In this document: in pieces, positions 1 through 64,000 of the stretch
How positions within the stretch are numbered: the stretch's first letter is position 1
How the letters are laid out: every line of letters starts with the position of its first letter
From: Thioalkalivibrio sp. ALJ12
GTDB lineage: Bacteria; Pseudomonadota; Gammaproteobacteria; Ectothiorhodospirales; Ectothiorhodospiraceae
Direction: 5' to 3'
Assembly (NCBI RefSeq): GCF_000378305.1
Contig: NZ_KB899540.1
Coordinates: 253,924 to 317,923, forward strand
Length of the DNA stretch: 64,000 nt
Program-made: the position numbers and the translations under genes
The notes under the pieces: generated by a model
Databases searched by the model: none
Seen by the model: the letters and a program-made list of their open reading frames with translations, nothing else
What the model was told of the DNA's origin: nothing

Positions 1-232
1 TCCAGCGTCTGGAACGTCGCCGCTAACCCCCACCCTGCCATGGGACACTGTGCCGGCCCGGAAAGCCTTCGCGGGCAGGCCGCGCCACTCGTGCCTATAC
101 TCGGTAGAAACACCCAGGACCGCAGGTCGCCCTGACGGCGCTGCACCCGATGGTTCCGGACCGGCAAGCTCACAAGCGGCGCGCTGTTGGTCGAGCCCGG
201 TCATATCCAACAGCTTCGCGCGGAGGGATGCC

Positions 233-691
233 ATGCTGCGCAAGACGACCTACACGATCCTTGCGGCCGGGGCGCTTGCCCTTTCCGGCTGTGCACACTA
301 CGGGGGACAGGAGCAGGCCGGCATGGTGATCGGCGGCGCCCTGGGAGGCCTGCTCGGCGCCGAGGTCGGCGCGGGGCGTGGGCGCACCGCCGCGATCATC
401 GCCGGCACCCTGGCCGGCGCGGCGATCGGCGGCGCAGTCGGCCGCTCGATGGACGACGTCGACCGCATGAAGACCGCCCAGACCCTGGAAACCGTACGCA
501 CGGGGGTGCCAGCGCAATGGGTCAATCCGGATACCGGACACCAGTATGCGGTGACCCCCACCCGGACCTTTGATACCGCGACCGGACCCTGCCGCGAGTA
601 CACCATCGATGCGACCATCGGTGGTCAGCGCGAACAGGTCTATGGCACGGCATGCCGCCAGCCGGACGGGAGCTGGCAGGTCCAGAGCTGA
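233..691 (+). CDS. Glycine-zipper 2TM outer-membrane lipoprotein
   Basis: A 152-aa small lipoprotein. An N-terminal signal ends in the lipobox LSGC with the acylated Cys at residue 20. It is followed by a glycine-zipper segment (about residues 28-70, repeated GG/G-x3-G spacing) typical of the 17-kDa surface antigen/RickA family. Such proteins are usually lipid-anchored and thought to sit in or against the outer membrane. The ATG at 233 is chosen over upstream in-frame starts because a GGAGGG Shine-Dalgarno lies at 222-227 and the lipoprotein signal begins exactly there. The C-terminal half (residues ~80-152) has two Cys and no motif I recognise. It is convergent with the BCCT gene. Confidence 0.85.
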   Translation: MLRKTTYTILAAGALALSGCAHYGGQEQAGMVIGGALGGLLGAEVGAGRGRTAAIIAGTLAGAAIGGAVGRSMDDVDRMKTAQTLETVRTGVPAQWVNPDTGHQYAVTPTRTFDTATGPCREYTIDATIGGQREQVYGTACRQPDGSWQVQS

Positions 692-730
692 CCGCAGCAC
701 ACCCAGCCCGGTCGCTGCCCGAGCGATGGG

Positions 731-2275
731 TCAGCGCCAGGGCGGATCCACGCCCTCGACCCGGTACTCGCGGCCCAGCGCGCGCATCAGGCTGATGCAG
801 CAGAACACCAGGATGATGGCGACCGGCAGCCCGGCGGTCAGGGAACCGGTCTGCAGGCTGTCCAGCGCGCGCTCGCCGCCAACGATCAGCAAGGTGGCGG
901 CCACTGCCCCCTCGGTAATGCCCCAGATCACCCGCTGGCGCTTCGGCGAGTGCTTCGAGCCGCGCGAGATCAGCGCATCGACCACATAGGTGCCCGAGGC
1001 CGACGAGGTGATGAAGTAGGTCGCAATCAGCAGGGTCGCCACGCCGGAGGCGATCGTGGTCCAGGGCAGCTGCGCCAGGGTCGCGTACAGGGCCACGGTG
1101 GTGTCCTCGGCGACCGCCGCGGCGATACCCGCGCCATCGTCGAACAGCTCCATGTGCAGCGCGGTGCCGCCGAAGATCGCCATCCAGGCGAACACGAACA
1201 GGCTGGGCAGGGCGAGCACGCCGACGATGAACTCGCGGATGGTGCGCCCGCGCGAGATGCGCGCGATGAAGATGCCGACGAACGGCGACCAGGCGATCCA
1301 CCACGCCCAGTAGAACATGGTCCAGTCCTTCTGCCACTGCGAGCCGCCGATGGCATCGGTGTGCAGGCTGAGCTGGACGATCTGCTGCAGATAGCCGCCG
1401 GTGGAGTCGAGGAAGAAGCGCAGGATGAACAATGTGGGCCCGGCGATCAGCACGAACAGCATGAAGCTGATCGCCAGTACCAGGTTGAACACGCTGACCC
1501 ACTTCAGCCCGCGGTCCAGCCCGGAGATCACCGACAGCACCGCCACCGCGGTGATCGCGGTGATAATGCCCACCTGCCACCAGTGCGAGACCGGCATGTC
1601 GACCAGCACGTTGAGCCCGGTATTGAGCTGCATCGCCCCGAAACCCAGCGAGGTGGCCAACCCGAACAGGGTGCCGAATACCGCGAGGATGTCGATCACA
1701 TGCCCGATCGGGCCGTAGATGCGGTCCCCCAGCAGCGGGTAGAAGATCGAACGGATGGTCAGCGGCAGGCGGTGACGGAAGCTGAAATAGGCGACCGACA
1801 GCCCCAGCACCACGTACACCGCCCAGGCGTGCAGTCCCCAGTGAAAGAAGGTGTAGACCATCGCCTGGCGCGCGGCCGCGTCGGTCTCGCCATCGCCGGT
1901 CGGCGGATGCTGGTAGTGCAGGATCGGCTCGGCCACGCTCCAGAACACCAGCCCGATCCCCATGCCGGCAGAGAACAGCATCGCGAACCACGCGGCAAAG
2001 CCGAACTCCGGCCGGTCATCCGGCTGCCCCAGGCGGATGGCCCCGTAGCGGCTGAAGCCCAGCCAGATCAGAAAGCCGAGGAAGAAGGTCACCACCAACA
2101 GGTAGCCCCAACCGAGATACTCGGTGATGAAGCCGTGGATCCTGGCGAACACCTCGCTGGCGGTGTCGGGGAAGATCACCCCGAAGGCGACGAACACCAC
2201 CACCATAATCGCGGAGGCAGTGAACACCGTCGGGTTCACCGTGGCGAAGAAGGCCTCCGGTCGGTAGTGGCTCAT
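731..2275 (-). CDS. BCCT-family betaine/choline/carnitine transporter
   Basis: A 514-aa inner-membrane secondary transporter for compatible solutes (glycine betaine, choline or related trimethylammonium compounds). It has about 12 hydrophobic segments. The family GMGIG motif is at residues 104-108, followed by FWSVAEP. The Trp-rich signature WTMFYWAWWIAWSPFVG is at 318-334, leading into ARISRGRTIREF. Length fits the sodium-coupled members of the family, and there is no long C-terminal osmosensory extension such as BetP carries. Substrate cannot be assigned from sequence alone. An osmolyte importer fits a salt-tolerant host. The PEBP-type gene lies 24 bp upstream on the same strand, so the two may be cotranscribed. 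Confidence 0.93.
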   Translation of the reverse strand: MSHYRPEAFFATVNPTVFTASAIMVVVFVAFGVIFPDTASEVFARIHGFITEYLGWGYLLVVTFFLGFLIWLGFSRYGAIRLGQPDDRPEFGFAAWFAMLFSAGMGIGLVFWSVAEPILHYQHPPTGDGETDAAARQAMVYTFFHWGLHAWAVYVVLGLSVAYFSFRHRLPLTIRSIFYPLLGDRIYGPIGHVIDILAVFGTLFGLATSLGFGAMQLNTGLNVLVDMPVSHWWQVGIITAITAVAVLSVISGLDRGLKWVSVFNLVLAISFMLFVLIAGPTLFILRFFLDSTGGYLQQIVQLSLHTDAIGGSQWQKDWTMFYWAWWIAWSPFVGIFIARISRGRTIREFIVGVLALPSLFVFAWMAIFGGTALHMELFDDGAGIAAAVAEDTTVALYATLAQLPWTTIASGVATLLIATYFITSSASGTYVVDALISRGSKHSPKRQRVIWGITEGAVAATLLIVGGERALDSLQTGSLTAGLPVAIILVFCCISLMRALGREYRVEGVDPPWR

Positions 2276-2299
2276 GCCGCGACCTCCCCGCGGGCGGAA

Positions 2300-2770
2300 T
2301 CAGGCCGGCGCATCGGGATCCGCGCCCGCGTCCGCCGAGCACAGCGCCCCGGTGAGGTCCGCCTCGTCGAGCACGTGCCCCTCGGCCACGGCATCGAACT
2401 GGCTGCGGGTCGCCCCCGCCTCCAGCTCCAGCTCGGCATCCAGCGCCAGCAGGCGGAAGCGGTAGTGATGACAGCCCTCCGGCGGCACCGGGCCGAGATA
2501 GCCGACCTTGCCGAAGGCATCCATCCCCACGCGCCCCTCGCGGGGCAGGTGCAGGGCATCCACGCAATGCGTATCCGGTGGCAGGTTCCAGACCAGCCAG
2601 TGGGTGACCTCCCCCAGCGGCGAGTCCAGGTCTTCCAGGATCAACGCGAGACTGCGTGCACCCGCCGGCACATCACGAATGTCCAGCTGCGGCAACTCGT
2701 TGGCATCCCGCGCCGAGACCTCGATCGGCATCCGTTCTCCGTCTGCAAACGCCGGACTGCTCAGCCGCAT
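2300..2770 (-). CDS. YbhB/YbcL-like PEBP family protein
   Basis: A 156-aa phosphatidylethanolamine-binding/Raf-kinase-inhibitor-like protein of the bacterial YbhB/YbcL type. The ligand-pocket motifs are present: EDLDSPLG (46-53), HWLVWNLP (57-64) and GYLGPVPPEG with HHYRF (90-105). There is no signal peptide, so it is probably cytoplasmic. The physiological ligand of bacterial members is largely unknown. It is divergent from the beta-CASP RNase gene. The shared 157-bp intergenic region contains a perfect FNR/ANR-type palindrome, so its expression may also respond to oxygen, although the spacing favours the other gene. Confidence 0.88.
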   Translation of the reverse strand: MRLSSPAFADGERMPIEVSARDANELPQLDIRDVPAGARSLALILEDLDSPLGEVTHWLVWNLPPDTHCVDALHLPREGRVGMDAFGKVGYLGPVPPEGCHHYRFRLLALDAELELEAGATRSQFDAVAEGHVLDEADLTGALCSADAGADPDAPA

Positions 2771-2860
2771 CGCCTTGCAACCTACCCCGTGGTCCTGTTG
2801 ACAGCCTCGCCCGCCGGCCGGGGTGGGTCAACCCATGCGGTCAACTGCCACGCCCGGGCG

Positions 2861-2874
2861 TTGATCCGGATCAA
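2861..2874. promoter_or_regulatory. Perfect FNR/ANR-type binding site
   Basis: TTGATCCGGATCAA is an exact match to the FNR/ANR consensus TTGAT-N4-ATCAA and a perfect palindrome. Its centre (2867.5) lies about 41 bp upstream of the start expected from a weak -10-like CATTAC at 2895-2900. That is the class II activator geometry for the downstream beta-CASP RNase gene (ATG 2928). The divergent PEBP gene starts 97 bp away on the other side. Binding by an oxygen-responsive regulator is inferred from the motif. Confidence 0.75.
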
Positions 2875-2927
2875 GTGCGAACGCTTTGCTTGCCCATTAC
2901 ACCCACGTCCCGCGTACACTTCCCCTC

Positions 2928-4328
2928 ATGGCACAACTGACCTTTCAGGGGGCAACCGGCGAGGTCACCGGTTCGCGTTATCTCCTCGAGACCGACGACG
3001 CCCGCATCCTGCTGGAATGCGGCATGCACCAGGGCAACAGCGAAGCGGACGAGGCCAACCGCGCCTCGCTCGTCGAACTGGCGGAAACACTCGACGCAGT
3101 GGTGCTGTCGCACGGCCACCTCGACCACTCGGGGCTCCTGCCCAAGCTGGTGCGCGATGGCTACCGCGGCCCGATCTACTGCACGCCAGGCACCGAGGAG
3201 CTGCTCGAGATCATGCTCGAGGACGCCGCGTTCGTGATGAGCAAGGACATCGAGTGGGAGAACAAGTGGCGCCGGCGCGCGGACAAGCCGCTGCTGGAGC
3301 CGGTCTATGACATCGACGACGTCGCCACCACCCTCGGGCTGTGCGAGGCCGTGCCCTACGGCCAGGCGCGCAAGATCGCGGGCGGAATTGGCCTGACCTT
3401 CCGCGATGCCGGGCATATCCTCGGTTCCGCGATCGTGGACCTGATCGTGCCCTCCGGCGGGCGCGATCGGCACCTGGTGTTCTCGGGCGATCTCGGCAAC
3501 GCCGACGCCGTGCTGATGCACGACCCGGCACGCCCGGAACACGCGGATCACGTGCTGCTGGAGAGCACCTACGGCGACCGCGACCACCGCCCGATGGAGG
3601 AGACGGTCGAGGAGTTCGCGCAGGTCCTGGCCGAGGCCGACAAGAGCGGCGGCAACGTGCTGATCCCAGCCTTCGCCGTGGGCCGCACCCAGGAGATCCT
3701 CTACCACCTGAGCATGTTGCACCACGCCGGGCGCCTGCCGCAGCAGAAGGTCTTCCTCGACAGTCCGATGGCGATCAAGGTCACCGAGCTGTACGCCCGC
3801 CTGCGCCGCACGCTGGACCCGGAGGACATGGACCGGCTGCACCAGGCCGCGAATGGGGATCCGGCGGCCTACCTGCCGGGGCTGCAGGTCTGCCGCACGG
3901 TCGAGGAATCCATGGCGATCAACCGGATCACCGGCGGCGCGATCATCATCGCCGGCTCCGGAATGTGCAATGGCGGGCGCATCCGGCACCACATGAAGTA
4001 CAACCTGTGGCGGCGCGAGGCGCATCTGGTGATCGTCGGCTTCCAGGCGACAGGCACGCTGGGCCGGCGCCTGGTCGACGGCGCCGAGCGAGTCAAGCTC
4101 CTGGGCGACGAGGTCGCGGTGAACGCGAAGGTCCACACCCTGGGCGGCTTTTCCGCCCATGCCGGGCGCAGCCAGCTGATCGACTGGGCGCGCGCCTTTC
4201 AGGACCAGCCGGTATTCCACCTCGTGCACGGCGAGCCGGAGGCGCGCGAGGCCCTGGCCACCGGCCTGCGTGACGAGCTGGGGGCCGAGGCGCATGCACC
4301 CGCCTTCGGCGAGACCATTACGCTGTAA
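2928..4328 (+). CDS. Beta-CASP metallo-beta-lactamase RNA-processing nuclease
   Basis: A 466-aa protein of the RNA-metabolising MBL/beta-CASP family (CPSF73/TTHA0252-like, COG1236). It carries the metal ligands HGHLDH (62-67), DAGHILGS (H163) and SGDLG (D188). The beta-CASP motifs are ESTYGDRDH (E212, motif A), GSGMCNGGRIRHH (motif B) and GGFSAHAGR (motif C). Family members are zinc-dependent endo/exoribonucleases. The ATG at 2928 is used because homology starts there and the residues encoded upstream are not family-like. It is the first gene of a tight run: 21 bp to the Na/Pi transporter, which overlaps the RNA ligase. Oxygen-responsive control is suggested by the FNR box. Which RNAs it cuts is unknown. 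Confidence 0.92.
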   Translation: MAQLTFQGATGEVTGSRYLLETDDARILLECGMHQGNSEADEANRASLVELAETLDAVVLSHGHLDHSGLLPKLVRDGYRGPIYCTPGTEELLEIMLEDAAFVMSKDIEWENKWRRRADKPLLEPVYDIDDVATTLGLCEAVPYGQARKIAGGIGLTFRDAGHILGSAIVDLIVPSGGRDRHLVFSGDLGNADAVLMHDPARPEHADHVLLESTYGDRDHRPMEETVEEFAQVLAEADKSGGNVLIPAFAVGRTQEILYHLSMLHHAGRLPQQKVFLDSPMAIKVTELYARLRRTLDPEDMDRLHQAANGDPAAYLPGLQVCRTVEESMAINRITGGAIIIAGSGMCNGGRIRHHMKYNLWRREAHLVIVGFQATGTLGRRLVDGAERVKLLGDEVAVNAKVHTLGGFSAHAGRSQLIDWARAFQDQPVFHLVHGEPEAREALATGLRDELGAEAHAPAFGETITL

Positions 4329-4349
4329 CTGCGCGAAAAATAAGGACCG

Positions 4350-6029
4350 ATGCCGGAGGCCGAAGCCGTCAGCACCTACGCCCTGATCGCCGGCTTCCTC
4401 GGCGGTCTCGGGCTGTTCCTGCTCGGGATGACCCTGCTGACCGACGGCCTGAAGACCGCCGGCGGCAGGGCGTTGCAGCACATCCTCGGGCAATGGACCC
4501 GCACCCGGCCGCGTGCCCTCGCCTCGGGCATGGGCGTGACCGCGCTGGTGCAGTCCTCCAGCGCGGTCACGGTCGCCACCATCGGCTTCGCCAATGCCGG
4601 TCTGCTGACGCTGGGCCAGTCGGTCTGGGTAATCTTCGGCTCCAACGTCGGCACGACCATGACCGGCTGGCTGGTCGCACTGATCGGCTTCAACATCCGC
4701 ATCGAGGCCTTCGCCCTGCCGGCGATCGGCATCGGCGCCCTGCTCTACCTGTTCATGAAGGCCGCACGGCCGCGCTATCTGGGCCTGGCGCTGGCCGGCT
4801 TCGGTCTGCTGTTCTTCGGGATCGACGTGCTGCGCGAGGCCTTCGAGGGACTGAGCGCCACCTTCGACCTGGGCGCGCTGGCGCGTCCCGGTTTCGCCGG
4901 GCTCCTGATCATGGTCGGCATCGGGGCACTCCTGACCGTGCTGATGCAGAGCTCCTCGGCCTCCATGGCCATGGCCCTGACCGCCGCGATGAGTGGCGCG
5001 GTACCGCTGGAAGCGGCCGCCGCGGCCGTGATCGGCGCCAACCTCGGCACCACGGTGAAAGCGCTGCTGGTCGTAATCGGCGCAACCCCGAACGCCAAGC
5101 GCGTCGCTGCGGCCCATGTGATCTTCAACGGCCTGACCGCGATCGTTGCGCTACTGATCCTGCCCTGGTTCCTGGCCGCGATCGCCTGGATCTGGGGCAG
5201 CACCGGCGAGGCCCCGGCGCCGGCGGTGCTGCTGGCGCTGTTTCATACCGCGTTCAACCTGCTCGGGGTGGCGCTGATGGTGCCAGTCGCCCCGCCGATG
5301 ATCCGCTGGCTGCAGGGCCGCTTCCGCACTATCGAGGAGGACATCGCCCGGCCACAATACCTGGACCGCAGCAGCTCCGGGGTCCCGGATCTCGCCCTGC
5401 AGTCGCTGATCCAGGAGACCGAGCGCCTGGCCGACATCGGCCACTCGATGGCCCGCGAAGCCCTGCAGACCGCGCCGCCGGCGGCCGGCACCCTGGACCG
5501 CAGGCGCCTGGCCGCGGAGCAGCTGACCCAGGCCATCGCCGACTTCGCGGCCCATACCGCGAACCACCCAATGCCAGAACAGGTCGGGCACGGAATCGCC
5601 GAAACCGTGCGCATTGCCCGCTACCATCGCGAGGTCGCCATACTGGCCGACGACATCGCCGACCTGCGCCGCCAGTCCAGCGGCGAGGAGCGCCCGATCG
5701 TGACCGAACAGCGCCGCGCCTGGCAGGAACAGGCGATCCGCGCCCTGGACCTGTGCAACCTGGAGGCGGACGATGGCGACAATGGGCATGAACTGGCCGC
5801 CGCAGAGGCTGTAGACACGGTGGAATCCGCCTATGCCGAATTGAAGGCCGCCCTGCTGCGCGAAGGCACCTTCGGCTCGCTGAGCATGGCCGAGATGGAA
5901 CGACAGCTGCGGATCATCAGCATGGCGCGGCGCCTGGTAACCCAGGCCGGCAAGGCCCGCCGCCACACCGAGGCCCTGAAGGATCAGATCCGGGGCCTGA
6001 GGAAGACCCCGACAGAAGAGAACGCATGA
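4350..6029 (+). CDS. Na/Pi cotransporter (NptA/PF02690) with C-terminal PhoU-like region
   Basis: A 559-aa inner-membrane protein. The family's inverted duplication is visible: QSSSA at 68-72 with GSNVGTT near 97-103, then QSSSAS at 200-205 with GANLGTT at 229-235. These form the sodium/phosphate sites. Residues after ~340 are soluble, helical and charged, resembling the PhoU-like tail common in bacterial NptA proteins. It probably moves inorganic phosphate with sodium. Some bacterial relatives are implicated in phosphate efflux, and direction cannot be read here. Its stop overlaps the RNA ligase start (ATGA), implying translational coupling between a phosphate transporter and an RNA repair enzyme. 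Confidence 0.9.
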   Translation: MPEAEAVSTYALIAGFLGGLGLFLLGMTLLTDGLKTAGGRALQHILGQWTRTRPRALASGMGVTALVQSSSAVTVATIGFANAGLLTLGQSVWVIFGSNVGTTMTGWLVALIGFNIRIEAFALPAIGIGALLYLFMKAARPRYLGLALAGFGLLFFGIDVLREAFEGLSATFDLGALARPGFAGLLIMVGIGALLTVLMQSSSASMAMALTAAMSGAVPLEAAAAAVIGANLGTTVKALLVVIGATPNAKRVAAAHVIFNGLTAIVALLILPWFLAAIAWIWGSTGEAPAPAVLLALFHTAFNLLGVALMVPVAPPMIRWLQGRFRTIEEDIARPQYLDRSSSGVPDLALQSLIQETERLADIGHSMAREALQTAPPAAGTLDRRRLAAEQLTQAIADFAAHTANHPMPEQVGHGIAETVRIARYHREVAILADDIADLRRQSSGEERPIVTEQRRAWQEQAIRALDLCNLEADDGDNGHELAAAEAVDTVESAYAELKAALLREGTFGSLSMAEMERQLRIISMARRLVTQAGKARRHTEALKDQIRGLRKTPTEENA

Positions 6030-7126
6030 TCGACCACGAAACACTGCAGGATGCCGTCGCAAATCGCCGCGCCGAGGCCCTGACGTTTGACGGGCTGGAG
6101 TACGCACGGCTGCTGGAACCGGTTAATCACTACCCGCGCGGATCAGTAGTATTGCCGGACGGTTCAATAATCCCCGGCTACCCGGCAATCGGACGCATCC
6201 AGTCGCTGGAAGCCGGGCTGCCCCGTCAGTTCGACCAGCCCTTCTGGGCGGAGGAGAAGATCGACGGCTTCAACGTGCGCATCCTGCGCTGGCACGGGCG
6301 CATCTATGCCTTCAGCCGCGGCGGCTACGTCTGCGCGTTCAGCACAGACCGGGTGACGGATTTCATGGACCCGGTGATCTTCGACGCCGAGCCCGACCTG
6401 ATCCTGTGCGCAGAGATCGCCGGTCCGGATACGCCGTACCTGGAAGGTTCCACCCCCCGGGTCGCACACGATGTGGGCTTGTTCGTCTTCGACTTGATGC
6501 GCCTCGGCCAGCCCGGCTTCGTGCCCCAGCCAGAGAAATTCTCTTTGATCGAGCACCACGCACTGCCCCCGGCGCCCCTGCACGGACAGTTCACCCCACA
6601 CGACACCCAGGCGCTCGGGCAATTGATACGGCGGCTGGACGAGGAAGGGGCCGAGGGGCTGGTCCTGAAGACCGTGGACGGGCAGCACCGCGCCAAATAT
6701 GTCACCGGGAGCTCGTGCATCTCCGATATTCGCGTATGTTCGGAACAACTGCTCGACCTGCCGCCAGAGTATTTCACCAACCGCCTGACGCGCCTCGCCA
6801 TTTTTCTGTCCGAGCACCCGTCCCGGCACCACACCGATCTGGAACAGATTCTCGGCGATGCGCTCCTTTCAGGGCTTTACGGGGCGGTCGGGCAGCACCG
6901 CCGGCAGGGCCATGTCGGCCATCGCTATCGCTGCCGCTTCCGCGAGCGTGCCAACGCGCTGCATTTCATGAACCACATGCGTGCCACCGGCGGACGCCAC
7001 GTGGCCTTCGCCGACGACGCACCGCGCCAGGAAGATGGCTACTGGCTGCTGGAATTCGACCGCCAGTTCGACCGCATCACCGGCACACTGGCCTCCGCCC
7101 TGGCCGGCGAACGCCAGTACGATTGA
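6026..7126 (+). CDS. ATP-dependent RNA ligase, Pab1020/Rnl3-like
   Basis: A 366-aa covalent nucleotidyltransferase. The motif order is: motif I KIDG (78-81, K78 the presumed AMP-accepting lysine), RGGY (98-101), motif III around CAEIAG (E130), IIIa VGLFVFDL (150-157), IV EGLVLK (210-215) and V AKY (223-225, K224). Size and motif spelling match the archaeal Pab1020/MthRnl family (TIGR01209-like), whose members adenylylate 5'-phosphate RNA ends and can circularise RNA. It begins inside the transporter stop codon. The family's habitual neighbour, the PIN-domain partner, is encoded convergently 10 bp downstream. Bacterial occurrence suggests old transfer from archaea, although GC content matches the surroundings. 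Its RNA substrate is unknown. Confidence 0.88.
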   Translation: MIDHETLQDAVANRRAEALTFDGLEYARLLEPVNHYPRGSVVLPDGSIIPGYPAIGRIQSLEAGLPRQFDQPFWAEEKIDGFNVRILRWHGRIYAFSRGGYVCAFSTDRVTDFMDPVIFDAEPDLILCAEIAGPDTPYLEGSTPRVAHDVGLFVFDLMRLGQPGFVPQPEKFSLIEHHALPPAPLHGQFTPHDTQALGQLIRRLDEEGAEGLVLKTVDGQHRAKYVTGSSCISDIRVCSEQLLDLPPEYFTNRLTRLAIFLSEHPSRHHTDLEQILGDALLSGLYGAVGQHRRQGHVGHRYRCRFRERANALHFMNHMRATGGRHVAFADDAPRQEDGYWLLEFDRQFDRITGTLASALAGERQYD

Positions 7127-7136
7127 GCCGGCGCGC

Positions 7137-7727
7137 TCAAATGCCGGGGCGCTCCGCCTCTGCGAGGTTCTCCATCACCCGGCGCAGATAATCGGCGGTG
7201 ACGAGCTTGATGCCCATGCGGTTGCCCAGTTTGCGCATGCCCTCATCGGCACTGGCCAGCTCCGCATCCAGCTCCATCGCCAGCAGAACAGCATCGACGT
7301 CCTCGCGCGAGTCCACCAGGCCCTTGCGCATGGCCTCGCGAAAGCGCTCGCGCAGCTGGGTGATGAGCTCAGGTTTGAGCGACTCCGCCGCACCCGCCTG
7401 GCGCGTGTGCTCCTCGGCGATGCGCAGCCCGCGGTCGATACGCGTGCGCACCTCGTCGATGAACTCGTAGAGGATGTCGCTGGGTAGTGTCAGGGCGAAG
7501 CGACGCGGCGAGCGCACCCAGACCACGGTCTCAAAATCCGCGGCCAGGGCCTCCAGGTCGCGCATGCCGCGGAATTCCTCGTACACCGACAGCGGCATGT
7601 AGAACTCGGCCGGGCAATCGCGCGCCAGATGCAGAAAGGTGCGCAGGATGTCCTCCGCGTCCGCGCCAAACTGGCCCGCCACATGCGGGTTGGTGAACAC
7701 ACTGGTATCCAGCACGAAGCGGCGCAT
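7137..7727 (-). CDS. RNA ligase partner protein, PIN-like (MJ_0950 family)
   Basis: A 196-aa protein starting MRRFVLDTSVF, the first acidic strand of a PIN fold (D7). Further candidate metal ligands are E50/E51, D145 and D161, with VTADYLRR near the end. It matches what I know of TIGR03875, the 'RNA ligase partner, MJ_0950 family', found almost always beside Pab1020-type ligases. A PIN fold suggests a metal-dependent endoribonuclease, but no activity is established for this family to my knowledge. The ATG at 7727 is preferred over longer frames because a strong AGGAGGT-type site (complement at 7731-7738) sits 7 nt upstream. It converges on the ligase with a 10-bp gap, so it has its own promoter. 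Confidence 0.87.
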   Translation of the reverse strand: MRRFVLDTSVFTNPHVAGQFGADAEDILRTFLHLARDCPAEFYMPLSVYEEFRGMRDLEALAADFETVVWVRSPRRFALTLPSDILYEFIDEVRTRIDRGLRIAEEHTRQAGAAESLKPELITQLRERFREAMRKGLVDSREDVDAVLLAMELDAELASADEGMRKLGNRMGIKLVTADYLRRVMENLAEAERPGI

Positions 7728-7863
7728 CACGACCTCCTGTCGGGTTCTTTCTCCATCATCGGCGGCGACCGCAAACCCGTCAACCAAGGCCATGTTCGGA
7801 TCGGCGCCAGGGGCACCCTGTGGCATAATCCCGCCTGACCTCCCAGCCATACAGGGACGACCC

Positions 7864-8715
7864 TTGGCCACCCGCGCGGAAGTGGAAAAATTCCTCGAGC
7901 GATTGCGCTCGGATCTGGAACGTCAGCAGATCGATATCCCGACCCTTCCGGATATTTCCGTGCAGGCGCTGTTTATCGTGCAGGACGACACCAGCTCCAT
8001 CGCCGATCTGGTCAACCTGATTTCGCGTGACACGGCGCTGGCGACTCGGCTGGTGCGCCATGCCAACAGCCCCGCCTATCGGGGACTGAGCCGCTGCGCG
8101 ACCATCCGCTCCGCGGTGACCCGACTGGGCATGGAGCGGGCGCGCCAGACCATCATCGCCCTGTCGATGAAAGAGGTCTTTCAAAGTGGCAACGACGCGA
8201 TCCGGCAACGCATGGAAGCATTGTGGAACCACAGCCTCGAGGTCGCGATCATCAGCTATCTGCTGGCGCGCCGGCATCCGCATCTGGACCCGGACACCGC
8301 CCTGCTCGCCGGCCTGGTGCACGACATCGGGATGATCCCGATCCTGCGCCGTGCGGAGAAGACGCCGGCGATCTACGAGGATCCACGCGCCCTGCAGGCA
8401 GCGGCAGATGCCGCACACGTCGCGATCGGCCGAGCGATGCTGAAGAACTGGAACTTCGAGCCGGAGATCATCCGCGCGGTCGCGGACCACGAGAACCTCC
8501 AGCGCGAACCAGATGCCGAGTCCCCGATCAGCTACAGCGACGTCGTACAGGCCGCCAACATCGAAAGCCATGTCGGCACCCCCCACCGTCTGGCCCACAT
8601 CGATCGCGAAGGGGTCGCTTCGCTGCGCCGCCTGGCCCCGCGTTCGTCCACCCGGGACCTGGACTGGGAAAGCGACGCGATTGGCCTGGAGCACGTCAAC
8701 CAGATCATCGAATAG
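7864..8715 (+). CDS. HDOD-domain signalling protein
   Basis: A 283-aa protein. Residues ~15-220 form an HDOD domain: the IPTLPDISVQ entry motif, SRDTALATRLVRHANSPAYRG, AVTRLGMERARQTI and AGLVHDIGMIPI. Unlike the two HDOD proteins near 58-60 kb it retains an HD pair (VHDIG). HDOD proteins act as non-catalytic or weakly catalytic signalling adaptors in motility, stress and second-messenger control. No ATG fits. A TTG at 7864 preceded by AGGGA (7852-7856) starts just before the conserved region. A CATAAT-like -10 lies at about 7824. The BLUF photoreceptor gene follows after 79 bp. Confidence 0.8.
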   Translation: MATRAEVEKFLERLRSDLERQQIDIPTLPDISVQALFIVQDDTSSIADLVNLISRDTALATRLVRHANSPAYRGLSRCATIRSAVTRLGMERARQTIIALSMKEVFQSGNDAIRQRMEALWNHSLEVAIISYLLARRHPHLDPDTALLAGLVHDIGMIPILRRAEKTPAIYEDPRALQAAADAAHVAIGRAMLKNWNFEPEIIRAVADHENLQREPDAESPISYSDVVQAANIESHVGTPHRLAHIDREGVASLRRLAPRSSTRDLDWESDAIGLEHVNQIIE

Positions 8716-8794
8716 GGTCGACGCTCATCCCACTGCGGAACGTCCGACCCCGGGCGTGGTCTTCCCTACATATCCATTCAGAGATGTTCCGCTG

Positions 8795-9385
8795 ATGACG
8801 CTCCAGCTGGTGTATGTCAGCCGCGCGGCCTTTGCGCGCCACGAACATCCCGCCCAGGGCATCGAGCCCGAGGTCGGGCGGATCCTGCTGCAGTCGCGCC
8901 AGAACAACCCCCGGGCCGGCATCGTGGGTGCCCTCTATTACGGCGACGGCCACTTCTTCCAGTGCCTGGAGGGCGAGCCCAAGGCCGTCTACGCGACTCT
9001 GGAGCGCATCCGTTGCGACCCGCGCCACGAAGAGATCACCGTACTGCGCGAACGCGAGCTGGAGCGCGCAGGCTTCGGAGAGTGGTCGATGAAATATGTC
9101 CCCGCGGCCGGCGAGGTACGCGCCCTGTTGCAGCAATTCGGGCAGCGCCGGTTCGATCCCTTCGGCTTCGACGACCAGCAGATTGAAGCGATGCTGGATC
9201 TCCTGCGCAGCGGACGCGACAGCGAACTGGAGGCGACACCCGCGATCAGCGGGAGCACGCCTTCAACGAGCCCCGCCCCGCCGGGCGATCGGCGTCGCCT
9301 GCTAGCCCTGGCGGGCTGGGTCGCGGCCGCCGTGGCCGCAGGCATCGCCGGTACGGCGGGCTATCTGTTCCTGGCCGGGGGCTGA
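8795..9385 (+). CDS. BLUF blue-light receptor with C-terminal membrane anchor
   Basis: A 196-aa protein whose residues 1-105 form a BLUF (FAD blue-light) domain. The photocycle residues are in place: Y7 (LVYVSR), N38, Q56 (FFQCLEG), W97 and M99. The Asn-Gln spacing (18) and Gln-Trp spacing (41) equal those of AppA. Between Tyr and Asn there are about seven more residues than usual, which lengthens the first loop/helix. A Pro/Ser-rich linker follows, then one hydrophobic helix (about 165-195) ending LFLAGG, predicting a tail-anchored photoreceptor. No EAL/GGDEF output is fused. The neighbouring HDOD protein is a candidate partner by context only. Confidence 0.88.
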   Translation: MTLQLVYVSRAAFARHEHPAQGIEPEVGRILLQSRQNNPRAGIVGALYYGDGHFFQCLEGEPKAVYATLERIRCDPRHEEITVLRERELERAGFGEWSMKYVPAAGEVRALLQQFGQRRFDPFGFDDQQIEAMLDLLRSGRDSELEATPAISGSTPSTSPAPPGDRRRLLALAGWVAAAVAAGIAGTAGYLFLAGG

Positions 9386-9406
9386 GTTAGCCACCCCCCG
9401 CAGCGG

Positions 9407-10984
9407 CTATTCCCACTCGATCGTGGCCGGGGGCTTGCCGGAGATGTCGTAGGTCACGCGCGAGATGCCGGGGATCTCGTTGATGATCCGGCGCGAGACG
9501 TGGTCGAGGAAGTCATACGGCAGGTGCGCCCAGCGCGCGGTCATGAAATCGATGGTCTCCACCGCGCGCAGCGCGACCACGTAATCGTAGCGCCGGCCGT
9601 CGCCCATCACCCCAACGGACTTCACCGGCAGAAACACCGCAAACGCCTGCGAGGTCTTGTCGTATAGATCCGCGGCACGCAGCTCCTCGATGAAGATGGC
9701 GTCCGCCCGGCGCAGTAGCTCGGCGTATTCTTTCTTCACCTCGCCCAAGATGCGCACGCCCAGACCCGGCCCCGGGAACGGGTGGCGGTAGACCATCTCG
9801 GTGGGCAGGCCCAGCTCCACGCCGATCTTGCGCACCTCGTCCTTGAATAGCTCGCGCAGCGGCTCCACCAGCCCCAGCTTCATGTTCTCGGGCAGCCCGC
9901 CCACGTTGTGGTGCGACTTGATCACATGCGCCTTGCCGGTCTTGGAGTCGGCCGACTCGATCACGTCCGGGTAGATCGTGCCCTGGGCCAGCCACTGCAC
10001 GTTGTTCAGCTTCGCGGCCTCCTCGTCGAACACGTCGATGAACAGCCCGCCGATGACCTTGCGCTTGGCCTCCGGGTCCTCGACCCCGGCGAGCGAGCGC
10101 ATGAAGCGGTCCTCGGCATCCACGCGGATCACGTTCACGCCCATGTGGCGGGCGAAGGTCGACATCACCTGGTCGCCCTCGCCCAGGCGCAGCAGGCCGG
10201 TGTCCACGAACACGCAGGTCAGCTGGTCGCCGATCGCCTTGTGCAGCAGCGCCCCGACCACCGAGGAGTCGACCCCGCCGGACAGGCCCAGCACCACGTG
10301 GTCGTCCCCGACCTGCTCGCGCACCCGCGCGGCCATGTCGTCGATGATGTTGTCCGCAGTCCACAGCGACTCGCAGCCGCAGATCTCGTGGAGGAAGCGC
10401 TCCAGGATGCGCTGGCCCTGGGTCGTGTGCGTGACCTCGGGGTGGAACTGCACACCGTAGAAACCGCGCTCCGGGTCGGCCATGCCGGCGATGGGCGCGG
10501 AATCGGTGGAGGCCATCAGGCGGAAGCCCTCCGGCAGCTCGGTCACGTGGTCGCCATGCGACATCCACACGTCCAGCAGGCCGTAGCCCTCCGGTGTGGT
10601 GTGATCCTCTATATCACGCAGCAGCGGCGTATGGCCGCGGGCACGCACTTGGGCGTAACCGAACTCGCGGCGCTCGGAGGGCTCGACCCGTCCGCCCAGC
10701 TGCGCGGCCATGGTCTGCATGCCGTAGCAGATCCCCAGCACCGGCACACCCAGCTCGAACACTGCATCCTCGGCGCGCGGCGGGTGGTCGACGTTCACCG
10801 ACTCCGGGCCGCCGGACAGGATGATCCCGGTGGGATTGAAGGCGCGGATGTCCGCCGCCGGCATGTCCCAGGCATGCACCTCGGAGTAGACCCCGGCCTC
10901 GCGCACGCGGCGGGCGATCAGCTGGGTGTACTGGGAGCCGAAGTCCAGCACCAGAATGCGGTGGGCGTGAAGATCCTGGGTCAT
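9407..10984 (-). CDS. guaA: GMP synthase (glutamine-hydrolysing)
   Basis: A 525-aa enzyme converting XMP, ATP and glutamine to GMP in the cytoplasm. The N-terminal class I amidotransferase has GICYGMQ with nucleophile C86 and the FHPEV His-Glu. The ATP-pyrophosphatase domain has the PP-loop [10 protein letters not shown]. The C-terminal dimerisation domain ends in the family's typical TIEWE. Length equals E. coli GuaA. It lies 63 bp downstream of guaB on the same strand, the classic guaBA operon. It converges with the BLUF gene, with only 21 bp between their stops. Confidence 0.98.
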
Positions 10985-11047
10985 GAGGTCATCCGGTATC
11001 CCGGCCGGACGGCCGGGTCGCTGTCGGGGATCCGCCCGGGGGCAGGA

Positions 11048-12574
<1,527 letters not shown>

Positions 12575-12577
12575 TCA

Positions 12578-12606
12578 GTATAAATTTTCCGGCCACCTCC
12601 CGACAA
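12578..12606 (-). promoter_or_regulatory. Putative sigma-70 promoter of guaBA
   Basis: Reading the minus strand, TTGTCG (12606-12601, 4/6 to the -35 consensus) is separated by exactly 17 bp from TATACT (12583-12578, 5/6 to the -10). Transcription would begin near 12571, giving a leader of roughly 60 nt before the guaB ATG. I see no clear PurR-type operator. Confidence 0.6.
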
Positions 12607-12701
12607 GCAGACCGGGCGAACGCCGTACATGTCGCCCGGCAGACGCGAAATCGGCACCCTGCTACGATGACCGTCCTCGTTTCAAGCCACCGAGCCCCTT
12701 C

Positions 12702-13457
12702 ATGCCCTGCCTGAGCCGCCGCCGACTGCTTGCCCTGATGCTCGCACCCGGGCTGCTGACGGTTGCCGCGGCACCGACGGCCAGCGCCAGCTGGTGGCCC
12801 TTCAACCCCGACGTGCTGCGCGCGCTGACCCGCCGCCCGGACGCCTCCGACCTCACGACGGCCGAGATCATCGAGGCAGTACACGAGGCCCTGATCATCG
12901 CCTCCCATTCGGCCACCGAGACCCTGTCCCAGCGCAACGGCTTCTTCGGCAACCCGGACGTGCGCGTCCCGCTGCCGGAGGTACTCGCGACCGCCCGTCG
13001 GTCGCTGGATCGCATCGGCATGGCCACGCCGCTGAACCAGCTTGAGGAGCGGATGAACCGGGCCGCCGAGGCCGCTATACGCGAAGCCCGCGAGCCACTG
13101 GTACGGGCCGTCTTCGCGCTCGACCTGGACAACGCCCGCGAAATCCTGGTCGGCGACGACGACGCCGCCACCCGGCATCTCGAACACCACGCACGCGCCG
13201 AAATCACCGAGACGATGCGCCCGGCCATCCAGCAGAGCCTGGAGCAGGTGGAGGCCCTGGACACCTACGGTGAGCTGAAGGAGCGCATGCGCGACATCCC
13301 CTTCCTCGCGCGCGTGCGCTTCGACCCGGTCGAGCACGTCCTGGAGCATGCGATGGAAGGCCTGTTCTTCATGCTGGCGGAGGAAGAGGCCCGCCTGCGC
13401 GCCAACCCGCAGGGACGCGGCACCGATGTCCTGCACCGCGTGTTCCGGCGACAATAG
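12702..13457 (+). CDS. DUF4197 family exported protein
   Basis: A 251-aa protein with a Tat/Sec-like N-terminus (Arg-Arg-Arg then a hydrophobic run to about residue 29, ending ASA). The mature region follows the DUF4197 layout: an early helical stretch, NGFFGNPDVRVPLPE, NRAAEAAIREAREP, the conserved I(L)-x-G-DD-AAT block and a DTYGEL segment. The function of DUF4197 is not known. The mature protein is almost wholly helical and is presumably periplasmic or lipid-associated. It is divergent from guaB and 47 bp upstream of xseA, which may be cotranscribed. Confidence 0.82.
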   Translation: MPCLSRRRLLALMLAPGLLTVAAAPTASASWWPFNPDVLRALTRRPDASDLTTAEIIEAVHEALIIASHSATETLSQRNGFFGNPDVRVPLPEVLATARRSLDRIGMATPLNQLEERMNRAAEAAIREAREPLVRAVFALDLDNAREILVGDDDAATRHLEHHARAEITETMRPAIQQSLEQVEALDTYGELKERMRDIPFLARVRFDPVEHVLEHAMEGLFFMLAEEEARLRANPQGRGTDVLHRVFRRQ

Positions 13458-13504
13458 CCCTTCGCCACGCACATCCCGAACACCACGTCCGTGAATCCCG
13501 AACC

Positions 13505-14920
13505 ATGAGCGACGCCCCCGTACTGACCGTCACCGAACTCAACCAGTGTGCCGACGGCCTGTTGCGCGACGGCCTGGGCCGGGTACGCGTGGAGGGAGAG
13601 GTCTCCAACCTGCGCCAGTACGCCTCCGGCCACCAGTACTTCTCGCTCAAAGACGCAAATAGCTCGGTAAGCTGCGTGCTCTTTCGCGGCAATGCCCGCA
13701 ACGCCGCGCGCTTCGCCGATGGCGACGCGGTGCAGATCCAGGGCCGCGCCGGGATCTACGCCGCACGCGGCCAGTTCCAGATCATCGTCGAGCAGCTGCA
13801 GCCGGCCGGCGAGGGCCAGCTCCTGGCGGCCTTCCAGCGCCTGAAGGAAAAGCTCGCCGCCGAGGGCCTGTTCGACCTCGAGCGGAAGAAGCCCCTCCCC
13901 ACCTGGACCCATCGCCTCGGCGTGATCACCTCCACCCAGGGCGATGTGCGGCACGATATCGAACGCACCCTGGCGCGGCGTTTCCCTCTGCTGTTGCCCT
14001 TTACCCTCTACCCCACCGCGGTACAGGGCGCGCAGGCCGCCAGCCAGATCGTCGCGGCCCTGGAGCAGGCCGCCCGCGAGGGCATCGTGGACGTGATGAT
14101 CCTGGCGCGCGGCGGCGGTTCGCTGGAGGATCTGCAGGCGTTCAACGAGGAAAGCGTGGCCCGCGCCATCGCCGCGTCGCCAATCCCGGTCGTGACGGGT
14201 GTCGGGCACGAGACCGATACCACCATTGCGGACTTCGTCGCCGACCTGCGCGCCTCCACCCCGACCGCGGCGGCCGAGGCAGTCAGCCCGGATGGCGCCA
14301 CCCTGCGCCACCGGATCGAACGGGCGCGCGACCGGATGACTACACTTGCAGGCCAGCGCGTTGCCCAGCACCGGCAGACGCTGAACGCCCTGTGGACCCG
14401 ACTCGAACGGCGCCACCCGCGCCAGCTGATGGAACGCAACGCGCAGCGCCTGGACGACCAGCACGAGCGCCTGCAACGCGCCTGGCAGCGCCGGCACGAG
14501 CAGGCCGGCCAGCGCCTGCAGCATCTACGCCTGCGCCTGGCCGGGGCCTCCCCCGGCAACCGCATCGCCTCCGCGCGGATGCGCCTCGACCATCTGCACC
14601 AGCGTCTCGCGCGCGCCGCCCCGGCACACGACATCCGCTCACACCGCGAGCGCCTGGCACGCCTGCACCGGGATCTCGAATACCAGATGCGTCAGGCCCT
14701 GACGATCCGCCAGCAGCGGCTGCAGGCCACCCGGCGCCAGCTGAGCGCCCTCGGCCCCCAGGCGGTCCTGGAACGCGGCTATGCGATCCTGCAAACGAAA
14801 GAAGGACAGGTCCTGCGCGACGCCGCAAGAACCGAGATCGGCGCGCCGCTGCAGGCCCGCCTGGCGCGCGGCGCACTCGAGCTGAAGGTGACGGCGACGA
14901 AATCGCCCGAGGGAGACTGA
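13505..14920 (+). CDS. xseA: Exodeoxyribonuclease VII large subunit
   Basis: A 471-aa protein. An N-terminal OB-fold (about 8-100, with LRQYASGHQYFSLKD and the VSCVLFRG strand) binds single-stranded DNA. The central catalytic domain has GVITSTQGDVRHDI, RGGGSLEDLQAFNEE and PVVTGVGHETDTTIADFVAD. It is followed by a long Arg/Gln-rich coiled-coil and the terminal VLERGYAIL motif. With XseB it degrades single-stranded DNA in the cytoplasm. XseB is not encoded in this window. It is convergent with gltX, with an 8-bp gap. Confidence 0.97.
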   Translation: MSDAPVLTVTELNQCADGLLRDGLGRVRVEGEVSNLRQYASGHQYFSLKDANSSVSCVLFRGNARNAARFADGDAVQIQGRAGIYAARGQFQIIVEQLQPAGEGQLLAAFQRLKEKLAAEGLFDLERKKPLPTWTHRLGVITSTQGDVRHDIERTLARRFPLLLPFTLYPTAVQGAQAASQIVAALEQAAREGIVDVMILARGGGSLEDLQAFNEESVARAIAASPIPVVTGVGHETDTTIADFVADLRASTPTAAAEAVSPDGATLRHRIERARDRMTTLAGQRVAQHRQTLNALWTRLERRHPRQLMERNAQRLDDQHERLQRAWQRRHEQAGQRLQHLRLRLAGASPGNRIASARMRLDHLHQRLARAAPAHDIRSHRERLARLHRDLEYQMRQALTIRQQRLQATRRQLSALGPQAVLERGYAILQTKEGQVLRDAARTEIGAPLQARLARGALELKVTATKSPEGD

Positions 14921-14928
14921 AGGGCGCT

Positions 14929-16356
14929 TCAGCCCGCCTGCTCAAGCGCGGCCTGCAGGCGCGCACGCACCCGTTCACGCCCTAGATACTCGAAGATGCG
15001 CGGCAGCTCGGGCCCATGCGTCTGGCCGGACAGCGCCGCACGCAGCGGCATGAACAGCTTGCGCCCCTTCGCACCCGTCGCCGCGCCGACAGCCTTTGCC
15101 AGGGCCGGGAAATCCTCGGCCTCTTCCAGGGCGTCCAGGGCGGCGCGGTAGAAATCCGCGCCCGCCTGCTGCAGCTCGGCGGCGGCCGCCTCGCTCAGTG
15201 GGGCCGGATCGGCGGCGAAGGCCTCCACCCAGATACGGGCGTCCTCGGCGCGGGTGATGTTGTCACGCAACAGCCCCGCCAGTGCCGGGCGCTGGTCCTC
15301 TGACAGCTGCCCGAACACATCGAAGTCATCGAGATAGGCCAGAAGATCGGCATCGGACAGCTGGCGCAGGGCCTCGGTCTGCCAGTGTTCCAACTGCTGC
15401 GCATCGTGGCGCGCAGCGCTGTGACCAATGCGCTCCGGGCTGAACCCGGCCGCGAGTTCCTGCGCACTCAGTAACTCGTCCGACTCGTAGCGATGCCCGA
15501 GGCGTGCCAGGTGATTAAGGATCGCGAGCGGCAGGTAACCCGTAGTGCGCAACTCCTCGACACTGGCCGACCCATTGCGCTTGGACAACGGCGCACCGTC
15601 GTGCCCCATCACCAGCGGCAGGTGATGGTAGGCCGGCGCCGCCAGCCCCAGCGCCTCCAGCAACAGCATCTGGCGTGGGGTGTTGGCGATATGGTCCTCG
15701 CCGCGCACCACATCGGTCACGCCCATCAGGGCGTCGTCGATCGCATTGGAGAAGAAGAAGGCGGGCGTGCCGTCGGAGCGGCGGATCACGAAATCGCCGA
15801 TCTCGTCGGTCCGAAAGCTCACCGGCCCGCGTACCCCGTCCTCGAAACGGACCGTCCGACCCAGCGGCACACGAAAGCGCAGGGTCGGCTTCTGCCCCTC
15901 GGCCGCGCGCCGCTCGGCCTCCTCCGCGCTCAGGTGGGAGCAGGTCCCCGGATAGCGCGGCGGCTTGCCCTGGGCGCGCATGCGCTTGCGTCCCCGCTCC
16001 AGCTCGGCGGGCGAGCAGAAGCAGGGGTAGGCCTGACCGGCATCAATCAACTGCTGGTAATAGCCATCGAAGATCCCGCCGCGCTCGGACTGGGCATACG
16101 GTCCGGCATCGCCACCGGCGTCAACGCCCTCGTCCCAGTCCAGCTTCAGCCAGCGCAGGTCGCGCATCAGCGCGACCACGAACTCCGGGCGCGAGCGCTC
16201 GGCGTCGGTGTCCTCGATCCGCAGCAGAAAATGCCCGCCGCGCGAGCGGGCGAACAGCGCGCTGAACAACGCGGTGCGCACGTTGCCGAGGTGGAGAAGC
16301 CCGGTGGGACTGGGCGCGAAACGGGTCTTGGTCGGCGGTGTCGTCATCGCGCGCAT
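14929..16356 (-). CDS. gltX: Glutamyl-tRNA synthetase
   Basis: A 475-aa class I synthetase charging tRNA-Glu. The HIGH-equivalent is PSPTGLLHLGN (15-25), and the KMSKS-equivalent is PLSKRNG. A Cys/Tyr/Cys zinc-like cluster (CFCSPAEL ... RYPGTC) and the GEDHIANTPRQ loop are present. Two starts are possible: ATG 16356 (used here) or ATG 16347 (MTTPPTKT). Neither has a strong Shine-Dalgarno, and conservation begins after both. It converges with xseA. Confidence 0.97.
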   Translation of the reverse strand: MRAMTTPPTKTRFAPSPTGLLHLGNVRTALFSALFARSRGGHFLLRIEDTDAERSRPEFVVALMRDLRWLKLDWDEGVDAGGDAGPYAQSERGGIFDGYYQQLIDAGQAYPCFCSPAELERGRKRMRAQGKPPRYPGTCSHLSAEEAERRAAEGQKPTLRFRVPLGRTVRFEDGVRGPVSFRTDEIGDFVIRRSDGTPAFFFSNAIDDALMGVTDVVRGEDHIANTPRQMLLLEALGLAAPAYHHLPLVMGHDGAPLSKRNGSASVEELRTTGYLPLAILNHLARLGHRYESDELLSAQELAAGFSPERIGHSAARHDAQQLEHWQTEALRQLSDADLLAYLDDFDVFGQLSEDQRPALAGLLRDNITRAEDARIWVEAFAADPAPLSEAAAAELQQAGADFYRAALDALEEAEDFPALAKAVGAATGAKGRKLFMPLRAALSGQTHGPELPRIFEYLGRERVRARLQAALEQAG

Positions 16357-16401
16357 GGTAGCGGAGCACCCCGCGGGCCACCAGCCGGGCCGGCCGTGGC
16401 C

Positions 16402-16689
16402 CTAGGGCGACGCTGATTGAATCGCGCGTCCGCGCTCGAGTCGCTTTTGCGTGCGAACAAGGCGCGGTGACTGCCGTGCAGTCATTCTGCACAAGGGAAC
16501 CGCAACGCCGTTCCCGCGCAAAAGCGGCCGAGCCCCTGCACTAAATGTCTTGTGGGGTTGGTGCCCCCTGTTCCCCGATCCTGCGTTGCGCCGCTTACGG
16601 GTAGAACCACTACCCGCTGCACGACGCGCCTTGTCTCGGAAAACAGGGGGCACCAACGCGGACGTGCGATTCAATCAGCGTCTCCCTAG
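16402..16689. repeat. 288-bp MITE-like element with 33-bp terminal inverted repeats
   Basis: The ends 16402-16434 and 16657-16689 are inverted repeats matching at 31 of 33 positions, beginning CTAGGG and containing ACGCTGATTGAATCGC. CTAG stands at both extremities, like the YTAR target duplication of IS5-subgroup elements. The interior is nested palindrome: CGCTTTTGCG/CGCAAAAGCG (16442-16451, 16517-16526), ACAAGGCGCG and its complement (16457-16466, 16625-16634), and a 15-bp arm TTGGTGCCCCCTGTT (16558-16572) with its complement at 16642-16656. No convincing ORF or transposase is present, so if mobile it would need help in trans. It fills most of the 404-bp gap between gltX and the cyclophilin gene. 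A shorter relative lies at 38439-38520. Confidence 0.8.
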
Positions 16690-16760
16690 TAGCGTTGCTG
16701 GCAGGCACCCCGCCTGCCGGGTACCATGGCCGCCCGACACTCATCCGGAGGGCCAGTCCC

Positions 16761-17351
16761 GTGCAGCGATCCCGTTTCCGGCTCGGCATTGTGCTGGCCA
16801 CCGCCCTTCTTGCCCTACTGCTTTCAGGAGCCCCCATGGCCGATACCAATCCGCAGGTCGCGATCGAAACCAACCATGGCCGCATCGTGCTGGAACTCAA
16901 TGCCGAGGCCGCCCCGGAGACGGTCGCCAACTTCATGTCCTACGTGGATGACGGCTTCTACGACGGCACGATCTTTCACCGCGTGATCCCGGGCTTCATG
17001 GTCCAGGGCGGCGGCTTCGACAAGAACATGAGCCAGAAGTCCGCTGGCGAGCCCATCCGCAACGAGGCGGACAACGGCCTGAAGAACGAGGTGGGTGCGA
17101 TCTCCATGGCCCGCACCCAGGATCCGCACTCGGCCACCGCGCAGTTCTTCATCAACGTGAACGACAACGACTTCCTCAACCACACGGCCCCGAATGCGCA
17201 GGGCTGGGGTTATGCGGTCTTCGGCAAGGTGACCGAGGGCATGGACGTCGTGCGCCAGATCGAGTCCGTACCCACCGGCCGTTCCGGCATGCACCAGGAT
17301 GTGCCGCAGGAGCCGGTCGTGATGGAAAGCGTGAAGCGCGTCGAGGACTGA
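16761..17351 (+). CDS. Cyclophilin-type peptidyl-prolyl isomerase with alternative starts
   Basis: Catalyses Xaa-Pro cis/trans isomerisation during protein folding. Cyclophilin motifs are clear: FHRVIPGFMVQGGGF, SMARTQDPHSATAQFFIN and AVFGKVTEGMDVV. From GTG 16761 (GGAGGG at 16747-16752, 8 nt away) the product is 196 aa with a signal peptide (hydrophobic run ending LLSGAP), giving a periplasmic PpiA-like enzyme. From ATG 16836 (its own AGGAG at 16825-16830) it is 171 aa and cytoplasmic, PpiB-like. Both sites look functional, so one gene may supply two compartments. lpxH follows 8 bp downstream, the order often seen for ppiB-lpxH. Confidence 0.93.
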   Translation: MQRSRFRLGIVLATALLALLLSGAPMADTNPQVAIETNHGRIVLELNAEAAPETVANFMSYVDDGFYDGTIFHRVIPGFMVQGGGFDKNMSQKSAGEPIRNEADNGLKNEVGAISMARTQDPHSATAQFFINVNDNDFLNHTAPNAQGWGYAVFGKVTEGMDVVRQIESVPTGRSGMHQDVPQEPVVMESVKRVED

Positions 17352-17359
17352 GCCACCCC

Positions 17360-18115
17360 GTGGCTTCCAGCGCGCCGGCCCTGGTCATTTCCGACCTGCA
17401 CCTGGATCGCGAGCCCGGCCCCCTGCTGGAGGCCACACTCGCCTTCCTGAAGGGACCGGCGCGCAGCGCCTCGGCGCTGTACATCCTCGGCGACCTGTTC
17501 GAATACTGGGTCGGCGATGACGCCGGATTCCCGGCCGCCGAACAGCTCGCCGAGGCCCTGCAGACACTCGAGATCCCGGTGGCCTTCATCCATGGCAACC
17601 GGGATTTTCTCGTGGGCCCGGACTATGCCGCCCGCGCCGGGATGCAGCTGGCGCCCGAGCCGCTGCACGCGGCCCTGCCCTGCGGGCCCGCCGTGCTGCT
17701 GCATGGCGATTCCCTGTGCACCGACGACACCGAACACATGGCCTTTCGCCAGCAGGTACGCGGCGGCGAATGGCAGCGGGCGTTCCTCGCCCATCCGCTG
17801 GAGGAACGCATCCGCCAGGCCGAGTCCATGCGCGCCACCAGCCGCGACAACAGCCGGATGAAGGCCGACGCCATCATGGACGTGAATGCGAACGCCGTGG
17901 CGGACACCTTCCGCGACGCCGATGTCCCGCTGATGATCCATGGCCATACCCACCGCCCCGCGATCCACGACCTGGCGGTCGACGGTCAGCCCCGCCAGCG
18001 CTGCGTCCTGCCGGCCTGGGACGAGCACCCGGGCTACCTGGAGGTCGCGGCGACCGGCCCCGTCCTGCGCGCGCTGGACGGCTCGCCCTACCCCGCGCAC
18101 CTGCTGCACGCCTGA
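17360..18115 (+). CDS. lpxH: UDP-2,3-diacylglucosamine diphosphatase
   Basis: A 251-aa metallophosphoesterase that hydrolyses UDP-2,3-diacylglucosamine to lipid X in lipid A biosynthesis, at the inner face of the cytoplasmic membrane. The metal-binding blocks are present: ISDLHLD near the N-terminus, LGDLFEYWVGDD, HGNRDFLVG, LHGDSLCTDD and HGHTHRP. The start is a GTG eight bases after the cyclophilin stop, suggesting coupled translation. It is the last gene before composite repeat locus 1. Confidence 0.96.
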   Translation: MASSAPALVISDLHLDREPGPLLEATLAFLKGPARSASALYILGDLFEYWVGDDAGFPAAEQLAEALQTLEIPVAFIHGNRDFLVGPDYAARAGMQLAPEPLHAALPCGPAVLLHGDSLCTDDTEHMAFRQQVRGGEWQRAFLAHPLEERIRQAESMRATSRDNSRMKADAIMDVNANAVADTFRDADVPLMIHGHTHRPAIHDLAVDGQPRQRCVLPAWDEHPGYLEVAATGPVLRALDGSPYPAHLLHA

Positions 18116-18149
18116 ACCGCTGCCACGCCTCGGCCGTTCTTGGCTGGGC

Positions 18150-18961
18150 CTGGTTCGGCATCTGGTGTTTCCGTGCCTTAATCCGGCCGCCTGCCTGCGC
18201 TGTCTCGGCAGCGCACCCCGAGGTACTTTCTTGCTTGCCCAAGAAAGTACCCAAAGAAGGGCACCCGGATCCCGCCCGGGGACCTTGCTCCAGGGCCCTC
18301 GGGCCGGCGGCGCTGAAACTCGCTACGCCTTCGGCTTCGCTCAGACAGTCAGCGCCTCTCTTCCGTCCCGAGAACCCTTCCGCAAGGGGCTTCATACGGG
18401 GGGATGAAGGTCAAAACAGAAGTTATCCCCGCGCCTGCAGCCAACTCCAACGCCGTAGGGTGCGGTTGAGCACAGCGAAACGCACCGTTCCGACGTCGGG
18501 GCAACCCTGATGCGATTCGCTGCGCTCATCGGCATCCTACTCCCCCCCGGCGCCCGCTGGCGGGCGCGGCACGCTATGGCCGAAGGCCGCGCGTGCCGAA
18601 GATGTCCGAAGACCTAGCCTCCATCCGTAAGCACAATCGTTGGGACAGCCGTTGTCTTGACCTTCACCCCCGTTGTCGTCGCGCGGAGTGGAGAGGGTTT
18701 TCGCGGGAAGAGAGGCGCTGACTGTCTGAGCGAAGCCGAAGGCGCAGCGAGTTTCAGCGCCGCCCGCGAAAAGCCTCGGAGCGAGGGGAACCCCGGCCCG
18801 CGCAGCGGGCCGGGGTCGCGGCAGTCGGGCGTGTTTCTTGGATACTTCTTTGCACGAGCAAAGAAGCCCGTTTTTGATCAACAACGGGCGCGGTGCGCTG
18901 GCGAGACAGCGCATGGCAGGCGGCGGCCCGAAGCCACCGTAAACACCGGATGCCGAACTAG
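18150..18961. repeat. Composite palindromic repeat, locus 1
   Basis: An 812-bp non-coding locus between convergent lpxH and the DUF455 gene. The left arm (about 18150-18420) contains a 12-bp-stem hairpin GGTACTTTCTTG...CAAGAAAGTACC (18222-18251). A central module (about 18420-18650) includes the imperfect palindrome GTAGGGTGCG...CGCATC...CCTAC. The right arm (about 18655-18961) is inverted relative to the left, with a hairpin CTTCTTTG/CAAAGAAG (18845-18866), and ends GCCGAACTAG. The phrase AAACTCGCTACGCCTTCGG recurs in both arms. A homologous locus lies at 61241-62031. Several frames stay open through it, but they are consequences of the repeat, not genes. Confidence 0.85.
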
Positions 18962-18991
18962 GACCAGCCTCATCAAGGCAGGCGGTCGGGG

Positions 18992-19834
18992 CTATGGCGA
19001 CGTTTCGGCGGTGGCCTGGGCCTCCAGTTGCGCCATCTCGGAGTCGGTGAAGCCGGCGGCGCGGCGGGCCTCGTGGGCAAAGGGCGGGCGTACGCGGCCC
19101 GGCATGTACTCGGCCAACAGCTCGAGGAACAGCGGCTCGGGATCAAGCCCGCGTACGTGCGCCAGCTCGCGAAACCAGCGCGAGCCGATCGCCACGTGGG
19201 CGACCTCCTCGCGCTGGATGATCTCGAGAAGCGCCACGGTTGCGTGATCGCCCGCGGCCATCAGGCGCTCGATCATGCCGGGGGTGACGTCCAGCCCGCG
19301 CGCCTCCAGCACGCGCGGCACCAGGGCCATGCGGATCATCACATCCTGGTCGGTCGCGAGTGCCGCCTCCCACAGCCCGTTGTGGGCCGGCAGGTCGCCG
19401 TAGTCCGCCCCCAGCTCGTGGAGCCGCGCACGCAACAGCCGGAAATGGCGCGCCTCCTCGGCCGCCACCTGCAGCCAGTCGCTGACGAACGGCGCCGGCA
19501 TGTCGCGAAAGCGATACACGGCATCCAGCGCCAGGTTGATCGCGTTGAACTCGATATGCGCGACCGCATGCACCAGCGCCACCCGCCCGGCCGTCGTGTG
19601 CAACCCGCGTCGCGGCAGGTCCTTCGGGTGCACCAGCACCGGCCGTTCCGGACGCCCGGGCACCTCCAACCGTTCCGGCCCGGAGCTGGCGACCGCCTCC
19701 AGCTCATCGGACCACCAGGCCTGCATCAGCGCCAGCACGCGCTCGCACTTGGTCTCGGGATCGCACTCGCGCAGCGCCATTTCGGCCGCTTGGTAGAGAT
19801 CCGGGCTCGCGGGATGGGTGATCGGCTGACTCAT
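18992..19834 (-). CDS. DUF455 ferritin-like family protein
   Basis: A 280-aa protein of the DUF455 (COG2833) ferritin-like superfamily. Helical segments carry candidate di-iron ligands: HAVAHIEFNAI, AAEEARHFRLL and REEVAHVAIGSRW, spaced as in a four-helix carboxylate-bridged site. Biochemical function is unknown, and MiaE-like tRNA hydroxylases are distant relatives. The ATG at 19834 is used rather than the TTG three codons upstream. The gene ends just outside composite repeat locus 1 and starts 19 bp after copA, so it may share copA's transcript. Confidence 0.85.
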   Translation of the reverse strand: MSQPITHPASPDLYQAAEMALRECDPETKCERVLALMQAWWSDELEAVASSGPERLEVPGRPERPVLVHPKDLPRRGLHTTAGRVALVHAVAHIEFNAINLALDAVYRFRDMPAPFVSDWLQVAAEEARHFRLLRARLHELGADYGDLPAHNGLWEAALATDQDVMIRMALVPRVLEARGLDVTPGMIERLMAAGDHATVALLEIIQREEVAHVAIGSRWFRELAHVRGLDPEPLFLELLAEYMPGRVRPPFAHEARRAAGFTDSEMAQLEAQATAETSP

Positions 19835-19853
19835 GGCGGCCAAGGATACCCGT

Positions 19854-22358
19854 TCAGCGCTCGTCGGTCGGCATGCTGCGGCGCAGCAGGATGGAGTTGC
19901 CGATCACCGAGAGCGAGCTGGCGGTCATCGCGATCACGCCGATCATGGGGTGCAGCAGGCCGGCCGCGGCGATCGGGATTGCGGCGGAGTTGTAGCCCCA
20001 GGCCCAGAACAGGTTCTGCACGATCTTGCGGAAGGTCAGGCGCGAGAGCTGCACGGCCTCGACCACCTTGGTCAACTCGCCACGCACCAAAGTCACGTCA
20101 GCGGCCTCGATGGCCACATCCGCGCCGGCCCCGATCGCGATGCCGACGTTGGCCTGCTGCAGGGCCGGGGCGTCGTTGATGCCGTCCCCCACCATGGCCA
20201 CGTGGTCGCCGTACTGCGCCTGCAGTTCGCGGACCGCTTCGACCTTGCCCTCCGGCAGCACGCCGGCACGAACCTCGTCGATCCCCACCTGCGCGGCCAC
20301 GGCCTTCGCGGTGCGCTCGTTGTCGCCGGTGACCATCACGCAGCGTATGCCGAGGCTATGCAGCTGCTCAATGGCGCTCTGCGACGCCTCCTTGAGGGTG
20401 TCGGCGACCGCGACAATGCCGGCCGGTCGCTCGCCAATGGCCACCAGCATCGCGGTCTTGCCGGCATCCTCGAGCCGCCGCAGCGATTCCAGCAGGCCGG
20501 ACGGATCCAGGCCCTGCTCCTCCAGCAGCCGCTGGCTGCCGACCAGGACGCGTTCCCCGTAAAGGTGAGCCTCCACCCCGCGCGCGGTGTGCGACTGGAA
20601 CTGTTCGACCTCGGCGATCGCCAGCTCCCGGTCGCGCGCACCCTGCACGACGGCCTCGGCCAGCGGGTGCGCGGAGCCGGCCTCCACGGCCGCGGCCGCA
20701 CCGAGCACGCGAGCGTCATCGAAGCCCTCGGCCGCGATCACGTCGGTCAGTGCCGGCTGCCCGCGGGTGATGGTCCCGGTCTTGTCGAGCACGATCACGC
20801 GGATGTCCTTCAGCGTCTGGATCGCGGAGCCCGAGCGGATCAGCACTCCGCGCTCGGCGCCCATACCGGAGCCCACCATCAGCGCGGTGGGCGTGGCCAG
20901 TCCCAGCGCACAGGGGCAGGCAATGACCAGCACGGCGATCGCCGCGAGCAGCGCCAGCACGATCGGCGGCCGTTCCGAGTCCACCCAGGGCAGGAAGCCC
21001 TCGCCCCAGATCAGGATCGGCTGCAGCGCCCCGGAGAACGCCAACCAGGCCGCAAACGCGGCCAGCGCAATGACCAGCACCGCCGGCACGAAGCGCGCGG
21101 TGATGCGGTCCGCCAGCTCCTGCACCGGCACCCGCGAACCCTGGGCCTCGTTCACCAGACGGATCACCTGCGACAGGAAGGTGTCGGCCCCCACGCGGGT
21201 CGCACGCACCTTCAGCCGCCCCTGCTGGTTCAGGGTCGCGCCGAGCACGCTATCGCCCTCGCCCTTGTCCACCGGCACCGACTCACCGGTGGCGATGGAT
21301 TCGTCCACCGTGCTCTCGCCGGCGACCACTTCGCCATCGGTGGGGATCTTCTCGCCCGGGCGCACGATCATCAGCTCGCCCACCTGCAGCGATTTCACCG
21401 GCACCTCGACCTCTTCGCCATCGCGTTCGACCCGGGCGGTCTTCGCGCCCAGATCCAGCAGCTTGCGGATCGCGGAGGAGGCCTCGCCCTTGGCGCGGTA
21501 CTCCAGATACCGCCCGAGCATGTGGAAGGCCATGATGGTCGCGGCCATCTCGATGAACGAGGTCATCGGATAGAAGAAGCCGATCAGCCCCAGCAGGTAG
21601 GGTGGCAGCGAGCCCATGGAGATCAGCACGTCCATGTTCAGGCTGCCGCTTTTCAGCGCGCGCCAGGACGAACGGTGGGTGGCCGCACCGCCCGCCATGA
21701 ACACCACCGGGAAGGCCAACACGGCAATGATCAGCAGATAGCCGGGGATCTCCTGCCAGAACATGTGCGGCATCATCAGCACCATGATCGCGATGGTCGG
21801 GATCATCGCGATCCACAGCCGGCGCCAGGCCTGCTTCAGATAGGCGGCGTCAATCTCGGCGTCGTCCGCCTCGCTGCCGGCCTCCTCGGTCTCCACCGCC
21901 GCCACGTCATAGCCGGCCCCCTCGACCGCGGCGCGCAGGGCCTTGGCATCGGGGCCGCCGGGACCGGGCTCTACGGTCACACGGTGATCGCCGATGTTGG
22001 TGCGCACCGCCTGGATGCCGTCCAGCTTCTCGATCGCACCGCGCACGATCCCCGCGCAGTGATCCGACCCCATGCCGGGCACCACCAGGCGCACCGCACC
22101 GGCACCGCCCGCCGCGCCCTCGACCTGGGCAACGTCGTAGCCGGCCCCCTCCACGGCGGCCCGCAACCCCTGCGGGTCCACCTGCTCGGGGTCGTATCCC
22201 ACGGTCACCCGGTGGCGGGCGATATTGGTCCCCACCGAGGCTACACCCGGGGTCTTCTCCAGCGCCGCGCGGACAATCCCCGCGCAGTGGTCCGACCCCA
22301 TGCCGGGGACGATCACCACCGCCTCGCGGGCGTCCGCTGGCTTCGTTTCCGTCGTCAT
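19854..22358 (-). CDS. copA: Copper-translocating P1B-type ATPase
   Basis: An 834-aa inner-membrane ATPase exporting Cu(I). Two N-terminal HMA-like domains (about 12-80 and 88-156) are followed by the transmembrane core, the CPC motif (481-483, [12 protein letters not shown]), phosphorylation site DKTGT (525-529), an AHPLAEAVV nucleotide-binding motif and [10 protein letters not shown]. Membrane helices carrying YNSAAIP and MTASS match the Cu(I) subgroup. Both HMA domains read GMGSDHC (19-25, 95-101) where GMxCxxC is expected, so each has one Cys plus His/Asp. Downstream is DUF455. Upstream are a 43-aa membrane peptide and a Cys-rich exported protein. Confidence 0.95.
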
Positions 22359-22369
22359 CGCGCGACTCC

Positions 22370-22501
22370 TCAGCGATTACTGAACAGATACTTGATCAGG
22401 GCCGCGATCCCGAGGATCAGTAGCGCCAGAATCAGTAGACCAATCCAGCCATGGCCGAAGCCGAGGCCCGTCATCCAGCCAAAACCTTGTTCATGCATCA
22501 T
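22370..22501 (-). CDS. 43-aa single-pass membrane peptide of the copper locus
   Basis: A small protein starting MMHEQGFGW, with a Gly/His/Trp-rich head followed by one hydrophobic helix (about residues 19-38, isoleucine/leucine rich) and a basic tail KYLFSNR. The start is supported by GGGAGG (complement of 22510-22515) 8 nt upstream. It ends 11 bp before copA on the same strand, so it is probably cotranscribed and coupled. The Met/His content is compatible with metal binding, but no family is recognised with confidence. The inserted small membrane protein could modulate the ATPase. That is context-based inference. Confidence 0.65.
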
Positions 22502-22609
22502 GGTGTAGTCCTCCCAGGGAACTAGTGACAACCGCAATGCGCGACACCGCGCACCGAGTGGGCGATCCACGATCACCCGGGGCCGGGCGGAACCCCGGCC
22601 AGGGAGGAC

Positions 22610-22978
22610 TCAGAGGGGTGGGCGAAGATCCGGTGCCGCAGGGATACCGGGGCCCATGGCGACGGGAAGGGGGGCGAAAACGGGCGCGGCCGCCGTGACC
22701 GGCGTGCCGGCGGGTGAAGGCAAACCCGAGACCCCGCAGGCGCCACAGACCGCACAGGGCATCTCGCAGGCCGAAGGCGCAGCCTGGATCACAAGGTCCG
22801 GCGAAAGGTCCGATGACATGGGGTCTGCAGGTGATCCCGCTCCATGATCCAGGCAGTGGTCCGCCGCGGTCATGCCGCCCGCGGCGCCACCGTGCATCAT
22901 CCCCGCACCGGCGATCGGCGCCAGCAACAGGGCGGCGACGATCAGTAGATTCAGCAGATGGCGCGAGGCTCGTGACAC
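22610..22978 (-). CDS. Cys-rich exported protein of the copper locus
   Basis: Roughly 122 aa from a GTG at 22978. An N-terminal hydrophobic signal (LLNLLIVAALLLAP) is followed by a Met/Gly/His stretch (GMMHGG, DHCLDHG), a cysteine cluster CEMPCAVCGACG and a proline-rich tail ending DLRPPL. Small secreted Cys/His-rich proteins of this kind (CopL-like or DUF2946-like) are often found beside copper-resistance genes. The family call is tentative. No convincing Shine-Dalgarno is seen, so the start is uncertain. It lies between cls and the copA unit on the same strand. A second Cys/His-rich exported protein lies at 31.9-32.2 kb. Confidence 0.6.
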   Translation of the reverse strand: MSRASRHLLNLLIVAALLLAPIAGAGMMHGGAAGGMTAADHCLDHGAGSPADPMSSDLSPDLVIQAAPSACEMPCAVCGACGVSGLPSPAGTPVTAAAPVFAPLPVAMGPGIPAAPDLRPPL

Positions 22979-23074
22979 GGGCTGGTCTCGAAAAGGTATT
23001 CTGCCTGCAAGTCTAGCAGCCGGTCCGGCGTTCGGCGTGACACAGATCAAGCCGCCCGTTCATCGCCCAGAGCG

Positions 23075-24547
23075 CTACAGCACAGGCGCCAGCAGATAGG
23101 CGGCCCGCGCGGCCACGCGGCGCCACAGCGGCAGGTCGTCCACGTCCTGCCGGGTCATCTCGCGCGAGCGGGCGAAGTCGGCCTCGAACATGCGCGCCGT
23201 CTCGCGGGCAAATCCCGGATCCAGCACCAGCGCGGTGACCTCGAAGTTCAGCCGAAACGAGCGGTTGTCCAGGTTCACGGTCCCCACCGCCGCACCCATG
23301 TCGTCCACCACGAAGGCCTTGCCGTGCAGGAAGCCCTCCTGATAGCGGTAGACGCGCACGCCGGCATCCAGTAGCGGGCCCAGGAAGGCGTAGGCCGCAT
23401 GCGTGGTCAGCGGGTTGTCGGTGACCTCGGGGATCAGCACGCGCACGTCGACGCCACTGAGTGCCGCCAGCTTGAGCATGCCCTGCACGCCCTCGTCGGG
23501 CACGAAGTACGGGCTGGCGATCCAGATGCGCCGCTCGGCCGAATGGATCGCCTGCTGCATCATCAGGCTGGCGGTCTCGAACTCGTCGGCCGGTCCTGAG
23601 GGCAGGATCAGCACCGGGACGCCATCGTCCGCCATGGTCGCCGGCTGCCAGTCCAGCTCCGGGATCTCTTCGGTGGCCCAGTGCCAGTCCTCCAGGAACA
23701 CCGACTGCAGGGCCAGGGCGGACGGCCCCTCGATGCGCAGGTGGGTGTCGCGCCAGGGGCCGATCTTCGGGTCCCGCCCGAGGTACTCGTCCCCCACGTT
23801 CAGTCCGCCGACCCAGCCCTGTTCGCCATCGGCCACCACGATCTTGCGGTGATTGCGGAAGTTCAGCTGGAAGCGATTGCCGCGCCCGCGGGTCGAGTGA
23901 AAGTGCTGCACATGCACCCCCGCCTCGCGCAGGGTGTCCAGATAGCTGCCGGGCAGGCGGTAGCTGCCGATCTCGTCGTAGAGAAAATAGACCTCGACCC
24001 CGTCCTGCGCCCGCTCCACCAGCCGCCGCTTGAGTTCGCGCCCGATCGCGTCGTCGCGCACGATATAGAACTGCACCAGCAGGTAGCGCTCGGCCTGCTC
24101 GATCCCCTCGAAGATACTGTCGAAGGTCGCCTCGCCATCCACCAGCAGCTCGACCTCGTTGCCGTGGAGGAACGGCCAGCGGGCGAGTTGCTGCACCCCG
24201 TCCAGGTGCTTGCTCGGCTCTTGCGCGATGTACTGGTGTGACCACAGCTCCTCGGTCTTCGGCTGCAAGGCCCGCGCCAGAGCGGAGTCCTCGTCACGGC
24301 GCGCGACCACATAGCCGCGAAACTCGCTGGCGCCGAATACCCAGTAGGCCGGCACAGCCACATAGGGAACGGTGTTGAGCGACACGATCCAGGCCACCGC
24401 GCCCTGCGGCGTGCGGGTGGACATCAGCGCATCCAGCGACGACAGGAACCCCAGCAGGTGAAAGCCAATTACAACCGTCAGCAGCACGCGCCAGCGCGGA
24501 CGCCGGCGCGGCTTCGGATGGGCATCACCGGACTCGGGTCTGGACAT
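23075..24547 (-). CDS. cls: Cardiolipin synthase (PLD superfamily)
   Basis: A 490-aa membrane protein making cardiolipin from phosphatidylglycerol. Two N-terminal hydrophobic segments (about 20-40 and 50-72) form the PLDc_N anchor. Two phospholipase D HxKxxxxD motifs follow: NHRKIVVADGEQGWVGGLN and HGKAFVVDDMGAAVGTVNLD. Length is close to E. coli ClsA. It starts 27 bp after the metZ stop on the same strand. Confidence 0.93.
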   Translation of the reverse strand: MSRPESGDAHPKPRRRPRWRVLLTVVIGFHLLGFLSSLDALMSTRTPQGAVAWIVSLNTVPYVAVPAYWVFGASEFRGYVVARRDEDSALARALQPKTEELWSHQYIAQEPSKHLDGVQQLARWPFLHGNEVELLVDGEATFDSIFEGIEQAERYLLVQFYIVRDDAIGRELKRRLVERAQDGVEVYFLYDEIGSYRLPGSYLDTLREAGVHVQHFHSTRGRGNRFQLNFRNHRKIVVADGEQGWVGGLNVGDEYLGRDPKIGPWRDTHLRIEGPSALALQSVFLEDWHWATEEIPELDWQPATMADDGVPVLILPSGPADEFETASLMMQQAIHSAERRIWIASPYFVPDEGVQGMLKLAALSGVDVRVLIPEVTDNPLTTHAAYAFLGPLLDAGVRVYRYQEGFLHGKAFVVDDMGAAVGTVNLDNRSFRLNFEVTALVLDPGFARETARMFEADFARSREMTRQDVDDLPLWRRVAARAAYLLAPVL

Positions 24548-24574
24548 ATCCGTGCGGTCGACCCGGGAGCCGCG

Positions 24575-25765
24575 TCAGAGCGCGTCGAGCCCGCGGGCCA
24601 GGTCGCGCTGGATGTCGGCGACCGCCTCCAGCCCCACGGCGACCCGCACCAGAGCCTCGGTAATGCCCTGGGCCTCCCGCTTGTCCGGGTCCACACGACC
24701 GTGGGTAGTGGTGGCCGGGTGGGTGATGGTGGTCTTGGCATCGCCCAGGTTCGCGGTGATCGACAGGAATTTCGTTGCGTCGATCACCGACCAGGCGGCC
24801 TCGCGCCCGTCGGCGACCTCGAAGCTCAGCACGCCGCCGAAGCCGCTTTGCTGGCGCTTGGCGATCGCATGCTGCGGGTGGGATTCGAGCCCCGGGTAAT
24901 GCACGGCGGTGATCTTCGGGTGGGCCTGCAGCCACTGCGCCAGGGCCAGGGCGTTGTCGCTGTGGGCGCGCATGCGCAGGGCCAGGGTCTCCAGCCCCTT
25001 CAGGAACACCCAGGCGTTGAACGGCGACAGGGTCGGCCCGGCCGTGCGCAGGAAGCCGTAGACGTCCTTGCCGACGCGCTCGGCATCGCCGACTACCGCG
25101 CCGCCCAGGCAGCGCCCCTGGCCGTCGAGGAACTTGGTCGCCGAGTGGATGATGATGTCGGCGCCCAGATCCAGCGGACGCTGCAGGATCGGCGTGCAGA
25201 AGCAGTTGTCCACCGCGAGCAGCGCGTCGTGCCGATGCGCGATCTCCGCCAGCGCGGCAATGTCCACCACCTCGCCCAGCGGGTTGGACGGCGTCTCGCA
25301 GAAATACAGCCGGGTATTGGGCTGCGTGGCGGCCTCCCAGGCCTCGAGGTTCGACAGCTCGACGTAGGTCACCTCGACGCCGAAACGCCCGAGGTAATTG
25401 TTGAACAACACGGTCGTCGTGCCGAACACCGAACGCGAGCAGACCACATGATCGCCGGCCTTCAACAGACCCATCATGGTCGCGAGGATCGCGGACATGC
25501 CGGAGGCGGTGGCCACACAGGCCTCGCCCCCCTCCAGCGCCGCCAGACGGTCCTGGAAGGTGCGCACGGTCGGGTTGGTGAAGCGCGAGTAGATATTGCC
25601 GGGCGACTCCCCGCCGAAGCGCGCGGCGGCCTCCGCGGCCGAACCGAACACGAAGCTGGAGGTCGGGAAGATCGCCTCGGAGTGCTCGCCCTCGGGCGTA
25701 CGCCGGTAGCCGTGCCGGATGGCTACAGTCTGCGGGTCGTAATCAGCGGGGTCGAAGTCGGTCAT
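24575..25765 (-). CDS. metZ: O-succinylhomoserine sulfhydrylase
   Basis: A 396-aa PLP enzyme of the Cys/Met-metabolism family that makes homocysteine directly from O-succinylhomoserine and sulfide. The PLP lysine lies in HSATKFLDGQGR, a spelling typical of MetZ. Also visible are YSRFTNPTVRTFQDRLAALE, ASGMSAI and the C-terminal SLGDAKT-like NLGDAKTTITHPATTTHG. The start is the ATG at 25765, where homology begins. Direct sulfhydrylation suits a sulfide-rich lifestyle. It ends 27 bp before cls and starts 34 bp after alr. Confidence 0.93.
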   Translation of the reverse strand: MTDFDPADYDPQTVAIRHGYRRTPEGEHSEAIFPTSSFVFGSAAEAAARFGGESPGNIYSRFTNPTVRTFQDRLAALEGGEACVATASGMSAILATMMGLLKAGDHVVCSRSVFGTTTVLFNNYLGRFGVEVTYVELSNLEAWEAATQPNTRLYFCETPSNPLGEVVDIAALAEIAHRHDALLAVDNCFCTPILQRPLDLGADIIIHSATKFLDGQGRCLGGAVVGDAERVGKDVYGFLRTAGPTLSPFNAWVFLKGLETLALRMRAHSDNALALAQWLQAHPKITAVHYPGLESHPQHAIAKRQQSGFGGVLSFEVADGREAAWSVIDATKFLSITANLGDAKTTITHPATTTHGRVDPDKREAQGITEALVRVAVGLEAVADIQRDLARGLDAL

Positions 25766-25799
25766 CGCGGCATCCTTGAATGCGGAATGCCACAGTGTA

Positions 25800-26909
25800 T
25801 CAGCGCGCCGGCTGCAGCCGGTCGGCCACACGCGTCAGCAGCTCGTAGCTGATCGTCCCCGCCGCACGCGCCACGCGTTCCACGGGAAGGCCTTCGCCCC
25901 ACAGGGTCACCGGGTCCCCGACCTGCGCATCGGGCACCCCGGAGAGATCCACCGCCAGCATGTCCATGGACACGCGCCCGATCAGCGGGCAAAGCGCCCC
26001 CTTCACCAGCACTGGTGTGCCCGACGGGGCATGGCGCGGGTATCCGTCGGCATACCCCATCGCGACGATCCCGGCCCGGCCCGGCACATCGGCAGCCCAG
26101 GTCGCCCCATAACCGACGGTACTGCCGGATTCGAGCGGCTGGGTGGCGATGATCGGGGCCTGCACGGTCATCGCCGGGCGCAGGTCGCTGTCCGGACCCT
26201 CCGGGAGGTGCTCGGTGGGTACCGAGGCCGGATGCGCGCCGTAGAGCATGATACCGGGCCGGCCCCAGTATTCACCGGGGGCATCGGACGTCCCGCCCCG
26301 ACCCCAGCCGGCAAACAGGGCCGCCGAATTGGCCACGCTGCGGCGTCCCGAAAATTCCGCCACCGTCGTCGCGAAACGGTCCAGCTGGCGGGCATTTTGT
26401 GGATGCTCCGGCTCGTCGGCACAGGCCATGTGGGTCATCCAGTGCAACCCGCCCTGCCCGTGGCCGGTAACCTGCAGTCGCCTGGCGACCGAGGCCGCCT
26501 CCGCCGGCACGAAACCCAGCCGGTTCATCCCGGTATTCAGTTTGATCCAGACGATGGGAAGCGTGACTCGGGCGGTCTCGAGATGGTCGAGTTGTGCCGC
26601 GTCGTGCAGCACGGGCTGCAGATCGAATTCGGTGCAGGCATGCACCTCGGAGGGATCGCGCGGACCCTGCAGCACCAGCAACGCGCCGTCGAAGCCGGCA
26701 TCGCGCAGTGCCCGCGCCTCACCGACCTGGGAGACGGCCAGCCCGTCGCTTTCGCTGGCGAGTGCCTCGGCCGCCCACAGCAGTCCGTGGCCGTAGCCTT
26801 CCGCCTTTATCACCGACCACATGGGGACACCGGGTGCGAGGCCTCGCGCCACGGCCAGGTTGTGCCGCAGGGCCTCGGGGTGGAGCTGGATGCTGGCCGC
26901 GCGCCTCAC
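25800..26909 (-). CDS. alr: Alanine racemase
   Basis: A 369-aa PLP enzyme interconverting L- and D-alanine for peptidoglycan. The PLP lysine is K35 in VIKAEGYGHG (the usual spelling is KANAYGHG). The second catalytic base, Tyr, lies in AMGYADGYPRH, with the C-terminal domain motif GRVSMDMLAVD. It follows dnaB after 70 bp on the same strand, the common dnaB-alr arrangement. Confidence 0.95.
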   Translation of the reverse strand: MRRAASIQLHPEALRHNLAVARGLAPGVPMWSVIKAEGYGHGLLWAAEALASESDGLAVSQVGEARALRDAGFDGALLVLQGPRDPSEVHACTEFDLQPVLHDAAQLDHLETARVTLPIVWIKLNTGMNRLGFVPAEAASVARRLQVTGHGQGGLHWMTHMACADEPEHPQNARQLDRFATTVAEFSGRRSVANSAALFAGWGRGGTSDAPGEYWGRPGIMLYGAHPASVPTEHLPEGPDSDLRPAMTVQAPIIATQPLESGSTVGYGATWAADVPGRAGIVAMGYADGYPRHAPSGTPVLVKGALCPLIGRVSMDMLAVDLSGVPDAQVGDPVTLWGEGLPVERVARAAGTISYELLTRVADRLQPAR

Positions 26910-26979
26910 GCGCCGCCTCGCGCCAAGGATCGAGAAGCATTGGGCGCCAACGCAAGTGTGTACATGGCTGGGTGTCCCC

Positions 26980-28350
26980 CTACTGCTCCATCCCGCCGTA
27001 GACGTCGGGGGCGTAGTTCTCGAAGCGAGTGAACTGCCCGCGGAAGGTCAGGCGCACGGTACCGATGGGGCCATTACGCTGCTTGGCGATAATGATCTCG
27101 GCCGTGCCCTTGTCCGGGGACTCCTCGTTATAGACCTCGTCGCGGTAGACGAAGGCAATAATGTCGGCGTCCTGCTCGATGGCTCCGGACTCGCGCAGGT
27201 CGGACATGACCGGGCGCTTGTTCGGGCGCTGTTCCAGCGAGCGGTTGAGCTGCGACAGCGCGATCATCGGCACGCTCAGCTCCTTCGCCAGGGCCTTCAG
27301 TGATCGCGAGATGTCCGAGATTTCGTTGGCGCGATTCTCGCTGCTGCCGGGCGACTGCATCAGCTGCAGGTAGTCGACCACAATCAGCTTGAGCCCCTTG
27401 TGCTCGCGCATCAGCCGGCGGGTACGGGCGCGCAGTTCGGTGGGTGACAGCGCCGGGGTGTCGTCGATAAACAGCGGGGCCTCGGAGAGCATCTGCACGG
27501 CACTGGTCAGTCGCGGCCAGTCGCCGTCCTCCAGGCGCCCGGAGCGCAGCTTCTGCTGGTTGATCCGGCCCATGGACGACAGCAGACGCATCGCCAGCTG
27601 CTCGCCGGGCATCTCCATGGAGAAGATCGCGACCGGTTCGGCATTCTTCATCGCCACATACTCGGCGATGTTCATGGCAAACGAGGTCTTGCCCATCGAG
27701 GGCCGGCCGGCGACGATCACCAGATCGCCGGGGTTCAGCCCCGACGTCAGGGCATCCAGGTCCTGATACCCCGTCGCCACGCCGGTGATCGGGTTCTGCG
27801 TCTCGTAGAGGTACTCGATCTGCTCGACCGCGGCGGTCAGCAGTGGCTTCATGCCGCGGAAACCCCGAGCCCCGCGCGCACCCTGCTCGGCGATGCGGAA
27901 CACCTTCTGCTCGGCCTGATCCAGCAGTTCCTTGGATTCCCGACCCTCGGGCACAAAGGCCGAGTCGGCGATCTCGGTGCCCACCGAGATCAGGGAACGC
28001 AGGATCGAGCGTTCGCGGACGATGTCCGCGTAGGCCACGATGTTCGCGGCACTGGGGGTTTCGGCCGCCAGACGGCCCAGGTAGGCCATCCCGCCCGCGT
28101 CTTCCAGCTCGGAGCTGCGCTCGAGCTGCTCCGACACGGTCACCATGTCGAACGGGGCGTTGCGTTCGGCCAGCGCGGCCACCGCCCGGAAGATCAGGCG
28201 GTGGTCGTGGCGATAGAAGTCTTCATCGGTAATGCGGTCCGCCACCCGATCCCAGGCGGCGTTATCCAGCATCAGCCCCCCGAGGACCGACTGCTCGGCC
28301 TCCTCGGAGTGCGGGGGGATGCGCGGATTCGGCGTCATTGGCCGGTTCAT
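26980..28350 (-). CDS. dnaB: Replicative DNA helicase DnaB
   Basis: The hexameric helicase that unwinds DNA at the replication fork. N-terminal domain begins PHSEEAEQSVLGGLMLDN. The RecA-like C-terminal ATPase has Walker A GRPSMGKTSFAMN, Walker B LKLIVVDYLQLM and the H4-type SQLNRSLEQRPNKRPVMSDLRESGAIEQDAD block. ATG 28350 is chosen (456 aa). GTG 28362 and ATG 28338 are alternatives. It follows rplI on the same strand. No intein is present. Confidence 0.97.
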   Translation of the reverse strand: MNRPMTPNPRIPPHSEEAEQSVLGGLMLDNAAWDRVADRITDEDFYRHDHRLIFRAVAALAERNAPFDMVTVSEQLERSSELEDAGGMAYLGRLAAETPSAANIVAYADIVRERSILRSLISVGTEIADSAFVPEGRESKELLDQAEQKVFRIAEQGARGARGFRGMKPLLTAAVEQIEYLYETQNPITGVATGYQDLDALTSGLNPGDLVIVAGRPSMGKTSFAMNIAEYVAMKNAEPVAIFSMEMPGEQLAMRLLSSMGRINQQKLRSGRLEDGDWPRLTSAVQMLSEAPLFIDDTPALSPTELRARTRRLMREHKGLKLIVVDYLQLMQSPGSSENRANEISDISRSLKALAKELSVPMIALSQLNRSLEQRPNKRPVMSDLRESGAIEQDADIIAFVYRDEVYNEESPDKGTAEIIIAKQRNGPIGTVRLTFRGQFTRFENYAPDVYGGMEQ

Positions 28351-28426
28351 GCCCGAGGGCACCGTGTGAACCGGCCAGCCTGCCGGGCGTCAGCGACCTG
28401 CGGCCACTCTCCCGACATGCGGAGGA

Positions 28427-28876
28427 TCACTCCTCGCCGATGACCACGACGTGAATGTCGACATCCACGTCCGTATGCAGATGCAGTCCGACCTCGAACT
28501 CACCCGTAGTACGCAGCGGTCCTTCCGGCATGCGCACTTCCTTCTTCTCCACCTCGGTGCCCTTGGCAGTCAGCGCATCGGCGATATCGGCGGGCCCGAT
28601 GGAGCCGAACAGCTTGCCTTCGCCACCGGACTTGGCGGTGATTTCCAGCACGGTGCCTTCCAGCTGTGCCTTGCGCGCCTCGGCGGCGGCCAGCGCTTCG
28701 GCGGCGGCCTTTTCCAGCTCGGCACGGCGGGCCTCGAACTCGGCGATGTTCTCCGCGGTGGCGAACTTGGCCTTGCCCTGCGGCAGCAGGTAGTTGCGGG
28801 CGAAGCCGGAGCGCACGGTCACGCGGTCACCCAGACCACCCAGGTTATCGATCTTTTCCAGCAGAATGACTTCCAT
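28427..28876 (-). CDS. rplI: 50S ribosomal protein L9
   Basis: A 149-aa protein. It opens [33 protein letters not shown]-type sequence (conserved Gly-Asn-Leu-Pro anchor to 23S rRNA), followed by the long connecting helix (about 40-75, Ala/Glu/Lys rich) and a C-terminal domain ending with acidic VVIGEE. It lies between the DUF2232 membrane gene and dnaB, as in many gammaproteobacteria. Confidence 0.97.
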
Positions 28877-28944
28877 CTTCGGTATTCCTGTAACGTTGGG
28901 TCAGCCCCAAAAACGAGGCATTCTACACCGGTCGCCGACCGGTC

Positions 28945-29892
28945 TCACGAATTGTTGTCACCGTCCGGTCCGTCACCCGGACCCTTTCGCCCGCCCAGCG
29001 CGCCAAGACGCGAGCGGATGTCCGCCCAGGCATCGATCACCCCGATCGTCGCCAGCAGCAGGAACATCTGCGGCAGGGCCAGCGCCATCAGCACGTACAT
29101 GCCCACCATCCAGAAGCTGCTCATGCCCTGGTGATGCGTCAGTGCATGCACCAGTGCAATGCCCTGGAGGAAGAACAGCACCCCAAGGATGAACGCCAGC
29201 TCGGTGGCCAGCGGCACCGGGCCGAGATGCCCGACCAGCCCCAGCGCGACGGTCACGCCGCTCATGGCGCGACCGAACTGCAGCGCGCGGAACTCCTCGC
29301 CAAACGCCCCCGGGTTATACAGAAGCGCCTGCCAATAGCGGCCGATCAGCAGACTCAGCGTCAGACTCAGCAGCACGATCCCGGCAAAAAGCCCCGTCAG
29401 GTAGGGCGCCGCACGGCGCAGCGCGGCCTCCAGCTCCTGCGCCCCGGTATCCGTACCCTCGACCAGCGGTCCCAGCAGGGCCATGCCCGCCTCGGACCAG
29501 GCCGTCTGCAGATCCGGTACCAGGGCATGTACTGCCAGTACGCCAAGCCCGGCGACCATCGCGCCGGCCTTCAGCGTCATGCGCCAGGACACCGTACGGC
29601 GCAGGACCTCGGCCAGCAGGACCACGGGTGCCCACTGCACAAACCCCGCGGCCACACCCGCCATCGGCGGGGCCTCCGGGATCAGCACGAACATCGCAGC
29701 TCCGAGCACCAGCGCCGACAACGCGGCGACGAGCAGGGCCTGCCCCAGACCGACACGCAGGCCGACCAGTGCGATCAGGGCACTGCTGACGATCGCGATC
29801 GGCGGCAGGAAGAGCCCCGCAACGCCAAAGCCGGAGACCGCGCCCACGGCGCGGCCCCGGCTTTTCATCACGAATTCGGCCAGTACACGCAT
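28945..29892 (-). CDS. DUF2232-like multi-pass membrane protein
   Basis: A 315-aa integral membrane protein with about 8-9 hydrophobic segments and a short charged Gly/Asp-rich tail (GRKGPGDGPDGD). The position between rpsR and rplI and the overall size match the DUF2232 (YybS-like) protein habitually found inside this ribosomal operon. Its molecular function is unknown. The constant company of S6/S18/L9 genes is the main recorded property. Confidence 0.8.
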   Translation of the reverse strand: MRVLAEFVMKSRGRAVGAVSGFGVAGLFLPPIAIVSSALIALVGLRVGLGQALLVAALSALVLGAAMFVLIPEAPPMAGVAAGFVQWAPVVLLAEVLRRTVSWRMTLKAGAMVAGLGVLAVHALVPDLQTAWSEAGMALLGPLVEGTDTGAQELEAALRRAAPYLTGLFAGIVLLSLTLSLLIGRYWQALLYNPGAFGEEFRALQFGRAMSGVTVALGLVGHLGPVPLATELAFILGVLFFLQGIALVHALTHHQGMSSFWMVGMYVLMALALPQMFLLLATIGVIDAWADIRSRLGALGGRKGPGDGPDGDNNS

Positions 29893-29923
29893 GGCCGTGC
29901 GTCCGGGCGAACCGGAGCGCGGA

Positions 29924-30148
29924 TCAGTGGTTGTCGCTGTACGGCAGCAGCGCGAGGTAGCGCGCGCGCTTCACGGCCGTGGCCAGCTGGCGCTGATACT
30001 TCGCGCTGGTGCCGGTCACGCGGCTGGGCACAATCTTGCCGGTCTCGGTTACAAAACCTTTCAGCAGGTTCAGGTCCTTGTAATCGATGTACTCGATGCC
30101 TTCGGCGGTGAACTTGCAGTACTTGCGACGACGCGGAAAACGGGCCAT
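29924..30148 (-). CDS. rpsR: 30S ribosomal protein S18
   Basis: A 74-aa protein starting [25 protein letters not shown]-type sequence. It has the conserved [18 protein letters not shown] core and [28 protein letters not shown] end. It binds S6 on the small-subunit platform. rpsF precedes it with 42 bp between. Confidence 0.98.
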
Positions 30149-30190
30149 GTCAGATCTCCTTCAAAAATTCGGTCAACGGACGGGCGGGAC

Positions 30191-30595
30191 TTACTCGGCG
30201 GAGGCCGAGTCGTCAGAGGCGGCCTGGCCACCTTCGTCGTCACGCTCGCGGCGACGGCCCTTGGCACCTTCCTCTTCCTGGCCCTTGGCCAGCGGGGAGG
30301 TTTCGGTGACGGCCTCTTCCATGCGCATGGCCAGGTGGCGCAGCACGGCATCGTTGAACCGGAAGGCACTGACCAGTTCTTCCAGCGCCTCTTCCGAGGC
30401 CTCGATGTTCATCAGCACGTAGTGGGCCTTGACCAGCTTCTGGATCGGGTAGGCCAGCTGACGACGGCCCCAGTCTTCCAGACGGTGGATCTTGCCCTCG
30501 TGACCTTCGACCAGGCCCTTGTAGCGCTCGATCATCGCCGGGACCTGCTCGCTCTGGTCCGGGTGGACCAGGAACACAACTTCGTAATGACGCAT
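30191..30595 (-). CDS. rpsF: 30S ribosomal protein S6
   Basis: A 134-aa protein with the canonical [19 protein letters not shown] start, the [23 protein letters not shown] block and a charged C-terminal tail ([18 protein letters not shown]) longer than the ~95-aa core. Acidic or mixed tails are normal in proteobacterial S6. First gene of rpsF-rpsR-DUF2232-rplI-dnaB-alr. Its leader (30596-30760) probably carries the operon promoter, but I cannot pick one convincingly. Confidence 0.97.
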
Positions 30596-30760
30596 TTTCG
30601 ACTCCTTGCGGGTATCAGCCTCCCGACGCAGCGGTGAGGCAAGGATTCCGACCGCCGGATAACCGGCAGACGGAAAGGCGCGATACCTTAAACGAACTGG
30701 GCCCCGGCAACAAGCCCGAGGGCCCTCGGCAGCGCCGTCGCGCCGGGCCGGGTGACGATG

Positions 30761-31210
30761 TCAGTCCTCGTCCACCGGCCACTCGTCTTCCGGAATAATC
30801 CCGTCGTCACGCTGCTCGTGCCGCACCCAGGCGACGATATCCGCCACATCCTGATGATCCAGCCCCGGGACCGGCGGCATGTCGCCGTATTCCCAATGAT
30901 GCGCGACCACCCCGCGCTCGACCGCGATGAAGAAGGTGATGTCGGCGTGATGGGACGGCTCGTAGATCCGGTGAACTAGTGCCGGCCCCTGCCCGGTACC
31001 GCGGGCATCGGCGCCATGACACTCCGCGCAGCTCTGCGCGAAGCGCTCCCGACCCACCTGCGGATCGCCGTACAGCTCGATGTTGGCAAGCCCCTGGATG
31101 GGATACGGTGCTCGCTCCTGCGCCGCCTCCGGGGTCTCCTCGCCGCACCCGGCGAGGAGACCGGCGAGGGCCAGCGCGACCACCGACGCCCCAACAGACT
31201 TAATGCGCAT
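30761..31210 (-). CDS. Mono-haem cytochrome c lipoprotein
   Basis: A 149-aa exported protein. The signal has lipobox LLAGC (C22), followed by one class I cytochrome c domain with haem site CAECH (61-65) and axial Met in YGDMPPVPG (M111). It is probably membrane-tethered in the periplasm. The start ATG 31210 overlaps the end of the preceding His-rich cytochrome gene by 11 nt, implying coupled translation. ATG 31216 is an alternative. With its two upstream neighbours it forms a redox/metal unit lodged between rlmB and rpsF. Confidence 0.85.
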   Translation of the reverse strand: MRIKSVGASVVALALAGLLAGCGEETPEAAQERAPYPIQGLANIELYGDPQVGRERFAQSCAECHGADARGTGQGPALVHRIYEPSHHADITFFIAVERGVVAHHWEYGDMPPVPGLDHQDVADIVAWVRHEQRDDGIIPEDEWPVDED

Positions 31211-31796
31211 GCCCATTATGGCCCCCATTGTGGTGATCGTGGTCGTCGTGCCGGTCAGGCGCGTGATGACCATCGTGGTCATCCGAGGGGTCGTCGCCAG
31301 CATCGGCCAGTTCGTAGCGGATGTAATTGACCACGTGCCAGATCTCGTCGTCGTCCAGCACACCGGCAAAGGCGGGCATCTCGCCCGAGCCCTCGCGAAT
31401 CACCCAGTGGTATTCGCCTGCGGTGTGTCCCCCGGCGTGTTCCCGTAAATCGGCTGGACGCGACTCCAGCGCACGCGCCTGCGCGCCGTCACCGGCGCCG
31501 GTCTCCCCGTGGCAGGCCAGGCACTGGGCCTTGTAGGCGTCCCGCCCCATGCGGATGGATGCCTCGTCTGCCGCGTGGGGGTTATCCCGCTCGGCCGCAT
31601 CGGAAGGTGCCTCCCAGCGATGCTCGTGCGTGTGGTGGTCATGGCCGGGGTGGTCACCCTGGCCGGAATGGTCATGGTGATCATGCGTCGGCTCCCCGTG
31701 GTGGTGGTCGTGGCCCTCGCTCGCCGCGAGCGGCGTCGCCAGGATCAGGCTCATGGCCAGCAGGGTGCTGACCGGAAAAACGGTTGCAATGGACAT
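31200..31796 (-). CDS. Histidine-rich mono-haem cytochrome c
   Basis: A 198-aa exported protein. The signal peptide ends near residue 25 (LAASEG). A histidine/aspartate-rich segment follows (residues 29-60, more than a dozen His), then a cytochrome c domain with CLACH (92-96) and Met ligand GSGEMPAF (M140). A second His-rich tail (about 175-198) ends GHAH. Two His-rich arms around a haem domain suggest divalent metal or copper binding in the periplasm coupled to electron transfer. I know no described homologue by name. It starts 64 bp after the small Cys/His protein. Confidence 0.8.
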   Translation of the reverse strand: MSIATVFPVSTLLAMSLILATPLAASEGHDHHHGEPTHDHHDHSGQGDHPGHDHHTHEHRWEAPSDAAERDNPHAADEASIRMGRDAYKAQCLACHGETGAGDGAQARALESRPADLREHAGGHTAGEYHWVIREGSGEMPAFAGVLDDDEIWHVVNYIRYELADAGDDPSDDHDGHHAPDRHDDHDHHNGGHNGHAH

Positions 31797-31860
31797 CTGG
31801 ATTCCTCGCTGTCGCAATCATTGAAACGGACGCGGCCAGGCCGCATCCAAGACAGGGGAA

Positions 31861-32175
31861 TCAGGATCTCGGTGGAGGGCTCGGGGGCTCGATGGACAAC
31901 CGGTTCGGCTGGACCAGGGGCTCGGCGGGCACCCGGGTCAGCGTCGTCGTAAGCGAGACAGCTGTCGCCAGCGGGGCCACGCAACAGCCCCCGTGGCTGG
32001 AGCACTCCTGCTCGGCGTGATGATCGCAGTGCGCACCATCGCAGTGCATGGAGACGTCCATCTCCGCGGGCTCGCTGGGCATGGTCGCCATGTCGGCCGC
32101 ATGCACGGTTTGCGCCATCACCAGCAGGGGCAACAGCAACAACAGCCAGAGGACCGGTCGAGGATGCACGCGCAT
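31861..32175 (-). CDS. Small Cys/His-rich exported protein
   Basis: A 104-aa protein. The signal peptide (residues 1-26, cleavage near VHA-AD) is followed by a compact metal-binding-looking cluster MHCDGAHCDHH...ECSSHGGCC (43-65) and a proline-rich tail ending SPPPRS. It resembles CopL/DUF2946-like secreted proteins by composition and layout, but the family is uncertain. It lies 27 bp after rlmB and is probably cotranscribed with the two cytochromes. The copper-ATPase locus at 22.6 kb encodes a protein with the same plan. Confidence 0.65.
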   Translation of the reverse strand: MRVHPRPVLWLLLLLPLLVMAQTVHAADMATMPSEPAEMDVSMHCDGAHCDHHAEQECSSHGGCCVAPLATAVSLTTTLTRVPAEPLVQPNRLSIEPPSPPPRS

Positions 32176-32202
32176 ATACCGAGTGTATCAGGCCCGCCGG
32201 CG

Positions 32203-32958
32203 TCAGGATTGGCGCTGGCGGCGGACCTCGAACAGCGAGACCCCGGTCGCCACCGAGACGTTCAGGCTCTCCACCGTGCCGCCCATCGGGATCCTGGCGA
32301 GATGATCGCAGGCCTCGCGGGTCAGGCGCCGCATGCCCTCGCCCTCGGCCCCCATCACGATCGCGGTCGGCGGCCGCAGATCCACCGTATAGAGGTCCTC
32401 GTGCGCGGCACCGTCCAGACCCACGGTCCACATGCCGGCATCCTTCAATGCCGCCAGGGTCCGCGCGAGGTTGCCGACCGCGACCACCGGCACGGTTTCC
32501 GCCGCGCCCGAGGCGACCTTGATCGCCGCCGGCGTGAGCGCCGCGCTGTGGTGTCGGGGCGTGACGATGGCACCGGCGCCGGCCGCGTCCGCGGTGCGCA
32601 GGCAGGCGCCCAGGTTATGCGGATCGGTGACCCCGTCCAGCACCAGCACGAGGTCCAGCCCATCCTGTACCCGCTGGACCAGGGTCTTTTCGTCCACTAC
32701 CGGGCGCGGGGCGCAATGCACGATCACGCCCTGATGCTGGAACCCGGGGTGGTGCTGGTCGAGCTTGTCACGCCCCGCCCGCTCGATCGAGATCCCGCGT
32801 GCCTGGGCCTGCTCCAGCAAATGCGCCAGCGCCGGCTCCAGGGTGCCGCTCGCCAGCTGCAGCAGACGCACGCGCTCCGGGGCATGCTGCAGCACGGCGG
32901 CTACCGCGTGGATCCCGCCGAAGGACTCGCCGCGAGGCCCCTTGCCGCCCTTGCCCAT
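32203..32958 (-). CDS. rlmB: 23S rRNA (guanosine-2'-O-)-methyltransferase RlmB
   Basis: A 251-aa SPOUT/TrmH methyltransferase modifying G2251 in the peptidyl-transferase loop of 23S rRNA. The N-terminal substrate-binding domain starts GGIHAVAAVL. The catalytic knot carries DPHNLGACLRTADAAG (motif 1), IVMGAEGEGMRRL (motif 2) and IPMGGTVESLNVSVA (motif 3). The SD (AGGAGG) is paired in a hairpin with the end of rnr. It forms a unit with rnr as in E. coli. Confidence 0.96.
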   Translation of the reverse strand: MGKGGKGPRGESFGGIHAVAAVLQHAPERVRLLQLASGTLEPALAHLLEQAQARGISIERAGRDKLDQHHPGFQHQGVIVHCAPRPVVDEKTLVQRVQDGLDLVLVLDGVTDPHNLGACLRTADAAGAGAIVTPRHHSAALTPAAIKVASGAAETVPVVAVGNLARTLAALKDAGMWTVGLDGAAHEDLYTVDLRPPTAIVMGAEGEGMRRLTREACDHLARIPMGGTVESLNVSVATGVSLFEVRRQRQS

Positions 32959-32968
32959 CGCCCCTATC

Positions 32969-32986
32969 CCTCCTAGGACTAGGAGG
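32969..32986 (-). promoter_or_regulatory. Hairpin pairing the rnr stop with the rlmB ribosome-binding site
   Basis: On the transcribed strand CCTCCTAG-TC-CTAGGAGG is a perfect 8-bp stem with a 2-nt loop. The first half contains the rnr stop codon (TAG). The second half contains the AGGAGG of rlmB, 10 nt before its ATG. Ribosomes finishing rnr would open the stem, so rlmB translation may depend on rnr translation. Confidence 0.55.
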
Positions 32987-35459
32987 CGCTGGACGAGCGG
33001 CGGCGCCGACCACGACGACGCCGACCGGACTTGCCACCGGGCTCGCCATCGGTGCCCGACGGCGTCTCTGAAGCGTCGGCAGCCGGGGCCTCGGACGGGG
33101 CCTCAGCGGCGGACTCTGACGACTTGCCACGACCGCGCCCACCGCGGCGGCGGCGCTTCTTCTTCGGCGGGCCGTCGTCCTGGGCCTGCTCGGGCGCGGC
33201 CTCCGGTGCCGGCTGCACGGCCTCGGCGTCCTTGCGCTTGCGACCACGGCCGCCCTTCTTCTTTGGCGCGGCCTCGACTTGGGACTCTTCGGCCAGAGCC
33301 AGATCGATCTTGCGATCGTCCAGGCTGACGCGCACGACCTGCACGCGCAACTCATCGCCAATACGGAATACGCGACCGCCGCGTTCGCCGGTCAACGTGT
33401 GGCGCGACGGCTCGAAGTGATAGAAGTCGTTATCGAGGGCGGTCACGTGCACCAGGCCCTCGATGTAGACGTCCTTGATCTCGACGAACAGGCCGAACCC
33501 GGTCACCCCGGAGACGACGCCGTCAAAGGTGTCGCCGACCTTGTCCTGCATGTATTCGGCCTTGAGCCAGGCGACCGCGTCGCGCGTGGCATCATCCGCA
33601 CGGCGTTCAGCCATGGAGCAGTGCTCGCCGAGCGATTCCATGTCGTTGTGCGAATACGGGAAGGCCTTGTTGCTGCCCTTGCGCAGCACATGGCGAATCC
33701 CGCGATGCACCAGCAGATCCGGGTAGCGCCGGATCGGCGAGGTGAAGTGGGCGTAGTCATCCAGCGCCAGCCCGAAGTGGCCGTCCAGTTCGGGCGCGTA
33801 CACCGCCTGGCTCAGCGAGCGCAGCAGCACGGTCTGGATCAGCTGCTGGTCGGGACGCTTCTTCGCCGCCTTCAGGACCTCGGTGTAGTCGCGGGGGCTC
33901 GGCTCGCTGCCCCCGCCGAGCGCCAGACCCACCCCATTGAGGAAGTCACGCAGGTCGTCGACCTTGTCCGTCGGCGGCTGGTCATGGATACGGTAGAGCG
34001 CCGGCACCTTGTGCTTCTTGAGAAAGCGCGCGGCCGCCACGTTGGCCATGATCATGCATTCCTCGACCATGCGATGCGCGTCGTTGCGCTCGGTCGGCAC
34101 GATCTGCTCGATCTTGCGATCCTCGCCGAACAGGATCTTGGTCTCGGTGGTATCGAAGTCGATCGCCCCGCGGCGGTTGCGCGCGGCGTGCAGCGCCTTG
34201 AAGACCTCGTGCAGGACCTCCAGGTGGGGCATCACATGCCCATTCTGCTCGCGCAGCTGCTCGTCGCCATCGAGCATCGCGGCGACGTCCTCGTAGATCA
34301 GGCGCGCATGCGAGCGGATCAGCCCCTCGTGGAAGCGATAGTTCTTCAGGGCACCGCGAGCACCGATCTCCATCTCGCAGACCATGCTCAAGCGATCGAC
34401 CTTCGGGTTCAGCGAGCAGAGCCCGTTGGACAGGACCTCCGGCAGCATCGGGATCACGTTGTTCGGGAAATACACCGAGGTCCCGCGCGTACGTGCCTCG
34501 CGGTCCAGCGCCGCATCCCGCTCGACGTAGTGCGACACGTCCGCGATGGCCACCCACAGGCGCCAGCCCTTGCCGTCGCGCTCGCAGTACAGCGCGTCAT
34601 CAAAGTCCCGCGCGTCGTCGCCATCGATAGTCACAAATGGCTGCTCGCGCAGGTCCAGGCGGCCCTTCTTGGCCTTCTCGTTGACCTCGGCCCCCAGCTC
34701 ATCGGCTGCGGCAGCGACCTCCTCTGGCCACTCGTGCGGCAGACTGTGCGCACGGATCGCGATATCGATCTCCATGCCGGGCGCCATGTGTTCGCCCAGC
34801 ACCTCGATGACGTCCCCGCGCAGGCGTGCCGTGCGCGACGCGGACTCGCGGATACGCACGACCACGATCTGGTCGTCTTCGGCCTCGCCCAGACCATCGG
34901 GCGGCACCAGGATGTCGTGCGTGATGCGCTTGTTGTCCGGGGTCAGGATGCCCACCCCGTCCTCGATGCGCAGGCGCCCGACCACCTGGGTCGTGTTGTG
35001 TTCGAGGACCTCGACGATGCCGCCCTCGCGGCGACCGCGACGATCCACGCCCATGACCCGCGCCAGCACGCGGTCACCATGGAACACACCGCGCATCTGG
35101 CGCGGCGAGAGAAACAGATCGTCGTCCTGTTCATCCGGCACCAGAAAACCGAAGCCGTCCGGGTGGCCGATCACGCGACCGCGAATCAGGTCTTCCTGGT
35201 TGACCGGGAGATAGGCGCCGCGCCGGTTGCAAAGGGCCTGCCCGTCGCGCTCCATCGCCTTCAGGCGACGGCGCAGGGCCTCGAGACGGTCGTCGTCGAC
35301 GATCTCCAGCCGCTCGGCGATCTCGTCGTAGGACAGGGGGTTGTCGGCTTCCTGCAGGAGCCCGAGGATGAACTCGCGGCTGGGGATGGGATTGTCGTAC
35401 TTCTGCGCCTCGCGCTCGAAATTGGGATCGGCCGGCGCCTTGCTTCTTTTTCTTGGCAT
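32979..35459 (-). CDS. rnr: Ribonuclease R
   Basis: An 826-aa 3'-5' exoribonuclease degrading structured RNA. An N-terminal helix-turn-helix-like segment precedes cold-shock domains. The RNB catalytic domain has FVTIDGDDARDFDDALY (Asp cluster) and NNVIPMLPEVLSNGLCSLNP. A C-terminal S1 domain (DTFDGVVSGVTGFGLFVEI) is followed by a ~100-aa Lys/Arg-rich, low-complexity tail (KKKGGRGRKRKD, PPKKKRRRRGGRGRG, GRRRRGRRRR). Length and tail are normal for gammaproteobacterial RNase R. First gene of rnr-rlmB. Confidence 0.97.
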   Translation of the reverse strand: MPRKRSKAPADPNFEREAQKYDNPIPSREFILGLLQEADNPLSYDEIAERLEIVDDDRLEALRRRLKAMERDGQALCNRRGAYLPVNQEDLIRGRVIGHPDGFGFLVPDEQDDDLFLSPRQMRGVFHGDRVLARVMGVDRRGRREGGIVEVLEHNTTQVVGRLRIEDGVGILTPDNKRITHDILVPPDGLGEAEDDQIVVVRIRESASRTARLRGDVIEVLGEHMAPGMEIDIAIRAHSLPHEWPEEVAAAADELGAEVNEKAKKGRLDLREQPFVTIDGDDARDFDDALYCERDGKGWRLWVAIADVSHYVERDAALDREARTRGTSVYFPNNVIPMLPEVLSNGLCSLNPKVDRLSMVCEMEIGARGALKNYRFHEGLIRSHARLIYEDVAAMLDGDEQLREQNGHVMPHLEVLHEVFKALHAARNRRGAIDFDTTETKILFGEDRKIEQIVPTERNDAHRMVEECMIMANVAAARFLKKHKVPALYRIHDQPPTDKVDDLRDFLNGVGLALGGGSEPSPRDYTEVLKAAKKRPDQQLIQTVLLRSLSQAVYAPELDGHFGLALDDYAHFTSPIRRYPDLLVHRGIRHVLRKGSNKAFPYSHNDMESLGEHCSMAERRADDATRDAVAWLKAEYMQDKVGDTFDGVVSGVTGFGLFVEIKDVYIEGLVHVTALDNDFYHFEPSRHTLTGERGGRVFRIGDELRVQVVRVSLDDRKIDLALAEESQVEAAPKKKGGRGRKRKDAEAVQPAPEAAPEQAQDDGPPKKKRRRRGGRGRGKSSESAAEAPSEAPAADASETPSGTDGEPGGKSGRRRRGRRRRSSSAS

Positions 35460-35617
35460 TCAAACAACTCGTTGGATGATTCGGTGGCCGCCAGCGGAAG
35501 GCTGGCAACGCAAGCGCCCTATTATGCGGCAAGTAAAGATTTGCTGCCGGAAGCGCCGAGGGACGCGCGAACCCAGCCTCACGTCCGCGCCCATGGCACA
35601 GGACATTCTTGCGGGCG

Positions 35618-35646
35618 TTGACAGGCTTTTGGCCGCGCACTATATT
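35618..35646 (+). promoter_or_regulatory. Strong sigma-70 promoter of tRNA-Leu
   Basis: TTGACA (35618-35623, perfect -35) is separated by 17 bp from TATATT (35641-35646, 5/6). A GC-rich discriminator (GCGCGC) follows, the arrangement typical of stringently controlled stable-RNA promoters. Start near 35653, leaving about 45 nt of 5' leader before the tRNA. A small hairpin (CCGGT/ACCGG) lies in that leader. Confidence 0.8.
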
Positions 35647-35697
35647 GCGCGCTCCTGAAGCGCAGGACCCGGTCTCGAACCGGCGATCCGACCTCGT

Positions 35698-35784
35698 GCC
35701 GAGGTGGCGGAATTGGTAGACGCGCTAGCTTCAGGTGCTAGTGAGCGAAAGCTCGTGGAGGTTCAAGTCCTCTCCTCGGCACCA
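35698..35784 (+). tRNA. tRNA-Leu (anticodon CAG)
   Basis: 87 nt including the encoded CCA. The acceptor stem GCCGAGG pairs with CCTCGGC before ACCA. The anticodon stem CTAGC/GCTAG (35725-35729, 35737-35741) has a 7-nt loop TTCAGGT, giving anticodon CAG (35732-35734) for CUG codons. The long variable arm (GAGCGAAAGCTC) is that of a class II tRNA. The T-arm contains GTTCAAGTC. Confidence 0.97.
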
Positions 35785-35933
35785 TTTCTCTGCTTCCCGA
35801 TCCCCCGAGACGAAAATACCCGCCCCGTTCTCCGCACGGATCTCCGTGTAGCGGTGGAACTATGTCTGTCCGCGCGTACGGCACGGGCCTGGCCCGCACC
35901 GCACGTCCAAGCGATATCCCAAACGCGCCTGGA

Positions 35934-38418
<2,485 letters not shown>

Positions 38419-38438
38419 CTCGTCCCTGCCCTTGTCCT

Positions 38439-38520
38439 AGGGAAACACTGATCAATGTCCACGCTCGCACTCAAGGCGCTTTTGCGTCCGGCGAGTGTGT
38501 ACATTGATCAGTGTTTCCCT
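38439..38520. repeat. 82-bp perfect hairpin repeat in the hflC-hisZ gap
   Basis: AGGGAAACACTGATCAATGT (38439-38458) and its exact complement (38501-38520) bracket a 42-bp centre containing CGCTTTTGCGT. That 11-mer, and the CTAGGG-x2-AC-x-CTGAT ends, are shared with the 288-bp element at 16402-16689. This looks like an internally deleted relative. In the hisZ transcript it would form a long stem-loop. Confidence 0.8.
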
Positions 38521-38634
38521 TGTGTCACCCAATGCGCGCCGGCCGGCTCCCGGCATGACTCGGGCCCGGAAGACCGGGCCCGAGTCAAACGGTCACCGCG
38601 CACCGGACACCTGCGATGGCGCCCGGCCCCGGTG

Positions 38635-39519
38635 TTACTGGGTCGGCAGCGGCGCCGGCCGCTCCCCGCCCGGCGCGTTGAAGAACTGGAAGAACTCGGA
38701 GTTCGGCTCCAGGATAAAGGTGCTCTTCTCGCCGCTCATGCTGTTGCGGTAGGCGATCAGGCTTCGATAGAAGCGGAAGAACTCCTCGTCCTCGCCGAAC
38801 GAGCGGCCCAGCGTCTCGGTGGCACGCGCATCACCGGCACCCCGGATCTCCTCGGAGTCGCGATAGGCGTTGGCGAGGATGACCGTGCGGTCACGGTCGG
38901 CGCGCGAGCGGATGCGCTCGGCCTCCTCCTGGCCACGGGCACGGAAGTCCTGCGCCACGCGCTCACGCTCGGCACGCATACGTTCGTACACCGACTCGGA
39001 GACCTCGTCGGGCAGATCCATCCGGCGTACGCGCACGTCGACCAGGTCAATCCCCAGCTCCAGCGCCGTCTCCAGCGCGGTCTGCCGTACCGCCCCCATG
39101 ATCGCCAGGCGCTCGCCGGCGACGACTTCCTGCAACTCGAAGCGTGCGAACTCGTTACGCATGCCGTCGCGCAGGATCTGGGCCAGACGCTCCTCGGCCA
39201 GCCGCTCGTCACCGCGGGTAGCGCGGTAGAACTGACCAATATCATCGATACGCCACTTGGCGTAGAAGTCGACGATGATGTTCTTCGCCTCGGAGGTCAG
39301 GAACCGATCCGGCGGGATGTTCAGCGTCATGATCCGGGCATCGAACTTCTCGACGTTCTGGATCAGCGGAAACTTGAAATGCAGACCAGGCTCGGGATCG
39401 ACCTGACGGATCTCCCCCAGGGCAAACTTGATCACGCGCTCGCGCTCATCGACGGTGTAGGTCGACAGCGCCACCACGATCCCGATGACAACAACGGCGA
39501 TACCGGCTATGCGTAGCAT
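38635..39519 (-). CDS. hflC: HflC, modulator of FtsH protease
   Basis: A 294-aa SPFH/prohibitin protein with one N-terminal transmembrane helix (about 3-20) and a periplasmic SPFH domain (VDERERVIKFALGEI, DVRVRRMDLPDEVSESVYERMRAER). With HflK it forms the cage around the FtsH protease. Its ATG overlaps the hflK stop by one base (TAATG). The C-terminal tail after residue 280 is proline-rich and short. Confidence 0.95.
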   Translation of the reverse strand: MLRIAGIAVVVIGIVVALSTYTVDERERVIKFALGEIRQVDPEPGLHFKFPLIQNVEKFDARIMTLNIPPDRFLTSEAKNIIVDFYAKWRIDDIGQFYRATRGDERLAEERLAQILRDGMRNEFARFELQEVVAGERLAIMGAVRQTALETALELGIDLVDVRVRRMDLPDEVSESVYERMRAERERVAQDFRARGQEEAERIRSRADRDRTVILANAYRDSEEIRGAGDARATETLGRSFGEDEEFFRFYRSLIAYRNSMSGEKSTFILEPNSEFFQFFNAPGGERPAPLPTQ

Positions 39520-40739
39520 TAGCGCACCTCCCGCGAGCGCTGGGCCGCCGGATCACGGCTACCCAGTCGATTGACACCTGACCCAGGAGTGGCACCGAGG
39601 CCACCGCGGCTGGTATCGATGGGTTGCGGGGTCGGCGTATCACCCGAGTTGGATCGGGTACCGGTACCACGGAACAGCTGATCCAGCGGCAGCATCATCA
39701 GGTTGTTGCTGCTGCCCACGTCGAGCATGACCTTGCGCGAATCCTCGAGCACGGCCTCGACGGCCTCCAGATACAGACGGTCGCGGGTCACTTCCGGGTA
39801 CTGCTGGTATTCCACCAGCAACTGATCGAAGCGCGCAGCATCACCGTCGGCCTGCGCAATGACCTGATCACGATAGGCCTCGGCCTCCTCGATGATACGC
39901 GCCGCCTGACCACGGGCCCGCGGGATCACGCCGTTGGCGTAGGCCTCGGCCTCGTTGCGGAAGCGAACCTCGTCCTCGCGGGCGCGGATCGCGTCGGCAA
40001 AGGCCTCCTGGACCGGCTCGGGCGGCTGGGCCTGCTGCATGGACACGGCGGTAACCGTAACCCCGGCCCCGTAGGAATCCAGATTCTCCTGCATCACCAC
40101 ACGCGCCGACGAGGCAATCTCCCCACGCCCTTCGCCGAGGATGAAGTCCAGGTTGGAACGCCCGACACGTTCGCGGATCGCGGATTCCATTACGTGATTC
40201 ACAGTGGAGTCCGGGTTGCGCACGTTGAAGAGGAAATCGACCAGATCGAGGATGCGGTACTGCACCGCGATATCGATATCGATGATGTTCTCGTCTCCGG
40301 TCAGCATCAACGCGCGGTGCTCGATGGTTCGCACGTTATCGACGTTGACGATCTCGACCCGCTCGATCGGATAGGGCAAATGCCAGCCGGGACCCGGGTT
40401 CTTCACTTCCTGGAAGGCGCCAAAGCGCAGCACAACACCGCGCTCGCCCTCGGAGATGATATGGAAGCCGGAGGCCAGCCAGACGACCAGAGCGATGATC
40501 AGCCCGAGACTGACCAGGGCCTGGGTACCACGGCCCATGCCACCACCGGAGGAACCCCCGGAGCCACTGTCGCCACCACCGCCGAAGATTCCATTCAGCT
40601 GGCGCGACAGCTTGCGCATCATTTCTTCCAGATCGGGAGGCTGGTTGCCCCCGCCGCCACCGCTACCACCACCGCGCTGGCCACCGCCGCCCCCACTCCA
40701 GGGGTCGCGGTTACTATTTCCCGGTTCGTTCCAGGGCAT
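39519..40739 (-). CDS. hflK: HflK, modulator of FtsH protease
   Basis: A 406-aa SPFH protein. A Gly-rich cytoplasmic N-terminus (residues ~15-65, runs of Gly with Asn/Ser) precedes a single membrane helix (about 75-95) and the SPFH domain (ISEGERGVVLRFGAF, VQYRILDLVDFLFNV, AYRDQVIAQADGDAARF). It is the upstream partner of hflC. In many gammaproteobacteria hfq-hflX precede it. Here acpS and the sigma-E run lie there instead, and hflK has its own promoter. Confidence 0.95.
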   Translation of the reverse strand: MPWNEPGNSNRDPWSGGGGGQRGGGSGGGGGNQPPDLEEMMRKLSRQLNGIFGGGGDSGSGGSSGGGMGRGTQALVSLGLIIALVVWLASGFHIISEGERGVVLRFGAFQEVKNPGPGWHLPYPIERVEIVNVDNVRTIEHRALMLTGDENIIDIDIAVQYRILDLVDFLFNVRNPDSTVNHVMESAIRERVGRSNLDFILGEGRGEIASSARVVMQENLDSYGAGVTVTAVSMQQAQPPEPVQEAFADAIRAREDEVRFRNEAEAYANGVIPRARGQAARIIEEAEAYRDQVIAQADGDAARFDQLLVEYQQYPEVTRDRLYLEAVEAVLEDSRKVMLDVGSSNNLMMLPLDQLFRGTGTRSNSGDTPTPQPIDTSRGGLGATPGSGVNRLGSRDPAAQRSREVR

Positions 40740-40811
40740 GGACTGGACTCCGTCACTCGCTCAGGGCTGGCACCATCCGTTCACCCGACACGGATGGGCA
40801 TAAGGGGCCAT

Positions 40812-40840
40812 ATTCTAGGGAGCCGGTCCCACCCGGGCAA
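40812..40840 (-). promoter_or_regulatory. Putative sigma-70 promoter of hflKC-hisZ-purA
   Basis: On the minus strand TTGCCC (40840-40835, 4/6) and TAGAAT (40817-40812, 5/6) are 17 bp apart. The start would be near 40805, about 66 nt before the hflK ATG. It separates hflKC from the upstream acpS operon. Confidence 0.55.
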
Positions 40841-40863
40841 CCACGACCGGAGGGAAAAGCGGG

Positions 40864-41244
40864 TTACTCACCACCCTCGAGGACCACAAAGGCCTGGGCA
40901 TACTCGCGCTCGTCGCTAATACTGAGGTGAATGGCGCTCACCCCAAGGCGTTCGGCGGTCGCCCGTGCGCGGCCTTCCAGCACGAATTCGGGGCGCCCGC
41001 GGGCATCATGGGTCACCCCGGCTTCGGCCAGCCCCATGTCGGCCCCGACCCCACATCCCAGCGCCTTGGCGAGGGCCTCCTTGGCCGCAAAGCGCCGGGC
41101 GAGAAATCCCGCCGGATGCTCCGACGGCAGGTCGGCGTGCTCGACCGGATGCAGGATACGCTCGGCCAGCCGCCGGCCATGGCGCTCCCACATGCCCTGC
41201 ATGCGCGCCACCTGGACGAGGTCGGTGCCGATCCCGAGGATCAT
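40864..41244 (-). CDS. acpS: Holo-[acyl-carrier-protein] synthase
   Basis: A 126-aa phosphopantetheinyl transferase that activates acyl carrier protein. It opens MILGIGTDLVQVARM (Asp metal ligand in GTDLV) and has RFAAKEALAKALG (Glu/Lys) and AIHLSISDEREYA. The ATG at 41244 is chosen because the family starts exactly there. It lies 7 bp after pdxJ. Last gene of the long rpoE-to-acpS run. Confidence 0.95.
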   Translation of the reverse strand: MILGIGTDLVQVARMQGMWERHGRRLAERILHPVEHADLPSEHPAGFLARRFAAKEALAKALGCGVGADMGLAEAGVTHDARGRPEFVLEGRARATAERLGVSAIHLSISDEREYAQAFVVLEGGE

Positions 41245-41251
41245 GCGGCGA

Positions 41252-42019
41252 TCACACCGGGTACTGGCCGACTGGCAGGCCAGCGCGGGCGGCATCCATC
41301 AAACCGCGCATGTGGCTGACTGCCTCCGGCAACCCCGTAAACAACGCCCGGGCCACGATGGAGTGGCCGATATTCAGCTCGTGAAAGACCGGATTCGCGG
41401 CAATCGGACGTACATTGTCGTAGTCGAGCCCATGACCGGCGTTGATCACCAGCCCCATGGCCTGACCGGCAGTGGCGGCCTGGTTGATCCCGGCCAGCAA
41501 ACGTTCGCGCTCGGCTGCATCACGGGCATTGGCATAGGCGCCCGTATGCAGCTCCACCACCGGAGCACCAATCTTGACCGCCGCCTCCATCTGGCGAACA
41601 TCCGGCTCCACGAACAGCGAGACCTCGATCCCGGCCGCGGTCAGCGGGGCCACGAAATCACGCAGCCGCTCCAGCTGCCCGGCCGCATCCAGCCCGCCCT
41701 CGGTGGTCAGTTCCTCGCGCTTTTCCGGCACGATGCAGCAAGCCTCGGGGAGCAGCTTCAAGGCGATCGCCTGCATGCCCTCGGTGGCGGCCATCTCGAG
41801 GTTCATCGGCACCGTAAGCCGCGGCTTGATCCCGAAGACATCGTCATCCTGGATATGGCGGCGATCCTCGCGCAGGTGCAGGGTGATCGAATCCGCGCCG
41901 CTGGCCTCGGCCAGGCGTACCGCCTGCATCAGGTCAGGATACGGCGTGTGGCGGGCCTGGCGAATCGTGGCGATGTGGTCGAGGTTGACCCCCAGCTTGA
42001 GCGGTGCGGGATGCGACAT
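41252..42019 (-). CDS. pdxJ: Pyridoxine 5'-phosphate synthase
   Basis: A 255-aa TIM-barrel enzyme condensing 1-deoxyxylulose-5-phosphate with 3-amino-1-hydroxyacetone phosphate to form pyridoxine phosphate. Key segments are LGVNLDHIATIRQAR, ITLHLREDRRHIQDDD, NLEMAAT, VELHTGAYA and INAGHGLDYDN...ELNIGHSIVARA. The ATG at 42019 matches the family start. The recO-pdxJ-acpS order is conserved in gammaproteobacteria. Confidence 0.96.
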   Translation of the reverse strand: MSHPAPLKLGVNLDHIATIRQARHTPYPDLMQAVRLAEASGADSITLHLREDRRHIQDDDVFGIKPRLTVPMNLEMAATEGMQAIALKLLPEACCIVPEKREELTTEGGLDAAGQLERLRDFVAPLTAAGIEVSLFVEPDVRQMEAAVKIGAPVVELHTGAYANARDAAERERLLAGINQAATAGQAMGLVINAGHGLDYDNVRPIAANPVFHELNIGHSIVARALFTGLPEAVSHMRGLMDAARAGLPVGQYPV

Positions 42020-42065
42020 GGTACGTGTGGCCTTGTATGGGCTTGAATGCGTGTCAGGGCCGGGG

Positions 42066-42725
42066 CTACAGCAGCGCTCGCGTGCGCAGCACGCGGCCGG
42101 CCAGGTGATGGTCAATCAGGGCGCGCATGAAGTCACGCGCCGGACGGGCATGATTATCGGGGACCGGCTGCCCCGAAGCGAGCGCCCACAGGGCCTCCCC
42201 GGCGATGGCACCCGCGCGCCCCGGTGCCGTGGGCTCCAGGCCCATCTCGGGCTCGTACCGATACCAGGCCGCCGGATCAAGCTCGGCGGCATCGACATGC
42301 TCGAGCCCGGAATCGATCGGCAGCAGCAGCGCCCACTCGGCGCGGCGCAACACCACGTCCGCGCGCTCCCGGGCCGCCAGCCGCGCGTAGGCCGTCAGCA
42401 GGGCCGGCAACGCCTCGGGGATCGGCGCGTCACGCGGATAGAGGCGCAACACCAGCTCATTCAGATACAAACCGCAGACCAACGCCCGCCCGGTCAACGG
42501 AAAGACCCGCTGCTGCTCCGCCACCTGCAGCGTGGGAAGCTCGCCACGGCCGCGCCAGGCCAGATCCAGTAGCACAAAGGGCTGTACCGACCCCGCCTTG
42601 CCACGCACCACCGCCGCCACACGCCCGGCCTCGCCCGTCAGCAGTTCCAGCACGCGGCTGTTCTCGCGCAGTGCCCGCGCATGCAGCACTACACCCTGGG
42701 TGACGGCCGTCGCCGCGCCACTCAT
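42066..42725 (-). CDS. recO: DNA repair protein RecO
   Basis: A 219-aa recombination mediator that helps load RecA on gaps. An N-terminal OB-fold (GVVLHARALRENSRVLELLTGEAGRVAAVVRG) is followed by the helical domain (CGLYLNELVLRLYPRDAP). The ATG at 42725 is 16 bp after the era stop. The short C-terminus is as in other gammaproteobacterial RecO proteins, without an obvious zinc site. Confidence 0.92.
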   Translation of the reverse strand: MSGAATAVTQGVVLHARALRENSRVLELLTGEAGRVAAVVRGKAGSVQPFVLLDLAWRGRGELPTLQVAEQQRVFPLTGRALVCGLYLNELVLRLYPRDAPIPEALPALLTAYARLAARERADVVLRRAEWALLLPIDSGLEHVDAAELDPAAWYRYEPEMGLEPTAPGRAGAIAGEALWALASGQPVPDNHARPARDFMRALIDHHLAGRVLRTRALL

Positions 42726-42741
42726 GCGCGCCGCGGCGCCT

Positions 42742-43653
42742 TCACCGGGGTTCTTCGATGCCCAGCTCGCGCAGGGCGCGGGGATTCCGGGTCCAGTCCG
42801 CCTCGACACGTACCGTCAGGCGCAGCATGACCTTCCGCCCCAGCAGCTCTTCCAGCTGCAGACGCGCCGCCTGCCCGATCCGCTTCAGGCGCTGTCCACC
42901 CTTGCCGATCACGATCCCCTTCTGGCTGTCGCGCTCGACCATGATGACGGCATCGATATGCGTCGTCCGCGGCTCGTCGGACCACTGCTCCACGCGCACC
43001 GCCACCGAGTACGGGACCTCCTGCCCCAGGCTCTCCAGCAGGGACTCGCGGATCATCTCCTCGGCGCGGAAGCGCTCCGGGCGATCGGACAGCTGCTCGG
43101 GGTCGTAGAGGAAGGGCCCCGCGGGCAGGTGGCCGCGGATCTCGTCGATCAGGCCCGCGACGTTGGAGCCCGTCTTCGCCGACAGCGGGACAACACCTGC
43201 ATACGGCATCGCCTCCATGCGCGCCGCGATAAACGGCAGCAGTTCTTCTTTTTCCCGCGCCCGATCGACCTTGTTGATCACCAGCAGCGCCGGCCGCTCG
43301 GACTGGCGAATCAGCTGCTCGATGCGCTCGTCGCCCTCGCCAAAGCGTCCCGCCTCGACCAGGAAACACACCAGGTCCGCGTCGGCCAGGGCCTGACTGG
43401 CCGTGCGGTTCAGCACACGGTTCACCAGACGCGTGCGTTCAGTATCGATCCCCGGGGTGTCCATCAGCACGATCTGGTCGTTCCCCTCGGTCACGATGCC
43501 GAGGATGCGATTGCGCGTGGTGTGGGGACGCCGCGTCGTGGCTGCGAGCTTCTCGCCCACCAGGCGGTTCATCAGCGTAGTCTTGCCAACATTCGGGCGG
43601 CCGACCAGCGCGACCATACCGCACCGCGTTCCGGACTCGGAAGTGCTATCCAT
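42742..43653 (-). CDS. era: GTPase Era
   Basis: A 303-aa GTPase that chaperones 16S rRNA 3'-end maturation and 30S assembly. G1 is GRPNVGKT (18-25), G3 DTPGID, G4 NKVD. The C-terminal KH domain has IVIGKGGQRLKRIGQAARLQLEELLGRKV. ATG 43653 is preferred. A GTG at 43662 overlaps the rnc stop and is an alternative with poor spacing to the GGAG. The rnc-era coupling is typical. Confidence 0.96.
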   Translation of the reverse strand: MDSTSESGTRCGMVALVGRPNVGKTTLMNRLVGEKLAATTRRPHTTRNRILGIVTEGNDQIVLMDTPGIDTERTRLVNRVLNRTASQALADADLVCFLVEAGRFGEGDERIEQLIRQSERPALLVINKVDRAREKEELLPFIAARMEAMPYAGVVPLSAKTGSNVAGLIDEIRGHLPAGPFLYDPEQLSDRPERFRAEEMIRESLLESLGQEVPYSVAVRVEQWSDEPRTTHIDAVIMVERDSQKGIVIGKGGQRLKRIGQAARLQLEELLGRKVMLRLTVRVEADWTRNPRALRELGIEEPR

Positions 43654-43658
43654 GCCGT

Positions 43659-44375
43659 TCACTGCTCCTGTGCCTGCTGCTGCAACCGCTGCAGCGCGGC
43701 CTCGGCCGCGGCCTGCTCCGCGCGGCGCCGAGAGGAGCCCTCGCCCTGCTGCCCCCAGCCCTGAGTAGGCAGGTGTACGGAGACGGTGAAGCGGCGCTGG
43801 TGATCGGGGCCAACCACCTCCAGCACTTCGTAAACGGGCAGTTCCGCATTGCGGCCCTGCAATTGTTCCTGCAAACGGGTCTTCGGGTCCTTCAGGGATT
43901 CGGCGGAGGGGAGATTCCCCAGGCGCTCGGCATAAAGTGCCAGGGTGAAGTCGCGCGCAGCCTGCATGCCGGCCTCGCGGTAGGTCACGCCAATCAGGGC
44001 CTCGACCGCGTCGGCGAGGATGGAATCGCGCCGCTGACCGCCGCTCTTGCGTTCGCCCTGGCCGAGATTGAGCGTGCCTTCCAGTCCCGACTCTCGCGCC
44101 AGGGCCGCCAGCGATTCGCGGTTGACCAGCGCCGCGCGCAGGCGCGTGAGATCCCCTTCTGGCGCGTCCGGCAGCTGCTCGTACAGGGCATCGGCGATGA
44201 CCAGACCCAGGACCGCATCGCCCAGAAACTCCAGGCGCTCGTTGTTGCGCCCGCCGGCACTGCGATGGGTCAGGGCCTGGCGGACGCCATCGCCCTCGCG
44301 CACCGCCTCCGGCAGCAGATCGCGAAAATCGCGACTCGCACTCGATCGTTGAAGGTTACGGTCCGACAATCCCAC
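43659..44375 (-). CDS. rnc: Ribonuclease III
   Basis: A 238-aa double-strand-specific RNase for rRNA and mRNA processing. The signature NERLEFLGDAVL is at 45-56. The second metal-site helix has DAVEALIGVTYREAG. The C-terminal dsRNA-binding domain has DPKTRLQEQLQGRNAELPVYEV and RRRAEQAAAEAAL. The start is a GTG at 44375, 9 bp after the DUF4845 stop, inside sequence resembling the end of the MITE-like repeat. Confidence 0.96.
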   Translation of the reverse strand: MGLSDRNLQRSSASRDFRDLLPEAVREGDGVRQALTHRSAGGRNNERLEFLGDAVLGLVIADALYEQLPDAPEGDLTRLRAALVNRESLAALARESGLEGTLNLGQGERKSGGQRRDSILADAVEALIGVTYREAGMQAARDFTLALYAERLGNLPSAESLKDPKTRLQEQLQGRNAELPVYEVLEVVGPDHQRRFTVSVHLPTQGWGQQGEGSSRRRAEQAAAEAALQRLQQQAQEQ

Positions 44376-44384
44376 AGCGTTTCC

Positions 44385-44762
44385 CTAGGGCGCCAGGGTT
44401 TCGCTACGCGAGAAACGCGCGACCACGTCGACGTTCCCCAGGAACTCGCGGCGGACTTCGTATTCCAGATGCATCTGCCGGCGATCGCCCTCCTCGGTCA
44501 CCGAGAAGTCGTCCTCCTCGATCCCGTCGTACACCGAGTTGATCTGGAAGCGGCGGTTCATCTCGCGCCACAGCTCGCGCTCGCTTTTCTCGGCCGCACC
44601 GGGCTGGGTCGCCACGTCCTGCATGATCGAGCGCACCGTCAGGTACTGGGTGTACTGCGTACCCATCTTGATCACGAAGGTCCCGACCAGCAGCGCCAGC
44701 AGGATCAATGCCATCACCGTCAGGGCACCCGCCCCGCGCATGGAATGTCTGGAATGCCGCAT
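44385..44762 (-). CDS. DUF4845 single-pass membrane protein
   Basis: A 125-aa protein. One N-terminal hydrophobic helix (about 13-33) precedes a periplasmic region with the DUF4845 pattern (VRSIMQDVATQPG, LWREMNRRFQINSVY, LEYEVRREFLGNVDVVARF). The family commonly sits between lepB and rnc. Its function is unknown, and it resembles a minor pilin-like fold in layout. The stop codon is in CTAGGGAAACGCTG. Confidence 0.85.
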   Translation of the reverse strand: MRHSRHSMRGAGALTVMALILLALLVGTFVIKMGTQYTQYLTVRSIMQDVATQPGAAEKSERELWREMNRRFQINSVYDGIEEDDFSVTEEGDRRQMHLEYEVRREFLGNVDVVARFSRSETLAP

Positions 44763-44800
44763 CGCCCTACCCCCTGGTTGCCTGCGCCCGCGAAACAGGC

Positions 44801-45571
44801 CTAGCGAATCGCCTGGCCAATCCGGGAAAAGTCCCTGTGCCCTTCATTGTAATCCCAATGCAGCCAGATAAAGAGGGCACGCCCCACCAGCAGATCCTCG
44901 GAGACGAACCCCCAGGTCCGGCTGTCGTTCGAGTTGTCGCGATTGTCGCCGACCATGAAATAGTGGCCGTCGGGGACCGTCACCGAGCCATCCAGGCTCG
45001 GGCGTTCCTCGCGCATCAGCGTCGTGTAGGTGCGCCCGTCGAGGGTCTCCTCGTACAGTGAGGCACCGGACATCATCTCCCCGGACCCCTCGCCCTCGAA
45101 GGTACCCACGCGCTCGGCCGACTGTGCCTCGCCGTTGACGTACAGCACGCGATCGCGGAACTCGATGGTATCCCCCGGCAGCCCAATCACTCGCTTGATG
45201 TAGTCCTCTTGCGGGTTGCGCGGATACTTGAACACCACGACCTCGCCACGCTCGGGCTCGCCCATATCGAAGACCTTGGTACGCGTAACCGGCAGGCGAA
45301 TCCCGTAGGAAAACTTGTTCACCATGATGAAGTCGCCCACCAGCAGGGTCGGCATCATGGAGCCCGACGGGATGCGGAACGGCTCGGCCACGAACGAGCG
45401 CAGCACCAGCACAATCAGCAGCACCGGGAAGAACGAACGCGAATAGTCCACGAACCACGGCATGCGCGCCTGACGCTCGGGGCTCAGCCGCCGCCGCAGG
45501 AGCACCCAGCCCAGCCAGATCAGGCCCGTTGCGGCCGTGGCCAGTACCAGGATCAGTTCCAGATTCGCCAT
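44801..45571 (-). CDS. lepB: Signal peptidase I
   Basis: A 256-aa membrane serine protease removing Sec signal peptides on the periplasmic face. Two N-terminal membrane segments precede box B with catalytic Ser71 (IPSGSM) and general-base Lys126 (YIKRVIGLPGD). GDNRDNSNDSR forms box E. The lepA-lepB order is conserved. Confidence 0.97.
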   Translation of the reverse strand: MANLELILVLATAATGLIWLGWVLLRRRLSPERQARMPWFVDYSRSFFPVLLIVLVLRSFVAEPFRIPSGSMMPTLLVGDFIMVNKFSYGIRLPVTRTKVFDMGEPERGEVVVFKYPRNPQEDYIKRVIGLPGDTIEFRDRVLYVNGEAQSAERVGTFEGEGSGEMMSGASLYEETLDGRTYTTLMREERPSLDGSVTVPDGHYFMVGDNRDNSNDSRTWGFVSEDLLVGRALFIWLHWDYNEGHRDFSRIGQAIR

Positions 45572-45622
45572 GTATTGTCCTCGATCACCGCCTTGCGGCG
45601 TGCCCGCTCCGACCCGGGCGCG

Positions 45623-47428
45623 TTATTTGTCGTCGCCGACCGACAGCACCGCCAGGAAGGCCTCCTGCGGCACATCTACCTTGCCAATCGACTTCATGCG
45701 TTTCTTGCCGGCCTTCTGCTTCTCCAGCAGCTTGCGCTTGCGCGAGACGTCGCCGCCGTAGCACTTGGCCAGCACATTCTTGCGCATCGCCTTGACCGTG
45801 GATCGCGCGATAATCTTCGAGCCGATCGCCGCCTGGATCGCCACCTCGTACATCTGCCGCGGGATGATCTTGGCCATGCGCTCGGTCAGCTCGCGACCGC
45901 GCGACTCCGCATGGTCACGATGCACGATCCCGGACAAGGCATCCACCCGCTCGCCGTTGATCAGGATATCCACGCGCACCAGCGGCGCCGCCTGGAAGCG
46001 CCGCGGCTGGTAGTCGAACGAGGCGTAGCCACGGGTTGCGGACTTCAGCCGGTCGAAGAAGTCCAGCATCACCTCGGACATCGGCAGCTCGTAGGACAAC
46101 TGCACCTGACGCCCCAGGTATTGCATCTTGGTCTGCACCCCGCGCTTCTCGATGCACAGGGTGATCACCGCGCCGACGTAGTCCTGCGGCACGAGGATGT
46201 TCGCCTCGATAATCGGCTCGCGGATCTCGGCAATCTCGTTGCTCGGCGGCAGCCCGGATGGGTTGTGCACCATCACCACCTCGCCGTCGCTCTTTTCCAC
46301 CTCGTAGACCACCGTGGGCGCGGTGGTAATCAGGTCAAGGTCGTACTCGCGCTCCAGGCGCTCCTGCACGATTTCCATGTGCAGCATGCCGAGGAAGCCG
46401 CAGCGAAAACCAAACCCCAGCGCCTGCGAGGTCTCCGGCTCGAAGGACAATGCGGCATCGTTCAGGCGCAGCTTGTCCAGCGCCTCGCGCAGGTCGTTGA
46501 AGTCATCCGCGCTGACCGGGAACAGGCCGGCGAACACCCGCGGCTGGACCTCCTGGAAGCCCGGCACCGGCTCGGAGGCCGGGTTGTTGAAGTCGGTGAA
46601 GGTGTCGCCCACCTTGGCCCCGGAGATGTCCTTGATGGTCGCGATCAGGTAGCCAACCTCGCCGACCTCAAGGGTCTCGCGGTCCACCGGCTTCGGCGTG
46701 AACACCCCGACCCGGCTGACCTCGTGGGCGCGCCCGACCGACATCGCCTTGATCTTCTGCCCCGCGTAGAAGCGCCCGGCCTTCACCCGCACCAGCGCGA
46801 CCACGCCCAGGTAGTTGTCGTACCAGGAGTCGATCACCAGCGCCTTGGGCGAGGCCTCGGCGTCCCCCTCCGGCGGCGGGATGCGGCGCACGATCTCCTC
46901 CAGCAGCTCGGCAATCCCCTCGCCGGTCTTCGCGGAGACCCGCACGGCGTCGGTGGCCTCGATGCCGATCACATCCTCGATCTCGGCCGCCACCCGATCC
47001 GGCTCGGCCGCCGGCAGGTCGATCTTGTTAAGCACCGGGACGACCTCGAGCCCCTGATCGATCGCGGTGTAGCAGTTGGCCACACTCTGCGCCTCCACAC
47101 CCTGGGAGGCATCGACCACCAGCAGTGCGCCCTCGCAGGCATACAGCGAACGCGAGACCTCATAGGAGAAGTCCACATGCCCCGGGGTATCGATGAAATT
47201 CAGCTGGTAACGCTGTCCGTCCTGGGCGTCGTAGAACAGTGAGACGCTCTGCGCCTTGATGGTGATCCCGCGCTCGCGCTCCAGGTCCATCGAGTCCAGC
47301 ACCTGCTCGGACATCTCGCGCTCGGTCAGGCCATGGCAGCCCTGGATCAGGCGGTCGGCCAGCGTGGACTTGCCGTGGTCGATATGCGCGATGATGGAAA
47401 AATTGCGGGTCAGGCGAGTTTCGGTCAT
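45623..47428 (-). CDS. lepA: Elongation factor 4 (LepA)
   Basis: A 601-aa ribosome-associated GTPase affecting translation under stress and 30S biogenesis. G motifs are [18 protein letters not shown] and NKIDLP. The C-terminal LepA-specific domain ends [36 protein letters not shown]-type sequence followed by [16 protein letters not shown]. The ATG at 47428 overlaps the stop of the glutaredoxin-like gene (ATGA). Confidence 0.97.
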
Positions 47429-47667
47429 GCAGGGGCCAGTAGGTCCAGCAGTGCCTTTCGGTCGAGGAAATGGCAGCAAAGAATGTCGCCGTCGACCGCA
47501 AGCACCGGGACCTTCGCGTTGAAACGCACGCGCAGGTCCCGGTCCTCGTCGATGTCGACGATCTCGAGGGCGAAAGTATAACGACTTTTGAGGGCCGAAA
47601 GCTCCGCGAGCATCTGCTCGCAAAGCCCGCAGCCTTCGCGGTGATACAGCGTCAAAGTACGCATCAT
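47425..47667 (-). CDS. Glutaredoxin-like protein (DUF836 type)
   Basis: An 80-aa thioredoxin-fold protein. It begins [20 protein letters not shown], with a CxxC-like GCGLC redox motif. The cis-Pro region is [11 protein letters not shown], and a second pair of cysteines (CC) lies near residue 65. DUF836/YbbN-like glutaredoxins of this length are often found before lepA. The exact partner is unknown. ATG 47664 is a one-codon-shorter alternative. Translationally coupled to lepA by ATGA overlap. Confidence 0.85.
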
Positions 47668-47716
47668 GATCGCTGCCGCCGCCCGGGCGCACAACGCCCG
47701 GGCCAGGGCACGACCA

Positions 47717-49147
47717 TCATTCGGACGGGATGCGCAGGGCGATAAAGGTCGGGTTGCCGTCGCGCTGGATCAGGACCGGCACCGTACGCCCGGTGCCGGC
47801 CGCCTCGATCTGCTCTTCCAGCTCTTCCAGCGAATCCACCGAGTGGCGACCGAACTGCACAATCACGTCGCCTGGCCGAATGCCGGAGGAACGGGCCGGA
47901 TTACCCGTCACCTCCGTAACCACCAGCCCGCCGTCCAGCCCGAGCTCGTCGGCCTCGGCGGCATCCAGCGGCTCCAGGTGCATCCCGAGCAGGCTTTGCG
48001 GCTCGGCACGCTCCTCCTGCTCCGGCTGGCGACCGCCGCGTTCCGCCGCCACATCGTCCGGCAGGCGTTCGATCTCGACCGTCAGGGTCCTGGTCTCCTC
48101 GCCGCGACGAATCTCCACCTCGGCCTCGGTACCGACCGGTGTACGTCCCACGATCGGCGGCAGCGCGGAGGAGTTCGGGACCTCGATCCCATTGAACTTG
48201 AGGATCACATCTCCCGTCTCGAAGCCGGCCTTCTCCGCCGGGCTGTCCGACTGCACACGGGCGACCAGGGCGCCGCTGGGCTTGTCCATGCCAAACGACT
48301 CGGCCAGATCGCGCGTAACCTCTTGGATCAGCACGCCCAGCCAGCCCCGCGTGACCTCGCCGTGCTCGCGCAGCTGCTTGACCACGTCCTCGACCATCTC
48401 GATCGGGACTGCGAATGACAGCCCCATGAAGCCACCGGTACGGCTGTAGATCTGGGCATTAATCCCCACGACCTTGCCGTCCAGGTTCAGCAGCGGGCCA
48501 CCCGAGTTCCCGGGGTTGATCGCGACATCGGTCTGGATGAACGGGACGTAATTCTCGGTCGGGAGGTTGCGCCCCTTGGCGCTGACGATCCCGGCCGTCA
48601 CGGAGTGATCGAAGCCGAACGGCGAGCCGATCGCCAGCACCCACTCGCCGACCTTGAGGTCGTCCGAGGAACCCAGCTCCAGCGTCGGCAGGTCATCGGC
48701 ATCGATCTTCAGCAGGGCCACGTCGCTTTGCGGGTCCTTGCCGACCACCTCGGCGTCGAACACGCGCCGGTCGGAGAGATGCACGACGACCTCGGAGGCC
48801 CCCTCCACAACGTGATTCGCCGTGATGATGTAGCCATCCTCGGTGTAGATGAAGCCGGACCCCAGCGAGCTGCGCTCCGGCATCCGGCCTTCGCCGCCCT
48901 CGCCTCGTCCGCCACCTGGGGGGGCGCCGAAGAAGCGTTCGAACAGGTCCTCGAACGGGGAGCCCTCGAAATCGGGGTGTCCGCCCGTCTGGCCACCCTC
49001 ACGCTCACGCGTGGTGGAGATATTGACCACCGCGGGGCTGTGCTCCTCCGCCAGCGGGACAAAATCCGGCAGCATGCGCGCCGAAGCCGGCAGGGAGAAG
49101 GCAAACAGGATCAGCCCCAGCAGGGCCCATTGCATCGGTCGCGTCAT
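47717..49147 (-). CDS. mucD: Periplasmic serine endoprotease, DegP/MucD-like
   Basis: A 476-aa HtrA protease/chaperone for misfolded periplasmic proteins. The signal peptide (1-23, ending ASA) is followed by a trypsin-like domain with triad H112 (TANHVV), D142 (SDVALLKI) and S215 (GNSGGP). Two PDZ domains follow (about 260-345 and 385-470). A Gly/Pro-rich insertion (77-90) precedes the catalytic His. It sits directly after rseC, as mucD does in the algU-mucABCD operon, so it is likely part of the sigma-E response. Confidence 0.95.
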   Translation of the reverse strand: MTRPMQWALLGLILFAFSLPASARMLPDFVPLAEEHSPAVVNISTTREREGGQTGGHPDFEGSPFEDLFERFFGAPPGGGRGEGGEGRMPERSSLGSGFIYTEDGYIITANHVVEGASEVVVHLSDRRVFDAEVVGKDPQSDVALLKIDADDLPTLELGSSDDLKVGEWVLAIGSPFGFDHSVTAGIVSAKGRNLPTENYVPFIQTDVAINPGNSGGPLLNLDGKVVGINAQIYSRTGGFMGLSFAVPIEMVEDVVKQLREHGEVTRGWLGVLIQEVTRDLAESFGMDKPSGALVARVQSDSPAEKAGFETGDVILKFNGIEVPNSSALPPIVGRTPVGTEAEVEIRRGEETRTLTVEIERLPDDVAAERGGRQPEQEERAEPQSLLGMHLEPLDAAEADELGLDGGLVVTEVTGNPARSSGIRPGDVIVQFGRHSVDSLEELEEQIEAAGTGRTVPVLIQRDGNPTFIALRIPSE

Positions 49148-49223
49148 GATTGAACCCGCTCTTGCTCGTGCGTTCATGCTCTAGAAAATTCGTACCGGGA
49201 CAAGTTCCCGGCGATTGCCTGCA

Positions 49224-49709
49224 TTATTCGATCGGACGCGGACGGCCCTGCGCCCGGACCACACCGGCGTCGGGCTCGCGGCGCAGGAATACCGGCGCCA
49301 GATCCGGTGCGCGGTGGCGCATCCAGTACCGAACCCCGCCGAGCCCCAGCACGAAACCCGCCGCACCGGCCAGCATCAGCCAGCCCTCGCCCAGCAGCGG
49401 CCAGGCCAGCATCAGCAGCCCCGGCACGGCGACCAGGCCCAGCAGTGGCAGCAGATACATCGCCAGGGCCCCCGAGACCAGGGCCTGGTCGCGAATCCCG
49501 ATGATCACGCGATCGCCGGCGCGGAGCTGACCCGGGTGGCCGATGGTCACCTCCACGGCCTTTCGCCCCAGCACCTCGGACAGCACACCGCTACCGCAGC
49601 CGGTGCGGGCCGAACAGCTTCCGCAGGTGGACTGGCGCTCGATGCGCACGCGCGCGCTGTGCGCCTCGGCCGCGAGCACGACACCTTGTTCCTCGATCCA
49701 GTGCCCCAC
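49224..49709 (-). CDS. rseC: RseC (MucC-like) membrane protein
   Basis: A 161-aa inner-membrane protein. Its N-terminal cytoplasmic part has a four-Cys cluster (CGSCSARTGCGSG). Two transmembrane helices follow (about 80-100 and 105-125), then a charged tail. Family members act in sigma-E control and, in some species, in reducing the SoxR iron-sulfur cluster. It starts 5 bp after the rseB stop. Confidence 0.9.
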   Translation of the reverse strand: MGHWIEEQGVVLAAEAHSARVRIERQSTCGSCSARTGCGSGVLSEVLGRKAVEVTIGHPGQLRAGDRVIIGIRDQALVSGALAMYLLPLLGLVAVPGLLMLAWPLLGEGWLMLAGAAGFVLGLGGVRYWMRHRAPDLAPVFLRREPDAGVVRAQGRPRPIE

Positions 49710-49714
49710 CGGCC

Positions 49715-50698
49715 TTACTCGCCCGCGGCGCCTTGGTAATAGACCGCGTCCAGCACCTGCTGGACCGTAATATGGGGGACATCGCCGACCGCCGTGACCT
49801 GATGTCCGGCCATCACCCGTGCAGCGGCATGCGTGGCGCCGGCACGGGTTGCACCCTCGAAACTCTTCTCGCCATCCGCCGGCTCTACATAGACCGACAC
49901 CGAGGCCAGACCATCACTCAGCACGAAGTGGCGCGAGACCTCGTCCCCGTTACCCAGCGAGCGCTCCGTGGCGGCGACTGCCTGAAAGCCAGGGGGGAGT
50001 TCACCAAACTTCCAGCCACCCAGGCCATTGTCGTCGTCCCATTGGGGCTTCTTGTGGCCGCGATCGGCGCGCACCTCGATGTGCTCGGCCTGATCGGTCG
50101 TCGGCTCGAGTTCGCTCTCGGCGATCTCGTCACTCAACTCCAGATCGGTGAAGGCAAGCCGTTCCAGCAGCTTGCCCTTGGGATCGTACAGCTCGCTCAG
50201 GAGCGGCAGGGCGCTGTCCATATGGAGACAGTAGCGATGGCTGTAGCGCAGGGCATCCCGCGCGCGCGCCATAATCAGGGTGCAGGGATAACCGGCCACG
50301 CGGTCCAGGCCCTGGATCTTCAGCGCATAGAGGTCATGTGTTTCCAACAGGGAGACCGGCGCGCCGGCAGGGCCCAACGGTGACTGCGCCCCGTCTCCCG
50401 AGGCACCGCGCGCGCCCTTGATTGCACTCAGGCGATCCACCGAGCGCAGGATCTCGCGTTCGGCGCCAGTCAGGGTCTCGAGGCGTTCTCGGTAACCGCC
50501 ATCATCGGCGACATGTACCACACGGATGGTATCGATGCGGTCATCGCGCTGCAGCACGAAGGTGCCTTGATAGCTCTCCGCATGCAGGCTTGTCGTCATG
50601 CGCTCAAGCCATTCCGACGGCGAGACCTCGTCCGCCAGGACCTGCGCCGGAAGGCAGAGCGCGGTTGCGGCCAGAACGAGCGGCAGCCCACGCCACAT
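49715..50698 (-). CDS. rseB: Sigma-E regulatory protein RseB/MucB
   Basis: A 327-aa periplasmic protein that binds the anti-sigma factor RseA and senses mislocalised lipopolysaccharide or lipoproteins. The signal peptide ends near residue 22 (VLADEVSP). The LolA-like N-terminal domain begins WLERMTTSLHAESYQGTFVLQRDD. The C-terminal MucB/RseB domain includes GWKFGELPPGFQ-like and LSDGLASVSVYVEP motifs. It lies 6 bp after rseA. Confidence 0.94.
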   Translation of the reverse strand: MWRGLPLVLAATALCLPAQVLADEVSPSEWLERMTTSLHAESYQGTFVLQRDDRIDTIRVVHVADDGGYRERLETLTGAEREILRSVDRLSAIKGARGASGDGAQSPLGPAGAPVSLLETHDLYALKIQGLDRVAGYPCTLIMARARDALRYSHRYCLHMDSALPLLSELYDPKGKLLERLAFTDLELSDEIAESELEPTTDQAEHIEVRADRGHKKPQWDDDNGLGGWKFGELPPGFQAVAATERSLGNGDEVSRHFVLSDGLASVSVYVEPADGEKSFEGATRAGATHAAARVMAGHQVTAVGDVPHITVQQVLDAVYYQGAAGE

Positions 50699-50704
50699 GA
50701 CGTA

Positions 50705-51271
50705 TTACTCGTCGCTGACCGAGTAGCGTACGCGTCCCAGGGCCGAAGAGCCCGGGCCGGTCAGTTCGGCATGATTTTCGAGGTAGCGGGCAAACCGCGG
50801 ATCCAGGGACTCGCCAAGTTCCGCCTGTGCGGGATCTTCGGCACCGGCGCGGGAGCTGGCCGTCTGCACGTCGCCCGTAGCCGCCGGGGTACCGCTTTCC
50901 ACGGCCACCGGGGTCGCATCCTGACCGGGTTGATCCCCCAGCATCTGCATACCCACCAGCGTGACCATCGCCACGGCCGCGGCCACTCCGGTGCCGGCGA
51001 CGGGCTTCAGCCAGCGCGGCGATTCGCGCCGGGGCACACCCTGCAGGGCGGGTTCGTCCGCCAGGGCCGTGCGGATGTCATCCATGAAATGTGCGGGGGC
51101 CGTGTTGCGCAGGCCGCCGCGGAGACTGTCACCGATCAGGTGATAGCGTTCCCACTGATTGCGATCCTCTTCGGACTTGACCAGCTCGTCGATCAGGCGC
51201 CGCGTCTCGAAGTCATCCGTTTCTCCGTCTACGAGGGCGGATAGACGTTCATTCTTGGTGCTTCTCGTCAT
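50705..51271 (-). CDS. rseA: Anti-sigma-E factor RseA/MucA
   Basis: A 188-aa single-pass inner-membrane protein. The cytoplasmic anti-sigma domain starts NERLSALVDGETDDFETRRLIDEL and includes RYHLIGDSLRG. The transmembrane helix is at about 90-111. The periplasmic region (112-188) is the usual target of DegS-type cleavage and RseB binding. Its ATG overlaps the rpoE stop (ATGA), so the sigma and anti-sigma factors are made in a coupled way. Confidence 0.93.
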   Translation of the reverse strand: MTRSTKNERLSALVDGETDDFETRRLIDELVKSEEDRNQWERYHLIGDSLRGGLRNTAPAHFMDDIRTALADEPALQGVPRRESPRWLKPVAGTGVAAAVAMVTLVGMQMLGDQPGQDATPVAVESGTPAATGDVQTASSRAGAEDPAQAELGESLDPRFARYLENHAELTGPGSSALGRVRYSVSDE

Positions 51272-51849
51272 TCTTCGTCTAACAAAGGACGCAAGGTCCG
51301 GTCGATGGCCTCGCGGGCCCTGAAGATGCGCGACCGTACGGTACCGATCGGACATCCCATCGTCTGCGCGATTTCTTCGTAACTCAGTCCCTCGATTTCG
51401 CGCAGCGTAATCGCCATGCGAAGGTCGTCGGGCAGTTTCTCGATGGTGCGCTGCACCGCGCCTTCTATCTCCTCGGACAAGAGCTCCCCCTCCGGGGTTG
51501 CATTGTCCTTGAGAGCGGAGTCACCGCTCATCTGTTCCGCGTCCTGTGCGTCGACTTCGGCCTCCGGCCGCCGCCGTCCCTGGGAAACCAGGTAGTTCTT
51601 GGCCGTATTGATCGCGATGCGGTAGAGCCAGGTGTAGAACGCACTCTCGCCGCGAAAGTTCGCCAGTCCCCGGTACGCCTTGATAAAGGCCTCCTGGGAC
51701 ACATCCTGGGCGGCAGCCTGATCATGCACGTAGCGCCCGACCAGGTTGATAATCTTGTGCTGATACTTCAGCACCAGGATGTCGAAAGCCGCCTTGTCGC
51801 CGGTTTGTACGCGTTTGACCAGAGCCTCATCGGAAGCCTTCTCGCTCAT
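51268..51849 (-). CDS. rpoE: RNA polymerase sigma factor RpoE (AlgU-like)
   Basis: A 193-aa ECF sigma factor for the envelope-stress regulon. Region 2 is intact (FDILVLKYQHKIINLVGRYV, DVSQEAFIKAYRGLANFRGESAFYTWLYRIAINTAKNYL). Region 4 ends MAITLREIEGLSYEEIAQTMGCPIGTVRSRIFRAREAI. It heads a co-directional run of 14 genes ending with acpS. A candidate sigma-E-type promoter upstream suggests autoregulation. Confidence 0.97.
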   Translation of the reverse strand: MSEKASDEALVKRVQTGDKAAFDILVLKYQHKIINLVGRYVHDQAAAQDVSQEAFIKAYRGLANFRGESAFYTWLYRIAINTAKNYLVSQGRRRPEAEVDAQDAEQMSGDSALKDNATPEGELLSEEIEGAVQRTIEKLPDDLRMAITLREIEGLSYEEIAQTMGCPIGTVRSRIFRAREAIDRTLRPLLDEE

Positions 51850-51894
51850 GCGGGGGCTCCCGCCAGGGCACCGGTCTCCGGTAATCTATGAAGC

Positions 51895-51921
51895 ATGGAC
51901 CGCCTGACTCGCATTAAGTTC
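51895..51921 (-). promoter_or_regulatory. Candidate autoregulatory sigma-E promoter of rpoE
   Basis: On the minus strand GAACTT (51921-51916), the sigma-E/AlgU -35 core, is followed after 16 bp by TCCAT (51899-51895), close to the TCTGA/TCCAA-type -10. The start would be near 51888, 39 nt before the rpoE ATG. Promoter assignment is by motif only. Confidence 0.5.
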
Positions 51922-51993
51922 GCTTTCCGCACAACACTGTTGCGAAAGGGCCACGATTTGCTCGGGCAACAAGCGCAGCACGTTACCTGAGCC

Positions 51994-53634
51994 ATGGGAA
52001 CAGTACAACAACCTCGCCTGGCCGACGTACTGGTCATCGGGAGCGGCGCAGCGGGGCTCTCCGCTGCCCTGCATCTGGCCCCGCATCGCCGCGTCACCGT
52101 AATCAGCAAGGGTCCAGTGGACGAGGGCTCGACCCGCTATGCGCAGGGCGGGATCTCCGCCGTTCTCGACCGCGCCGACTCGTTCGATGCCCATATCGCC
52201 GACACCCTGGATGCGGGGGCCGACCTGTGCGATCCGGACGCGGTCCGGCGCACCGTGGCCGCCGGCCCCGAGGCAATCCAGTGGCTGCTGAACCTCGGCG
52301 TGCCGTTCACCCGCGAGGCCCTGGAGGGGCGCAGCCGCCTGCACCTGACCCGCGAGGGGGGGCACAGCGCCCGGCGCGTCGCCCATGCCGCCGATGCGAC
52401 CGGCCGCGCAATCGAGGATGCCCTCGTGAAGAGCGCCTCCGGGCAGGCCAGCATCGAGGTCTTCGAGCGCCACGTGGCGGTGGATCTGATCACCCAGCCC
52501 GTGGACGGAACCCGGCGCGTGGTCGGCGCCTACGTGCAGGACGCCAAGACCCGCGAGGTGGAAACCATCCTCGCCCCGACCGTGATCCTGGCGACCGGCG
52601 GCGCGAGCAAGGTCTACCTCTACAGCTCCAACCCCGACGGCGCCACCGGCGACGGGATCGCGATAGCGTGGCGTGCCGGCTGTCGCATCGCGAACATGGA
52701 GTTCATGCAGTTCCACCCGACCTGCCTGTTCCATCCGCGCGCCAAGTCGTTCCTGATCTCCGAGGCGGTGCGTGGCGAGGGCGGTCTGCTGCTGCTCCCC
52801 AACGGCGAGCGCTTCATGCCGCGCTTCGACAAGCGTGCGGAACTGGCCCCGCGTGACATCGTCGCCCGCGCGGTCGACCACGAGATGAAGCGTCTCGGCC
52901 TGGATCACGTGAACCTGGACATCAGCCACAAGCCGGCAGAGTTCATCCGCGAGCACTTCCCCACGATCTATGAGCGCTGCCTGGAGTTCGGCTTCGACAT
53001 GACCCGCGAGCCGCTGCCGGTGGTGCCGGCCGCGCACTACACCTGTGGCGGGGTGATGGTGAACCACTTTGGCCAGACCGATCTGCCCGGCCTGTACGCG
53101 GCCGGCGAGGTCTCCTATACCGGCCTGCACGGGGCCAACCGCATGGCCAGCAATTCCTTGCTGGAGTGCCTGGTCTATGCCCGCGCGGCCGCCGAGCACA
53201 TCCTCTCGCAGACCGACCTGCCCGCGCCGGAGCAGCTCGCGGCACCGCCCGCCTGGGACGAGTCACGGGTCACGGAATCCGAGGAGGAGGTCGTGGTCGC
53301 CCACGACTGGGATGAACTGCGCCGCCTGATGTGGGACTACGTCGGCATTGTGCGAACCCGCGAGCGCCTGCACCGCGCCGAGCGCCGCATCCGCATCCTG
53401 CAGGAAGAGATCCACGAGTATTACAGCCATTTCCGCATCTCGCCGGACCTGCTCGAGCTGCGCAACCTGGCCATGGTCGCGGAGATCATCGTGACCAGCG
53501 CCCTGTCCCGCAAGGAAAGCCGCGGGCTGCACTTTATTCGCGACTACCCCGAGACCGACCCGGCCCTGGACGGCCAGCCGACGATCCTGGCACCGGACAA
53601 CGCCCTGCGCCCCGGCGACCGCCGCCGGCCGTAA
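51994..53634 (+). CDS. nadB: L-aspartate oxidase
   Basis: A 546-aa FAD enzyme converting L-aspartate to iminoaspartate, the first step of de novo NAD synthesis. The dinucleotide fold is [17 protein letters not shown] near the N-terminus. The flavoprotein signatures [54 protein letters not shown] and [15 protein letters not shown] are intact. The helical C-terminal domain ends [16 protein letters not shown]. It is divergent from rpoE, sharing a 144-bp region, as in many gammaproteobacteria. Confidence 0.97.
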
Positions 53635-53641
53635 CCTGCCT

Positions 53642-53761
53642 CCCCGTCATTGCGAGGAACCTCGCGACGAAGCAAGCGGTATCCGCTAGCCAGCAAACCC
53701 CAAAGCGACGTCCAGCTCCGGGCGGTTGCCGCGTCGCCTGCGGCTCCTCGCAATAACGGGG
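53642..53761. repeat. Palindromic ATTGCGAGG-type intergenic repeat
   Basis: Inverted arms CCCCGTCATTGCGAGGAAC (from 53642) and GCTCCTCGCAATAACGGGG (ending 53761) pair over about 28 bp with few mismatches, enclosing about 62 bp. The CGTCATTGCGAGG core is a widespread bacterial intergenic repeat. It fills the junction of convergent nadB and the fpr-like gene and could act as a bidirectional transcript end. Confidence 0.7.
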
Positions 53762-53777
53762 GGCAAGCGCGGCGGCG

Positions 53778-54506
53778 CTACCACCACTTCTCGTACTTGA
53801 GCTGCGCCTCGGGGATTCCCCACTCGGCCAGAAGCGTGGCCATATCCTCGATGAACTCGCGCGAACCGCAGAAGTAGAACAGGGCGTCGCGCGGCAGGTT
53901 CAGGGACTCCAGCAGCTCGTGACTGATGCGCCCGGTGTGGCCCAGCCAGTCCTCGGCCTCGCGCGTCACTGTCAGCGTTACGTCGATGTTCTCGGCCTTG
54001 GCCAGGTGCGCCAGCTCGTCGGGGAACAGCATCTCGTCCTGGTGAGCGACGCTGTAGACGAGATGGGCGTAGACGTCCGGCATGCCGTCATTGACCGCAC
54101 GCAGGATGCTGAACAGCGGCGTGACCCCGATCCCCGCGCCCAGCAGCACGACGTTCCGCGCCATGCCCGGCTCGAAGAAGAAGCTGCCCTGGCCGGGGGT
54201 GATGTAGACCGTATCTCCCTCGCGTGCGGTGGAGTGCAGGTAGTGCGTGGCGTGATGGTGATCGGCGTACTTGATTGCGAGCTGCAGCCGCCCGTCATCG
54301 CGCGGCGCGGAGACCACCGAATACCCCCCGACAAATGGCTTGCCGGCGGCCTGCGGGATCACCAGATCCAGCCACTGCCCGGCCTTGCTGGCAAAGCGCG
54401 CCGGGTCGGCCGACAGAGTAAAGACCTTGATCAGCGGCGTAACCTGTTCGATCGCCTCGATCCGGGCCGGCATGAAGTGTTCGGGCAGTTCAACGGCGTG
54501 TGTCAT
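53778..54506 (-). CDS. fpr: Ferredoxin/flavodoxin-NADP reductase-like FAD oxidoreductase
   Basis: A 242-aa cytosolic FAD/NAD(P) oxidoreductase. The FAD domain motif is GGYSVVSAP (in place of the usual RxYS), with GQGSFFFEP. The nucleotide domain has VLLGAGIGVTPLFSIL and FYFCGSREFIEDM. It ends in the aromatic YEKWW, like Fpr proteins whose terminal aromatic stacks on the flavin. The precise electron partner is not determinable. Its ATG overlaps the mazG stop (ATGA). Confidence 0.83.
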   Translation of the reverse strand: MTHAVELPEHFMPARIEAIEQVTPLIKVFTLSADPARFASKAGQWLDLVIPQAAGKPFVGGYSVVSAPRDDGRLQLAIKYADHHHATHYLHSTAREGDTVYITPGQGSFFFEPGMARNVVLLGAGIGVTPLFSILRAVNDGMPDVYAHLVYSVAHQDEMLFPDELAHLAKAENIDVTLTVTREAEDWLGHTGRISHELLESLNLPRDALFYFCGSREFIEDMATLLAEWGIPEAQLKYEKWW

Positions 54507-55330
54507 TTGGGGTCCGTGTTGGTGTCGCGTTCACGCCGCCGGGCCTCCTGGTAGAGAGCCTCCTGGGCGTCGAAATCCAGTTGTTCCAAGGCCTGCCCCT
54601 GCGCGCGGGCCAGGGCCTCCATGGTACGAAAGCGCGCCTCGAACTTGCGCGTGGCGCCACGCAGCGCACCCTCCGGTTCCACTCCCAGATGACGCGCCCA
54701 GTTGGTCACGGCAAACAGCAGGTCGCCGATCTCCTCGGCCACGCGCTCGGGATCGGCGTCGCTGGCCAGCTCCTCGCGGACCTCGTCCAGTTCCTCGTGG
54801 ATCTTCTCCAGCACCGGGGCCGGGTCGCCCCAGTCGAAGCCCAGCCGGGCCGCGCGGCGCTGGGTCTTGGCGGCACGGGCCAGGGCCGGCATCGCCAGCG
54901 GGATGTCGTCCATCGCGCTGTGGTGGTCGCGCGCGGCGCGCTCCTCGGCCTTGGCCGATTCCCAGGCGGCCTCGCGGGCGGCATCATCCGAGTATTCGGC
55001 ATCGGCGAATACATGCGGGTGGCGCCGCACCAGCTTGTCGCCGATCGCACGGGCGATGTCATCGAGGTCGAAACGCCCCGCCTCCTCCGCGATCCGCGCC
55101 TGGAAGACCACCTGAAACAGGAGATCGCCCAGTTCGTCGCGCAGCTCGCGACTGGCCGCCTCGCGGCCATCGTCGCGAGCGATCGCATCGGCCAGCTCGA
55201 AGGCCTCCTCCAGTGTGTGGGGCACGATAGTTTGAGCGGTCTGCGCCCGGTCCCAGGCACAACCCTGCTCGGGATCACGCAGGCGCGCCATGATCGCGCG
55301 CAGGCGATCCACGGGATTGGTGTCCGTCAT
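54503..55330 (-). CDS. mazG: Nucleoside triphosphate pyrophosphohydrolase MazG
   Basis: A 275-aa house-cleaning NTP pyrophosphatase with two MazG domains. The first carries HTLEEAFELADAI and RDELGDLLFQVVF (the EExxE/ExxD metal motifs). The second carries HEELDEVREEL and EEIGDLLFAVTNWAR. The ATG at 55330 fits the family start (DRLRAIMARLRDPEQGCAWDRAQT). It is coupled to the downstream reductase gene. Confidence 0.95.
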   Translation of the reverse strand: MTDTNPVDRLRAIMARLRDPEQGCAWDRAQTAQTIVPHTLEEAFELADAIARDDGREAASRELRDELGDLLFQVVFQARIAEEAGRFDLDDIARAIGDKLVRRHPHVFADAEYSDDAAREAAWESAKAEERAARDHHSAMDDIPLAMPALARAAKTQRRAARLGFDWGDPAPVLEKIHEELDEVREELASDADPERVAEEIGDLLFAVTNWARHLGVEPEGALRGATRKFEARFRTMEALARAQGQALEQLDFDAQEALYQEARRRERDTNTDPK

Positions 55331-55426
55331 GGAGGTGCAGTGTAAGGGGTCCCGGTGGGCGGGCAAAACCGTCCGCCACACTCCGATGCCAGTGTCGGGG
55401 CCGCGTGATCGGCCCCGACACCTCGA

Positions 55427-56179
55427 TCAGCCCTGCTGATCCGGTTCGCAGAGGCGCTTTTTCTCGTCCGGCAGGTTGTCCGGGCAGATCCCGCAGCCCT
55501 CGTTGCCGGGCAGCGCCCAGTCGATCTTCTTCGGATACGGCAGGTCCATCTCCTCCATGATCTTGACGAACTCGGCCTCGGGCTTGTTCTTGCCCAGACG
55601 CGGGTTGCGCATCTTCTCCTGCCCGATGGTGGTGATCTGGCGCTCTTCGTAGTCGTGGCACGGATATACCAGCGTCTCGTCTGGCAGGGTGAAGAACTTG
55701 TCATGGATCGACCGGTACAGGGTCTTGGCGTCACCCGACTGGAAGTCGGTGCGGCCACAGGCCTCGATCAGCAGGGCGTCCCCGGAGAACAGCATCTTCA
55801 GGCCGACGTGATCCATCAGATAGGCATGATGGGAATCGGTATGCCCCGGGGTATAGAGGGGATTGATCACCAGATTCCCCACCTGGAAGGGCTCGCCCTC
55901 GCGCAGGCCGACGTCGCGACAGGGCAGCTCGTCCAGCGCCGGGCCGGCCAGCTGGCAGCCCGTCCGCTCGCGCAGCATCTTGCCGCCGGTGATGTGGTCG
56001 GCGTGGATGTGCGTCTCGATCGCGTAGTCGAGGCTCAGCCCCATCTCCTGCAGCACCCGCAGATCGCGGTCCACGGTCTCGATCACCGGATCGATCAGCG
56101 CGGTCTTGCCCGTGTCCGGGCAGCTCAGCAGATAGGTGTAGGTGGACGATTCTTCCTCGAACAGCTGCTTGAAAATCAT
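55427..56179 (-). CDS. Persulfide dioxygenase (ETHE1-like MBL fold)
   Basis: A 250-aa mononuclear-iron enzyme oxidising glutathione persulfide to sulfite in sulfur metabolism. MBL motifs are THIHADH (H57, H59, D61, H62), TPGHT (H113), FSGDALL (D134) and PCHDYEE (H175). GRTDFQSGDAKTLYRSI is characteristic of ETHE1/Blh proteins. The C-terminus carries an extra Cys-containing stretch (GCGICPDNLPDEKKRLC). It points to sulfide/polysulfide oxidation in the host. A palindrome lies in its promoter region. Confidence 0.9.
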   Translation of the reverse strand: MIFKQLFEEESSTYTYLLSCPDTGKTALIDPVIETVDRDLRVLQEMGLSLDYAIETHIHADHITGGKMLRERTGCQLAGPALDELPCRDVGLREGEPFQVGNLVINPLYTPGHTDSHHAYLMDHVGLKMLFSGDALLIEACGRTDFQSGDAKTLYRSIHDKFFTLPDETLVYPCHDYEERQITTIGQEKMRNPRLGKNKPEAEFVKIMEEMDLPYPKKIDWALPGNEGCGICPDNLPDEKKRLCEPDQQG

Positions 56180-56215
56180 GCGGTGTCCTCCAGGGCCATA
56201 TGGGCCCGTCCGTTA

Positions 56216-56233
56216 TATCAGCATTTCCTAATA
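56216..56233. promoter_or_regulatory. Candidate operator of the persulfide dioxygenase gene
   Basis: TATCAG-N6-CTAATA is a near-palindrome (TATYAG halves) lying 37-54 bp upstream of the ATG in AT-rich sequence that stands out from its GC-rich surroundings. The position suits an ArsR-family persulfide sensor (BigR/SqrR/YgaV type) repressing this gene, but the match to any known consensus is not verified. Confidence 0.3.
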
Positions 56234-56409
56234 CTAACCGGTAGTCGCTGCCGGCACCAAGCCAGTGTGCGTACCGCGACTATCTCCCGTTCGGAACCCC
56301 ACCACTACCACGAGTTCCCGGAGCCGGGCCACCTCGCCCTTCTGTAGCGCCACGCCACTGGCTATCATGCGGCCTCTGCCGACATACACATCGACATCAA
56401 GGACTCACC

Positions 56410-56649
56410 ATGGAAGCCAATCAAGTGGCCGAACTCATCCGCGCCGGCCTGCCGGAGGCCGAGAAGGTCGAGGTGACCGGGGGCGAGGGCAAATTCGAGG
56501 CCCTGGTCGTCAGCCCGCAGTTCGCCGGAATGAACAAGGTCAAGAAGCACCAGACCGTCTACGCCACCGTGCGCGACCAGATCGACTCCGGCGAGGTCCA
56601 CGCGCTGTCCATCCGCGCCCTGACGCCGGAAGAGGCCGCAAGCGCCTAG
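56410..56649 (+). CDS. ibaG: BolA-family protein IbaG
   Basis: A 79-aa BolA/IbaG-type protein. The core reads FEALVVSPQFAGMNKVKKHQTVYATVRDQI, with the conserved His and RDQI end, and the short acidic tail of IbaG. Such proteins pair with monothiol glutaredoxins in iron-sulfur cluster or haem handling, or in acid stress. It is divergent from the persulfide dioxygenase and upstream of an unrecognised ORF, 15 bp apart. Confidence 0.9.
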   Translation: MEANQVAELIRAGLPEAEKVEVTGGEGKFEALVVSPQFAGMNKVKKHQTVYATVRDQIDSGEVHALSIRALTPEEAASA

Positions 56650-56664
56650 GCACGGCGAGCGGTA

Positions 56665-57069
56665 ATGCTTTCACCCAAGGGCCGCGAGGAGATCGAGCGC
56701 CTGCTGGAGGGCGGCCTGGTCCACGACTGGGGCGAGGCCGAGACGACCCTGCGCAATGTCACGCGCATGCTGCTGACCACGCGCCCGGACCTGCTACGTC
56801 TGTACTTCAGCCCCGAGGCCTGGGGCCAGATCACCGCCTGGCCGCAAAAAAAGGCTGCCAACGCAATCATCGCCGCATTGCGCACCGGCGTGGTCGACGC
56901 CCTCGGGCGACCGGCTATCGCCAACCGCGAGCAGGCCCGCTTCTACCTCCTGTGCTTTCAGGATGACCTCGCCGAACGGGTGGATGCCTGGTGCCGCGAG
57001 CACCCGGAGGAATGCCCGCGCCGCAGCCGCGCCCAGACCCAGGCCCTGCCCGGCAACTCCGGCCCATGA
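56665..57069 (+). CDS. Uncharacterised 134-aa protein
   Basis: I do not recognise this protein. It is predicted soluble and helical, with a central Trp/Tyr-rich stretch (LLRLYFSPEAWGQITAWPQKK) and two Cys near the C-terminus (WCREHPEECPR). Initial MLSPKGREEIERLLEGG has no signal peptide. Its stop overlaps the ATG of the HEAGH protein (ATGA), and it follows ibaG closely, so the three probably form one operon. Codon use looks like its neighbours, and the ORF is likely real because of the tight overlaps. Confidence 0.65.
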   Translation: MLSPKGREEIERLLEGGLVHDWGEAETTLRNVTRMLLTTRPDLLRLYFSPEAWGQITAWPQKKAANAIIAALRTGVVDALGRPAIANREQARFYLLCFQDDLAERVDAWCREHPEECPRRSRAQTQALPGNSGP

Positions 57070-57650
57070 CCTCAACCGTTCTCGAATGCGGCGATGCCAC
57101 CATCGAAACCCCGCTACGCGACCTGCTCGAACGCTACGGACTACAACTGGTAATGCATCCGCCCGGTGCCGCACTGCCCGGGACCTGGTGGGGCGAGCCC
57201 GAGGCCGGGATCATCGGGTTGGCCGTACATGTACGCCCGGACACCCCGCTGCACTCGGCGCTGCACGAGGCCGGCCATCTGATCTGCATGGAACCCGAGC
57301 GCCGCGCGGCCCTGCATACCAATGCCGGAGGCGACGACCTGGAGGAATGCGGGGTGTGCTATCTGCAGATCCTGCTCGCCGATGCCCTGCCCGGGGTCGG
57401 GCGCAACCGGCTGATGCAGGACATGGACGCCTGGGGCTACAGCTTCCGCCTGGGATCGACCGCGCGCTGGTTCGAGGGGGACGCCGACGATGCACGGGCC
57501 TTTCTGCGCGCCGAGGGCCTGATCGACTCGCACGAGCGTCCTTCCTTCGCCTGTCGCGGGGGCCTTGAGCCTGCGCGGGATGCTACACTGAGACCCACGT
57601 CACAAGGCGCGACTCCCCCGCAAAATACCCGGCAAGCTCCATTGCGGTGA
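57066..57650 (+). CDS. HEAGH metallopeptidase-like protein (ImmA/IrrE-like layout)
   Basis: A 194-aa protein with a zinc-peptidase motif HEAGH (67-71). A downstream acidic pair (E93/E94 in DDLEECGVCYLQILLAD) sits where gluzincins place their third ligand, a layout resembling ImmA/IrrE proteins. No signal peptide is present. There is no helix-turn-helix domain, and the C-terminal ~30 residues are Pro/Arg-rich and possibly disordered. The family is uncertain. Alternatives include a non-catalytic remnant. It is coupled to the preceding uncharacterised ORF. Confidence 0.6.
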   Translation: MTSTVLECGDATIETPLRDLLERYGLQLVMHPPGAALPGTWWGEPEAGIIGLAVHVRPDTPLHSALHEAGHLICMEPERRAALHTNAGGDDLEECGVCYLQILLADALPGVGRNRLMQDMDAWGYSFRLGSTARWFEGDADDARAFLRAEGLIDSHERPSFACRGGLEPARDATLRPTSQGATPPQNTRQAPLR

Positions 57651-57745
57651 TTGCGCGGCCGGGCACCGCGGGCCGGGGGAACACGAACCCACTGGCGCCC
57701 CGCCCGGACCAGGGAATGATCGAAACACAGGCAACGGAATCGCTC

Positions 57746-58957
57746 ATGGACACGACGACCATCGACAGTCTGCTCCAGGAAATGGACCTCACCGCGCACC
57801 TGTCGGAGTCCGCCCGCGCGGAACTGGCCCAGGCATGCGCGAGCCCGGAGCTGCCCGCCGGCAAGCGGCTGCGGCCCAAGGACGTAGCGGACCGGCACCT
57901 GTTTCTGCTGAGCGGCCAACTGGTACGCGTCAGCGGCGGCACCCCTTCGCGCATTACCGTCAGCGATGGCAACAGCGAGCCGCCCCTGCAGATGTTCGAC
58001 GGCGGGGCCGGCCAGCACGATTTCATCATCACCGAAAAGCCCTGCCGCATGCTGGAGGTGCCCACAGGGGCGCTGGAGCAGGCCCACAGTGCCTCGCTGG
58101 TAATGCACGACACCGAGCTGGATGACACGGAAGGCGCCTTTTTCGGCGAGCTGTACGACTTGATCACCAGCAATCGTCTGGAGCTGCCGACCATGCCCGA
58201 GGTCGCCCTGCGCATCCAGGAGCTGACCAAGGATCCAGACGCGGACATCGACAAGCTGACCGATGTCATCCAGCGCGACGGGACCATCGCCGGGGCCTTG
58301 TTGCACGCCACGAACAGCCCGCTGTTCCGCGGCTCGCAGCAGATCCAGTCGGTACGGGACGCGGTCACGCGCCTGGGCTTTCGCAATACCCGCATGCTGG
58401 CCATGAACATGGCTATGCGACAGGCCTTCAAGGCCCGTCATGCGGCTACACGCGAGGCGATGGAGGCGGTCTGGCAGCACGGGGTACTGCAATCGGCCTA
58501 TGCCTATCTGGTGGCCGACTCCCTGAAGCTGCTGGACCGTGAGCGCGCGTTGCTCGCCGGCCTGGTGGCCGGCATCGGGGCCGTCCCGATCATCCAGTTC
58601 ATCGAGGTACGCGAGGACCACCCGGAGCCCGAGCGGGTGGCCCGTCTGGTTCGCCGCCTGCGCAATCTGGCCGGCGTACTGGTTATCAACTACTGGGACC
58701 TGGGCGGAGACCTGGTCAATGTCGCGGAGCACAGCAGCGACTGGGGCTACCGGCCGGCGGAACCCGACTATGCCAGCATCGCGCTGGTCGCCCAGTACGC
58801 CGCGCTGCAGGCCGAGGGCAAGGAACTGCCGGCCCCGTCCGAGGTCAAGGCTTTCGAACTCCTGGGCATCGATGCCCCCGCCCCCGGGGAACCGATCGCC
58901 TTCCTGGAGGCCCGGGCCGCCGACCTGGCGGAATTGCAAAAACTCTTTGATATGTAG
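57746..58957 (+). CDS. cNMP-like/HDOD signalling protein, first of a tandem pair
   Basis: A 403-aa protein. An N-terminal cyclic-nucleotide-binding-like region (about 10-125, with LFLLSGQLVRVSGG) precedes an HDOD domain (about 140-330: LPTMPEVALRIQEL, AVTRLGFRNTRMLAMNMAM). The HD pair is lost (AGLVAGIGAVPI), so no hydrolase activity is expected. ATG 57746 is chosen because a GGAA lies at a suitable distance. ATG 57716 would add 10 residues. The second copy follows almost directly. Confidence 0.82.
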   Translation: MDTTTIDSLLQEMDLTAHLSESARAELAQACASPELPAGKRLRPKDVADRHLFLLSGQLVRVSGGTPSRITVSDGNSEPPLQMFDGGAGQHDFIITEKPCRMLEVPTGALEQAHSASLVMHDTELDDTEGAFFGELYDLITSNRLELPTMPEVALRIQELTKDPDADIDKLTDVIQRDGTIAGALLHATNSPLFRGSQQIQSVRDAVTRLGFRNTRMLAMNMAMRQAFKARHAATREAMEAVWQHGVLQSAYAYLVADSLKLLDRERALLAGLVAGIGAVPIIQFIEVREDHPEPERVARLVRRLRNLAGVLVINYWDLGGDLVNVAEHSSDWGYRPAEPDYASIALVAQYAALQAEGKELPAPSEVKAFELLGIDAPAPGEPIAFLEARAADLAELQKLFDM

Positions 58958-58959
58958 AG

Positions 58960-60165
58960 GTGTCGGTGATCGAGGAACGTCTTCCACAACTGGTCCCGTT
59001 CGCCGACCTCGGCGAGCGTGCGCGCCACAAGCTCCTCCAGCACGCCAGCACCCTGGACATCAAGCCCGGCCTGAAGCTGCATGCGCGTGACGAATGGCGC
59101 CACCTGATCTTTCTCCTTGAAGGCCGGGTAATCCTGTCTGACGACGGCCAGTCGGTCATCCTCAAGGGCGGCAGCCCGGAATCCCTGAACCCACTGTTCA
59201 ACGAACGCGATTACCACAGCCACGCGATCGCGGCGAGTAGCGGGCGTATCGCCCTGTTCGACCGCAAGGTCTACGAAAACCTGATCGATGGCGCGCGCGA
59301 AGGTGTGGAGGTCAGCGAGATCGAGCTGTCCGACCTTGAGGGCGAGCTGTTCACCAGCATCTACACCCGCGCCTTCTCCGGCGAACTGCAACTGCCGCAA
59401 TTGCCGGAAGTGGCACTGCACCTGCAGGCGGCGCTGAAGGACCCGGACGTCGATATCGAGCGCGTCACCCGCATCATCGAGGAAGACCCCAGCGTCGCCG
59501 CACGCCTGCTGTCGGTGGCCAACAGCCCGGCGATGGGGAGCCAGCGCGAGGTCTCGCGACTGGCCGATGCGGTCTCCCGTCTCGGCCTCGAACGGACCCG
59601 GCAACTGGTGATGGCGCTCGCTGCGCACCAGGTCTTCATTCGGCGCGACAGCCCCTACCACGGCCTGCTGGAACGCCTGTGGCGGCGTTCGGCCCGCGTC
59701 GCGGCCATCAGCTGCGTACTGGCGGACCAGAGCGAGGCAGTCGATCCGCAAAAGGCTCTGCTGGCCGGGCTGCTGCATCGGGTCGGTGCATTGCCCATCA
59801 TCGGCGAGGTCGCCCGCAGCCACCCCGACCGCAGTGCCGAGGACATCGAGCGCATCCTCTATCGCCTGGAAGGCCTGATCGGCGAACTGGTTGCTCAACA
59901 GTGGGGCCTGGCTTCCGATATCATGGCGGCCATTCGCGATTCCGGTGGCCCGGAAACCGCTACGGCAGCACCCCTGACCGACATCGTGCGCATCGCTCGC
60001 AGCGCCTGCACGCGCGATGGCGACGACGCCCTGGCGGACCGGACGCCACTGGCCAAGTTGAACGCCGTGGCACGATTCGGCTTTGTGCTCGACGACGACG
60101 GCCAGCTGCCGGCAATCGACACGGCCCGCCGCGAGATTGACGCGCTGATCCGCGAGGTCGCCTGA
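58960..60165 (+). CDS. cNMP-like/HDOD signalling protein, second of a tandem pair
   Basis: A 401-aa protein with the same architecture as its upstream neighbour. A cNMP-like domain (IFLLEGRVILSDDGQSV) is followed by an HDOD domain (LPQLPEVALHLQAAL, VANSPAMGSQREVSRLADAVSRLG). The expected HD is HR (AGLLHRVGALPI). Two GTG starts are possible (58960, or 58966 with AGAGG at spacing 5). The tandem copies have diverged strongly, implying an old duplication. lipA begins 66 bp downstream. Confidence 0.82.
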   Translation: MSVIEERLPQLVPFADLGERARHKLLQHASTLDIKPGLKLHARDEWRHLIFLLEGRVILSDDGQSVILKGGSPESLNPLFNERDYHSHAIAASSGRIALFDRKVYENLIDGAREGVEVSEIELSDLEGELFTSIYTRAFSGELQLPQLPEVALHLQAALKDPDVDIERVTRIIEEDPSVAARLLSVANSPAMGSQREVSRLADAVSRLGLERTRQLVMALAAHQVFIRRDSPYHGLLERLWRRSARVAAISCVLADQSEAVDPQKALLAGLLHRVGALPIIGEVARSHPDRSAEDIERILYRLEGLIGELVAQQWGLASDIMAAIRDSGGPETATAAPLTDIVRIARSACTRDGDDALADRTPLAKLNAVARFGFVLDDDGQLPAIDTARREIDALIREVA

Positions 60166-60231
60166 CCCCGATCGCGCCGCTATCGCCCCCTGATCGGGCG
60201 GAGCGACCGCAACCCATTCAGGGAAGACCCT

Positions 60232-61188
60232 ATGACCACTCGAACACGACCCCAACCTGGCGAAAAACAACGCGCCGCCGACAAGGTCGCGCGCATCCCG
60301 GTCAAGATCAGCCCGACCGAGCAGCCGCAGCGCAAACCGAAGTGGATCCGCGCCCAGAGCCAGGCTCGGCCCGAGGTGCAGCGTATCAAGCGCATCCTGC
60401 GCAACCAGAAGCTGCACACCGTCTGCGAAGAGGCGAGCTGCCCGAACCTGGGCGAATGCTTCGCCCACGGCACCGCCACCTTCATGATCATGGGTGACAT
60501 CTGCACCCGCCGCTGCCCGTTCTGCGATGTCGCCCACGGCCGCCCCGAGGCCCTCGACCCCGACGAGCCCCGCCACCTGGCGGAGACCATCCAGGCGCTG
60601 GGCCTGAAGTACGTGGTCATCACCTCGGTGGATCGCGACGACCTCCGTGACGGTGGCGCCGGCCACTTCGTGGACTGCATCCGCGAGGTCCGCACGCTGA
60701 ATCCGAACACGAAGATCGAGATCCTGGTGCCCGACTTCCGCGGCCGCATGGACCGGGCGCTGGAGATCATGCACCAGGCCCCGCCGGACGTCTTCAACCA
60801 CAATCTCGAGACGATCCCGCGGCTTTACCGCGAGGCGCGTCCCGGCGCCGACTATCAATGGTCGCTGGAGCTGCTGAAGCGTTTCCGCGAACAGCACCCC
60901 GGGGTGCCGACCAAGTCCGGTCTGATGCTCGGGCTCGGCGAGACCCGCGAGGAGCTGCTGGAGGTCCTGGCGGACCTGCGCGAACACGGCTGCGACATGC
61001 TGACCCTGGGGCAGTACCTGCAGCCCTCGCGCCATCATCTTCCGGTCACGCGCTTCCTGGCACCGGAGGAGTTCGACGACCTCGGCGAGGCCGCACGCGA
61101 AATGGGCTTCAAGCAGGTGGCCAGCGGTCCCATGGTGCGCTCCTCCTACCACGCCGACCTCCAGGCCCAGGGCCTCGAAACCGCCTGA
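60232..61188 (+). CDS. lipA: Lipoyl synthase
   Basis: A 318-aa radical-SAM enzyme inserting sulfur into octanoyl groups. The auxiliary cluster cysteines are C65, C70 and C76. The radical-SAM cluster is CxxxCxxC C91, C95, C98 (CTRRCPFC). The C-terminal [12 protein letters not shown] contains the serine ligand. Normally it follows lipB on the same strand. Here it is convergent with lipB, separated by composite repeat locus 2. Confidence 0.97.
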
Positions 61189-61240
61189 CCCGCCCTGTGC
61201 CCCCTCCCGCTGGGGCGCTGTCCCGTGCCCTGAGGCGGGA

Positions 61241-62031
61241 CCTGGTTTGACCTCTGGAGTTTACGGTGGCTTCGGGCCACCGCCTGCCTGCGCTCACTCG
61301 CGAGCGCGCCGCGCCCGTTGTTGATCAAAAACGGGCTTCTTTGCTCGTGCAAAGAAGTAACCAAGAAACACGCCCGGGATTCGCCCAGGAACCTTGCTCC
61401 GGACGCGCCAGGCCGGCGGCGCTGAAACTCGCTTCGCTCAGACAGTCAGCGCCTTCTCCCGGCCTGTCACGCCCTCCACAAGGGGCTCATATCGGGAGGG
61501 AAAGTCAAAACCGACGGTATCCCAGCGCTTCTGCCTATTCCGTACGCCTTAGGGTGCGTTGAGCGCAGCGAAACGCACCGTTCCGACGTTGGGGCAACCC
61601 TGATGCGATTCGCTGCGCTCATCACATCCTACGATGGGGTCTAGGGCCCGCTCGCGGGCGCGGCACGCCAGGGCCGCAGGCCGAGCGTGCCCAGGATGTC
61701 GGAATACCTTGCCTCCATCCATTCGCAAGAACATGAGGATCGCCGTTGTCTTGACCTTATCCCCCCGTATGAAGCCCCTTGCGGAAGGGTTCTCGGGACG
61801 GACGATTCAAAATAGAAACGGGGGCGCTGACTGTCCGAGCGGACCCGAAGGCGTAGCGAGTTTCAGCGCCGCCGGCCCGAGGGTCCTGGAGCAAGGTTCC
61901 CGGGCGGAATCCGGGTGCCCTTCTTTGGGTACTTTCTTGGGCAAGCAAGAAAGTACCTCGCGGCGCGCTGGCGAGACAGCGCTTGGCAGGCGGCCGGCCG
62001 AAGGCACCGTAAACTCCAGAAGCCGAACTAG
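61241..62031. repeat. Composite palindromic repeat, locus 2
   Basis: A 791-bp non-coding locus between convergent lipA and lipB. The left arm (about 61241-61520) matches the reverse complement of locus 1's right arm, and has hairpin CTTCTTTG/CAAAGAAG (61336-61357). The right arm (about 61740-62031) matches the reverse complement of locus 1's left arm, and has hairpin GGTACTTTCTTG/CAAGAAAGTACC (61928-61957). The centre (TTAGGGTGCGTTGAGCGCAG... to ...CTCATCACATCCTAC) is in the same orientation as in locus 1. The final AACTAG supplies the lipB stop codon. ORFs within it are spurious. Confidence 0.85.
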
Positions 62032-62750
62032 TCCCACCCTGAGGGCGCGGGACAACGCCCCAGCGCCAGAACCCGGACAAGCTCAGGCGGCAAAGAGGGT
62101 TCATGCCTGATGCTCGCGACCGCGGCGGGAAACAGCTGTTCGGCTAGATGGGCGAGCAGTTGCTCGCGGACGCGGGTGGCGTCCACCGGGCCGAGCAGAT
62201 GCTGCATGGAGGTCGCGGCGAGGCCGGGATAGCCACAGGGGTTCATGCGCTGAAACGGCGCCAGATCCGGGGCGATGTTCAGCGCCAGCCCATGGATGCT
62301 GCGCCCGTGCCGGATGCGCAGCCCGAGCGCCGCAATCTTGGCCCCGTCCACATATACCCCTGGCGCCTTTTCCCGGCGCTGCGCGTGGATACCCCATTGC
62401 GCGAGCGTATCGATCACCGCCTGCTCCAGGCCTTCGACCAGACGCCGGACCCCGATCCCCAGTCGCGGCAGATCCACCAGCGTGTAGATGACCAGTTGTC
62501 CGGGGCCGTGCCAGGTCACCTGTCCCCCGCGATCGATCGCGATCACCGGCGTCGCGCCGGGGTCCAGCAGATGCTCGGGGCGGCCATTACGGCCCTGGGT
62601 GAAGACGGGGGGGTGTTCAACGCACCAGAACGCGTCCGGCCGGGTCGCATCGCGCTCCCGGGCCTGGAGTTGCATCGCCTGCCAGACAGGTACGTAGGGC
62701 TGCATACCCAGCAGGCGGGCCACGGGCCCGGGGACGAGCGGACCGGTCAC
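62028..62750 (-). CDS. lipB: Octanoyltransferase LipB
   Basis: A 240-aa enzyme transferring octanoate from ACP to lipoyl domains. Catalytic Cys172 (NPCGYPG) and Lys138 ([11 protein letters not shown]) are present, with [13 protein letters not shown] (H81). The start is a GTG overlapping the ybeD stop. Its last codons run to a TAG at the edge of composite repeat locus 2, so the C-terminus ([16 protein letters not shown]...) may be partly shaped by the repeat. Confidence 0.94.
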
Positions 62751-63016
62751 AGGATCATGCGGACCCGGTCGCAGCGCCCCAGGGCCCGGTAGAGGTCATC
62801 GAGCTGGGCCTGACTGGTCGCGGTGAAGGTGATGGTGATGCCGACGAAACGCCCGCCACTGGAGGCGCGCTGCTGGATCACGGCGTCGTCCGGGTCCGGC
62901 ACATGCTCGGCCACACAGGCCTCCACGGCCTCCAGGAGCTCCGGGTGCGAGTCGCCCATGACCTTGATCGGAAAACGACAGGGAAACTCGATCAGGCTTT
63001 CGCGCTCGTCTGTCAT
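62747..63016 (-). CDS. ybeD: DUF493 family protein YbeD
   Basis: An 89-aa small protein of the DUF493 (YbeD) family with an ACT-like fold. The core is [24 protein letters not shown] and [17 protein letters not shown]. It is constantly found beside lipB. The role is not established, though a link to lipoate or other cofactor metabolism is assumed from context. The ATG overlaps the dat stop, and the stop overlaps the lipB start. Confidence 0.92.
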
Positions 63017-63897
63017 GCGCACCCCTCGACTGGTGCCCGGGACGGGTGAGCGTCGCGCTTTGCCTGCTGATACGCGGCATGAACGGCCTGCCAGCCCGGG
63101 CCCGGGACCCCGGCTCCGACCGGATGGCCGTCGAGCCGACAAACCGGCAGGAGCTCCTTGGTGGAACTGGTCAGCCAGATCTCGTCGGCCGCACGCAACT
63201 GGGACTCGGACAGATCACGCTCCACAACATCGAGACCGCACTGGGCGGCCAAGCGCAGGACCAGGGCCCTTGTTACCCCCGGGAGCAGCGATGATGCCAG
63301 CGGAGGCGTAACCAGCGTGCCGTCGACGAGGGCGAACACATTGCTGGCCGCACCCTCCGTCACCTGACCGTCGCGCAACAGGATGGCCTCGACTGCATCC
63401 TGTTCGCGGGCCTCCTGACGCGCGAGCACGTTGGCCAGCAGCGTAGTGGCCTTGATGTCACAGCGGGACCAGCGCGTATCGGGCCCCGTCACCGCCGCGA
63501 CCCCGGCCTGGCGGATCGTGTCCGCCAGGGGCGCGATCGGATTCGCCATCGCAAAGACCGTGGGCGGCCCGCCGGCGGGAAAGGCGTGGTCGCGCGGGGC
63601 AACCCCGCGCGTGACCTGCAGGTACAGCCCGAGATCGATGGGCACATCCCCCTCGTTGCGCCGGACGAGCTCCTCCAGCATGCCCCGCCACTGGTCGAAC
63701 GACAGCGGCGATTCGAGGCGGATGGCGTCCAGCGAGCGCTGCAGCCGCTCAAGGTGTTCCGTCAGCAGAAACAGCTGCCCGGCGTAGCTGGGGATTACCT
63801 CGTAGACCGAGTCCCCGAACAGGAATCCGCGATCCAGCGGGGAGATACGCACCGATTCGAGCGGCATGAAGTCGCCATTGAAATACGCAACGCTCAC
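63013..63897 (-). CDS. dat: D-amino-acid aminotransferase
   Basis: A 294-aa fold-type IV PLP transaminase. It has YFNGDFMPLESVRISPLDRGFLFGDSVYEVI, DIKATTLLANVLARQEA (lysine in IKxTTLL) and EGAASNVFALVDG/SSLLPGVTR, typical of D-alanine transaminase rather than BCAT. It makes D-glutamate/D-alanine for peptidoglycan. The gene lies between the dacA/dacC-type gene and ybeD, as in several gammaproteobacteria. Confidence 0.9.
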   Translation of the reverse strand: MSVAYFNGDFMPLESVRISPLDRGFLFGDSVYEVIPSYAGQLFLLTEHLERLQRSLDAIRLESPLSFDQWRGMLEELVRRNEGDVPIDLGLYLQVTRGVAPRDHAFPAGGPPTVFAMANPIAPLADTIRQAGVAAVTGPDTRWSRCDIKATTLLANVLARQEAREQDAVEAILLRDGQVTEGAASNVFALVDGTLVTPPLASSLLPGVTRALVLRLAAQCGLDVVERDLSESQLRAADEIWLTSSTKELLPVCRLDGHPVGAGVPGPGWQAVHAAYQQAKRDAHPSRAPVEGCA

Positions 63898-63909
63898 ACT
63901 CGCCCCGAG

Positions 63910-63999
63910 TCAGAACGGCCAGACCGAGCGCAGCGACAAGGCAGCACCATCCCATAGGCGACGCACCAGCCCGCCCTCCTCGATCTCTTCAAGGGCGAC
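63910..63999 (-). CDS. C-terminal end of a DacA/DacC-type D-Ala-D-Ala carboxypeptidase (partial)
   Basis: Only the last 29 residues lie in the window: VALEEIEEGGLVRRLWDGAA..., ending LRSVWPF. This is the VALE-xx-EGG-xxx-RLWD amphipathic membrane anchor of low-molecular-weight PBP5/6. The rest lies beyond the right edge. The dacA-dat-ybeD-lipB order supports the call. Paralogue cannot be told from the tail alone. Confidence 0.85.
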   Translation of the reverse strand, partial: VALEEIEEGGLVRRLWDGAALSLRSVWPF

Positions 64000-64000
64000 G

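Follow-up and report, generated by a model that had tools for sequence, protein, structure and literature searches.

The gap ahead of a beta-CASP ribonuclease gene in Thioalkalivibrio sp. ALJ12 holds an FNR/ANR-type palindrome, TTGATCCGGATCAA, and it raises the question of whether low oxygen governs genes of RNA processing in these soda-lake sulfur bacteria, a setting that is new for an FNR/ANR box. Within the window, as the whole 64-kb stretch of DNA analysed here is called, the box is followed by genes for the ribonuclease, a Na/Pi cotransporter-family protein and an RNA ligase. The locus appears best read as a clade-restricted, FNR-activated promoter of Thioalkalivibrio, which would give a known regulator a new target. 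Under oxygen shortage, an iron-sulfur FNR dimer would bind the palindrome and, as an activator rather than a repressor, would act on RNA polymerase from a site centred near -60.5, in class I fashion. The transcript would begin at or beside the beta-CASP ATG, yielding a leaderless mRNA that probably continues through the transporter and Rnl3 ligase genes. We hold this account to be quite probable.

An FNR-type box and its likely reader

As an earlier note on this DNA had claimed, the box is a perfect palindrome, symmetric at 14/14 bases (positions 2861-2874, no strand assigned), and it matches the TTGAT-N4-ATCAA consensus exactly. The exact pattern TTGATNNNNATCAA occurs a single time in the 64-kb window, and in 100 shuffles that preserve dinucleotides it never arose. 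The 2.78 Mb genome contains five occurrences, as against zero for a control pattern read backwards. Base composition (the G+C of the window is 67%) leads to an expectation of 0.004 exact matches in 64 kb and 0.17 in 2.78 Mb. With up to one mismatch allowed, the window holds two boxes against 0.40 expected, a count that is not significant by itself because 9/100 shuffles reach at least two.

The other exact boxes of the genome, with genes named by eye from their translations, stand before ccoNOQP (cbb3 oxidase), between a cytochrome c-like gene and the upstream side of a short minus-strand open reading frame, between aldolase-like and SoxB-like genes, and between hemerythrin-like and small haem-copper-like genes. 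The candidate box treated here would extend the FNR-controlled genes of the genus to RNA processing.

A search of the genome for the CRP/FNR family returned five matches, four of them above the cut-off. Among these is an FNR candidate that scores 247 bits against the NCBIfam Fnr model (cut-off 228) and has an N-terminal C-x2-C-x5-C motif, a further cysteine and a TQETISR helix; its cysteines and the ETISR residues align with a solved FNR. We take the E..SR helix to be the reader of TTGAT, and the cysteines presumably hold the iron-sulfur cluster. The genome encodes a protein with the four cysteines and the E..SR helix expected of an FNR that senses oxygen, and the FNR/ANR-type identity proposed earlier for the box is upheld by the exact consensus together with this matching regulator. 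With matches accepted at E values up to 1e-20, fnr is present in 27/30 genomes of the genus, among them all 23 that are near-complete.

The five family matches also bring up another reading, in which a different CRP/FNR-family protein, DNR- or FixK-like and for example a nitric oxide sensor, uses the box and the signal is not oxygen. Related CRP/FNR regulators use the TTGAT half-site too. The second family member is CRP (322 bits, above its cut-off), the third carries SAVHVSR and stays under the cut-offs of the FnrL, FixK and Fnr models that it matches, no regulator model matches the fourth above cut-off, and the fifth, at 22.9 bits, lies below the cut-off of the family search. However, the E..SR helix and the cysteine motif are confined to FNR among the four above-cut-off proteins, and a nitric oxide response is possible for FNR itself. 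On this evidence, a reader other than FNR is quite unlikely.

The core promoter and the register of the box

Downstream of the box lie a -35-like element, TTGCCC (2890-2895, plus strand), and a -10-like element, TACACT (2915-2920, plus strand), both conserved and separated by a spacer of 19 bp, measured by eye, which is long. The TTGC of the former is kept in 12/13 alignment rows, with CTGC in ALE14. The latter ends seven bases before the ATG at 2928-2930, and six to seven bases before the beta-CASP ATG in all 16 listed rows named Thioalkalivibrio; it reads TAGACT in T. sulfidiphilus, a Thioalkalivibrio by name that genome taxonomy places in another genus. A Shine-Dalgarno motif (five motifs were searched) is found in none of these 16 beta-CASP rows and in all seven of the Halomonas-type rows, one of which is Litchfieldella. 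The missing motif alone proves little, because three of the four Ectothiorhodospira rows have neither it nor TACACT. Taken together with the position of TACACT, it indicates that the beta-CASP mRNA is probably leaderless, with a predicted start at about 2928. This leaderless look (2907-2930 in the window) is shared by all 16 listed Thioalkalivibrio-named rows. The beta-CASP promoter was not called by a promoter scan.

From a start near 2928 it follows that the box would be centred at about -60.5, a class I position, and not at -41. The centre had previously been put about 41 bp before the start, and this is not supported by where the conserved -10-like element lies. Activating positions for an FNR/ANR box are -41.5, -61.5 and -71.5. 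In 9/10 carriers of the box, TACACT starts at the 48th base past the box centre, and in AL2 it starts at the 51st. A by-eye comparison with four ccoN-looking loci gives an agreeing register, since these have a TATTCT or TATCCT -10-like sequence in a class I-like position, starting at the 50th base (window genome, G029) or at the 52nd (the two others).

FNR might instead bind at -41.5, in class II fashion, with a transcript from near 2909 that carries a short leader. Class II is a standard FNR register in excerpts of PMC6343905, and another box of the genome apparently uses it, to judge by eye from a CTAGCG or CTAGCT -10-like sequence at 6/6 loci (the window genome and five relatives). At the beta-CASP gene, the bases in question share CAT in 7/10 carriers, but they offer no consistent -10, reading CATTACAC, CATCACAC, CATTGCAC, CATCGCAC and CATTAACC, as well as GCACACAG, CAACGATC and CGCAGAGC in three carriers. 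The fixed place of TACACT just before the ATG in 16/16 listed rows also speaks against this reading, as does the lack of a Shine-Dalgarno motif, since one would expect to see such a motif in a leader. With a consistent -10 missing, we judge the class II register unlikely and prefer the class I promoter with its leaderless start.

Elsewhere in the genome set, a 44-aa open reading frame (MLTEIMF...) was seen by eye after the exact box at 4049-4062 of locus L091, on the minus strand and running toward lower coordinates; its register is apparently class II, and five relatives share the layout.

Conservation of the box and the gene it probably serves

The expectation that the box would recur at the same position upstream of orthologues turned out to hold within one clade, where it is kept at a near-fixed distance, and to fail beyond it, where none of the other loci examined has a box with up to one mismatch. 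Such a box was found in 10/30 loci when 400 bp upstream of the beta-CASP gene were searched, and in 9/42 loci of a second set within 300 bp upstream, the two sets being drawn from largely the same genomes. All carriers, T. thiocyanoxidans ARh2 being one, belong to a single Thioalkalivibrio clade, and those besides the window have beta-CASP proteins 89-97% identical to that of the window. Among the 14 close orthologues, which are the loci at ≥89% identity with upstream sequence (window included; G019 and G008, contig-end or lower-identity partial matches, left out), ten have the box, eight of them perfect and two with one mismatch. In T. versutus AL2, the mismatch is accompanied by a 3-bp shift. 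The box is missing in ALJT, ALJ21, G029 and a partial MAG locus (L128), and since these four orthologues retain TACACT, it is dispensable for the beta-CASP gene. More distant orthologues in the 30- and 42-locus sets have no upstream box with up to one mismatch, and several (e.g., L019, L130 and L135) have two-mismatch matches. Because distant orthologues and part of the clade are without the box, low-oxygen control, as predicted from sequence, is not a general property of the beta-CASP ribonuclease or of the ligase.

When the ten carriers are aligned on the box, the half-site letters agree in 98/100 cells, the core is variable in two of its four columns, and the flanks (20 columns on each side) have diverged to averages of 5.6 and 6.7 of 10. 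Over the 100 columns compared, a range that ends before the -10 element, no other 14-base window is as well conserved as the box; in an alignment anchored on TACACT, six core-promoter windows equal or surpass it. The stretch nearer the PEBP-family gene on the other side of the gap is also fairly conserved (mean 7.2 of 10). On a beta-CASP gene tree of 17 rows (L128 excluded), the box label needs three changes, two of which are forced by well-supported branches, and the history is most simply one gain and two losses.

These three changes, the confinement of all carriers to one clade and the missing box in some close relatives would also suit a chance palindrome that was passed to close relatives and has no function. 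Against this stand the half-sites, which remained unchanged while their immediate flanks diverged, and the probability of a perfect site within the 157-bp gap between the beta-CASP and PEBP genes, about 1e-5 by base composition. A functionless box is very improbable in this light, and its conservation suggests a really functional switch.

A true box could still have the divergent PEBP-family gene (2300-2770, minus strand) as its target, with the beta-CASP gene a mere neighbour. It lies in the intergenic region common to both genes, where the PEBP start is about 97 bp away, and ALJ21 (plus HL17 and ALJ24, farther off) has neither an upstream PEBP neighbour nor the box. In ALJ3, however, 426 bp separate the PEBP start and the beta-CASP ATG, compared with 152-163 bp in the other nine carriers, and with PEBP about 270 bp farther off, the spacing between the box and the beta-CASP ATG is still exactly 60 bp. 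Since this distance is unchanged while PEBP moved, the box appears tied to the beta-CASP gene. Its spacing to the beta-CASP core promoter is likewise constant in 9/10 carriers, and in ALJT the PEBP neighbour is present and the box gone. The geometry in ALJ3 speaks for beta-CASP, which is most likely the gene served, and a role for the box at PEBP is distinctly unlikely. A BCCT-type transporter, recognized by eye, is the other divergent neighbour.

The genes behind the candidate promoter and their known relatives

The beta-CASP gene (2928-4328, plus strand), with its predicted leaderless mRNA, encodes a TTHA0252-like ribonuclease with Pfam Beta-Casp, RMMBL and Lactamase_B matches. The NCBIfam Cas14 and aCPSF1 models match the protein below their cut-offs, and membership of the Type VII CRISPR Cas14 family (365 bits, cut-off 800) was not assigned. 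It is followed by the Na/Pi cotransporter-family gene (4350-6029, plus strand; Pfam PF02690, NCBIfam NF037997 above cut-off) and by the gene for an Rnl3-type (Pab1020-like) RNA ligase (6026-7126, plus strand; Pfam PF09414 and PF18330), which scores 273.5 bits against TIGR01209 (cut-off 136.9). Adjoining the ligase gene and convergent with it is the gene for HARP, a protein-only RNase P homologue (7137-7727, minus strand; PIN_5, PF08745), which scores 217.9 bits against TIGR03875, the RNA ligase partner model (cut-off 95.3); the name HARP follows PMC12153264. A gene for a BLUF-domain blue-light sensor-like protein (8795-9385) was seen by eye after an HDOD gene.

The earlier note spoke of an RNA ligase operon behind the box. 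The packing is operon-like, with a gap of 21 bp between the beta-CASP and transporter genes and a 4-bp overlap between transporter and ligase, and the three genes likely form an operon; co-transcription through to the ligase is what we infer. One plus-strand terminator-like match falls in the three genes, inside the transporter, and it is no more than chance would give, with two such matches in the scanned region and 2.1 expected. None of the transporter, ligase or HARP genes has a box of its own, the best matches in the scanned stretches having four or five mismatches (four in 7728-7863, for HARP). If beta-CASP and ligase share a transcript, the capacities for cutting and joining RNA would rise together at low oxygen. 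It is a tentative and rather unlikely further step that low oxygen through FNR switches on an RNA cut-and-join module, in which beta-CASP trims or cleaves RNAs, and the co-expressed Rnl3, together with HARP, repairs or circularises them.

The ligase is present in 30/30 genomes of the genus and HARP in 29/30. HARP is present in 11 of the 14 loci L111-L124, and in 13 of the 14 loci L211-L224. In G007 and G013 (L123 and L124), beta-CASP, transporter and ligase stand together, and HARP is on another contig, outside the 15 kb around beta-CASP. In 13 genomes from the other part of the genus, ligase and HARP are convergent neighbours at another location (L211-L223; a fourteenth genome, G008, was left out), and the stretches of 3.5-11 kb around them have no box with up to one mismatch. 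A genus-wide tie between FNR boxes and the pair of ligase and HARP was rejected on this count, and oxygen control of the ligase, if it exists, would therefore be clade-specific.

In the four other genomes examined among those with such a match (G010, G012, G016 and G018; loci L106, L107, L108 and L109), a second beta-CASP gene with about 40% identity and an ATP-cone-like gene next to it is part of, or adjoins, a cluster with ccoNO and a hemN-like gene, the genes being named by eye; three of these stretches also contain fnr. No box with up to one mismatch precedes this gene in the four stretches. The boxes there are near other genes, so the association of the second beta-CASP gene with the cco-hemN cluster is circumstantial.

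Should such a cut-and-join module exist, the ligase would have come under oxygen control in this clade by its position behind the beta-CASP promoter, and a first growth condition would be available for seeking what the HARP-ligase pair does. The conservation of an oxygen box on a ligase-bearing cluster points to microoxic growth as the condition in which to seek the RNA products of the ligase. A literature search by title, conducted mostly outside subscription journals, found nothing on the FNR regulon of Thioalkalivibrio or on its oxygen response, and none of the matches listed dealt with FNR or anaerobic control of an RNA ligase operon. The sole match for FNR with beta-CASP concerns RNase J2 of another bacterium.

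Three known systems can be set beside the locus. FNR/ANR-activated class I promoters are centred at -61.5 or -71.5, according to excerpts of PMC6343905. The candidate promoter resembles them in its predicted centre of -60.5, close to -61.5, in its exact consensus box, in the presence of an FNR gene and in its weak -35-like element; it differs in the predicted leaderless start and in its targets, which are a ribonuclease, a transporter and an RNA ligase rather than respiratory genes. The TTHA0252-type beta-CASP ribonucleases are the second system. TTHA0252 is the nearest solved structure, matching at near full length (residues 8-464, E 2.6e-98), and since the name rests on the Thermus enzyme, the activity here is putative. 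The third is the pairing of HARP with Rnl3 ligase. Excerpts of PMC12153264 name Thioalkalivibrio as one of the few bacteria in which HARP occurs, report with reference to others that pre-tRNA processing failed with four recombinant bacterial HARPs, including one from a Thioalkalivibrio, and express the expectation of coordinate expression under specific stress. The HARP family is printed there as PF09745, and the match here is to PF08745 (PIN_5), the group named in its text; the terms oxygen, anaerob, FNR, CASP and lactamase are absent from its main text. The same two families that these excerpts describe are adjacent and convergent in the window, with the difference that the ligase here stands behind a beta-CASP ribonuclease, a transporter and a candidate oxygen-responsive promoter.
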